A stretch of 39,131 bases of DNA. Source: an uncultured Clostridia bacterium (lineage in GTDB: Bacteria > Bacillota > Clostridia > TANB77 > CAG-508). Positions 1 through 39,131 of the stretch are shown piece after piece. Below the pieces are notes generated by a model. The model did no database searches. It saw nothing but the letters and a program-made list of their open reading frames with translations, and had not been told where the DNA came from. The position numbers and the translations under genes were made by a program. The first letter of the stretch is position 1. Each line of letters starts with the position of its first letter. The stretch is taken from positions 1-39,131 of the forward strand of contig CAJFJY010000005.1 in NCBI GenBank assembly GCA_904384205.1, in the 5' to 3' direction.

Positions 1-275
1 TTATATTCTTTTCTCCAAGATTTTTATAATTACAGATAAATTTATAACATTCATCAAAATATCTTTTTGTTTCTTCTTCTCTAATTCTATCAAAAAATGT
101 TTGGTCAGATGTAAATATCATTTGGCACATAATTATACTATTACTTCTAAGATGTCCTTGTAAATTATTTTTTTTTCATATATTTATCAAATTTTTTTGT
201 GTATGTTAGTTCGTTTTTCTTAATATAATAATTCAAATGTGTTCTTGTAGGAGAAATTCGTTTCGACCTTAACAA
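1..275 (-). pseudogene. MobV/Pre-type plasmid mobilisation (relaxase) gene remnant, N-terminal part missing, frameshifted, continues beyond window
   Basis: Reverse-strand reading in two frames joined at a T9 run (168-176): SKRISPTRTHLNYYIKKNELTYTKKFDKYMKK / NNLQGHLRSNSIIMCQMIFTSDQTFFDRIREEETKRYFDECYKFICNYKNLGEKNI. Resembles the 'RTHLNY...' and '..MC..I.TS...FF....EE..+YF.ECY.F' pattern of Pre/Mob proteins. In-frame stop immediately upstream (276-278). Confidence 0.6.
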
Positions 276-290
276 TTAGGTCAAAGAATA

Positions 291-330
291 GTCACTCTCA
301 ACGAGATTTATAGAGAGTGGCTTATCATTT
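291..330. terminator. stem-loop (cactctc...gagagtgg) followed by T-rich tract
   Basis: Inverted repeat agtcactctca / tagagagtggct, followed by atcatttttattt. Confidence 0.4.
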
Positions 331-358
331 TTATTTAATAAATTCTAAAAAAAGTTCC

Positions 359-387
359 TTGACAAAACTCAAAATTTAGAATAAGAT
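359..387 (+). promoter_or_regulatory. sigma-A-like promoter for rubrerythrin
   Basis: TTGACA (359-364), 17-nt spacer, TAAGAT (382-387), about 45 nt upstream of the CDS. Confidence 0.6.
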
Positions 388-431
388 ATACACGAAATAA
401 AAAAGAAATAAAAAATTAGGAGGTAATAAAA

Positions 432-977
432 ATGGAAAAAGAATTAAAAGGAACAAAAACAGAGAAAAACTTAATGGAAGCATTTGCAGGAGAATCACAA
501 GCAAGAAATAAATATACATATTTTGCATCAAAAGCAAAAAAAGAAGGATATGAGCAAATAGCTGCAATATTCGAAGAAACAGCACAAAACGAAAAAGAAC
601 ATGCAAAAATGTGGTTCAAATTATTACAAGGAGGAGATATCAAATCAACAGTAGAAAACTTAAAAATGGCAGCAGAAGGAGAAAATTACGAATGGACAGA
701 CATGTATGATAGAATGGCAAAAGAAGCTAAAGAAGAAGGATTTGACCATATTGCATTTTTATTCGAAGGTGTTGCAAAAATAGAAAAAGAACATGAAGCA
801 AGATACAAAAAATTAATAGAAAACATGGAAAATGGACTTGTATTTAGCCGTGATGGAGATAGAATTTGGAAATGTAGAAACTGTGGACATATAGTAATAG
901 GAAAATCAGCACCAGAAATTTGTCCAGTATGTAGCCATCCAAAAGCATATTTTGAAATAAAAGCAGAAAACTATTAA
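432..977 (+). CDS. rbr: rubrerythrin
   Basis: N-terminal ferritin-like di-iron motifs ([23 protein letters not shown]) and C-terminal rubredoxin-like CRNCGHI...[15 protein letters not shown] aggagg. Confidence 0.95.
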
Positions 978-1003
978 TATCAAGTGAAAAATTATATAAT
1001 AAA

Positions 1004-1040
1004 ACTCCCAATAAACTAATTAATTGGGAGTCTTTTATTT
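1004..1040 (+). terminator. Rho-independent terminator after rubrerythrin
   Basis: actcccaat...attgggagt stem followed by cttttatttt. Confidence 0.8.
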
Positions 1041-1087
1041 TATTAAAAAGTATGATATAATAAATATGTTTAAATAAAGGAGGGACT

Positions 1088-1840
1088 ATGCCTAAGTTTT
1101 TTGTAACGCAAGAACAGATAAAAGAAAATAAAATATATATAAAAGGACAAGATGTAAATCATATAAAAAAAGTATTGAGAGCAGAAATAGGAGATAGCGT
1201 AGAAATATGTGACAAAACAAATCAAAAAAATTATGATTGCAAAATAGAAGAGCTAAATGAAGAAAATATAAAATGCATAATAAATAAGGAACTAAATACA
1301 AAAACAGAATCCAATATAAAAGTAACAATATTTCAAGGATTACCAAAAGCTGACAAAATGGAATTAGTAATTCAAAAATCTGTTGAACTAGGAGCGTTTG
1401 AAATAATACCTGTAAAAACAGGAAGATGTATAGTTAAATTAGATAAGAAAAGTGAAATGAATAAAATAAATAGGTGGAATAAAATTTCAGAAGTAGCAGC
1501 AAAACAATGTGGTAGAGATTTTGTACCAAAAGTTAAGGAATTAGCAAATGTAAATGATATTTGCAATTCATGCCAAAATTATGATACAGTATTGGTAGCA
1601 TATGAAAAAGAAGAAAAGAATACTTTAAAAAATGAACTTTCAAAATTAAAAGAAAGAAATAATGAAAAAATAAAAATTGGAGTATTAATAGGACCAGAAG
1701 GTGGTTTAGATATAAAGGAAGTAGAGTTGCTCACGAAAGCTGGAGCTAAAATTATTACATTAGGAAAAAGAATACTTAGAACAGAAACAGTAGCATTGAA
1801 TGTGTTGAGTAATATAATGTATGAATTAGAAGAAACTTGA
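1088..1840 (+). CDS. rsmE: 16S rRNA (uracil1498-N3)-methyltransferase RsmE
   Basis: IGPEGGLDIKEVELLTKAGAKIITLGKRILRTETVALNVLS motif typical of RsmE (SPOUT). Confidence 0.93.
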   Translation: MPKFFVTQEQIKENKIYIKGQDVNHIKKVLRAEIGDSVEICDKTNQKNYDCKIEELNEENIKCIINKELNTKTESNIKVTIFQGLPKADKMELVIQKSVELGAFEIIPVKTGRCIVKLDKKSEMNKINRWNKISEVAAKQCGRDFVPKVKELANVNDICNSCQNYDTVLVAYEKEEKNTLKNELSKLKERNNEKIKIGVLIGPEGGLDIKEVELLTKAGAKIITLGKRILRTETVALNVLSNIMYELEET

Positions 1841-1862
1841 TAAAAGATAGAAAGGAATTTTG

Positions 1863-2801
1863 ATGGAAAAAGATAATAAGAAGAATATTAAACTAAAAGA
1901 AGAAAAAAATAAAAAGAAAATTCAATCAGAAAAAGAAAATGAAATGAAGAATAAAATAAATAAAGAGATTTTTTCTAATATTATAATTGCAATCATTTTA
2001 TTAGCATATTTCTTTATAATACCAATTATATATAATAGATTTTTACAAAATAAAATATTTGAATATCTAGAAATACCTGCAATAATATTTTTTGTAGTAG
2101 GGTTATTCTTTCTTGAAAGATCATATAAAAAAGATAGCGGAAAAATATTTTTAAGAGGAATAGAATTTGTGATTATCTCTGGGCATACACTATCAATCCA
2201 ATATATAGTTACTAAATATAATTTTGATTTTCAATTATATCTAACAGTATCATCATATGTTTTTGCAATATATTATGTTTTAAAATCAATAATAATATAT
2301 ACAAAAATGAGGAAAGAATATTTAAGAAGTCTAAGTGATATATCAGATATAGTAAAAGAAGATAAACCACTAAAAAAAGAGGCAAGCAAAAAGAAAGAGA
2401 AAAAAGCAAAAGAGAATAGTGAAAACGAAGAAATAATAAAAGATATAATAGAAATTGAAGAAAATATAAATGAAAATATAGAAGTTAAAGAAAAAGCAAA
2501 AAATGTAACAACAGAAACAACAACTAAAAAGAAAACAAATACAATCAATAGCAAAAAACAAACAGCGGAGAAAACAAATACAATCAATAGCAAAAAACAA
2601 ACAGCGAAGAAAACAAATACAACAAATGTTAAAAAACAAACAACGAAGAAATCAACTGCAAAAAAAGAAGAAGATAAAGAAATAAAAACTGAAGAAAAGA
2701 AAAAACCAACAAGAAAAAGCACAACTACAACAACTTCAAAAAAATCAACAAATACAGGAACAAAAAAAGCTACCACTTCAAATAAGAAAGGCGTGCGTTA
2801 G
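1863..2801 (+). CDS. multi-TM membrane protein with long Lys/Thr-rich C-terminal tail
   Basis: About four hydrophobic segments, then KKKEKKAKEN... and tandem KTNTINSKKQTA(E/K) repeats. Confidence 0.7.
   Translation: MEKDNKKNIKLKEEKNKKKIQSEKENEMKNKINKEIFSNIIIAIILLAYFFIIPIIYNRFLQNKIFEYLEIPAIIFFVVGLFFLERSYKKDSGKIFLRGIEFVIISGHTLSIQYIVTKYNFDFQLYLTVSSYVFAIYYVLKSIIIYTKMRKEYLRSLSDISDIVKEDKPLKKEASKKKEKKAKENSENEEIIKDIIEIEENINENIEVKEKAKNVTTETTTKKKTNTINSKKQTAEKTNTINSKKQTAKKTNTTNVKKQTTKKSTAKKEEDKEIKTEEKKKPTRKSTTTTTSKKSTNTGTKKATTSNKKGVR
2532..2648 (+). repeat. 39-bp in-frame tandem repeat, 3 units (third diverged)
   Basis: Units at 2532-2570, 2571-2609, 2610-2648 encoding KTNTINSKKQTAE / KTNTINSKKQTAK / KTNTTNVKKQTTK. 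Confidence 0.9.
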
Positions 2802-2891
2802 CGAGAACAAAGATTTCGACGCACAGATGTGGTGACTGCTTAGCAATAAAAAGAAAGAATAGTAATAAAACTAAAAAAGAGGTAAATAACA

Positions 2892-3767
2892 ATGATTAAA
2901 AGTATGACGGGATTTGGAAAAAACAATTTGGTAATAAATGATAGAAATTATCAAGTAGAAATAAGAAGTGTAAACCATCGATATTTAGACATAAATATAA
3001 AAATGCCAAGGCAATTAACATATTTAGAAGAAATAATAAAAAAAGCAATCTCAACAAAAATAAAAAGAGGAAAAATTGATGTTTCAATATCATTTGAAAA
3101 CAACAGTACAGAAGGCAGAAATGTAAAAATTAATACAGAAATTGCAAAAATGTATATTGAACAATTAAGAAAATTAGCAGAAGTAGAAAACATTTTAAGT
3201 GACATTCAAGTTACAGAAATAACAAAATTACCAGATGTTCTAAACATAAACATAGATCAAGATGATGATACTATAAAACAAGAATTATTAGAATCAGTAA
3301 GTATAGCAACAGATAATTTAATAGAAATGAAACAAGCAGAGGGTAATAAAATAGCAGAAGACTTAATAAGAAGAATCAACTATATAGAAGAAAAAATATT
3401 GAAAATATCTGAACTTTCTACTGGACTTATTGAAGAATATGTAGTAAAATTAGAGGAAAGAATAAAAGAAATACTTAAAACTGATATTATTGATAAATCA
3501 AGAATTGCACAAGAAGTAGTTATATATGCCGATAAAACATCAATAGAAGAAGAAATAACAAGATTAAAAAGTCACATAATACAGTTTAGGAATCTTTTAA
3601 AAGAGGAAGAGCCTGTTGGAAAGAAAATAGACTTTTTAATACAAGAAATGAATAGAGAAACAAATACAATAGGTTCTAAGGCAAACAATTTGGATATAGT
3701 AAATGGCGTAATAGATATAAAAACAGAATTAGAAAACATAAGAGAACAAATACAAAATATTGAATAG
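2892..3767 (+). CDS. yicC: YicC/YloC family endoribonuclease
   Basis: [10 protein letters not shown]-terminus, [13 protein letters not shown]-terminal [19 protein letters not shown]. Confidence 0.95.
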
Positions 3768-3781
3768 AAAGGATTGATGAT

Positions 3782-4066
3782 ATGCAATTAGTAAATATTG
3801 GATTTGGAAATATAGTTTCAGCTTCAAGAATTGTTGCTATCATAAGCCCTGAATCGGCGCCAATAAAAAGAATGGTTCAAGAAGCAAAGGATAATAAAAC
3901 AGCAGTAGATGCAACCTGTGGAAGAAGAACAAGAGCAGTCTTAATTATGGATTCAGGACATATAATATTATCAGCTGTACAACCAGAAACAGTAGCAGGA
4001 AGAGTAGATAAAGATATAAATGTTGTAACAAATGTACAAGATGAAGAAAAAGATAAGGAAAGCTAA
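3782..4066 (+). CDS. remA: RemA (DUF370) extracellular-matrix regulator
   Basis: NIGFGNIV...[22 protein letters not shown]...[29 protein letters not shown]. Confidence 0.95.
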
Positions 4067-4154
4067 AAAGAACACTATAACAAATGAAAACTAACAATTA
4101 GGATAAAATATAAAAAATAAAAAGAAAAATTGATTTATAAGGAGTGATTTAATT

Positions 4155-4343
4155 ATGATGGTAAAACCAACAGTAGCAGAATTGTTACAAAAAGCAGAAA
4201 ATAGATATGCATTAGTTATTGCTACATCTAAAAGAGCAAGACAAATCGCAATGGGAGATGAACCTCTAATAGACAAAAGAGAAGCATCACCAGTAACAGA
4301 AGCGGCAGAAGAAATTGCAGAAGGTGTGGTTTGGATATGTTAG
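4155..4343 (+). CDS. rpoZ: DNA-directed RNA polymerase omega subunit
   Basis: NRYALVIATSKRARQIAMG signature; located in yicC-remA-gmk neighbourhood. Confidence 0.93.
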   Translation: MMVKPTVAELLQKAENRYALVIATSKRARQIAMGDEPLIDKREASPVTEAAEEIAEGVVWIC

Positions 4344-4912
4344 TAATATTATCAGGTGTATCAGGAGCAGGAAAAGATACAATAAAAAAAGAATTAATAA
4401 AAAGAATGGATAATGTTATCTCATTACCATCTTTTACATCAAGACAACCACGAGAAGACGAAGAAGAAGGAATTCAATATCATTTTATAACAAGAGAGGA
4501 ATTTTTGGAAAAGGTTCATAATAATGAATTTTATGAATATGATTTACATCATAACAATTACTATGGAACTTCAAGAAAATTAATGAATGAAAAAATACAA
4601 AGTGGGAAAATAATAGTAAAGGATATTGAGGTTAATGGAACAGAAAATTTAATAAAATTATTGAAAAATGAAGTAAAAGTTGTCCCAATATTTTTACGAG
4701 TAGAAAGAGAAGAACTAAAAAGAAGGTTAATTAGTAGAGGAGACTTACTAACTGACGAAGAAATAGAACTTCGATTAGGCAGATTAGATTATGAAGAATC
4801 AAAAATGAATTTATATGATTATGTGATTAAAAATGACGATTTAGAAAAAACAGTTCAAATTATAATGACAATTATAGAAAACGAAAAAAGATTAGAACAT
4901 GCTAAAAAATAG
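4337..4912 (+). CDS. gmk: guanylate kinase
   Basis: LVILSGVSGAGKDT P-loop, SFTSRQPREDEEEGIQYHFI; ATG at 4337 overlaps the rpoZ 3' end. Confidence 0.95.
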   Translation: MLVILSGVSGAGKDTIKKELIKRMDNVISLPSFTSRQPREDEEEGIQYHFITREEFLEKVHNNEFYEYDLHHNNYYGTSRKLMNEKIQSGKIIVKDIEVNGTENLIKLLKNEVKVVPIFLRVEREELKRRLISRGDLLTDEEIELRLGRLDYEESKMNLYDYVIKNDDLEKTVQIIMTIIENEKRLEHAKK

Positions 4913-4918
4913 AATAAT

Positions 4919-4947
4919 TTGCACTTAATTTATATATATGATATAAT
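4919..4947 (+). promoter_or_regulatory. sigma-A-like promoter
   Basis: TTGCAC - 17 nt - TATAAT with extended -10 TG. Confidence 0.6.
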
Positions 4948-4984
4948 CAAATATACATATGACAAACTTTAGAGGGGTGTAACA

Positions 4985-5320
4985 ATGTTAATAATATTAG
5001 CAATAATATACATATTAATATTTTTAATATTTGGCTTAGTACTTTTTTCTGTTATGCAAATAAGATTAGCAGGAATGAGAGTAAAGGATTTTTGGTCTTT
5101 TATAGAAGCAAACCAAATGCTAGATAAATTATATAGGTTTGCAATTCAATACAAAAATATGACGCCTCAAGAGCAAATTATATATTTATCAGAAGCAGAA
5201 AAAATATTTAAAGCATTTGACAAAGTTCCAACAGAATTATGGGACGAAGAATATGATAAATACAAAGAAGTACTAAAAAAATATAATGATATAAAAATGA
5301 TTAGATGGGCATCAAATTAA
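4985..5320 (+). CDS. small single-TM protein of unknown function
   Basis: 111-aa ORF with N-terminal hydrophobic helix; upstream promoter and RBS-like aggggtg. Confidence 0.6.
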   Translation: MLIILAIIYILIFLIFGLVLFSVMQIRLAGMRVKDFWSFIEANQMLDKLYRFAIQYKNMTPQEQIIYLSEAEKIFKAFDKVPTELWDEEYDKYKEVLKKYNDIKMIRWASN

Positions 5321-5339
5321 AGATTTTAGAAATAGTTCT

Positions 5340-5592
5340 AAAGTCTTTTTTTATTGTATAGGAAAAATCGACTTTTATATTGACCATATGTGGATTTTTC
5401 CGTATACAACAAGGTTAAGTTTCCTTGGGCTGTGCATATTTGCGAAGCAATTTGCGAAGCAAAATGCACATGTGGCGAAGCCACTTTTCTTATTGCATAG
5501 AAAATTTGTTATATAGCGAGGTTAAATTTCCTTAGAACGAGCTATTTAAGAAGTAAAATGTACATGTATCAAAGTCGTTTTTTTCTTATTTG
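5340..5592. repeat. structured noncoding tandem repeat region with GAA-triloop hairpins
   Basis: ttgcGAAgcaa twice (5440-5450, 5452-5462) inside tgtgcat/atgcaca; gtggcGAAgccac (5472-5484); diverged second unit around 5515-5592. Confidence 0.7.
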
Positions 5593-5660
5593 GTTGACAA
5601 AATTGTAAATTTAATATTTAATATATGAAGTTAAAAAGTCAATTTGTGAAAGGAAAAAAC

Positions 5661-6161
5661 ATGAATAAAAACATAGTAACAAGAGTCATTTTTCTAATTT
5701 TAATTATTATAAATTGTATAGTAATATTCATATTTTCAAGTCAAAATGGAGAAAAATCAAGTAATGTAAGCGGAAGCTTTGTAAAACAAATAATAGAAAT
5801 TTTACCAGGAACAGAAAATTTATCTAAAAGTGAAAAGGAACAATTAACAGAAAATTTGCAATTTGTTGTAAGAAAAGGAGCACATTTTTCTATATATGCA
5901 TTATTAGGAGTTTTTACAATGGGATTTATGAATACATTTAATATAAGTGCAAGGAGGAAAATATTATTTGCATTTATTTTTGGGTTGCTTTATGCAATTA
6001 CAGATGAAATACATCAATTATTTTCTAGTGGAAGAACAGCTAAAATAATGGATGTGGGAATAGACTCGTTAGGGGTGATATTTGGAATTTTGATAATTTC
6101 ACTAATTATATATTTAATTAATAGGAAAAACAGTAAACCGAAAAGAATTATTACAAATTAA
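5661..6161 (+). CDS. VanZ family membrane protein
   Basis: FSSQNGEKSSNVSGS...VRKGAHFSIYALLGVF...DEIHQLFSSGRTAKIMDVGIDSLGVIFG. Confidence 0.9.
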   Translation: MNKNIVTRVIFLILIIINCIVIFIFSSQNGEKSSNVSGSFVKQIIEILPGTENLSKSEKEQLTENLQFVVRKGAHFSIYALLGVFTMGFMNTFNISARRKILFAFIFGLLYAITDEIHQLFSSGRTAKIMDVGIDSLGVIFGILIISLIIYLINRKNSKPKRIITN

Positions 6162-6180
6162 TAACATTTTTGTCAAATTA

Positions 6181-6209
6181 TAGACATTTCCATTGGAGTA
6201 TGATATAAT
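6181..6209 (+). promoter_or_regulatory. sigma-A-like promoter of LCP gene
   Basis: TAGACA - 17 nt - TATAAT. Confidence 0.55.
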
Positions 6210-6236
6210 TTACAAAGTCGAAAAGAGGTAGATTTT

Positions 6237-7322
6237 ATGAGTAAAGGAAGAAGAATGCAAGAAAGTCCAAGAAGACAAGTGAGAAATGATAGACCAAAAA
6301 AAAGAACAGGCTTAAAAGTTTTTGGAATAATAGTACTTATATTAGTAATCCTATTAATTGCAATAATAGGAGGAACATATTTTTATGTGCATGATAAATT
6401 AAGCAAAATACAACATGTTGATATTGATGTGAGCCAATTAGATATATCAGATGAAGTAGAAGAGAACTTAAGTGGTTATAGAAATATAGCTTTATTTGGA
6501 ATAGATAGCAGATCTATAGATGATTATGGAACAGGTAATAGAAGTGACTGTATAATAATTGCAAGTATAAATGAAAAAACAAAAGAAGTAAAATTAATGT
6601 CAGTATATAGAGATACATATGTACAAATAGAAGGACATGGATTAGATAAAATAACTCATGCATATTCTTATGGAGAAGCGCCACTTGCTATTAGTACACT
6701 AAATACGAACTTAGACTTAAATATTAAAGAATTCGTTACAGTAAACTTTGATGCAGTAGCAGAAGCAATAAATGAATTAGGTGGAGTTACAATTACAGTA
6801 ACTCAAGATGAATTACAATATATTAATGCATATGTAAGAGGAACATCAAATAATACTGGAATACAAAGTGAAGAAGTAACTAAATCTGGAACTCAAACGT
6901 TAAATGGAATTCAAGCAGTAGCATATGCTAGAATTCGTTATACATCAGGAGGAGATTATAAAAGAGCAGAAAGAATGAGAACAGTAGTAGAAGCAATGTT
7001 TAACAAATTAAAAACAAAAAGCTTAGGAGAAATAAATGCTTTTGCAGATAGCATTTTACCTAAAATTTATACTAATATAACTGCAAATGACATAATAGCA
7101 ATGGTACCAGATTTATTAAACTATAAAATAACAGAAAGTATAGGATGGCCTTATGAGACAAAAGGAATAACACTAGATAGATGGTATGGTGTACCTGTTA
7201 CTCTAGAAAGTAATGTTACAAAATTACATCAAGAATTATTTGGAGAAGCAGATTACGTTCCAACTCAAACAGTACAAGATATAAGTGATAAAATAGTAAA
7301 TAAAACAGGATACAGTAACTAA
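6237..7322 (+). CDS. LytR-CpsA-Psr (LCP) family glycopolymer ligase
   Basis: IALFGIDSR...RSDCIIIASINEKTKEVKLMSVYRDTYVQI...YARIRYTSGGDYKRAERM. Confidence 0.95.
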   Translation: MSKGRRMQESPRRQVRNDRPKKRTGLKVFGIIVLILVILLIAIIGGTYFYVHDKLSKIQHVDIDVSQLDISDEVEENLSGYRNIALFGIDSRSIDDYGTGNRSDCIIIASINEKTKEVKLMSVYRDTYVQIEGHGLDKITHAYSYGEAPLAISTLNTNLDLNIKEFVTVNFDAVAEAINELGGVTITVTQDELQYINAYVRGTSNNTGIQSEEVTKSGTQTLNGIQAVAYARIRYTSGGDYKRAERMRTVVEAMFNKLKTKSLGEINAFADSILPKIYTNITANDIIAMVPDLLNYKITESIGWPYETKGITLDRWYGVPVTLESNVTKLHQELFGEADYVPTQTVQDISDKIVNKTGYSN

Positions 7323-7359
7323 AACAAAGAAGATGACATAAAAAGTCATGCTAAAAATA

Positions 7360-7388
7360 TTGTAAAATTATGTAATATATGGTATAAT
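7360..7388 (+). promoter_or_regulatory. promoter of the EPS operon
   Basis: TTGTAA - 17 nt - TATAAT, about 45 nt upstream of the sugar transferase. Confidence 0.55.
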
Positions 7389-7432
7389 ATTGTAGATATA
7401 GTAAAAAAATTATAAATTTTGGGGGGATTATA

Positions 7433-8152
7433 ATGGAAAACTTTGATGAAAATATAGACTATTCATCAGAGAATGTAGCTGTAAATCTAGAGCAAATACC
7501 AGTAGCACAAGTTTATAGAAACAAGGTAATTTTAAAGTTAGAAAAGATATTAAAAAGAACAATCGATATAATAGCAGGTATCCTTGGAGTGATTGCTTTA
7601 TTACCACTTACATTAATAATTTATATAGCAAATTTAGCTTGTAAAGATAAAGGACCAATATTTTATACACAAGAAAGATACGGAAAAAACGGAAAAATAT
7701 TTAAATTATATAAATATCGCTCAATGGTAGTAGGAGCAGATGAAAAATTAAAAGAATATTTGGAAGAAAATGAAGAAGCAAGAAAAGAATATAAAGAATA
7801 TAAAAAATTAAAAGATGATCCAAGAATAACAAAGGTTGGAAAGTTTATCAGAAAAACAAGTTTTGATGAATTTCCACAGTTTATTAATGTTTTAAAAGGA
7901 GACATGAGTTTAGTAGGACCAAGACCATACTTGCCAAGAGAAAGAGAAGACATAAATGGATTTTTCAACTACATAACATCAGTAAAACCTGGAATAACAG
8001 GTTTGTGGCAGGTAAATGGTAGAAGTGATACTACTTTTACAGAAAGACTAACATTAGATATGAGTTATTATTATAAGCATAATTTGAAAATGGACTTGAA
8101 AATATTAGGAAAAACTGTAAAAGATGTAGTAAAAAAAGAAGGAGCTATATAG
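7433..8152 (+). CDS. undecaprenyl-phosphate sugar phosphotransferase (EPS initiating sugar transferase)
   Basis: KRTIDIIAGILGVI...GPIFYTQERYGKNGKIFKLYKYRSM...KTSFDEFPQFINVLKGDMSLVGPRPYLP...KPGITGLWQVNGRS. Confidence 0.96.
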   Translation: MENFDENIDYSSENVAVNLEQIPVAQVYRNKVILKLEKILKRTIDIIAGILGVIALLPLTLIIYIANLACKDKGPIFYTQERYGKNGKIFKLYKYRSMVVGADEKLKEYLEENEEARKEYKEYKKLKDDPRITKVGKFIRKTSFDEFPQFINVLKGDMSLVGPRPYLPREREDINGFFNYITSVKPGITGLWQVNGRSDTTFTERLTLDMSYYYKHNLKMDLKILGKTVKDVVKKEGAI

Positions 8153-9280
8153 ATGGCAAAAAAGAAGATAGTACATATTGCACAATCAGCAGGAGGAGTG
8201 GCAGAATACTTATATATGCTTTTAAAAAATTCTAATAATAATAATTATGAAAATATACTAATTGTTTCAAAAGATTATGAAAATCAAATAGATAGATTTA
8301 AAACATATGTAAGCAATATAAATATTGTTCCGATGACAAGAGAAATTGAAATAAAAAAAGATGTAAAGGCTATATTGAAAGTAAGAAAATTGTTGAAGCA
8401 AATCAAACCAGATATAGTATATTTGCACAGCAGCAAGGCTGGAGCGATTGGTAGAATTGCTCTAGCCTTTAATTTTCGAATTCCAGTGCTATATAATGCA
8501 CATGGATGGTATTTTAATGCAACAATAAGTAAGAAAAAGAAGAAGTTTTTTGCATTAATAGAAAAAATGTTAGCACTTAAAACAAAAATGATAATAAATA
8601 TTTCAAAAAGCGAGTATGATTCAGCAATAAAAAATAAAATTGCACCAGAAAAGAAAATGTGTATTATAGAGAATGGTATAGATTTTGATAAGTTTAAAGA
8701 TAACAATAAATATAGGAAAGAAACAAGAGAGAAATATAATATAAAAGATGAAGAAATAGTAATAGGAGTTGTAGGAAGGCTATCAGAGCAAAAAGATCCT
8801 ATGACAATGATCAAAGCATTTAAATTAGTAAATGATGTAAAAAGTAATACTAAATTAATGTATGTTGGCTCAGGAAATTTAGAAGAAGATGTAAAAGAAT
8901 ATGCTAAACAAGCAGGAATATTGGATAAAATAATAATTACAGGATGGGTTAGTAATGTAGAAGAATATATTCCAGCAGTTGATATAGCAGTACTGCCTTC
9001 AAAGTGGGAAGCTTTTGGATTAGTTTTAATTGAATATATGGCATGTGATAAGCCAATTGTTGCGAGTGATATTGGTGGTATACCTGATATTATAAAAGAT
9101 AAAGAAAATGGGTTATTGTGCAAATGTAATGATTATAAAGATTTAAGTGAAAAACTATTATATTTGATTAATAATAATGAAATTGCATATAGAATGATAG
9201 AGAATAATATTGATTATAGGAAGAAATATGATATAAAACTAGTAGTGAAAAAATATGAAGAACTATTTAAGGGGGAATAA
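8153..9280 (+). CDS. GT4-type glycosyltransferase
   Basis: HIAQSAGGVAEYL..., VGRLSEQKDPMTMIKAF, PSKWEAFGLVLIEYMACDKPIVASDIGGIPDII. Confidence 0.92.
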   Translation: MAKKKIVHIAQSAGGVAEYLYMLLKNSNNNNYENILIVSKDYENQIDRFKTYVSNINIVPMTREIEIKKDVKAILKVRKLLKQIKPDIVYLHSSKAGAIGRIALAFNFRIPVLYNAHGWYFNATISKKKKKFFALIEKMLALKTKMIINISKSEYDSAIKNKIAPEKKMCIIENGIDFDKFKDNNKYRKETREKYNIKDEEIVIGVVGRLSEQKDPMTMIKAFKLVNDVKSNTKLMYVGSGNLEEDVKEYAKQAGILDKIIITGWVSNVEEYIPAVDIAVLPSKWEAFGLVLIEYMACDKPIVASDIGGIPDIIKDKENGLLCKCNDYKDLSEKLLYLINNNEIAYRMIENNIDYRKKYDIKLVVKKYEELFKGE

Positions 9281-9283
9281 TCA

Positions 9284-10447
9284 ATGAAAAAAGTAGCAAT
9301 TGTTTCTTGCTATTTTAAAAAAAATTATGGAAGTATGTTACAGGCATATGCAACACAAAAAGTTTTAGATAACGAAGGAATTGATAATGAAACTATTAAT
9401 ATAGAAGAGAATGTTGATTTTAAAAAAGGTAAAAATAGTTTTTATAAATCTCAAATTTTTAATTTTTCATTTATAAAGTCTAAAATGGGAATGATAAAAT
9501 TAAAAGTAGATAAAAAAGTAAACAAAAAATTACATGAAAATTTAAGTATAAGAGATAAAGAATTTGAAAAATTCAAGAGTAAATTTAGACTTACAAAACC
9601 ATTTCACACTTATAATGAAATGACAGAAGAATGTAATAAATATTCAAATGTTGTTGTAGGAAGTGATCAGTTATGGTTACCTGTTAATGTTGTAGCAGAT
9701 TATTATACATTGAATTGGGTTCCTGATGAAATTAATAAAATATCTTATGCTACTAGTTTTGGACTATCAGTAATACCTGAAAAATATAAGGAAAAATACA
9801 GTAATTTTCTAAAAAGAATTAATCATATTTCTGTAAGAGAAAAAAATGCTTGTAAATTGGTTGAAGATCTTTCTGGAAGAAAAGCAGAGCTTGTATGTGA
9901 TCCAACTTTATTATTAAATAAAGAGGAATGGATGGAAATACAGCAAGAAAAACCAATAATAGATGGTAAATATATCTTATGCTATTTTTTAGGAAAAAAT
10001 ATACAACATAGAAAATTTGCGGAGAGATTAAAAGAAAAAACAGGATGTAAAATAGTTTCTTTAAATCATTCAGATGAATATGTGAAATATAGTGATAAAT
10101 TTGCTGATGAAACACCTTATAACATAGGTCCAGGTGAATTTGTTAATTTAATTAGAAATGCAGAATATGTATGTACAGATTCTTTCCATGGAACAGTATT
10201 TTCATTGATAAACAATGTGGAATTTTTTACCTTTGAAAGATTTAGTAGTAAGAATTCAAAAGTTTCAACAAATTCAAGAATATATTCATTGTTAGATTTG
10301 GTTGGTTTACAAAACAGATTATTGAAAGGATATGAAGAAATCGATAATATAATAAATAAAAAAATAGATTTTAGTGAAGTAAATGATAAAATAAAAACTT
10401 TTAGAAATAATTCGAAAGAATTTTTGAAAAATTCTTTAATTAAATAA
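9284..10447 (+). CDS. polysaccharide pyruvyl transferase family protein
   Basis: NYGSMLQAYATQ, VVGSDQLWLP, SYATSFG, ISVREKN, CDPTLLL, TDSFHGTVFS. Confidence 0.92.
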   Translation: MKKVAIVSCYFKKNYGSMLQAYATQKVLDNEGIDNETINIEENVDFKKGKNSFYKSQIFNFSFIKSKMGMIKLKVDKKVNKKLHENLSIRDKEFEKFKSKFRLTKPFHTYNEMTEECNKYSNVVVGSDQLWLPVNVVADYYTLNWVPDEINKISYATSFGLSVIPEKYKEKYSNFLKRINHISVREKNACKLVEDLSGRKAELVCDPTLLLNKEEWMEIQQEKPIIDGKYILCYFLGKNIQHRKFAERLKEKTGCKIVSLNHSDEYVKYSDKFADETPYNIGPGEFVNLIRNAEYVCTDSFHGTVFSLINNVEFFTFERFSSKNSKVSTNSRIYSLLDLVGLQNRLLKGYEEIDNIINKKIDFSEVNDKIKTFRNNSKEFLKNSLIK

Positions 10448-10475
10448 GAAAATTGAAAGTGGGATGAAAATATAA

Positions 10476-11211
10476 ATGAAAAATGAAGAAATACCTGAGA
10501 ACTTTGATACAGTGAAAACAAAAGATTTATTGAGTGGATATAAGCAAAATAGAATAAAAAGTATAGATATTGCAAAAGCAATAGGTATTTTCTTAATTGT
10601 TTTAGGACATGTTTTAAAATTTGGAAATTTAAGAAAATTTATTTATGCTTTTCATGTACCACTATTTTTCTTTTTATCAGGAATTTGTTTTACACAAAAA
10701 GATAATAAAAAGTTTATAGTGAAAAAAATAAAAACAATATATATTCCATATATAATAGTATCTATTATTAGTATAGCTGTATATTTCTTTGTTGGAAAAT
10801 ATGTTAGTAATAATATAAATACTAATATAGTTTACAATTTTATTCGGAATGTTATATGCTAATCCAAATTTGGATAATATGCAATGGAATCAGCCATTAT
10901 GGTTTCTTCCTTGTTTAATGATTCAGTTAATTATAATAAATATAATAGAAAATATAATTAAAGATAAAAGAAATAAACAAAAAATAATTTCTTATATTGG
11001 TCAAAGTACACTTATGATATTATTATTACATAAATTTCCTATCTTATTTTTTCAGGAATTATGTCCAATAATAAAAGATTTACTAAATAAAGATGACACT
11101 ATAATGAATAATATAATTTGTATTATTATTTCAATAGTTGTAATAGCTATGTGTATGGTTTGTAAATATATAATTGATATAATAAGGAGAAAGCAATATG
11201 ATAGAGATTAA
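10476..11211 (+). pseudogene. acyltransferase-3 family protein, frameshifted and apparently internally deleted
   Basis: KSIDIAKAIGIFLIVLGHV...FIYAFHVPLFFFLSGI in frame 1 (10476-10862) and FGMLYANPN...WNQPLWFLPCL...YIGQSTLMILLLHKFPI in frame 2 (10849-11211); join near 10843. Confidence 0.85.
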
Positions 11212-12397
11212 AGACAAAAATGATTGTTGTGGTTGTACAGCATGTATGAGTATATGCCCAGTAAAGGCAATTACTATGAAAGAAGATGAAGAAGGTTTTT
11301 TATATCCTGTTGTTGATACAGAAAAATGTGTGAACTGTGGGTTGTGTGAAAAAACTTGTCCTATCATAAATAAAAAAGAAAAAAGTGAAAAACAACAAAA
11401 AGCTTATGTTATTAATAATAAAAACGAAGTAATTAGAAGTCAGAGTACATCAGGGGGAGCTTTTTCTCCAATTGCTGAGTATGTTATTGAAAACAAAGGA
11501 GTAGTTTTCGGAGCTATAATAGACGAAAGTATGAGAGTATATCATGCTTACACAGAAATAAAAGATGGAATACAAATGTTTAGAGGAAGTAAATATGTGC
11601 AAAGTGATTTGAAAAACACTTTTCTTGAAGCAAAGAGCTTTTTGGATGACGGAAGAATGGTATGTTTTAGTGGTACTCCTTGTCAAATACAGGGTTTGAA
11701 GAGTTTTTTGGGCAAAGAATATGAAAATTTAATTACAGTTGATGTTGTTTGTAGAGCTGTTCCATCTCCATTGGTATTGAGAAAATATTTAAAATATCAA
11801 GAACAAAAGAATGGAATAGTAAATATAAAAAGAGTTGTATTTCGTGATAAAAGTAAATATGGTTATGGTTATTCTTCTATGTTAGTAGAAGGAGAAAATA
11901 AAATATATAGAGAAGGAATAGAAACAGATCCATATTTAAGAGCATTTTTTAATAATTATTCAGATAGACCAGCATGTTTTGACTGTAAATTTAGGAATAA
12001 AGATAGAGTAAGTGATTTTACTATATGGGATTGTTATACAATAGCAGAATTTGATAAAAATTTATCAGATAATAAAGGAACAACAAGAATGATTATTCAA
12101 ACTGCTAAGGGAGAAAAAATATTTGAACAAATAAAAGGAAAGTTTAATTTTAAAGAAATAGATATTAATGAAGCAGTAAAAAATGTTAAAGAACTTAAGG
12201 AAAGTCCTAAACCAAATGAGAAAAGAGAAAAATTTTTTGAGGATATTAATAACATTGATGAAAAAGAATTTTTCGATAAGTATTTTCCAATTACAATAAA
12301 AGTAAGAAGCGAAAAATTAGTAAGAAGAATTTTAATTAGAACAGGATTAAATGATAAGGTTAAAAATACAGTGAAGAAAATAATTAAAAAAGGATAG
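11198..12397 (+). CDS. FrhB-like (coenzyme F420 hydrogenase beta-subunit family) 4Fe-4S protein, EPS-associated
   Basis: CCGCTACMSICPVKAITM...CVNCGLCEKTCP 2x[4Fe-4S]; SGGAFSPIAEY; FRGSKYVQSDL; CFSGTPCQIQGLKSFL. Confidence 0.9.
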   Translation: MIEIKDKNDCCGCTACMSICPVKAITMKEDEEGFLYPVVDTEKCVNCGLCEKTCPIINKKEKSEKQQKAYVINNKNEVIRSQSTSGGAFSPIAEYVIENKGVVFGAIIDESMRVYHAYTEIKDGIQMFRGSKYVQSDLKNTFLEAKSFLDDGRMVCFSGTPCQIQGLKSFLGKEYENLITVDVVCRAVPSPLVLRKYLKYQEQKNGIVNIKRVVFRDKSKYGYGYSSMLVEGENKIYREGIETDPYLRAFFNNYSDRPACFDCKFRNKDRVSDFTIWDCYTIAEFDKNLSDNKGTTRMIIQTAKGEKIFEQIKGKFNFKEIDINEAVKNVKELKESPKPNEKREKFFEDINNIDEKEFFDKYFPITIKVRSEKLVRRILIRTGLNDKVKNTVKKIIKKG

Positions 12398-12429
12398 AAT
12401 ATCAAAGTAATATTGAATGGAGAAGATAA

Positions 12430-13548
12430 ATGATTAAAGTATTACATATTGGGATGTCATATGGATTAGGCGGAATAGAACAATTTTTAATTAATTATAG
12501 TAAAAATATTGATAAAGATTTGATAAAAATAGATTTTATTAATGTATTTGAAGTAGCGAAAAAACAGTCTTATTATACTGAACTTTCAAAATTAGGAAAA
12601 ATATATAATATAGCAGATTATAGAAATCATCCTTTTAAAAGTTATAAACAATTAAAAGAGGTTATTAATAATGGAAATTATGATATTGTTCATTATAATA
12701 TGAATTCTGCAGCTTATTTATTACCTCTTATTTGTGCTAAAAATAGTAATGCTAAAAGAGTTATTGCACATGCACATAATTCGGCTAATGATAAAGGTAT
12801 TATAAAAAGTATAGTACATTTTATTAATAAACATTTTATTACTTTTTTTGCTAGTGATTATTTTGCTTGTTCAGAAAAAGCAGCTAAATGGTTTTTTTCT
12901 AAAAAAACTATTAATGGTGATAGGTTTAAAATAATTAATAATGCTATAGATATAGATAAATTTCAATATAATCCAGATATAAGGGAGAAATATAGAAAAG
13001 ATTTAAATTTGAAAGATAGTTTAGTTATAGCTCATGTTGGAAGGTTTAAAAAACAGAAAAATCATGAAAAGCTAATAGAAATATTTAAAGAGATTAATGC
13101 AGTAGAAAATAATTCGACATTATTATTAATAGGTGATGGAATATTAAGGGAAAGCATACAAAATAAAGTGAAAGATCTTAATATATCTGATAATGTTAAA
13201 TTTTTAGGAATAAGACATGATGTAGAATCATTATTACAGGCAGCAGATGTATTTGTATTACCAAGTTTGTATGAAGGAGCTCCAACTGTGGTTATAGAAG
13301 CACAGGCATCAGGGCTTTTATGTGAATTATCAGATACTATCACTAGAGAGGTTAAGGTTCTTGATGAAACAAATTATATAGATCTAAAAGCATCATCTAA
13401 AGAGTGGGCAGATAAAATTTTGGATGATGTGAAAAATTTTGAAAGGAAAGATACAATTAGTGAGATGACAGAAAAAGGATATAATATAAAAAATGAAGCT
13501 TTAAAACTTGGAAAAATATATGAAAGCTTGGTGAAAGAAAGTGAATAA
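12430..13548 (+). CDS. GT4-type glycosyltransferase
   Basis: GGIEQFLINYSKNID, HVGRFKKQKNHEKLIEIF, LPSLYEGAPTVVIEAQASGL. Confidence 0.92.
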   Translation: MIKVLHIGMSYGLGGIEQFLINYSKNIDKDLIKIDFINVFEVAKKQSYYTELSKLGKIYNIADYRNHPFKSYKQLKEVINNGNYDIVHYNMNSAAYLLPLICAKNSNAKRVIAHAHNSANDKGIIKSIVHFINKHFITFFASDYFACSEKAAKWFFSKKTINGDRFKIINNAIDIDKFQYNPDIREKYRKDLNLKDSLVIAHVGRFKKQKNHEKLIEIFKEINAVENNSTLLLIGDGILRESIQNKVKDLNISDNVKFLGIRHDVESLLQAADVFVLPSLYEGAPTVVIEAQASGLLCELSDTITREVKVLDETNYIDLKASSKEWADKILDDVKNFERKDTISEMTEKGYNIKNEALKLGKIYESLVKESE

Positions 13549-14632
13549 AATAAAAATAGTTCATTTTGTAAATGGAATGAATAATGGCGGAGTTGAAGCT
13601 GTAATCTTAAATTACTTTTCTAATATTGATAGATCAAATTATGATTTACATATTGTTACACAAGGAGATAATGACGATAAATGTGTACGAAAATTTAAAA
13701 ATTTAGGGTTTAAAGTTCATGTAGTAACTAGAAAAAAGGAATCATTGATAAAAAATTTGAGAGAAATATATAAAATTTTAAAAGAAGAAAAATTTGATAT
13801 ATTACATACACATATGACTGTAACAAATGTATTTCCTTTGATGTTAGGTTGGCTTGCAGGGGTAAAGGTAAGAATAAATCATTCACATTTAGCAATAAAA
13901 GATATGGGGATAATGGATAAGATATATTGCAAATTATCATTACTTTTTACAACTCATAAATTTGCATGTGGAAGAGAAGCGGCAAAAACTCTATTTAAAA
14001 ATATGGAAGATGTTATTATTCTAAAAAATGCCATTGATTTAGAAAAATTTCAATACAATGATGAAATAAGAAAAGAAATGCGTAGAGAATTAAATATTAA
14101 TAATGAATTAGTTTTATGCAATATAGGAAGATTGACTGCACAAAAAAATCAAATGTTTTTGATAGAAATTATGAATCAATTGGTAAAACATGATCAAAAT
14201 GTAAAATTATTAATAATAGGATTTGGTGAATTAGAGCAACAATTAAAACAAAAGGTAGCTGAGTATAATTTAGCTGATAAAATTTCCTTTTTAGGTACGC
14301 GTGATGATATAGAGAAAATATATCAATGTTCTGATATATTTGTATTACCAAGTTTAAAAGAAGGATTACCATTAGTATGTATTGAATCTCAAACTTCAGG
14401 ATTAAAGACTATTGTTTCTGATAATGTAACAGATGAAGTTGAAATAACACCTATTATTAAATATTTACCGATAACAGATACAGAGATATGGGTTAAGGAA
14501 ATTTTAGATTTAAAAGAAGACTATGAACGAAAAGATTATAAAGAAGAAATAAGAAAGAATGGTTATGATATAAAATTAGAAGCAAAAAGATTGGATGATT
14601 TATATAGAAAAATGCTGGAGGAAAAGAAATGA
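13541..14632 (+). CDS. GT4-type glycosyltransferase
   Basis: NGGVEAVILNYFSNIDR, NIGRLTAQKNQMFLIEIM, LPSLKEGLPLVCIESQTSGL; GTG start overlaps previous CDS. Confidence 0.92.
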   Translation: MNKIKIVHFVNGMNNGGVEAVILNYFSNIDRSNYDLHIVTQGDNDDKCVRKFKNLGFKVHVVTRKKESLIKNLREIYKILKEEKFDILHTHMTVTNVFPLMLGWLAGVKVRINHSHLAIKDMGIMDKIYCKLSLLFTTHKFACGREAAKTLFKNMEDVIILKNAIDLEKFQYNDEIRKEMRRELNINNELVLCNIGRLTAQKNQMFLIEIMNQLVKHDQNVKLLIIGFGELEQQLKQKVAEYNLADKISFLGTRDDIEKIYQCSDIFVLPSLKEGLPLVCIESQTSGLKTIVSDNVTDEVEITPIIKYLPITDTEIWVKEILDLKEDYERKDYKEEIRKNGYDIKLEAKRLDDLYRKMLEEKK

Positions 14633-15816
14633 ATTTGTTAATTATTTCAAATGGTGATTTGCCAATCCCCACATCTCAGGGAGGGGCAGTAGAAACATTA
14701 ATACAGACAATAATTGATGCAAATGAAAAAGAGAAACAACATGAGATAACTATATATACACCATGTGATAATAAATCAAGAGAGATGGCAAAATCATATA
14801 AAAAATGTAAATTTGAATTTATAAATACTAATAGTTTTTTATTTAAAGTAGGTAGGGCTATAAGATTTTTAATTAATAGACTTCCTAATATTTATATAGG
14901 AAATCAGTTTATACATAATGTATCTAAAAAATTAAAAAAGCAAAAAGATAAAAATGATAAGTATGATTATGTTATAATTGAAAATAGTCCTCAATATGCG
15001 TTAATTTTAAAAGAATATTTTAAAGATAATTTAATATTGCATTTACATAATGATTTTCTAAATCTTAATATTGATATGTCATATAAAATATTACATTCAT
15101 ATGCTAAAGTATTTACTCTTAGTAATTATATAAAAAAACGTGTAGAACAAATAGATTCAAAATATAAAAATGTGTATACATTATATAATGGAGTTGAAAT
15201 AAATAAATTTGATAAAGATGTAGATGTAACAGAGTTACGAAAAGATCTAAACATAGAAAAGGATGATTTTGTATTTTTATTTACAGGTAGAATTGTAAAA
15301 GAAAAGGGAGTAGAGGAATTATTATTAGCATATAAAAATATGCCTGTTGATAAAAATTTAAAATTGTTGATTGTCGGAAATTTAAATACTGATAACATTA
15401 TTAAGAAAAAATATATAAAAAATTTATTTGACATTGTTAAAGACATTAAAAATAAGGTAGTATTTACAGGATATATTCCATATGAAGAATTATATAAATA
15501 CTATAAAATTGCAGATGTTGGAATTGTCCCATCAATATGGGAAGAGCCATTTGCATTAACTGTGATAGAACATTTAGCTTCTGGACATCCAGTTATTATG
15601 ACAAATTCTGGTGGAATGTCAGAACTTGCAGATAAAAAAAGTACTGTAGTAATAGAAAGAGATAATATGATACAAAATTTAACTAATGCTATGTTAGAAA
15701 TTAGGGAAAATAGACAGAATTATTTAAAACAAGACTTATTGAAGCAAGCTAATAAATTTGATAGTGAATCTTATTATAAAAGGTTTAATGAATTGATAAC
15801 AAAGGAGAAAGTATAA
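14629..15816 (+). CDS. GT4-type glycosyltransferase
   Basis: QGGAVETLIQTI, FTGRIVKEKGVEELLLAY, PSIWEEPFALTVIEHLASGHPVI; ATGA overlap with previous CDS. Confidence 0.92.
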   Translation: MNLLIISNGDLPIPTSQGGAVETLIQTIIDANEKEKQHEITIYTPCDNKSREMAKSYKKCKFEFINTNSFLFKVGRAIRFLINRLPNIYIGNQFIHNVSKKLKKQKDKNDKYDYVIIENSPQYALILKEYFKDNLILHLHNDFLNLNIDMSYKILHSYAKVFTLSNYIKKRVEQIDSKYKNVYTLYNGVEINKFDKDVDVTELRKDLNIEKDDFVFLFTGRIVKEKGVEELLLAYKNMPVDKNLKLLIVGNLNTDNIIKKKYIKNLFDIVKDIKNKVVFTGYIPYEELYKYYKIADVGIVPSIWEEPFALTVIEHLASGHPVIMTNSGGMSELADKKSTVVIERDNMIQNLTNAMLEIRENRQNYLKQDLLKQANKFDSESYYKRFNELITKEKV

Positions 15817-17058
15817 ATGAAAATTGCAAAAAGCAAAATTGTTAATATATATCTATTTCTTGTAATATTTTATTTTTTTACTAATTTCATTTATCAAATA
15901 CAGGTACCAATAATAATACTATTAGGAGGAATATTTATACTTTGTATGGGATTGGGAAATTTAAGAAAAGGAATAAGTTATACAGATTTATTCTTAATAT
16001 TATTTCCAATAACATTAACATTAATTTTTCTTATAACATTTAATAATGTTGAAGAAGCTATTAAATATATTATAGTTATATGGATTTTAACCTTAAGTAC
16101 ATTAATATTAAGTAAAGAAGATTTAAAAGATAATGGTGAAAAAATTATGAAATTTATTTTACTATTATCAGGAATACATGTTTTAATGACTTTATTATAT
16201 GCAATAATTCCAGATTTTGTACAAACTATAAATAGAATTATTTTACCAATAAATAGTTATAACAACAATGTATATGAAATGCAACATAATAATATAAATT
16301 GTGGAATTACTCCTATACAGAGTATAAATGCTATATATATAAGTGTTTTTATAGGATGTATTTTTTCTAGACTAATGTGTAAAAAGGGAAATAAGATTTT
16401 AAATATATTATTATTTGTTTTTTCTATAATTGCTTTATTTTTATGCTCTAAAAGAGGTGTTATGATAGCAGTTTTTGTGGCAATGTTATTTGTAATAATA
16501 TATTTACATATAAAGGATAAAAATAAAAAATTTAATATAGTAAAGACTATAAAAAAAGTAGTTCCAATAATTTTGATAATTGTGTTAGTAGTGTTTTTCA
16601 TTGAAAAATATTTTAATACAGCTACATACATATTTGAGAGATTTTTTACTCAAGAAGATATAACTACAGGTAGAGCTGATTTATATGTTGATGTATGGGA
16701 ATATATAAAAGAAAGTCCTATTATAGGAAATGGAATATTGACTACACAAGAAATGTTAAATACATATGCACATAATATTTATTTACAATTGTTCTGTGAA
16801 GCAGGAATTATTGGTTTGATAGTATTTTTAATAATGAATATAAGTATATTTCATAGAGTATGTAAACTGAAGAAAGTAAAAGATGAAAAGGTAATATTAG
16901 CAATATTCTTTTTTGTATTATTTTTAGTATATGGTTTTACAGGAAATCCTTTATTTGATTATTCTATAATAATTCCATATTATTTATCAATAGCAGTAAT
17001 TAATAATAAGAAATATATTAATGAGGAGAATACTATAAATGATAGAGAGCAAATCTGA
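15817..17058 (+). CDS. Wzy-like O-antigen ligase/polymerase
   Basis: Polytopic; ALFLCSKRGVMIAV, TTGRADLYVDVWEYIKESPIIGNG, THAHNIYLQLFCEAGIIGL-type motif (TYAHNIYLQLFCEAGIIGL). Confidence 0.85.
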   Translation: MKIAKSKIVNIYLFLVIFYFFTNFIYQIQVPIIILLGGIFILCMGLGNLRKGISYTDLFLILFPITLTLIFLITFNNVEEAIKYIIVIWILTLSTLILSKEDLKDNGEKIMKFILLLSGIHVLMTLLYAIIPDFVQTINRIILPINSYNNNVYEMQHNNINCGITPIQSINAIYISVFIGCIFSRLMCKKGNKILNILLFVFSIIALFLCSKRGVMIAVFVAMLFVIIYLHIKDKNKKFNIVKTIKKVVPIILIIVLVVFFIEKYFNTATYIFERFFTQEDITTGRADLYVDVWEYIKESPIIGNGILTTQEMLNTYAHNIYLQLFCEAGIIGLIVFLIMNISIFHRVCKLKKVKDEKVILAIFFFVLFLVYGFTGNPLFDYSIIIPYYLSIAVINNKKYINEENTINDREQI

Positions 17059-17619
17059 TTATAAGAGATATTTAAAAATGGATGCTTTTTCTTGCAATGT
17101 TAATATAAAGAAAAGTTTTAATAATGAATTATTTAGATATCAAAAATTGATGAGAAAATTAGAATATTATAGTAATTGTAAAAAAGATATTATATCTAAA
17201 ATTTTAATCATATTTATGAGAATTAAATATAAAAGAAAAAGTATTAAATATGGTTTTAGTATTCCTATCAATACATTTGGACCAGGATTAAACATAATGC
17301 ATAGAGGTACTATTGTAGTAAATGGAAATGCGAGAATAGGAGAAAACTGTAAAATAAATGCAGATGTTAATATAGGAACTCAAATGGGAACTAGAACAGA
17401 AACACCTACTATAGGAAATAATTGTTATATTGGTCCAGGAGCGAAGATATATTTGGAAAAATAAAAATAGGTGATAATGTAGCTATTGGAGCAAATGCGG
17501 TTGTAAATAAAGATTTCCCAGATGGAGTAACTATTGCAGGAGTTCCAGCTAAAATAGTAAGTAATAAGGGAACATGGGAAGCATATAAAAGGTTTAGGCA
17601 AAATGAAAATGTCAATTAG
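17039..17619 (+). pseudogene. serine O-acetyltransferase-like hexapeptide acetyltransferase, frameshifted
   Basis: Frame 1 ...GPGLNIMHRGTIVVNGNARIGENCKINADVNIGTQ...[11 protein letters not shown]; frame 2 [38 protein letters not shown]; joined by removing 2 nt in atatat (17447-17452). Confidence 0.88.
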
Positions 17620-17649
17620 AATTTTTTAATTAGGAGGAATAGATAAAAC

Positions 17650-18747
17650 ATGAAGATAGGAATATTAACATATCACGATACTACTAATTATGGAGCAGCA
17701 TTACAAGCATATGCACTACAGAGAAAAATTCAGGAATTAGGTTATGAGGTAGATATAATTGATTATAAATGTGAAGCAGTAACAAATAGATATAAAATAA
17801 AAAAATTGAGAGAAATAAAAGATCCAAAAGAATTGATAAAAACAATATTGACGAGAAAAACAAATAGAAAATTAAAATATGAGTTTGAAAGATTTAAAAA
17901 AGATTTTCAAAAAATAAGTAAAAAAAGTTATTATAAAAATGATATAGCTGAATGTTTAAATATATATGACAAAATTATAGTTGGTAGTGATCAAGTATGG
18001 AATTTAGATTTATCAGGGAATGATGAAACATATTTTCTAGATTTTATTAAAGATCCTAAAAGAAAGATTGCTTATGCTGCAAGTTTTGGATATTCTCAAG
18101 TTCCTCAGAAATATGTAGAAAAAACAAAAGAATGTCTAGAAAATTTAGATAATATTTCAGTAAGAGAGATTCAAGGAAAAAAATTAATAGAAGATTTAGT
18201 AAATAAACAAGTTGAAGTTGTACTTGATCCAACGTTATTATTAGAAAAAAAAGATTATATGAATTTAATAGAAAAACCAAAAAAATGTTATGATAAAGAT
18301 TATATATTATTATATAAAATGTCAGATACACCAACTCTTATGAAGTTTGCAAGAAAATTGGCAAAGATAACTAAATGTAAAATTATATATTTAAATCATT
18401 CATATAAATATCAATTAGGTATGGATAATATAAGAGGAGCAAGTGTGGGAGAATTTATATGGTATTTAGAAAATGCTAAGTATGTAGTAACAAGTTCTTT
18501 TCATGGAGTAGCAATGTCAATTGTTTTTAATAAAAATTTCTTTTATGAATTGGATAATAGTAAGGGAAATTCTAATTCAAGAACAAAGAATCTGGTTGAA
18601 TTATTGAATTTAGAATGTAGAGAAATAGTACAAGCAGAAAATAATGAAATTGATAATCAGATAGAATATAATAAAGTTGATAAGATATTAACAAAAGAAA
18701 GGGAAAAATCAATAGAATTTTTAACAAAAAATTTAGAATCTGATTAA
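17650..18747 (+). CDS. polysaccharide pyruvyl transferase family protein
   Basis: TNYGAALQAYALQ, IVGSDQVWN, AYAASFG, ISVREIQG, LDPTLLL, TSSFHGVAMS. Confidence 0.93.
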   Translation: MKIGILTYHDTTNYGAALQAYALQRKIQELGYEVDIIDYKCEAVTNRYKIKKLREIKDPKELIKTILTRKTNRKLKYEFERFKKDFQKISKKSYYKNDIAECLNIYDKIIVGSDQVWNLDLSGNDETYFLDFIKDPKRKIAYAASFGYSQVPQKYVEKTKECLENLDNISVREIQGKKLIEDLVNKQVEVVLDPTLLLEKKDYMNLIEKPKKCYDKDYILLYKMSDTPTLMKFARKLAKITKCKIIYLNHSYKYQLGMDNIRGASVGEFIWYLENAKYVVTSSFHGVAMSIVFNKNFFYELDNSKGNSNSRTKNLVELLNLECREIVQAENNEIDNQIEYNKVDKILTKEREKSIEFLTKNLESD

Positions 18748-18780
18748 AGAGAGGAGATACAATAACTAGATTATTGTAAA

Positions 18781-19845
18781 ATGAAAATGGAATATAGTGA
18801 TTTAAAAATATCAACAATTATACCTGCATATAATTCACAAGATTATATAGGAAAATGTATAGAAAGTGTATTAAACCAAAAATTTTTGCCAATTGAAATA
18901 ATTATTGTTGATGATGGATCTAAAGATAATACAGTAGAAATATGCAAAGAGTATGAAAAAAAATATGATATTGTTAAATTAGTAGAAATGCATAAAAATC
19001 AAGGAGTTAGCATTGCTAGAAATACAGGAATAAAAATTGCAGAAGGAAATTATATACATTTTATGGATTCAGATGATACAATTGAAAATAACATGTATTC
19101 AGATTTTAAAAATATTTTAAAGGAAGTTAAAGCTGATGTTATTATTTCTGGAATTAAAAATATTTATGAGAAAAATAATAAAATTGTTTTAGAAGAACCT
19201 AAAACTTCAGATTTGTATAATAAATTTGATGATATAGCTAATTTCCTAAAAGATATATGTGTAAAAGAAGGCAAAATATGGGCACTTAATGTTATTTGGA
19301 ATAAATTATACAGAAAAGATGTGATTATATCTAATGATATTATTTTTAATAGTAAAATAAATTTAGGTGAAGACTTTATATTTAATTGCAATTTTTTTAC
19401 AAATATTAATTCAATTCAAATAGTTAATAAAAGTTATTATAATTATTATAGACGAGATAATAATAGTTTGGTATCTAAGTTTAGAACAGATATAATAGAA
19501 AGAAGAAAATTGATATATTCAGAATGGGAGAAATTGTATAAAAAATATAATTTATATGATGAATGTAAAGAGGATATGCAGAAATATGAAGGATATTTAA
19601 TGTATAATAATTTATATACGATTTTTAGTAAAAATTGCAAACTTTCTTCTGCTGAGAAAAAGAGTTTTCTAAAAGAATTATTAGAATCAGAAAATATTAA
19701 TTTTGTATATTTTTTCTTTAATGGAAAGAAAAAATATGAAACAGAAAAAAAATTGATGAAGGCTAAAAAAATTGATTTGTTGTATTATTATATGTTAGTT
19801 AAAATTAAATTGATGAAACTAAAAAGTATAAGGAGAAGAACATGA
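18781..19845 (+). CDS. GT2-type glycosyltransferase
   Basis: ISTIIPAYNSQDYIGKCIESVLNQ, IIVDDGSKDNT, GVSIARNTGIKIAEGNYIHFMDSDD. Confidence 0.95.
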   Translation: MKMEYSDLKISTIIPAYNSQDYIGKCIESVLNQKFLPIEIIIVDDGSKDNTVEICKEYEKKYDIVKLVEMHKNQGVSIARNTGIKIAEGNYIHFMDSDDTIENNMYSDFKNILKEVKADVIISGIKNIYEKNNKIVLEEPKTSDLYNKFDDIANFLKDICVKEGKIWALNVIWNKLYRKDVIISNDIIFNSKINLGEDFIFNCNFFTNINSIQIVNKSYYNYYRRDNNSLVSKFRTDIIERRKLIYSEWEKLYKKYNLYDECKEDMQKYEGYLMYNNLYTIFSKNCKLSSAEKKSFLKELLESENINFVYFFFNGKKKYETEKKLMKAKKIDLLYYYMLVKIKLMKLKSIRRRT

Positions 19846-20984
19846 AGATAGAAAACTTTAATGAATGTTGTGGTTGTGCAGCTTGTTTAAATAAATGTCC
19901 TAAAAATGCGATTGTTATGAAAGAGAATGAACAAGGTTTTTTGTATCCTATTATAGATAAAAATAAATGTATTTCTTGTGGATTATGTGAAAAAGTTTGT
20001 CCTATGTTAAATAAGCTAGAACCATCAAAGGAGCAAAATCAAAAGTTCTATGCAGTAAAACATAAGGAAGAAAAAATTAGAGAAGCAAGCTCTTCTGGAG
20101 GTGTGTTTAATGAAATTGCAGAACTCTTTTTAAAAAATAATGGAGTTATATATGGAGCAGTTTTTACAGATGATTTTAAAGTAAAACATATCAGAGCTGA
20201 AGATAGATCTGGAAAAGATAAAATGAGAGGTTCAAAATATGTACAAAGTGATATACAAGATGTATATGAAAATTTGAAAAAAGATTTAGAAGGGAATAGA
20301 AAGGTGCTATTTTCTGGTACCCCATGTCAAATTGTAGCAATTAAAAAGTATCTGGGAAAAGAAGATGAAAATTTGACAACATGTGATATAATTTGCCATG
20401 GAGTGCCTAGTCCAAAAGTATTTAAAGAATACCTAGAGATGCAATCTAGAAAATTTGATTCCAAAATTAATTCTGTTTCTTTTAGAAGTAAGAAAATAAA
20501 GGGATTTGTACAAAGTATGGAAATAGAGTTTAAAAATGGAAAAAGATATTTGAAAAAATTATATAAAGATTTATATGGATATTCTTTTCTAAATGAAATA
20601 TTAATGAGAAAATCATGTTTTAACTGTCCATATTCATATGATAATAGAGTTGGAGATATAACATTAGGAGATTTTTGGGGAATTGAACATGTTGTGAAAA
20701 ATTTTGATGATAAAAAAGGAGTATCTTTAGTAATTGTTAATAATGACAAAGGTAAAAAAATATTTAATGAAATCAAGGAAAATTTTAATTTTGTAGAAAC
20801 TAATAAAGAGGAAAGTCTGAAATATAACAGAATAGGTAAATTAACTAAATCAAAGGATTATGATAAATTTTGGAAGAAATATGAAAGAATAGGTATATCA
20901 TATTTGTCTATGTATTATTATAAAAAATATGTAGGCTCAATACCTAAAAAAATATTGGAAAAAATGAAAGTTGGTAAAAAATGA
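19842..20984 (+). CDS. FrhB-like (coenzyme F420 hydrogenase beta-subunit family) 4Fe-4S protein, EPS-associated
   Basis: CCGCAACLNKCPKNAIVM...CISCGLCEKVCP; FSGTPCQIVAIKKYL; ICHGVPSPKVF; CFNCPYSYDNRVGDITLGDFWGIE. Confidence 0.92.
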   Translation: MKIENFNECCGCAACLNKCPKNAIVMKENEQGFLYPIIDKNKCISCGLCEKVCPMLNKLEPSKEQNQKFYAVKHKEEKIREASSSGGVFNEIAELFLKNNGVIYGAVFTDDFKVKHIRAEDRSGKDKMRGSKYVQSDIQDVYENLKKDLEGNRKVLFSGTPCQIVAIKKYLGKEDENLTTCDIICHGVPSPKVFKEYLEMQSRKFDSKINSVSFRSKKIKGFVQSMEIEFKNGKRYLKKLYKDLYGYSFLNEILMRKSCFNCPYSYDNRVGDITLGDFWGIEHVVKNFDDKKGVSLVIVNNDKGKKIFNEIKENFNFVETNKEESLKYNRIGKLTKSKDYDKFWKKYERIGISYLSMYYYKKYVGSIPKKILEKMKVGKK

Positions 20985-22034
20985 AGATAGGAATATGTAC
21001 TATTAATGATAATGGAAATTATGGAAATAGATTACAAAATTATGCGGTACAAGAATTTTTGAAAAAACAGCGGAATAAAAAGTGAAACAATACAGAATTC
21101 TATAAATAATTATGGAGTAAAGTATCATATAAATAAGGCTAGAACAATGCTAGTAAAAATATTGAATTTAAAAAAGCATAGAAGACTTATTAATTTTTTG
21201 AAGTTTAATAAAAATATTAAGTTTGCAAGATTTGGAATTGATAAATCACATATAATAAAAAATATTAATAAAAAATATGACTATTTTATAACTGGTAGTG
21301 ATCAGGTTTGGAATCCTAATTTTAATAGAATGTCAGATATAGATTTTTTAGTATTTGCTACACCTGAAAAAAGAGTTGCATTTAGTGCTAGTTTTGGTAT
21401 AAGTGAAATACCAGAAGATATGAAAGACTATTACAAAGAACGTCTTTTGGGAATAAAGTATTTATCAGTAAGAGAAGATACTGGAAAAGATATTATTGAA
21501 AATTTAACAGGAAGAGAAGATGTACAGGTATTAGTAGATCCAACAATGCTTTTGACATCAGAAGAATGGAATAAAGTTATAAAAAAGCCAAAACAGTTAA
21601 AGACAGATAAATATATATTAAATTATTTTTTAGGTGAATTATCTGATAAAAGAAAACAGGAAATAGAGAGAATAGCGAAAGAGAATAATTGTGAAATAAT
21701 AAATATATTAGATAAAAATAGTCCTTTTTATGAAAATGGACCAAGTGAATTTTTATATTTAGAAAAAAATGCTTTTATGATATGTACTGATTCATTTCAT
21801 TCTTGCGTTTTTGCTATTCTATTTAATAGACCTTTTGTTGTTTTTGATAGAGAAGACTCTCATGTAAAAATGAATTCAAGATTAGATACATTATTAAATA
21901 AGTTCAACTTGAAGAGTAAATGGTTTAATGATAAAATATCAAAGGAACAATTGCAGGCTAATTATAAAGAAGTATATCAAATATTAGAAGAGGAACGAAA
22001 AAAAGCGGAAAAATTTATAAAAATACTATTATAA
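20981..22034 (+). pseudogene. polysaccharide pyruvyl transferase family protein, frameshifted near the N-terminus
   Basis: ATG at 20981 gives MKIGICTINDNGNYGNRLQNYAVQEFLKK then breaks at an A6 run (21062-21067); other frame continues NSGIKSETIQNSINNYG...TGSDQVWNPNF...ASFGISEIP...CTDSFHSCVF. Confidence 0.88.
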
Positions 22035-22055
22035 TAGAAAGGAACGAAATATTAG

Positions 22056-23609
22056 ATGAAAGAAAGTACTTCAAGAATTAAGAACACCACGATTAATTCA
22101 ACAATAGCATTAACATCAAAAGTATTAACATTTGTATTGCAATTCATATGTAGAACTGTATTTATAAGAGTATTAAGCACAGAATATTTGGGTGTCAATG
22201 GATTATTTACAAATATATTAACAATGTTATCATTTGCTGAATTAGGTATTGGTAATGCTATTATATTCAAATTGTATAAGCCAATAGCTGATAATGATGA
22301 AGAGAAAATAAAAACTTATATGAAATTTTACCAAAAAGCGTATTTTTTAATTGGTATAATAATATTAACAATAGGAATACTAATTATTCCATTTTTAAAA
22401 TACATGATAAATGATGTTCCAGATATAAAAGAGAATATTTATTTTATATATGTATTGTTTTTAGCAAATTCAACGATATCTTATTTCTTTACATATAAGA
22501 AATCAATTATAATTGGTTATCAAAAGGAATATATTATAACTCTAATAAATTTAGTTGCAATTATAGTACAAAATATAGTACAAATCATTATATTATTAGT
22601 AACTAAAAATTATATATTGTATTTGCTAATTCAAATTTCTGCTACATTTTTGGAGAATTTCTTGGCATCAAAGAAAGCTGATAAGATGTATCCATTTGTT
22701 AAAGATAAGAATTATGAGAAAATATCCAAATCTGAAGAAAAGAAAATATTTACAGATGTTAAGTCTTTAATTTTATATAAAATAGGATATATATTATCTA
22801 ATGGTACAGATAATATAATAATTTCTGCTTTTGTTGGAGTAAGTGAAGTAGGATTATTATCAAATTATACAACTATTACTAATGCTATAACTACATTTCT
22901 TTCATCATTTTTTAATGGTTTTACAGCAAGTGTAGGAAATTTGAATACAACTGATGATAATGAAAAAAAGGAATCTATATTTTATCAAATCTTGTCACTA
23001 TCTTTTTTAGTATATGGGTTTGTGTCAGTAGCTATAGCATTATTAAGTAATGATTTTATTGTAATATGGTTAGGACAAGATTATCTATTAAGCTTTAGTG
23101 TATGTTTGGCATTAGGACTTAATATGTATGTTGATGGAATGAGATTTGTAAATTATACTTTTAGAAATACAATGGGATTATTTAAGAAAGGAAGACTTAT
23201 TCCTTTAATTTCATCTGTTACTAATGTGATTTTATCAGTATTATTAGTAAGATATATAGGTATTTTTGGTGTATTAATTGCAACAGTATTAACTAGATTA
23301 TTTATAACAACAATGTATGATCCATATTTATTGCATAAATATAAATTTAATACACCATGTAGAAGATATTATTTAACATATATATATTATTTTATTATAC
23401 TAATTATGGACTTTTGTATTTGCAATTTTGTTTTATCTAAAATAGTAATTGGAGGAATCCTAGGCTTTATAGTAAAAGGAATTGTAATAATGATAATTAC
23501 ATATATATTATTCCTAATTTTTGTATGCAGAATGAAAGAGTTTAAAGAGCTAAAAGATATATTAAAAAATATAGTATTAAAAAGATTTATAAAAAGAAAG
23601 GAAGTATAA
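22056..23609 (+). CDS. Wzx-like polysaccharide flippase (MOP superfamily)
   Basis: STINSTIALTSKVLTFVLQFICRTVFIRVLSTEYLGVNGLFTNILTMLSFAELGIGNAIIFKLYKPIA; polytopic. Confidence 0.92.
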   Translation: MKESTSRIKNTTINSTIALTSKVLTFVLQFICRTVFIRVLSTEYLGVNGLFTNILTMLSFAELGIGNAIIFKLYKPIADNDEEKIKTYMKFYQKAYFLIGIIILTIGILIIPFLKYMINDVPDIKENIYFIYVLFLANSTISYFFTYKKSIIIGYQKEYIITLINLVAIIVQNIVQIIILLVTKNYILYLLIQISATFLENFLASKKADKMYPFVKDKNYEKISKSEEKKIFTDVKSLILYKIGYILSNGTDNIIISAFVGVSEVGLLSNYTTITNAITTFLSSFFNGFTASVGNLNTTDDNEKKESIFYQILSLSFLVYGFVSVAIALLSNDFIVIWLGQDYLLSFSVCLALGLNMYVDGMRFVNYTFRNTMGLFKKGRLIPLISSVTNVILSVLLVRYIGIFGVLIATVLTRLFITTMYDPYLLHKYKFNTPCRRYYLTYIYYFIILIMDFCICNFVLSKIVIGGILGFIVKGIVIMIITYILFLIFVCRMKEFKELKDILKNIVLKRFIKRKEV

Positions 23610-23612
23610 ATA

Positions 23613-25340
23613 ATGTATTCAAATGTAAAAAATGTACAATTATTAGTAGCAATGTTAAAAGCAAAGAAGGTAAAAAATATAGTAGTGTCTGCAGGAACTA
23701 GTCATGATGCTATTGCAAGATCACTTGAATGTGATGACTATTTTAAAACATATAATATTGTTGATGAGAGAAGTGCAGCTTTTTTTGCATTAGGTTTAAT
23801 TCAAGAATTGAATGAAACAGTTGCAATTGTTTGTACAGCGGGTACAGCGGCAGTTAATTATTTAACAGGAGTAACAGAGGCTTCTAGAAGAAATTTGCCT
23901 CTAGTTGTAATTACTGCTGATAAGAATCCATATTATTATAATCAATTTGAAGATCAAATGGTTGATCAAATTAATTTATTTAAGTCAGTTGTAAAACATA
24001 CAGTTTCATTGCCAATGATAAAAGATGATAAAGATAGATGGTATTGTGAAAGACTTTTGAATGAAGCCTTTTTAGAAATTAATCATCATGGGACAGGTCC
24101 AGTTCATATTAATATTCCAATAGAAGAAGGTATGTTTGCAATTGGAGATACTTTTACAACAAAGGAATTACCAAAAATAAAGGTTATAGAAAGATTAGAC
24201 GTTTCAAGTGATTTGAATAAATGGGAGGAAAAGTTTAGATCTTTAAAAAATAAAAAAGTTTTAATTGTTTATGGACAAGATTACAATGTTACACAAAGTA
24301 GAATTGAAAAATTGGAAAAGATTTTTAGAAATTATAATTGTTTAATTTCTACAGAGAAGTTGTCTAATTTGCATTGTGAAGGAGCTATTGAAATGTCTAA
24401 AGTTTCAAGAATGATGACAGTATCTGGTGAGTTTGAACAAATATGTCCAGATGTTGTTATTAGCTTGGCAGGTTCAGTAGCTTGGGATGGAAAATTTGCA
24501 CTTAAAAGTAATAATAAAAAATTTGAAAATTGGCTTGTTTCAGAATTTGGCATGGTTCAAGATTTTTATAGAAATTTGACTAATATTTTTGAATGTTCTA
24601 TAGATGAGTTTTTAGAAAAAATGTCTAATTATGAAATTGATGAGAAAAATGATTATTATAATTTATGTAAGAATTTAGATGCTAAATTTGAATTGCCAAA
24701 TTTTGAATATTCAAATTTGTATGTTACTCAAAAGCTTATGAATAATATTCCTAAAGATTCTATATTAAATTTAGCAAATAGTAGTACTATAAGGTTAGCA
24801 CAATATTTTGATAATGATCCAAGCATAAAGATTTATTGTAATCGTGGTATTCATGGAATAGATGGGTGTATGTCAACTTTTATAGGACAAAGTGCAGTAA
24901 CTGATAAATTAAGTTTTTTAATAATTGGAGATTTGACATTTTTTTATGATATGAATGCATTGTGGAATAGATATGTTGGAAAAAATGTAAGGATAATGTT
25001 GGTAAATAATTCAGGAGCGGCTTTATTTCATTTTAATCAAGGATTACAAAAATATCCAACACTTAATGAAAATGTTGCAGCAGATCATAATGCAACAGCA
25101 AAAGGTTGGACAGAATCAAGAGGGTTTAAATATTTATCTTCTACAAATAAAGAAGAATTTGATAAAAACTTAGTAGAATTTGTAAATCCTAATTCAGATA
25201 AACCGATAATTTTAGAGGTATTTACTAAAAAAGAAGAGGATGCAAGATTACAACATGAATTTTTTGAATATAATTTACCAGATTCTGAGAAATTAAAAAG
25301 AAATATAAAGAGTGTAATAAAAAAGGCAATTGGTAGATAA
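23613..25340 (+). CDS. MenD-like thiamine-pyrophosphate-dependent enzyme of EPS locus
   Basis: VDERSAAFFALG (catalytic Glu region), VCTAGTAAVNYLTGVTEASRRNLPLVVITAD, C-terminal TPP motif IIGDLTFFYDMNALWNRYVGKNVRIMLVNNSG. Confidence 0.85.
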   Translation: MYSNVKNVQLLVAMLKAKKVKNIVVSAGTSHDAIARSLECDDYFKTYNIVDERSAAFFALGLIQELNETVAIVCTAGTAAVNYLTGVTEASRRNLPLVVITADKNPYYYNQFEDQMVDQINLFKSVVKHTVSLPMIKDDKDRWYCERLLNEAFLEINHHGTGPVHINIPIEEGMFAIGDTFTTKELPKIKVIERLDVSSDLNKWEEKFRSLKNKKVLIVYGQDYNVTQSRIEKLEKIFRNYNCLISTEKLSNLHCEGAIEMSKVSRMMTVSGEFEQICPDVVISLAGSVAWDGKFALKSNNKKFENWLVSEFGMVQDFYRNLTNIFECSIDEFLEKMSNYEIDEKNDYYNLCKNLDAKFELPNFEYSNLYVTQKLMNNIPKDSILNLANSSTIRLAQYFDNDPSIKIYCNRGIHGIDGCMSTFIGQSAVTDKLSFLIIGDLTFFYDMNALWNRYVGKNVRIMLVNNSGAALFHFNQGLQKYPTLNENVAADHNATAKGWTESRGFKYLSSTNKEEFDKNLVEFVNPNSDKPIILEVFTKKEEDARLQHEFFEYNLPDSEKLKRNIKSVIKKAIGR

Positions 25341-25350
25341 GGAGAAAAGA

Positions 25351-26230
25351 ATGAATATAAGAAAATTGATTCCTAAAAAGTTAATGACAAAACTTGATAA
25401 TAGGGATTTGAGATTAATAAAGTATAAATTGAGAAATACAGAATGTAAGTATAAAATTTATACAGAAGATTTAGGAAAATTGAAAGACAAAGTTGCTATA
25501 GTTACAGGAGGGTCAGGAGCAATAGGAAGTGCAATTTGTTTTAGGTTAGCAATGGAAGGTGCACATGTTTTTGTTGCAGGAAGAAATAAAGAAAATTTGA
25601 ATTCGGTAGTTAATCAAATAAAAGAAAATGGTGGAAATGCAGAATTAATTGAAGTAGATGTTACAAATTATGAAGATATAAACAAAAAGATGGAATACAT
25701 ATATAATAAATGCGGAAAAATTGATATATTAGTAAATAATGCTGGAGGAAGTGCAAGAAGCAAGAATAATAAAATTGTTGATCAAGATGTGGAAGTTATA
25801 GATGAGGTCTTAAATATTAATTTACGAGGAACAATTCTATGTTGTAAGGAATGTTCAAAATATATGATTAAAAATAATTATGGAAGAATAGTAAATATAC
25901 GGATCAACAGTTGGAATTGGTGGTTTGTCAGGATTTTCAGAATACTGTGCATCTAAAGCAGGAGTGATGGGCTTTACAAAATCTTTGGCAATGGAACTTG
26001 CTCAATTTAATATATGTGTAAATTGTGTTTCACCAGGTATTACTAATCAAATATTATGGGATAAACCTATAAAGGATATACCAAATGATAATAAAAGTTA
26101 TATAAATAGAAGAGGAAAAACTGATGATATAGCAAATGCTGTTGAATTCTTTTGTAGAGACGAATCAGAATATATTATTGGCCAAAATTTAATTGTAGAC
26201 GGTGGCAGAAGCTTAGGGCTAAAACAATAA
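25351..26230 (+). pseudogene. short-chain dehydrogenase/reductase, frameshifted at the catalytic-serine region
   Basis: KDKVAIVTGGSGAIGSAI..., ILVNNAGGSA...YGRIVNI in frame 1; GSTVGIGGLSGFSEYCASKAGVMGFTKSLAMEL...IIGQNLIVDGGRSLG in frame 2; removal of C25900 joins them. Confidence 0.88.
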
Positions 26231-26383
26231 TATTTAAATAATACAATTATAGAGCCAGAAAGTTTGAAATATTACAAATGTAACACTATTGTAATAAAAA
26301 TGAAAAGAATAATATATTGTTATATAAACTCTAATATGATAAAATATTTATTGTAAATTTTAGTAGAAAAGGAGCAAAAGAAA

Positions 26384-27145
26384 ATGAAAAAAGTAGTATC
26401 AATAATATTATTCATAATTTTAGTAATAGTTTCTCTTAATGTAAAAGCGGTATCAGAAAATGGATCAACAGTAAATATGAGCTTTACAAAAACAGTAGAA
26501 GAAGATAAAGTAATAATAACAATAAAATTAGGAGAATTTGTATCAGTAGAAGAAAATTCTGTAATGGCAGCCTCAATGACCCTTGACTTTGATAATAATG
26601 TAATATCAGAAGTCTCAGGGACAAGTAGTAATAACTGGGATATAACAATACAAAAAAATACAAAGAGAGTTTTACTAGAAACAGATTCAGCTAAACCAAA
26701 CACAGAAATAGCAAAAATAACATTTAATATAAATCCAAATGCAAGTAAAGGAACAAGTAGTGTAGGATTAAAAGAAATAAACATAGCAGAAAGTTCTTCA
26801 GGTTTGGATGAAAACTATAATGATCAAACAGTAAGTTTTAGTGTTAATGAAGAAACACAAACAAATCCAGACGGAGATGAAAATGAAGTAACAGGAGAAA
26901 ACAATACGGTTAACAATGCAACTGGAAACAATACAGTAGGAAATAATTCTACAGGAAATGGAATAAATCAAACAACAAATAATTCATCAAATAGAACAAA
27001 CAGTATAGTTGGAAATAGAGATAATACAATAGCTACAGGAAGATTGCCAGACACAGGAATTCAAAACATATTAATAATAGCAATCGTAGTAACTGCAATA
27101 TGTATAGTAATATTTAAAATAAAATCAAGAAAAATAAAATATTAA
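26384..27145 (+). CDS. exported cohesin-like domain protein with LPDTG sortase signal
   Basis: Signal peptide; cohesin-like beta pattern (VIITIKLGEFVSVEENSVMAASMTLDFDNNVI...EIAKITFNINPNASKGTSSVGLKEI); Asn/Thr linker; LPDTG + TM + KSRKIK. Confidence 0.7.
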   Translation: MKKVVSIILFIILVIVSLNVKAVSENGSTVNMSFTKTVEEDKVIITIKLGEFVSVEENSVMAASMTLDFDNNVISEVSGTSSNNWDITIQKNTKRVLLETDSAKPNTEIAKITFNINPNASKGTSSVGLKEINIAESSSGLDENYNDQTVSFSVNEETQTNPDGDENEVTGENNTVNNATGNNTVGNNSTGNGINQTTNNSSNRTNSIVGNRDNTIATGRLPDTGIQNILIIAIVVTAICIVIFKIKSRKIKY

Positions 27146-27203
27146 AATATAAAAGATAAGATGATTGAAATTTTAAAAAATATAGTGTATAATCTTTAAT
27201 ATG

Positions 27204-27240
27204 AAAAGATAAAAAATTAATTATCTTATCTTTTTAATTT
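27204..27240 (+). terminator. stem-loop terminator after LPDTG gene
   Basis: aaaagataa...ttatctttttaattt. Confidence 0.55.
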
Positions 27241-27284
27241 ATTATTAAAATATATAAAAACCAAAAAAGTCGCAGGGAGGAAAT

Positions 27285-27980
27285 ATGGAAGAATTAGATT
27301 TAAAAGAGCTTTTCATGATGCTATGGAATAAAAAAGTACAAATAATATTAATCATATTAATATTTGCTATAATAGGAATTATTTATACAATGGGGTTTGT
27401 AACACCAGAATATTCATCATATACAACATTATTATTAGCTGGTTCAGGAAATAAAAATAGTAATACAACGACTATAACAACTACAGATATAACACTTAAT
27501 TCTAAGTTAGTATCAACATATAGTGTATTAATAAAAAGCACAGATGTTGTAAGCCAAGTTGTATCAAATCTTGGAATTGATATGAATGTAGAGGCACTAA
27601 AAAGAAATATAAGTGTTACATCAGAAGATGACACAGAAGTTTTAAGAATAACTGTAACAGATAAAAACCCATCATATGCAGCAAAAATAGCAAATGAAAT
27701 TGCAAATGTTTTCTCAGAAAAAGTTGCAGAAATATATAATATAAATAATGTTTATGTTGTTGATGATGCAAAAGAAAGCACAACACCATCTAATATAAAT
27801 CATACAAAAGATGTTGCAATATTTATTGCAATAGGTATAGTTGTTTCTATAGGATATGTATTAATAGCAAATATGTTAGACACAACAGTAAAAACAGTAG
27901 AAGATGTAGAAAAGGCATTTAAAATACCAGTGATTGCAACTATTCCTCTAGATATAGTAGAAAAAGGAGGTAAAAAGTAA
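27285..27980 (+). CDS. Wzz/CpsC-like polysaccharide chain-length / BY-kinase modulator protein
   Basis: EELDLKELFMMLWNKKVQIILIILIFAIIGIIYT; C-terminal TM and SNINHTKDVAIFIAIGIVVSIG. Confidence 0.92.
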   Translation: MEELDLKELFMMLWNKKVQIILIILIFAIIGIIYTMGFVTPEYSSYTTLLLAGSGNKNSNTTTITTTDITLNSKLVSTYSVLIKSTDVVSQVVSNLGIDMNVEALKRNISVTSEDDTEVLRITVTDKNPSYAAKIANEIANVFSEKVAEIYNINNVYVVDDAKESTTPSNINHTKDVAIFIAIGIVVSIGYVLIANMLDTTVKTVEDVEKAFKIPVIATIPLDIVEKGGKK

Positions 27981-28924
27981 TGAAAAAAGAATTAATAGCA
28001 CAAACAGATCCAAAATCTCCTATTTCCGAAATATTTAGAACATTAAGAACTAATATACAATTTATGACATCAAGTAAAAAATTACAAGTTGTACAAGTAA
28101 CATCAACATTCCCAGGAGAAGGTAAAAGTTATGTTTCTTCAAATTTAGCTGTTACATTTGCACAGGCAGGTAAAAAAGTAATAATAATAGATGCAGATAT
28201 GAGAAAAGGAAGATTATATAGCATTTTTGATGTTTCACCAAGACCAGGACTTTCAAATTACTTATCTGGTATGGATGCAAATGGTAACGAAGAACTTGAT
28301 TTATCAGAATATATTCAACAAACAGAAGTTGAAAACTTATTAATAATGACAGCAGGAAATATACCACCAAATCCGTCAGAGCTTTTAGTATCTCAAGAAA
28401 TGAAACAATTATTAGAGGATTTAAAAGAAGTATGTGATGTAATAATAATTGATGGTACACCATGTCAATTAGTATCAGATTCAATAATTTTGTCAAGAAT
28501 AGTAGATACTACGGTAATAGTAACAGCATATAAGCAAACTAAAAAAGATACATTAGGGAGAATTGTAAAAAATATACAAAATGTTGGTGGTAAAATTGCA
28601 GGAGTTGTTATAAACAAAATGCCAGTTAATGAAAAGAAATACAAAGAATCATATTACTATGGTTCAACAACAACCACAAAGAATATGCCTAAAGGGAAAA
28701 ATGGTAGAACTAGGACTTCTAGTGTACGAAATGCAGAACAATTACGTAATAGAGCAACATCAACACTAAGGTCAGACGTAAGAAGAGCTACTCCAGAAGA
28801 GCATAGAACAATGGAAAGACCAAACTATAGAGCTGAAAGAACTGATAACAATAAAACAAATCCAAACCAAGTACTAAGTGAAATAAATAAATATTTAGAA
28901 GAAGAAAAGAAAAATTTAAACTAA
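27980..28924 (+). CDS. CpsD/CapB-type bacterial tyrosine kinase (BY-kinase)
   Basis: SEIFRTLRTNIQFM, STFPGEGKSYVSSNLAVTFAQAGKKVIIIDADMRKG, C-terminal YYYG; Arg-rich C-terminal extension. Confidence 0.95.
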   Translation: MKKELIAQTDPKSPISEIFRTLRTNIQFMTSSKKLQVVQVTSTFPGEGKSYVSSNLAVTFAQAGKKVIIIDADMRKGRLYSIFDVSPRPGLSNYLSGMDANGNEELDLSEYIQQTEVENLLIMTAGNIPPNPSELLVSQEMKQLLEDLKEVCDVIIIDGTPCQLVSDSIILSRIVDTTVIVTAYKQTKKDTLGRIVKNIQNVGGKIAGVVINKMPVNEKKYKESYYYGSTTTTKNMPKGKNGRTRTSSVRNAEQLRNRATSTLRSDVRRATPEEHRTMERPNYRAERTDNNKTNPNQVLSEINKYLEEEKKNLN

Positions 28925-28940
28925 CAGGAGAGTAATCAAG

Positions 28941-29726
28941 ATGATAGATTTTCATACACATATATTACCAAGTATAGATGATGGTTCTAGAAGTGTAGAA
29001 GAAACTTTTAATCTTATTAAAGAAGCAAGAGATGCAGGATTTAATGGAATAATGTTAACTTCACACTATATAGAAAATTATTATGAAACAGGTATAGATG
29101 AAAGAGAATTATGTGTAAAAGCCATACAAGACAACTTAAATAGTAAAGGGATAGACGTAAAATTATACATAGGAAATGAAGTATATATAACAAACAATGT
29201 AATGTCTTTATTAGAAGAAGGAAAAGCATCAACTATAAACAATAGTTGCTATGTTTTATTTGAGATGCCATTTCATACAGAACCAATGAATTTATATGAT
29301 TTTATATATACATTACAAGAAAACAAACTTATACCTGTGTTAGCACATCCAGAAAGATATTCTTTTGTACAAAAAGAACCTGAATTGATATATGAATTAA
29401 TTCGAAAAGGATGTCTAATGCAAGTGAACTTTGGTAGTATTATTGGTCAATATGGCTCAAAAGCAGAATTCATGGTAAAAAGATTTTACGAAAATAATAT
29501 GGTTCATTTTATAGGTAGTGATGTACATAGACAAAATTCTACGTATCCTAAAATTCCAATGTGTTTAGAGGAAATACAAAAAATAATTGGAAGAGCAAAA
29601 TTAGAAGAGCTAACAGAAATAAATCCAAGACTTGTATTAGAAAATAAAAAAATAGATATTGATGATCCAATAGAATTTAGTTTGACTTTTAAAGAAAAAA
29701 TGATGATGAATTTGAAAAGAAAATAA
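28941..29726 (+). CDS. CpsB/YwqE-type PHP-family tyrosine-protein phosphatase
   Basis: MIDFHTHILPSIDDGSRSVEE, LTSHYI, LAHPERYSFVQ, FIGSDVHRQNS. Confidence 0.94.
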   Translation: MIDFHTHILPSIDDGSRSVEETFNLIKEARDAGFNGIMLTSHYIENYYETGIDERELCVKAIQDNLNSKGIDVKLYIGNEVYITNNVMSLLEEGKASTINNSCYVLFEMPFHTEPMNLYDFIYTLQENKLIPVLAHPERYSFVQKEPELIYELIRKGCLMQVNFGSIIGQYGSKAEFMVKRFYENNMVHFIGSDVHRQNSTYPKIPMCLEEIQKIIGRAKLEELTEINPRLVLENKKIDIDDPIEFSLTFKEKMMMNLKRK

Positions 29727-29736
29727 AGATGTAAAA

Positions 29737-29777
29737 CAGTGATGATAAATAGAAAAGTTTATTATCACTGCTTTTTT
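29737..29777 (+). terminator. Rho-independent terminator after PHP phosphatase
   Basis: cagtgatgataaa / tttattatcactg followed by cttttttaatg. Confidence 0.85.
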
Positions 29778-29885
29778 AATGTAAAGTATGGTAATTTTTT
29801 GTGGTTTATGATATATTTATATCATATTAAATGATAAAGATAATATATTTTAATATGTATAAAATAGCGAAAGGAAATGATTTAA

Positions 29886-31244
29886 TTGAGAAGATACTTT
29901 GGAACTGATGGAATAAGAAGAATTGCAAACACAGAATTAACACCAGAATTGGTATATAAAGTAGCAAAAGCTGGAGCATATGTTTTTTCAAAACATACAG
30001 ACCATAGACCAACAATATTAATAGGAAGAGACACAAGGCTTTCAGGAACATTAATAGAAAGTGCAATGGTAGCAGGATTTTTAAGCTATGGAGCAAATGT
30101 AAAACTACTTGGAGTAATACCAACACCAGGAGTTGCATATCTTACAAGAAAGCTAAAAGCAGATGCAGGAGTTGTAATCTCAGCATCACATAATACATAT
30201 GATTTCAATGGAATAAAATACTTCAGTAATAAAGGAATGAAAATACCAGATAAGCTAGAAGAAGAAATTGAAGAAGTAATGGATTCTGAAAAAATTAAAG
30301 AATTATCAGCAGTAAGTAATAAAATAGGAGTATCAGAATATAGAGAAGATTTAGTAGACGAATATGCATATTTCTTTAGAAAAAATTTTGATGATAATAT
30401 AGAAAAATTAAATAAGGAAGATTTTATCATAGGATTAGATACAGCAAATGGAGCAACATCAGAAGTTGCAGAAAAAGTATTTAAAATGTTAGGAATAAAA
30501 TACAAAATAATAAATAATCATCCAGATGGAATAAATATAAATAAAAATTGCGGTTCTACACATTTAGAAATGTTAAAAAAATATGTAAAAGAAAATAAAC
30601 TAAGCATGGGATTTGCATATGATGGAGATGGAGATAGATGTTTAGCTATTGATGAAAATGGAGAAGAAATAGATGGAGATAAAATAATGGCAATAATCTC
30701 TAACTATTTAAGAAAAAAGGGACAACTAAAAAAGGATACAATTGTTGCAACAGTAATGAGTAATTTAGGATTACACAAATATGCAAGAGATAATGGATTA
30801 GAATTATTACAAACAAAAGTAGGAGATAGATATGTATTAGAAGAAATGTTAAAAGGAGGTTTTAATCTAGGAGGAGAACAATCAGGACACATAATCTTAT
30901 TAGACTACAATCCAACAGGAGATGGAATATTAACCTCATTAATGCTAATACAAGCAGTACTAGAAGAAAATAAAAAAGCATCAGAAGTTGCAAAAATAAT
31001 AAAACTATATCCACAAGTATTAGTAAATGCAAAAGTAGATAATGATAAAAAATATAATTACGAAAAAGATGAAAAAATAAAAACAGCAATTGAAAAATTA
31101 GAAAAAGAATTTGCAGGAAATGGAAGAGTTTTAATAAGACCATCAGGAACAGAACCTTTAGTAAGAGTTATGATAGAAGGAGAGGACCAAGAGTATATAA
31201 CTAAAAGAGCAAATGAAATAGCAAAATTAATAGAAAATAGTTAA
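29886..31244 (+). CDS. glmM: phosphoglucosamine mutase (TTG start)
   Basis: RYFGTDGIRRIAN, VVISASHNTYDFNGIKYF, YDGDGDRCLAID, GEQSGHIIL, RPSGTEPLVRVM. Confidence 0.95.
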   Translation: MRRYFGTDGIRRIANTELTPELVYKVAKAGAYVFSKHTDHRPTILIGRDTRLSGTLIESAMVAGFLSYGANVKLLGVIPTPGVAYLTRKLKADAGVVISASHNTYDFNGIKYFSNKGMKIPDKLEEEIEEVMDSEKIKELSAVSNKIGVSEYREDLVDEYAYFFRKNFDDNIEKLNKEDFIIGLDTANGATSEVAEKVFKMLGIKYKIINNHPDGININKNCGSTHLEMLKKYVKENKLSMGFAYDGDGDRCLAIDENGEEIDGDKIMAIISNYLRKKGQLKKDTIVATVMSNLGLHKYARDNGLELLQTKVGDRYVLEEMLKGGFNLGGEQSGHIILLDYNPTGDGILTSLMLIQAVLEENKKASEVAKIIKLYPQVLVNAKVDNDKKYNYEKDEKIKTAIEKLEKEFAGNGRVLIRPSGTEPLVRVMIEGEDQEYITKRANEIAKLIENS

Positions 31245-31262
31245 TTGGGGCAGGTTTTAAAT

Positions 31263-31352
31263 TTAAAAGTATTACAATTCACAGCCATATATAGCAAAGA
31301 AACCTTTGAAAGTATTTCTTATTTTGAACTGTGAATTGTAACTTAAAAGTAT
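31263..31352. repeat. 12-13-bp inverted repeat with flanking 10-bp direct repeats
   Basis: ttacaattcacag (31272-31284) / ctgtgaattgtaa (31329-31341); TTAAAAGTAT at 31263-31272 and 31343-31352. Confidence 0.7.
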
Positions 31353-31380
31353 CATATAGAAAATTTATGGTACTTTTTTC
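31345..31380 (+). terminator. stem-loop terminator
   Basis: aaaagta...tacttttttc. Confidence 0.5.
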
Positions 31381-31409
31381 TTGACTAAAAAAAGTGCCAA
31401 TGTTATAAT
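31381..31409 (+). promoter_or_regulatory. sigma-A-like promoter
   Basis: TTGACT - 17 nt - TATAAT. Confidence 0.65.
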
Positions 31410-31481
31410 TAATTTGTCAAAAAATATACAGAATTGTAAAAAGATAACAAATTAAAAAAACTAAAGACTTTGGAGGAAAAA

Positions 31482-33008
31482 ATGAAAAATATATTAATAA
31501 AAATTATATCAATTATTTTAATTTTTATGCTAGCATCAAGTTTATTGTTAGCTTTATTCCAAAATAAAGCATATGCAACAAATTTTAGCGAAGATATTAA
31601 CAGTATAGATGATTCAAAATATCCAGGGATAAAAGCAATGTTACAGTCTTTAAAATCTCAATATCCAAATTGGAACTTTAAAATAATGTACACAGGATTA
31701 AATTGGAATGATGTTATAACTAATGAATATACAGGACATGGGGCTTCACCTAAAAATCTAGTCCAATATACAAGTGGATATAAAGGAGCATGGATTTGCC
31801 CAATATGTGGAGAAAATAGACCTTATGATAATGGAACTTGGAGATGTGCATCAGAGCAGGCAATAGCATATATGATGGATCCAAGAAATTCACTTAATGT
31901 TTCAGATATTTTTCAATTTGAGGAATTATCAAATGTAAGTGCGAATATAGATAGTATAAGAAATATGACTAATGGAACATTCTTAGCAGGATATGAGCAA
32001 AGCATAATAAATACGGCAAATGAATGTAATGTTAATCCATATTATATAGTGGCAAGAGTTATCCAAGAGCAAGGAAAACAAGGATCAGAACTAGTATCTG
32101 GTAAATATGGATATTATAATGCTTTTAATATAGCAGCATCTGGGGCAAATTCAGAAGAGATAATAGCAAATGGTATTGCATATGCTCAGAAAAAAGGTTG
32201 GACAACACTAGAAGCATCAATTAAAGGCGGAATTGAATCTGTTTCAAAAAACTATATTAACCAAGGACAAAATACATTATATTTACAAAAATTTAACGTA
32301 ACATCTAATAGTACATATGCACATCAATATCAACAAAATTTAATGGCAGCACAGTCAGAAGGAACAACTTTAAGAAATGCATACATAGATATAGATTCAT
32401 TAGCAGGTCCACACACATTTATTATTCCAGTATATGAAAATATGCCAGCTACAGCATGTGCAAGGCCTGATGGTTCACAAGGAGCAACAGTAAGTTCAGA
32501 CCTAGTAAAAGTAAATGTAACAAGTTCATTAAGAATGAGAAATGAGCCAAATGGTTCAGAAACAGTAGGATGGCTATATACAGACGAAATTGTAACAAGA
32601 TTAGAAAAAGCAACTACAAAAGTAAATGGAACTTATTGGGATAAAGTAATGAAATCAAATGGTGTTATAGGATATACAGCAAGAGAAACATATGATGGTG
32701 AAACACCATATAAGTTATACTTAGTGCCAATAGTAGAAACAGAACCAGGAGAAAACACGGAAAATGAAAATAAACCAGGTAATGAAGAAAATCAAGGACA
32801 AACTGGTTCAGATGATACAACTTTTGTAGATGGAGACGTAAACAAAGATGGAAAAATAACATCAAGTGATTATGTATTAATAAAAGATTATATAATGGGA
32901 GTAGGAAGCCTAGACGAAACATCACAAAAATTAGCAGACTACAATAAAGATGGAAAAATAACATCAAGTGATTATGTACTAATAAAAGACTATATAATGA
33001 GCAAATAG
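31482..33008 (+). CDS. secreted glucosaminidase (GH73-like) with SH3-like and C-terminal type-I dockerin-like domain
   Basis: Signal peptide; YPNWNFKIMYTGLNWNDVI, EQAIAYMMDPRNSLN, NPYYIVARVIQEQGKQGSELVSGKYGYYNAFNIAASG; SH3-like VNVTSSLRMRNEPNGSETVGWLYTDEIV; DGDVNKDGKITSSDYVLIKDYIMG...ADYNKDGKITSSDYVLIKDYIMSK. Confidence 0.88.
   Translation: MKNILIKIISIILIFMLASSLLLALFQNKAYATNFSEDINSIDDSKYPGIKAMLQSLKSQYPNWNFKIMYTGLNWNDVITNEYTGHGASPKNLVQYTSGYKGAWICPICGENRPYDNGTWRCASEQAIAYMMDPRNSLNVSDIFQFEELSNVSANIDSIRNMTNGTFLAGYEQSIINTANECNVNPYYIVARVIQEQGKQGSELVSGKYGYYNAFNIAASGANSEEIIANGIAYAQKKGWTTLEASIKGGIESVSKNYINQGQNTLYLQKFNVTSNSTYAHQYQQNLMAAQSEGTTLRNAYIDIDSLAGPHTFIIPVYENMPATACARPDGSQGATVSSDLVKVNVTSSLRMRNEPNGSETVGWLYTDEIVTRLEKATTKVNGTYWDKVMKSNGVIGYTARETYDGETPYKLYLVPIVETEPGENTENENKPGNEENQGQTGSDDTTFVDGDVNKDGKITSSDYVLIKDYIMGVGSLDETSQKLADYNKDGKITSSDYVLIKDYIMSK
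32844..32999 (+). repeat. two 54-bp in-frame repeats (2 mismatches) encoding dockerin segments
   Basis: aaagatggaaaaataacatcaagtgattatgtaYtaataaaagaYtatataatg at 32844-32897 and 32946-32999. Confidence 0.92.
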
Positions 33009-33081
33009 TTTGAAAAGTGAGAAAAGAATTATTTAAATCTTTTTAATCAAGTTTCTATATTAAGGAGGAATAAAATTAAAT

Positions 33082-34644
33082 ATGAATAGGAAAATCTTTA
33101 AAAACTTATTATTGACTATAGGATTTATTTTTGCAATATTTTTATTTTCAAATAGTGTACAAGCAGCATATATAAATATATCATTAAGTAGTACATCAGC
33201 AAACCCAGGTGAACAGATAACAGGAACTGTAACATCTGACTGCGTTGGAAGAGTGAATTTATCAGTTTCAAATGGTAGTATATCAACAGATAGAGTATGG
33301 ATTGAAGGCGGAGCTCAAAGCTTTACAGTAACAGTAGGGACAGCTGGAACAACATCAATAAATGCTACTGCAGAAGGTGGAAAAATGTCATCAGGAGGGG
33401 CAGATGTTGATGTTCCAGGAGCAAGTGCTACAGTTTCAGTTTCAGCTCCACCAAGCGGTGGAAATGAACAAACACCACCAGCAGATAACCCATCTGGAGG
33501 AGAGACAGGCGGAGGAACTACAAATAACGGAAATCCTTCAACATCAAATGAAACTCAAACACCATCACAACCTACAACAACACCACAACCTGAAAACAAA
33601 TCAAATAATACAAATTTATCAAATTTAGGAATAACACCAAATGACTTTACAGGATTTAAACCATATGTAACAGAATATACAACATCTGTACCAAATGACG
33701 TAACAACAATAAATGTTTATGCAACTGCACAAAAAGGTCAAACAGTAACTGGAACTGGTAATAAAGAATTACAAGAAGGAGAAAATGTATTTAAAATAGT
33801 TGTAACAGCAGAAGATGGAAAAACACAAAAAACATATACATTAACAGTAAATAGAGAAACTGCAGATGAAACAGAAGAAAATCCAGAAGAAGGCGAAACA
33901 GAACTAACAGAAAGTTTCGGGCTAGCAAGCTTAGAGATAGAAGATATAGAGTTAACACCAGAATTTTCAACAGATATATATGAATATACAGCAAAATATA
34001 CAGGAGATGACACACAATTAAATATAACTACAAGACCTACAGAAGAAGGAACAAATGTCGAAATAACAGGAAATGAAAATTTAGTTGACGGAGAAAACAT
34101 AATAACAATACTTGTTACAGATTCATCAGGAGATAAGACAGTAACATATCAAATAAATGTCCAAAAGGAAAAAGCAGAAGAAGCTTTATTAGATACTAAT
34201 CAAGAAGAATTAGAAAATCAAAATAAAACAAGAAATTTAATAATAATAGTTGGAATAATTGTTTTAATACTAATAGTAGCTATAGTTTTAATAATAAGGC
34301 ACAAGAGAAATAAGAGATGGGAAGAAGAATATGCTGGGGAACCATATGAAGAAGATGACTATAACGAAGAAAATCCATATAACAACAATAATTATGATAA
34401 TAGTTATGATGACTATGACAATGAAGAAAGCGAACAAGGTAATACAGAGTTCAAAAAATTAACACAAAAATTAGTAAAAAGAGAAAATAAACCAGAAACA
34501 AATATAAATTTAGAAGAAGAACATGAGCATAAAGACAGCAAACAAAAAATAAAAGATTTATATTTAAAACAATACAGTGATGAAGACAATTTGGATGATG
34601 ATATTGAGACAAGAAGGCGTAGTAGAGGTAAGAGATTTAAATAA
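33082..34644 (+). CDS. membrane protein with Ig-like and two cadherin-like beta-sandwich domains, one TM and acidic Tyr-rich cytoplasmic tail
   Basis: Signal peptide; NLSNLGITPNDFTGFKPYVTEYTTSVPNDVTTINVYATAQ...KTYTLTVNRE; second copy SFGLASLEIEDIELTPEFSTDIYEYTAKY...TVTYQINVQ; TM LIIIVGIIVLILIVAIVLII; tail EEEYAGEPYEEDDYNEENPYNNNNYDNSYDDYDNEE. Confidence 0.85.
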   Translation: MNRKIFKNLLLTIGFIFAIFLFSNSVQAAYINISLSSTSANPGEQITGTVTSDCVGRVNLSVSNGSISTDRVWIEGGAQSFTVTVGTAGTTSINATAEGGKMSSGGADVDVPGASATVSVSAPPSGGNEQTPPADNPSGGETGGGTTNNGNPSTSNETQTPSQPTTTPQPENKSNNTNLSNLGITPNDFTGFKPYVTEYTTSVPNDVTTINVYATAQKGQTVTGTGNKELQEGENVFKIVVTAEDGKTQKTYTLTVNRETADETEENPEEGETELTESFGLASLEIEDIELTPEFSTDIYEYTAKYTGDDTQLNITTRPTEEGTNVEITGNENLVDGENIITILVTDSSGDKTVTYQINVQKEKAEEALLDTNQEELENQNKTRNLIIIVGIIVLILIVAIVLIIRHKRNKRWEEEYAGEPYEEDDYNEENPYNNNNYDNSYDDYDNEESEQGNTEFKKLTQKLVKRENKPETNINLEEEHEHKDSKQKIKDLYLKQYSDEDNLDDDIETRRRSRGKRFK

Positions 34645-34682
34645 GATGTTAAATATTACTAATGATGAATAAGGATAAAATT

Positions 34683-34736
34683 AAATGTTAAGAGAAAATA
34701 GTTTAAATCAAGTAAACTATACTCTTAACATTTTCT
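34683..34736 (+). terminator. strong stem-loop terminator
   Basis: aaatgttaagag / ctcttaacattt (12 bp) plus inner tagttta/taaacta stem, followed by ttttctatat. Confidence 0.75.
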
Positions 34737-34788
34737 ATATATTACTTAATTATTTGAATATAATAGTTAAAAATGCAAAGGAGATTAT

Positions 34789-35241
34789 ATGTATACAATA
34801 GAAGAATTTGATAATGCCAAAACAAAAGTGTTAAAATATATTTTGTATAAAAAAAGGTCAGAACAAGAAGTAAAACAAAAATTTTCAAATGTAATGGAAG
34901 AAGAACTATTAGAAGACGTAATAGATTATTTAAAAGAAGCAAATTATATTAACGATAAAGAGTATATAACAAAAACAGTAAATAATTTAAAAACTTTGAA
35001 AAACCTATCTATTAGAGAGATAAAATATAAATTAATGTCAAAAGGTTTAGATAAAAACGATATAGAAGATTATATTTATGAAAATAAAGACGAACTAGAA
35101 GAGTACGAAGAAAAATCTGCAAAAAATATAATTTCAAAGAAAATAGTTTCAATGGAAATAGAAGAGATAAAACAATATTTACAAAAAAAAGGATATAAAC
35201 AAGAGAATATTAATGAAGCTATGGAAGAATATAATAGTTGA
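34789..35241 (+). CDS. recX: RecX family regulatory protein
   Basis: Small helical protein: ILYKKRSEQEVKQKF, VIDYLKEANYINDKEYI, SIREIKYKLMSKGLDKNDIEDYI. Confidence 0.85.
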   Translation: MYTIEEFDNAKTKVLKYILYKKRSEQEVKQKFSNVMEEELLEDVIDYLKEANYINDKEYITKTVNNLKTLKNLSIREIKYKLMSKGLDKNDIEDYIYENKDELEEYEEKSAKNIISKKIVSMEIEEIKQYLQKKGYKQENINEAMEEYNS

Positions 35242-35330
35242 AAAATAATTACTTAATTCTTTTTAAACTAGACTTCTCTACAATAGAAAAGTCGCTTTGC
35301 TTCAACGGTGAGAAAGGAATGATATGAATA

Positions 35331-36080
35331 ATGGCAATATTAACATTGGAAACAAAAAAATACCCAATAAAAATAGATAATTTCGAAGGGCCGATAGATT
35401 TATTATTATACTTAATAGAAAAAAACAAAATGGATATTTATGAGATAAACTTAACAGAAATAACGGAACAATATATGGAATATCTAAATAAGATGCAAGA
35501 ATTAAATCTAGAGATAGCTAGTGAATTTTTAGTAATGGCTTCTACACTTTTATATTTAAAATCCAAAAATTTATTGCCAAAGCAAGAAGAGGAAGAAGAA
35601 ATTACCGAAGAAGAGTTAATAAGAAGGATTGTAGAATATAAAAAATTTAAAGAAATGAGTAAAGTTTTCAAAGAAAATTATGAAGAATTTTCAAAAAGAA
35701 TCTTTAAAGGTCCAGAAGATATTGAATTGCCTAAAAAAACTTTAGAAGAAAAGTACGATAAAAATGTAATACCAGAAATATATAAAGAAATAGTAGAAAG
35801 AACAAGTGTAAGATTAAACCAAAACGCAAAAAATATAGAAAAAATAGCCCTAGTAGATACATATACAGTAGGAAGTAAAGTAAAAGAAATGTTTAAAATT
35901 TTAATAAAAAGCAAAAAGTTTGTATTTAATAAAGTATTTTCTCTAAGCAAAAGAAATAAACAAGAAGTTGTAACAGCATTTACAGGTTTATTAGAATTAT
36001 CAAGAAGAGATAAGGTCGTAACAGAACAAAACGAGCTATTTGGCGATATATTAGTTGAGAGAAAGAAAAAAATAGGATAA
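35331..36080 (+). CDS. scpA: segregation and condensation protein A
   Basis: IKIDNFEGPIDLLLYLIEKNKMDIYEINLTEITEQYMEYL; C-terminal TGLLELSRRDKVVTEQNELFGDI. Confidence 0.95.
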   Translation: MAILTLETKKYPIKIDNFEGPIDLLLYLIEKNKMDIYEINLTEITEQYMEYLNKMQELNLEIASEFLVMASTLLYLKSKNLLPKQEEEEEITEEELIRRIVEYKKFKEMSKVFKENYEEFSKRIFKGPEDIELPKKTLEEKYDKNVIPEIYKEIVERTSVRLNQNAKNIEKIALVDTYTVGSKVKEMFKILIKSKKFVFNKVFSLSKRNKQEVVTAFTGLLELSRRDKVVTEQNELFGDILVERKKKIG

Positions 36081-36195
36081 ATAATTTGATTTAAAGTTAT
36101 TACATTGCATTGCTATTTTAATAAAATAGCCAGGATATGTTTAAATTAAAAAAAATTGGAAAAAATAATAGTAATCACAAGAAGAGGTGATACTA

Positions 36196-36834
36196 TTGTT
36201 TTTTTTAATTTCTCTTTTAATTGTATTAATCATTTTTTTGTGTTTAATAACAATAAGAGTAAAAATAAAAATAGTAAATTTAGAGATAGATACATTAAAA
36301 GGTCAGGGGAATTATATAAAAGAAGACTTTTTTGCAATTATAACAATATATATTTTAGAAAAAATTCCTGTTTGGAGATTAAAAATAACTAAAGAGAGAT
36401 TCCAAAAAATTCAAACTTCAAATAGATTAAATAAAATAAAAAATAAATTTAATCAAAAATTTATTGAAAACAAAAATGATTTCGATAAAGATGTATTTTT
36501 GCTATTATACAAATTTCCAACAAACTTATATGATTTAGATGTAAATATAGAAATAGGTACAGAAAGTATAATGTTTACAACTTTTATAGTACCAGTAATA
36601 AGTACAATAATAGCATTATTATTAAAAAAATATGCAAAAGGAAAGAGTCAAAGATTTAATGTCAAACCAATATATAATGAAAAAAATAGTTTGAAATTAG
36701 AATTTAATGGTATATTTGAAATAAAAATGATACATATTATAAACACAATATGTATATTAAAAAAGAAAAAAGGGAGAGTGAAGAAAAATGTCAGAACATC
36801 CAATAGAAGGTCTTATGACTACGGCTATGAATAG
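36196..36834 (+). CDS. DUF2953/YtfI-like membrane protein
   Basis: N-terminal TM; VNIEIGTESIMFTTFIVPVISTIIALLLKK; directly upstream of ytfJ-like gene; TTG start at 36196 or GTG at 36187. Confidence 0.65.
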   Translation: MFFLISLLIVLIIFLCLITIRVKIKIVNLEIDTLKGQGNYIKEDFFAIITIYILEKIPVWRLKITKERFQKIQTSNRLNKIKNKFNQKFIENKNDFDKDVFLLLYKFPTNLYDLDVNIEIGTESIMFTTFIVPVISTIIALLLKKYAKGKSQRFNVKPIYNEKNSLKLEFNGIFEIKMIHIINTICILKKKKGRVKKNVRTSNRRSYDYGYE

Positions 36835-37342
36835 TATTCAAGATATGGTTGATGTAAATACAATAATAGGAGAGCCAATAGAAACATCAAATAATATAGT
36901 AATAATTCCAATATCTAAAGTATCATTTGGTTTTGCAGCAGGTGGAAGTGAATTTAAAGGGGAAACAATAGATGAATATAAAAAAGTAGAAAAAGAAGAA
37001 GCAATACAATATAGGTTGCCATTTGGCGGAGGAGCAGGTGCAGGTGTTTCTATAAATCCAATAGCATTTTTAGTAATTACAAATGATAATGTACGATTAT
37101 TACCAGTAAACCATTCATCTAGTATTGATAAATTATTAGATTATATACCAGACTTAATGGAAAGGGCAAATAATATGATGAATAGGTGTATTCAAAATAA
37201 AAAAGAAGAAACAGAAAAAATAATTAATACAATAAAGAAAAATACAAATAATAATCATGAAAATAAAAAAGAAGACAAACCCAAAAATGAATTTGCTGAT
37301 GATGTGGCTATGGAATATACTTATGATGAAATGGATGATTAG
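36788..37342 (+). CDS. ytfJ: GerW/YtfJ family sporulation protein
   Basis: PIEGLMTTAMNSIQDMVDVNTIIGEPIETSNNIVIIPISKVSFGFAAGGSEF...LPFGGGAGAGVSINPIAFLVI. Confidence 0.93.
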   Translation: MSEHPIEGLMTTAMNSIQDMVDVNTIIGEPIETSNNIVIIPISKVSFGFAAGGSEFKGETIDEYKKVEKEEAIQYRLPFGGGAGAGVSINPIAFLVITNDNVRLLPVNHSSSIDKLLDYIPDLMERANNMMNRCIQNKKEETEKIINTIKKNTNNNHENKKEDKPKNEFADDVAMEYTYDEMDD

Positions 37343-37361
37343 AAATATAATTTGTAGATAG

Positions 37362-37392
37362 ATAGCAAGTTTTTTCTTGCTATTTTTCTTTT
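37362..37392 (+). terminator. Rho-independent terminator after ytfJ
   Basis: atagcaag-ttttt..-cttgctat followed by ttttctttt. Confidence 0.75.
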
Positions 37393-37430
37393 CATGTAGT
37401 AGAATGATAAAAAAGTAATAGGAGAGCAAA

Positions 37431-38459
37431 ATGGTAAATATTGAATTAGTAGAAAAAGAATTAAATCAACAGAAATTACATAGTATATATTTATTTTATG
37501 GAGAAGAGCAATACTTAATAGAAAGTTGTATAAAAAAGATAAAAAAAATATTTGGAGAATGTATAAAAGGAATAAATTATATATTAATAGATGAAACAAA
37601 TATTGGAGAATTGATATCAGATATAGAAACTCCAAGTTTTGGATATGAAAAAAAACTAATAATAGCTAAAAATACGGGGCTATTTAAAAAAGAAGGAAAA
37701 AGAAAAAATGCAGATATAGCAAATAAAAAAGAAAAAATAATAGAATATTTAAATGACAATATGCAAATTGTAGATGAAAGTTGCGTATTAGTATTTTGCG
37801 AAGAAGAAGCAGATAAAAAAGAAAAACTATATGAAATCATTGAGAAAAATGGAGTAGTGTGTAAATCTGATTTTCAGAAGCCGATGCAATTAGCAAACCG
37901 AATAAAAAGTATTTGTAATGCATATAAAGTGCAAATTGATAATTATACAATTCAATATTTTTTTGAAGTTTGTGGAACAGAAATGCAAACTTTAATAAAT
38001 GAAATAAGAAAATTAATAGAATATGCAGGAACAGGTGGAACAATAAAAAAAGAAGATATTGATAAATTATCAACAAAAAAAATAGAAAGTGTAATATTTG
38101 ATTTAACAGATAGCCTTGGAAAAAAGAATGTAACAAAAGCATTAGAAGTATTGCATAATCTGATTTATGAAAAAGAGCCTATACAAAAAATTCTTATTAC
38201 ATTATATAATCATTTCAAAAAAATATATTTGACAACAATTGCTGTAAAATTAAAAAAAGATGTTGTTGTAAGTCTAGACTTAAAACCTAACCAAACATTT
38301 TTAGTAAATAAATATAAAACACAAGCAAAATATTTTAATGAAAAAGAATTAAGATTAATACTTCAAGATTTAACAGATTTAGATTATAAAAGTAAGATAG
38401 GTCAAATAGACCCTTTATTTGGACTAGAAACAATATTATGTGAGCATTTTAATTCATAA
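37431..38459 (+). CDS. holA: DNA polymerase III delta subunit
   Basis: SIYLFYGEEQYLIESCIKKIKK...; ANRIKSICNAYKVQID...; SVIFDLTDSLGKKNVTKALEVLHNLIYEKEPIQKILITLYNHFKKIYL. Confidence 0.9.
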   Translation: MVNIELVEKELNQQKLHSIYLFYGEEQYLIESCIKKIKKIFGECIKGINYILIDETNIGELISDIETPSFGYEKKLIIAKNTGLFKKEGKRKNADIANKKEKIIEYLNDNMQIVDESCVLVFCEEEADKKEKLYEIIEKNGVVCKSDFQKPMQLANRIKSICNAYKVQIDNYTIQYFFEVCGTEMQTLINEIRKLIEYAGTGGTIKKEDIDKLSTKKIESVIFDLTDSLGKKNVTKALEVLHNLIYEKEPIQKILITLYNHFKKIYLTTIAVKLKKDVVVSLDLKPNQTFLVNKYKTQAKYFNEKELRLILQDLTDLDYKSKIGQIDPLFGLETILCEHFNS

Positions 38460-38712
38460 TTTTGTGGCGATTTTTATCATACAAATATTAAAACTTTAAT
38501 ATATTATTTTTCAAAGTTTTCGTTCAAGCTAATTTTCGTAGAAAATCTAAACGAATTTTATGGCACCCTTCCAAGATAAACTTGAACTCTTTCCATAAAA
38601 TTCATTAAGATTTTCTAAACTCAAATTACTTTCAATTCAAACTTTTCAAAATAATATATTAAAGTTTTATTAATTGGTAACTAAAACAGAAAATCACCAC
38701 AAAATTATGAAT
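38452..38712. repeat. ~260-bp imperfect palindrome (long inverted repeat, MITE-like)
   Basis: attcataattttgtgg...taaaactttaatatattatttt...tagaaaatct...gaattttatgg, mirrored as ccataaaattcattaagattttcta...aaaataatatattaaagtttta...ccacaaaattatgaat. Confidence 0.9.
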
Positions 38713-38765
38713 AAAAATGCAATAATTGCTAAAAATATATATAAAATATATTTTTAGGTGATTTT

Positions 38766-39131
38766 ATGAAAAAAAGTAAAAAGATAATATTAATAACAAC
38801 TATATTATTTGCTATAACAACAATAATATTTTTAATATTCTCAAAAAATGATGAAGTAGAAGCATTATCAAAATATGGTTCAAGAGGAGATGAAGTAATA
38901 CAAATACAGACAAAATTAAAAAGATGGGGATATTATAATGGAAATATAGATGGAATTTATGGAACACAAACATTAGAAGCGGTAAAATATTTTCAAAGAA
39001 AAAATGGACTAGCAGTAGACGGAATAGCAGGGCCAAATACATTAAAAGCAATGGGAATAATGACATCTAGCTCATCTGGAAGTAGCAGTTCATCAACAAA
39101 TTCAAATGATTTAAATTTGCTTGCAAGGGTT
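38766..39131 (+). CDS. sleB: spore cortex-lytic enzyme SleB-like (peptidoglycan-binding domain, start of hydrolase domain), truncated by window end
   Basis: MKKSKKIILITTILFAITTIIFLIF...YGSRGDEVIQIQTKLKRWGYYNGNIDGIYGTQTLEAVKYFQRKNGLAVDGIAGPNTLKAMGI...DLNLLARV. Confidence 0.85.
   Translation, partial: MKKSKKIILITTILFAITTIIFLIFSKNDEVEALSKYGSRGDEVIQIQTKLKRWGYYNGNIDGIYGTQTLEAVKYFQRKNGLAVDGIAGPNTLKAMGIMTSSSSGSSSSSTNSNDLNLLARV

Follow-up and report, generated by a model that had tools for sequence, protein, structure and literature searches.

Why does a gene that resembles menD, and would thus belong to menaquinone synthesis, lie within a polysaccharide locus? The question is raised by the window, the whole stretch of 39,131 nt analysed here, which is contig C5 of a draft genome (1.49 Mb, 86 contigs, 93.7% complete). 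Its polysaccharide locus encodes an initiating sugar transferase; glycosyltransferases; a Wzy-like protein; PS_pyruv_trans proteins (genes at 9284, 17650, and 20981); and a Wzx, a ThDP enzyme, and an SDR (Table 1). The Wzx gene ends 3 bp before the ThDP gene starts, and the reductase ORF overlaps the end of the ThDP ORF by about 10 bp. An earlier note on this DNA had named Wzx and an SDR as the neighbours of a MenD-like enzyme. This stands for Wzx; the SDR does adjoin the ThDP gene, but its sequence is split by a frameshift and is not a single open frame.

Table 1. Features of the polysaccharide locus in the window
Feature	Position	Strand	Basis
Polysaccharide locus	7433..26230	+	ORFs; domains for genes 17039-26230, remaining genes named from sequence only
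FrhB/FdhB-like Fe-S protein	19842..20984	+	PF04432, 92.6 bits
PS_pyruv_trans (PF04230) gene, frameshifted at ~21065	20981..22034	+	PF04230, 101 bits for the 3' part
Wzx-type flippase	22056..23609	+	PF01943, 40.2 bits
MenD-derived ThDP-dependent carboligase (putative)	23613..25340	+	Intact ORF, 575 aa; TIGR00173, PDB relatives, AF2/Foldseek
Classical SDR, 5' part	25351..25903	+	PF00106, 127 bits; Gly motif TGGSGAIG, N-terminal extension
SDR, 3' part, other frame (GSTVGIGGLSGFSEYCASK, C-terminal half)	25904..26230	+	PF13561, 77 bits

The ThDP protein scores 254.6 bits against TIGR00173, the NCBI menD equivalog, above the cut-off of 244.2; thus, an automatic pipeline would name the product of 23613-25340 MenD. 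The best acetolactate synthase model gives 45.9 bits against that model's cut-off of 538, and by this comparison at the level of models the protein falls outside the acetolactate-synthase-like decarboxylases. Its closest solved relatives in the PDB are all MenD, as are the top Foldseek matches of its AF2 model (pLDDT 88.2, pTM 0.86). Global TM-scores of this model against MenD are about 0.4-0.56, with an rmsd of ~19-21 Å; these modest values probably reflect domain placement in a monomer model, which was used for fold family only. The TPP-enzyme features recognised earlier are indeed present in an intact frame of 575 residues: the catalytic Glu, aligned with E. coli E55 and kept in 53/53 members of the clade described below, lies in VDERSAAFFALG, and GDLTFFYDMNALW...VNNSG is the metal/diphosphate motif. 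The altered MenD signature is likewise real. SAGTSHDAIA occupies the position of S/C-P-G-S-R-S/N in MenD, and TADKNPYYYNQFEDQ occupies that of TADRP...(N/P/G)Q.

Passing the equivalog cut-off would be expected of a genuine MenD (SEPHCHC synthase) that is sited by chance in an EPS locus, but the gene content of the genome argues against this reading. MenB is missing from the 93.7%-complete host genome by a search that was positive in 11 of 14 control genomes, and so is any chorismate-binding enzyme (PF00425), which was found in all 14 controls. No isochorismate is therefore expected in the host. The genome has one MenD-family gene, and the 39,131-nt window yielded no further men gene, as the earlier note had said when it proposed a check of the whole genome. 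The pattern extends beyond the host: MenB over the cut-off is present in 0/26 genomes of the same class that carry members of the clade (host included). Draconibacterium orientale has both kinds of gene: one encodes a MenD that scores 385.6 bits and has MenB and MenF as neighbours, and the other is the glycan-locus copy, which scores 308.6 bits.

The active site points the same way. The roles of MenD residues are known from mutagenesis and structures (PMC2914249, PMC12312563). In the B. subtilis enzyme (Bsu), Arg32 and Arg106 (E. coli R33 and R107) are ascribed to isochorismate, and Arg409 and Arg428 (E. coli R395 and R413) mainly to 2-oxoglutarate (PMC2914249); in the Lmo enzyme, Ser408, Arg412, and Arg431 contact the decarboxylated 2-oxoglutarate intermediate (PMC12312563). 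The corresponding columns, in E. coli numbering, were read from an alignment of 76 proteins that includes 23 true MenD rows and 7 rows of the window subclade. True MenD retains R33 in 22 of the 23, R107 in 23, K292 in 22, S391 in 23, R395 in 21, and R413 in 23. In all seven proteins of the window subclade, R33 is replaced by S or T (S in the window protein itself), R107 is replaced by K, and K292/R293 are lost, while S391, R395, and R413 are all retained. The earlier claim that both substrate sites had been replaced is therefore correct for isochorismate and incorrect for 2-oxoglutarate. Since the genome lacks MenB and any chorismate-utilising enzyme and the isochorismate residues are lost, it is very unlikely that the window protein is a MenD in function, which supports the non-MenD role first suggested for it.

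Other columns refine this picture. Q118, like E55, is conserved in 53/53 proteins of the glycan-locus clade. At the N117 column, close to where the carboxylate from 2-oxoglutarate sits, 7/7 proteins of the window subclade have Asp; this Asp could repel the carboxylate or replace it by a salt bridge, which is an objection to 2-oxoglutarate as the donor. The acceptor side is remodelled yet conserved within the subclade, with S/A-x-G-T/N-S/T-H and an NPYY...EDQ loop. Across the wider clade the S391/R395/R413 triad (S-R-R) is whole in 26 of the 52 members tabulated, and the remaining 26 have mostly L-R-V or L-R-T. This second subfamily probably has a changed donor; with S391 and R413 missing from roughly half of the wider clade, 2-oxoglutarate probably does not serve every member as donor. 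Among men-type MenD of Bacteroidales, R395, the arginine for 2-oxoglutarate, is replaced by Tyr in some (L043, L049, L067, and L075).

A maximum likelihood tree was built from 76 proteins, 53 of them from polysaccharide loci, with relatives sampled from groups other than Pseudomonadota. The 53 polysaccharide-locus proteins form one clade (support 100/100, recovered in every bootstrap tree) that excludes all men-operon MenD. A 100/100 branch joins this clade to the MenD of Bacteroidota, among which it is apparently nested, with support of only 72/86-88 at the inner forks. The clade thus appears to have arisen once from a Bacteroidota-type MenD, and sequence and statistics together establish that these ThDP enzymes descend from MenD as one clade and that the window subclade has lost the isochorismate site but kept the one for the 2-oxoglutarate carboxylate. 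All 15 Bacteroidales MenD in the tree for which context is available (L172 included) lie near MenF and/or MenB. With a tree position outside every men-operon MenD added to the genome content and the active site, a genuine MenD was rejected, and we regard it as hardly credible.

The relatives come from four phyla: Bacillota, Bacteroidota, Verrucomicrobiota (Akkermansia), and Spirochaetota. Within the window's own genus the gene is present in 8 of 118 sampled genomes, and strong matches are similarly sparse across the class; thus, it is an accessory gene with a patchy spread. A literature search for MenD or ThDP proteins with a capsule, a pyruvyl transferase, or a flippase, subscription journals aside, returned no description of such a glycan-locus family.

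What, then, accompanies the gene? Neighbourhoods were counted in 40 loci with at least 3 genes on each side of the ThDP gene, and the control was 24 Wzx-type genes from the same class; some of the latter are low-scoring transporter matches, so the control rates are approximate, and the loci are phylogenetically non-independent. An SDR or aldo-keto reductase lies within 2 genes of the ThDP gene in 37/40 loci versus 1/24 controls (Fisher p=4e-13). The 3 exceptions include one with an adjoining Gfo/Idh reductase and one natural fusion of an aldo-keto reductase (AKR) to the ThDP enzyme. Where the reductase gene is the immediate neighbour (37 cases), it always shares the strand of the ThDP gene, and the gap is mostly 55 bp or less. 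A PF04230 (pyruvyl-transferase family) gene lies within 4 genes in 38/40 loci versus 3/24 controls (Fisher p=1e-11), and the association is strong enough that this gene may form a module with those for the ThDP enzyme and the reductase. Wzx lies within 4 genes in 33 of the 40. The distances among ThDP enzymes vary together with those among SDRs (Mantel r=0.71, 28 common loci); the values for PF04230 and Wzx are 0.37 and 0.65. On plasmid pRUMAL01 of Ruminococcus albus 7 the annotated order is pyruvyl transferase, flippase, ThDP protein, NAD-dependent epimerase/dehydratase.

The reductase slot is taken by unrelated types: a classical SDR, an extended SDR/epimerase-like protein (L015, L147, L165, L169-L171), a Gfo/Idh/MocA protein (L010), or an aldo-keto reductase (L024). 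Thus, the phylogenetic check proposed in the earlier note comes out largely as predicted, with one EPS-locus clade paired with a reductase, but the partner is not always this SDR. The classical SDR features (Gly motif, S-Y-K) are present in the intact L003 orthologue and are split in the window by the frameshift. Of 35 long SDR partners, 25 match the strict pattern, and most others deviate only in its Gly-motif letters. In the natural fusion, a single 1046-aa ORF (L162:4225-7365) joins aldo-keto reductase, 4Fe-4S, and ThDP enzyme, next to a fusion of FrhB and PF04230 (L162:1711-4218, 835 aa). Sequence and statistics establish a conserved partnership with a reductase, including one natural fusion, in a family whose host here yielded no men pathway.

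Two further arrangements were seen. In L227 (G470:C4:83500-94500) the order is PF04230, Wzx, extended SDR, much as in the loci of the family; the ThDP gene is absent from this stretch, and a member of the ThDP clade lies on another contig of the genome. In one subclade, a protein of ~292 aa (L145:6771-7649; encoded immediately before the ThDP gene in L146, L153, L154, and L155) resembles a degenerate, stand-alone copy of the N-terminal (PYR) region of the family's ThDP enzyme (hhalign 96% probability, E 2.6e-9). Its catalytic Glu is lost, DERSA having become DLRSA or DVRSA, and it is possibly a pseudoenzyme partner.

In the window itself, several genes are broken. The SDR frame breaks at ~25895-25903, which yields ORFs 25330-25956 and 25925-26230; the intact orthologue, L003:9738-10616, is 80% identical. 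Relative to L003 there are single frame breaks in a hexapeptide transferase (~17460; gene 17039-17560), the PF04230 gene (~21065; intact orthologue L003:5363-6421), and the SDR (~25897), and an acyltransferase-like gene at ~10490-11090 also looks broken. The housekeeping ORFs that flank the locus look intact. The module may be inactive in the host genome, or the breaks may be assembly indel errors. A decaying, functionless remnant in this genome, which would not conflict with the account favoured below for the family, is quite conceivable without being probable. It fits the four broken genes, three of which were judged against intact L003, and the related locus L004 (L004:9720-10605, the L150 stretch), whose SDR partner is a multiply broken pseudogene beside an intact ThDP gene. 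Weighing against it are the intact 1.7-kb ThDP ORF and most of the other locus genes, and the draft state of the genome, in whose 86 contigs indel errors could mimic such breaks; the ThDP-SDR pair is intact in L002, L003, and L035, and the role of the family is unaffected. Family conclusions accordingly rest on the intact relatives. Programmed frameshifting of the SDR was considered and rejected, given the multiple distinct lesions in L004, stops among them, and the intact state of most relatives. The pairing is not strictly inseparable: in the host and in L004 the SDR is broken while the ThDP ORF is open.

The explanation that we favour, and consider reasonably probable, is that the pair forms a carboligase-reductase module, its carboligase derived from MenD, which makes a building block of the glycan, a MenD paralogue having been recruited once to capsule/EPS clusters. 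A 2-oxo acid would be decarboxylated on ThDP, and the resulting acyl carbanion would attack the carbonyl of an acceptor that is not isochorismate. The adjacent reductase (a classical SDR in the window) would then reduce the new keto group. The product would be a hydroxylated, probably carboxylate-bearing unit that becomes part of the glycan repeat or decorates it; the neighbouring Wzx would export this repeat. Because the carboxylate site is intact, 2-oxoglutarate is the likeliest donor in the window subclade. Here, we infer the identity of the donor, carboligation over simple decarboxylation, and the order of the steps.

The analogy offered at the outset was with YerE. In a YerE-like reaction, pyruvate or another short 2-oxo acid would give a C2 branch on an NDP-keto-sugar, which is then reduced to a yersiniose-like sugar. 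There is precedent for carboligation followed by ketoreduction in YerE (yersiniose), an O-antigen ThDP enzyme whose acetyl branch is then reduced, and in the ketoreductase Pau7 (paulomycose); the ThDP enzymes of these precedents are not described as MenD-derived (PMC12247030, PMC4753412). An RmlB-like dehydratase encoded elsewhere in the host genome could possibly supply a 4-keto sugar, and the loss of S391/R413 in about half of the wider clade may allow a smaller donor. Yet in the window subclade none of the three residues that bind the carboxylate has been lost, the ancestor of the family is MenD and not an acetolactate-synthase-like decarboxylase, and none of the genes around the pair in the window locus was recognised as dedicated to keto-sugar synthesis. 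With the 2-oxoglutarate site kept, the donated unit is probably a four-carbon, carboxylate-bearing one and not the two-carbon acetyl group of YerE. A true YerE-like transfer is thus quite unlikely here.

A slightly better case, still an unlikely one but a serious rival, can be made for a decarboxylase and a reductase that act without carboligation, converting 2-oxoglutarate to succinate semialdehyde and then to 4-hydroxybutyrate as an acyl decoration. MenD decarboxylates 2-oxoglutarate and holds the resulting intermediate (PMC12312563). The residues that serve 2-oxoglutarate persist in the window subclade, and a pair of such enzymes would account for the exchange of reductases. However, the remodelled acceptor side, superfluous for a plain decarboxylase, is conserved in the subclade, and neither an acyl-CoA ligase nor a dedicated N-acyltransferase was seen as a consistent neighbour. 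The carboligase-reductase module can also be extended, tentatively and as a conjecture that we would not call probable, to a MenD-derived family of four phyla that would couple 2-oxoglutarate through a C-C bond to a sugar or aldehyde. Reduction would then yield a glycan constituent, carboxyalkyl-branched or chain-extended, of a kind not described so far; the second subfamily, with its remodelled donor pocket, would make variants, and the adjacent PF04230 protein would belong to the module.

By all genomic signs, an enzyme of vitamin K synthesis has here been put to new use in the surface-glycan chemistry of bacteria without menaquinone synthesis, and the case is well supported. Gut and environmental bacteria appear to have turned MenD, with a partner reductase, to surface sugars, and databases mislabel the result as MenD. 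Each of the 25 proteins in alignment A1 passes the TIGR00173 cut-off-equivalent E-value, and many of these come from animal guts, so the curated model would systematically annotate the clade's genes as MenD, and pathway reconstructions may wrongly assign a menaquinone step to genomes that bear them. If the proposed chemistry is true, the gene pair would be a genome-readable marker for an as yet uncharacterised sugar class and would represent a new set of ThDP carboligases.

With MenD (SEPHCHC synthase, TIGR00173) the window protein shares sequence family, ThDP fold, catalytic Glu, metal motif, S391/R395/R413, and Q118. It differs in the replacement of R33/R107/K292, the Asp at the N117 column, and a C-terminal extension, and in lying in a separate clade and in a polysaccharide locus with a reductase and no men genes. 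The closest true MenD in the tree, at about 36-40% identity, is that of Bacteroidota men operons, the probable source of the clade; unlike the window protein, it lies beside MenF and/or MenB and keeps the isochorismate residues. The paired SDR has the Gly motif and the S-Y-K catalytic residues of FabG-like classical SDRs (PF00106/PF13561), from which it is set apart by ~45 extra N-terminal residues and by its conserved ThDP-gene neighbourhood. With ThDP carboligases of the YerE/ErwE type, the family shares a surface-polysaccharide (O-antigen) context, in which ketoreduction is thought to come next, and a polysaccharide-locus location with a ketoreductase-type neighbour (37/40 versus 1/24, plus one fusion and one Gfo/Idh); carboligation itself is what we infer for the window family. 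YerE, however, is a decarboxylase-superfamily flavoprotein that uses pyruvate as donor and CDP-4-keto-3,6-dideoxyglucose as acceptor, whereas the window family descends from MenD and probably uses a different donor.
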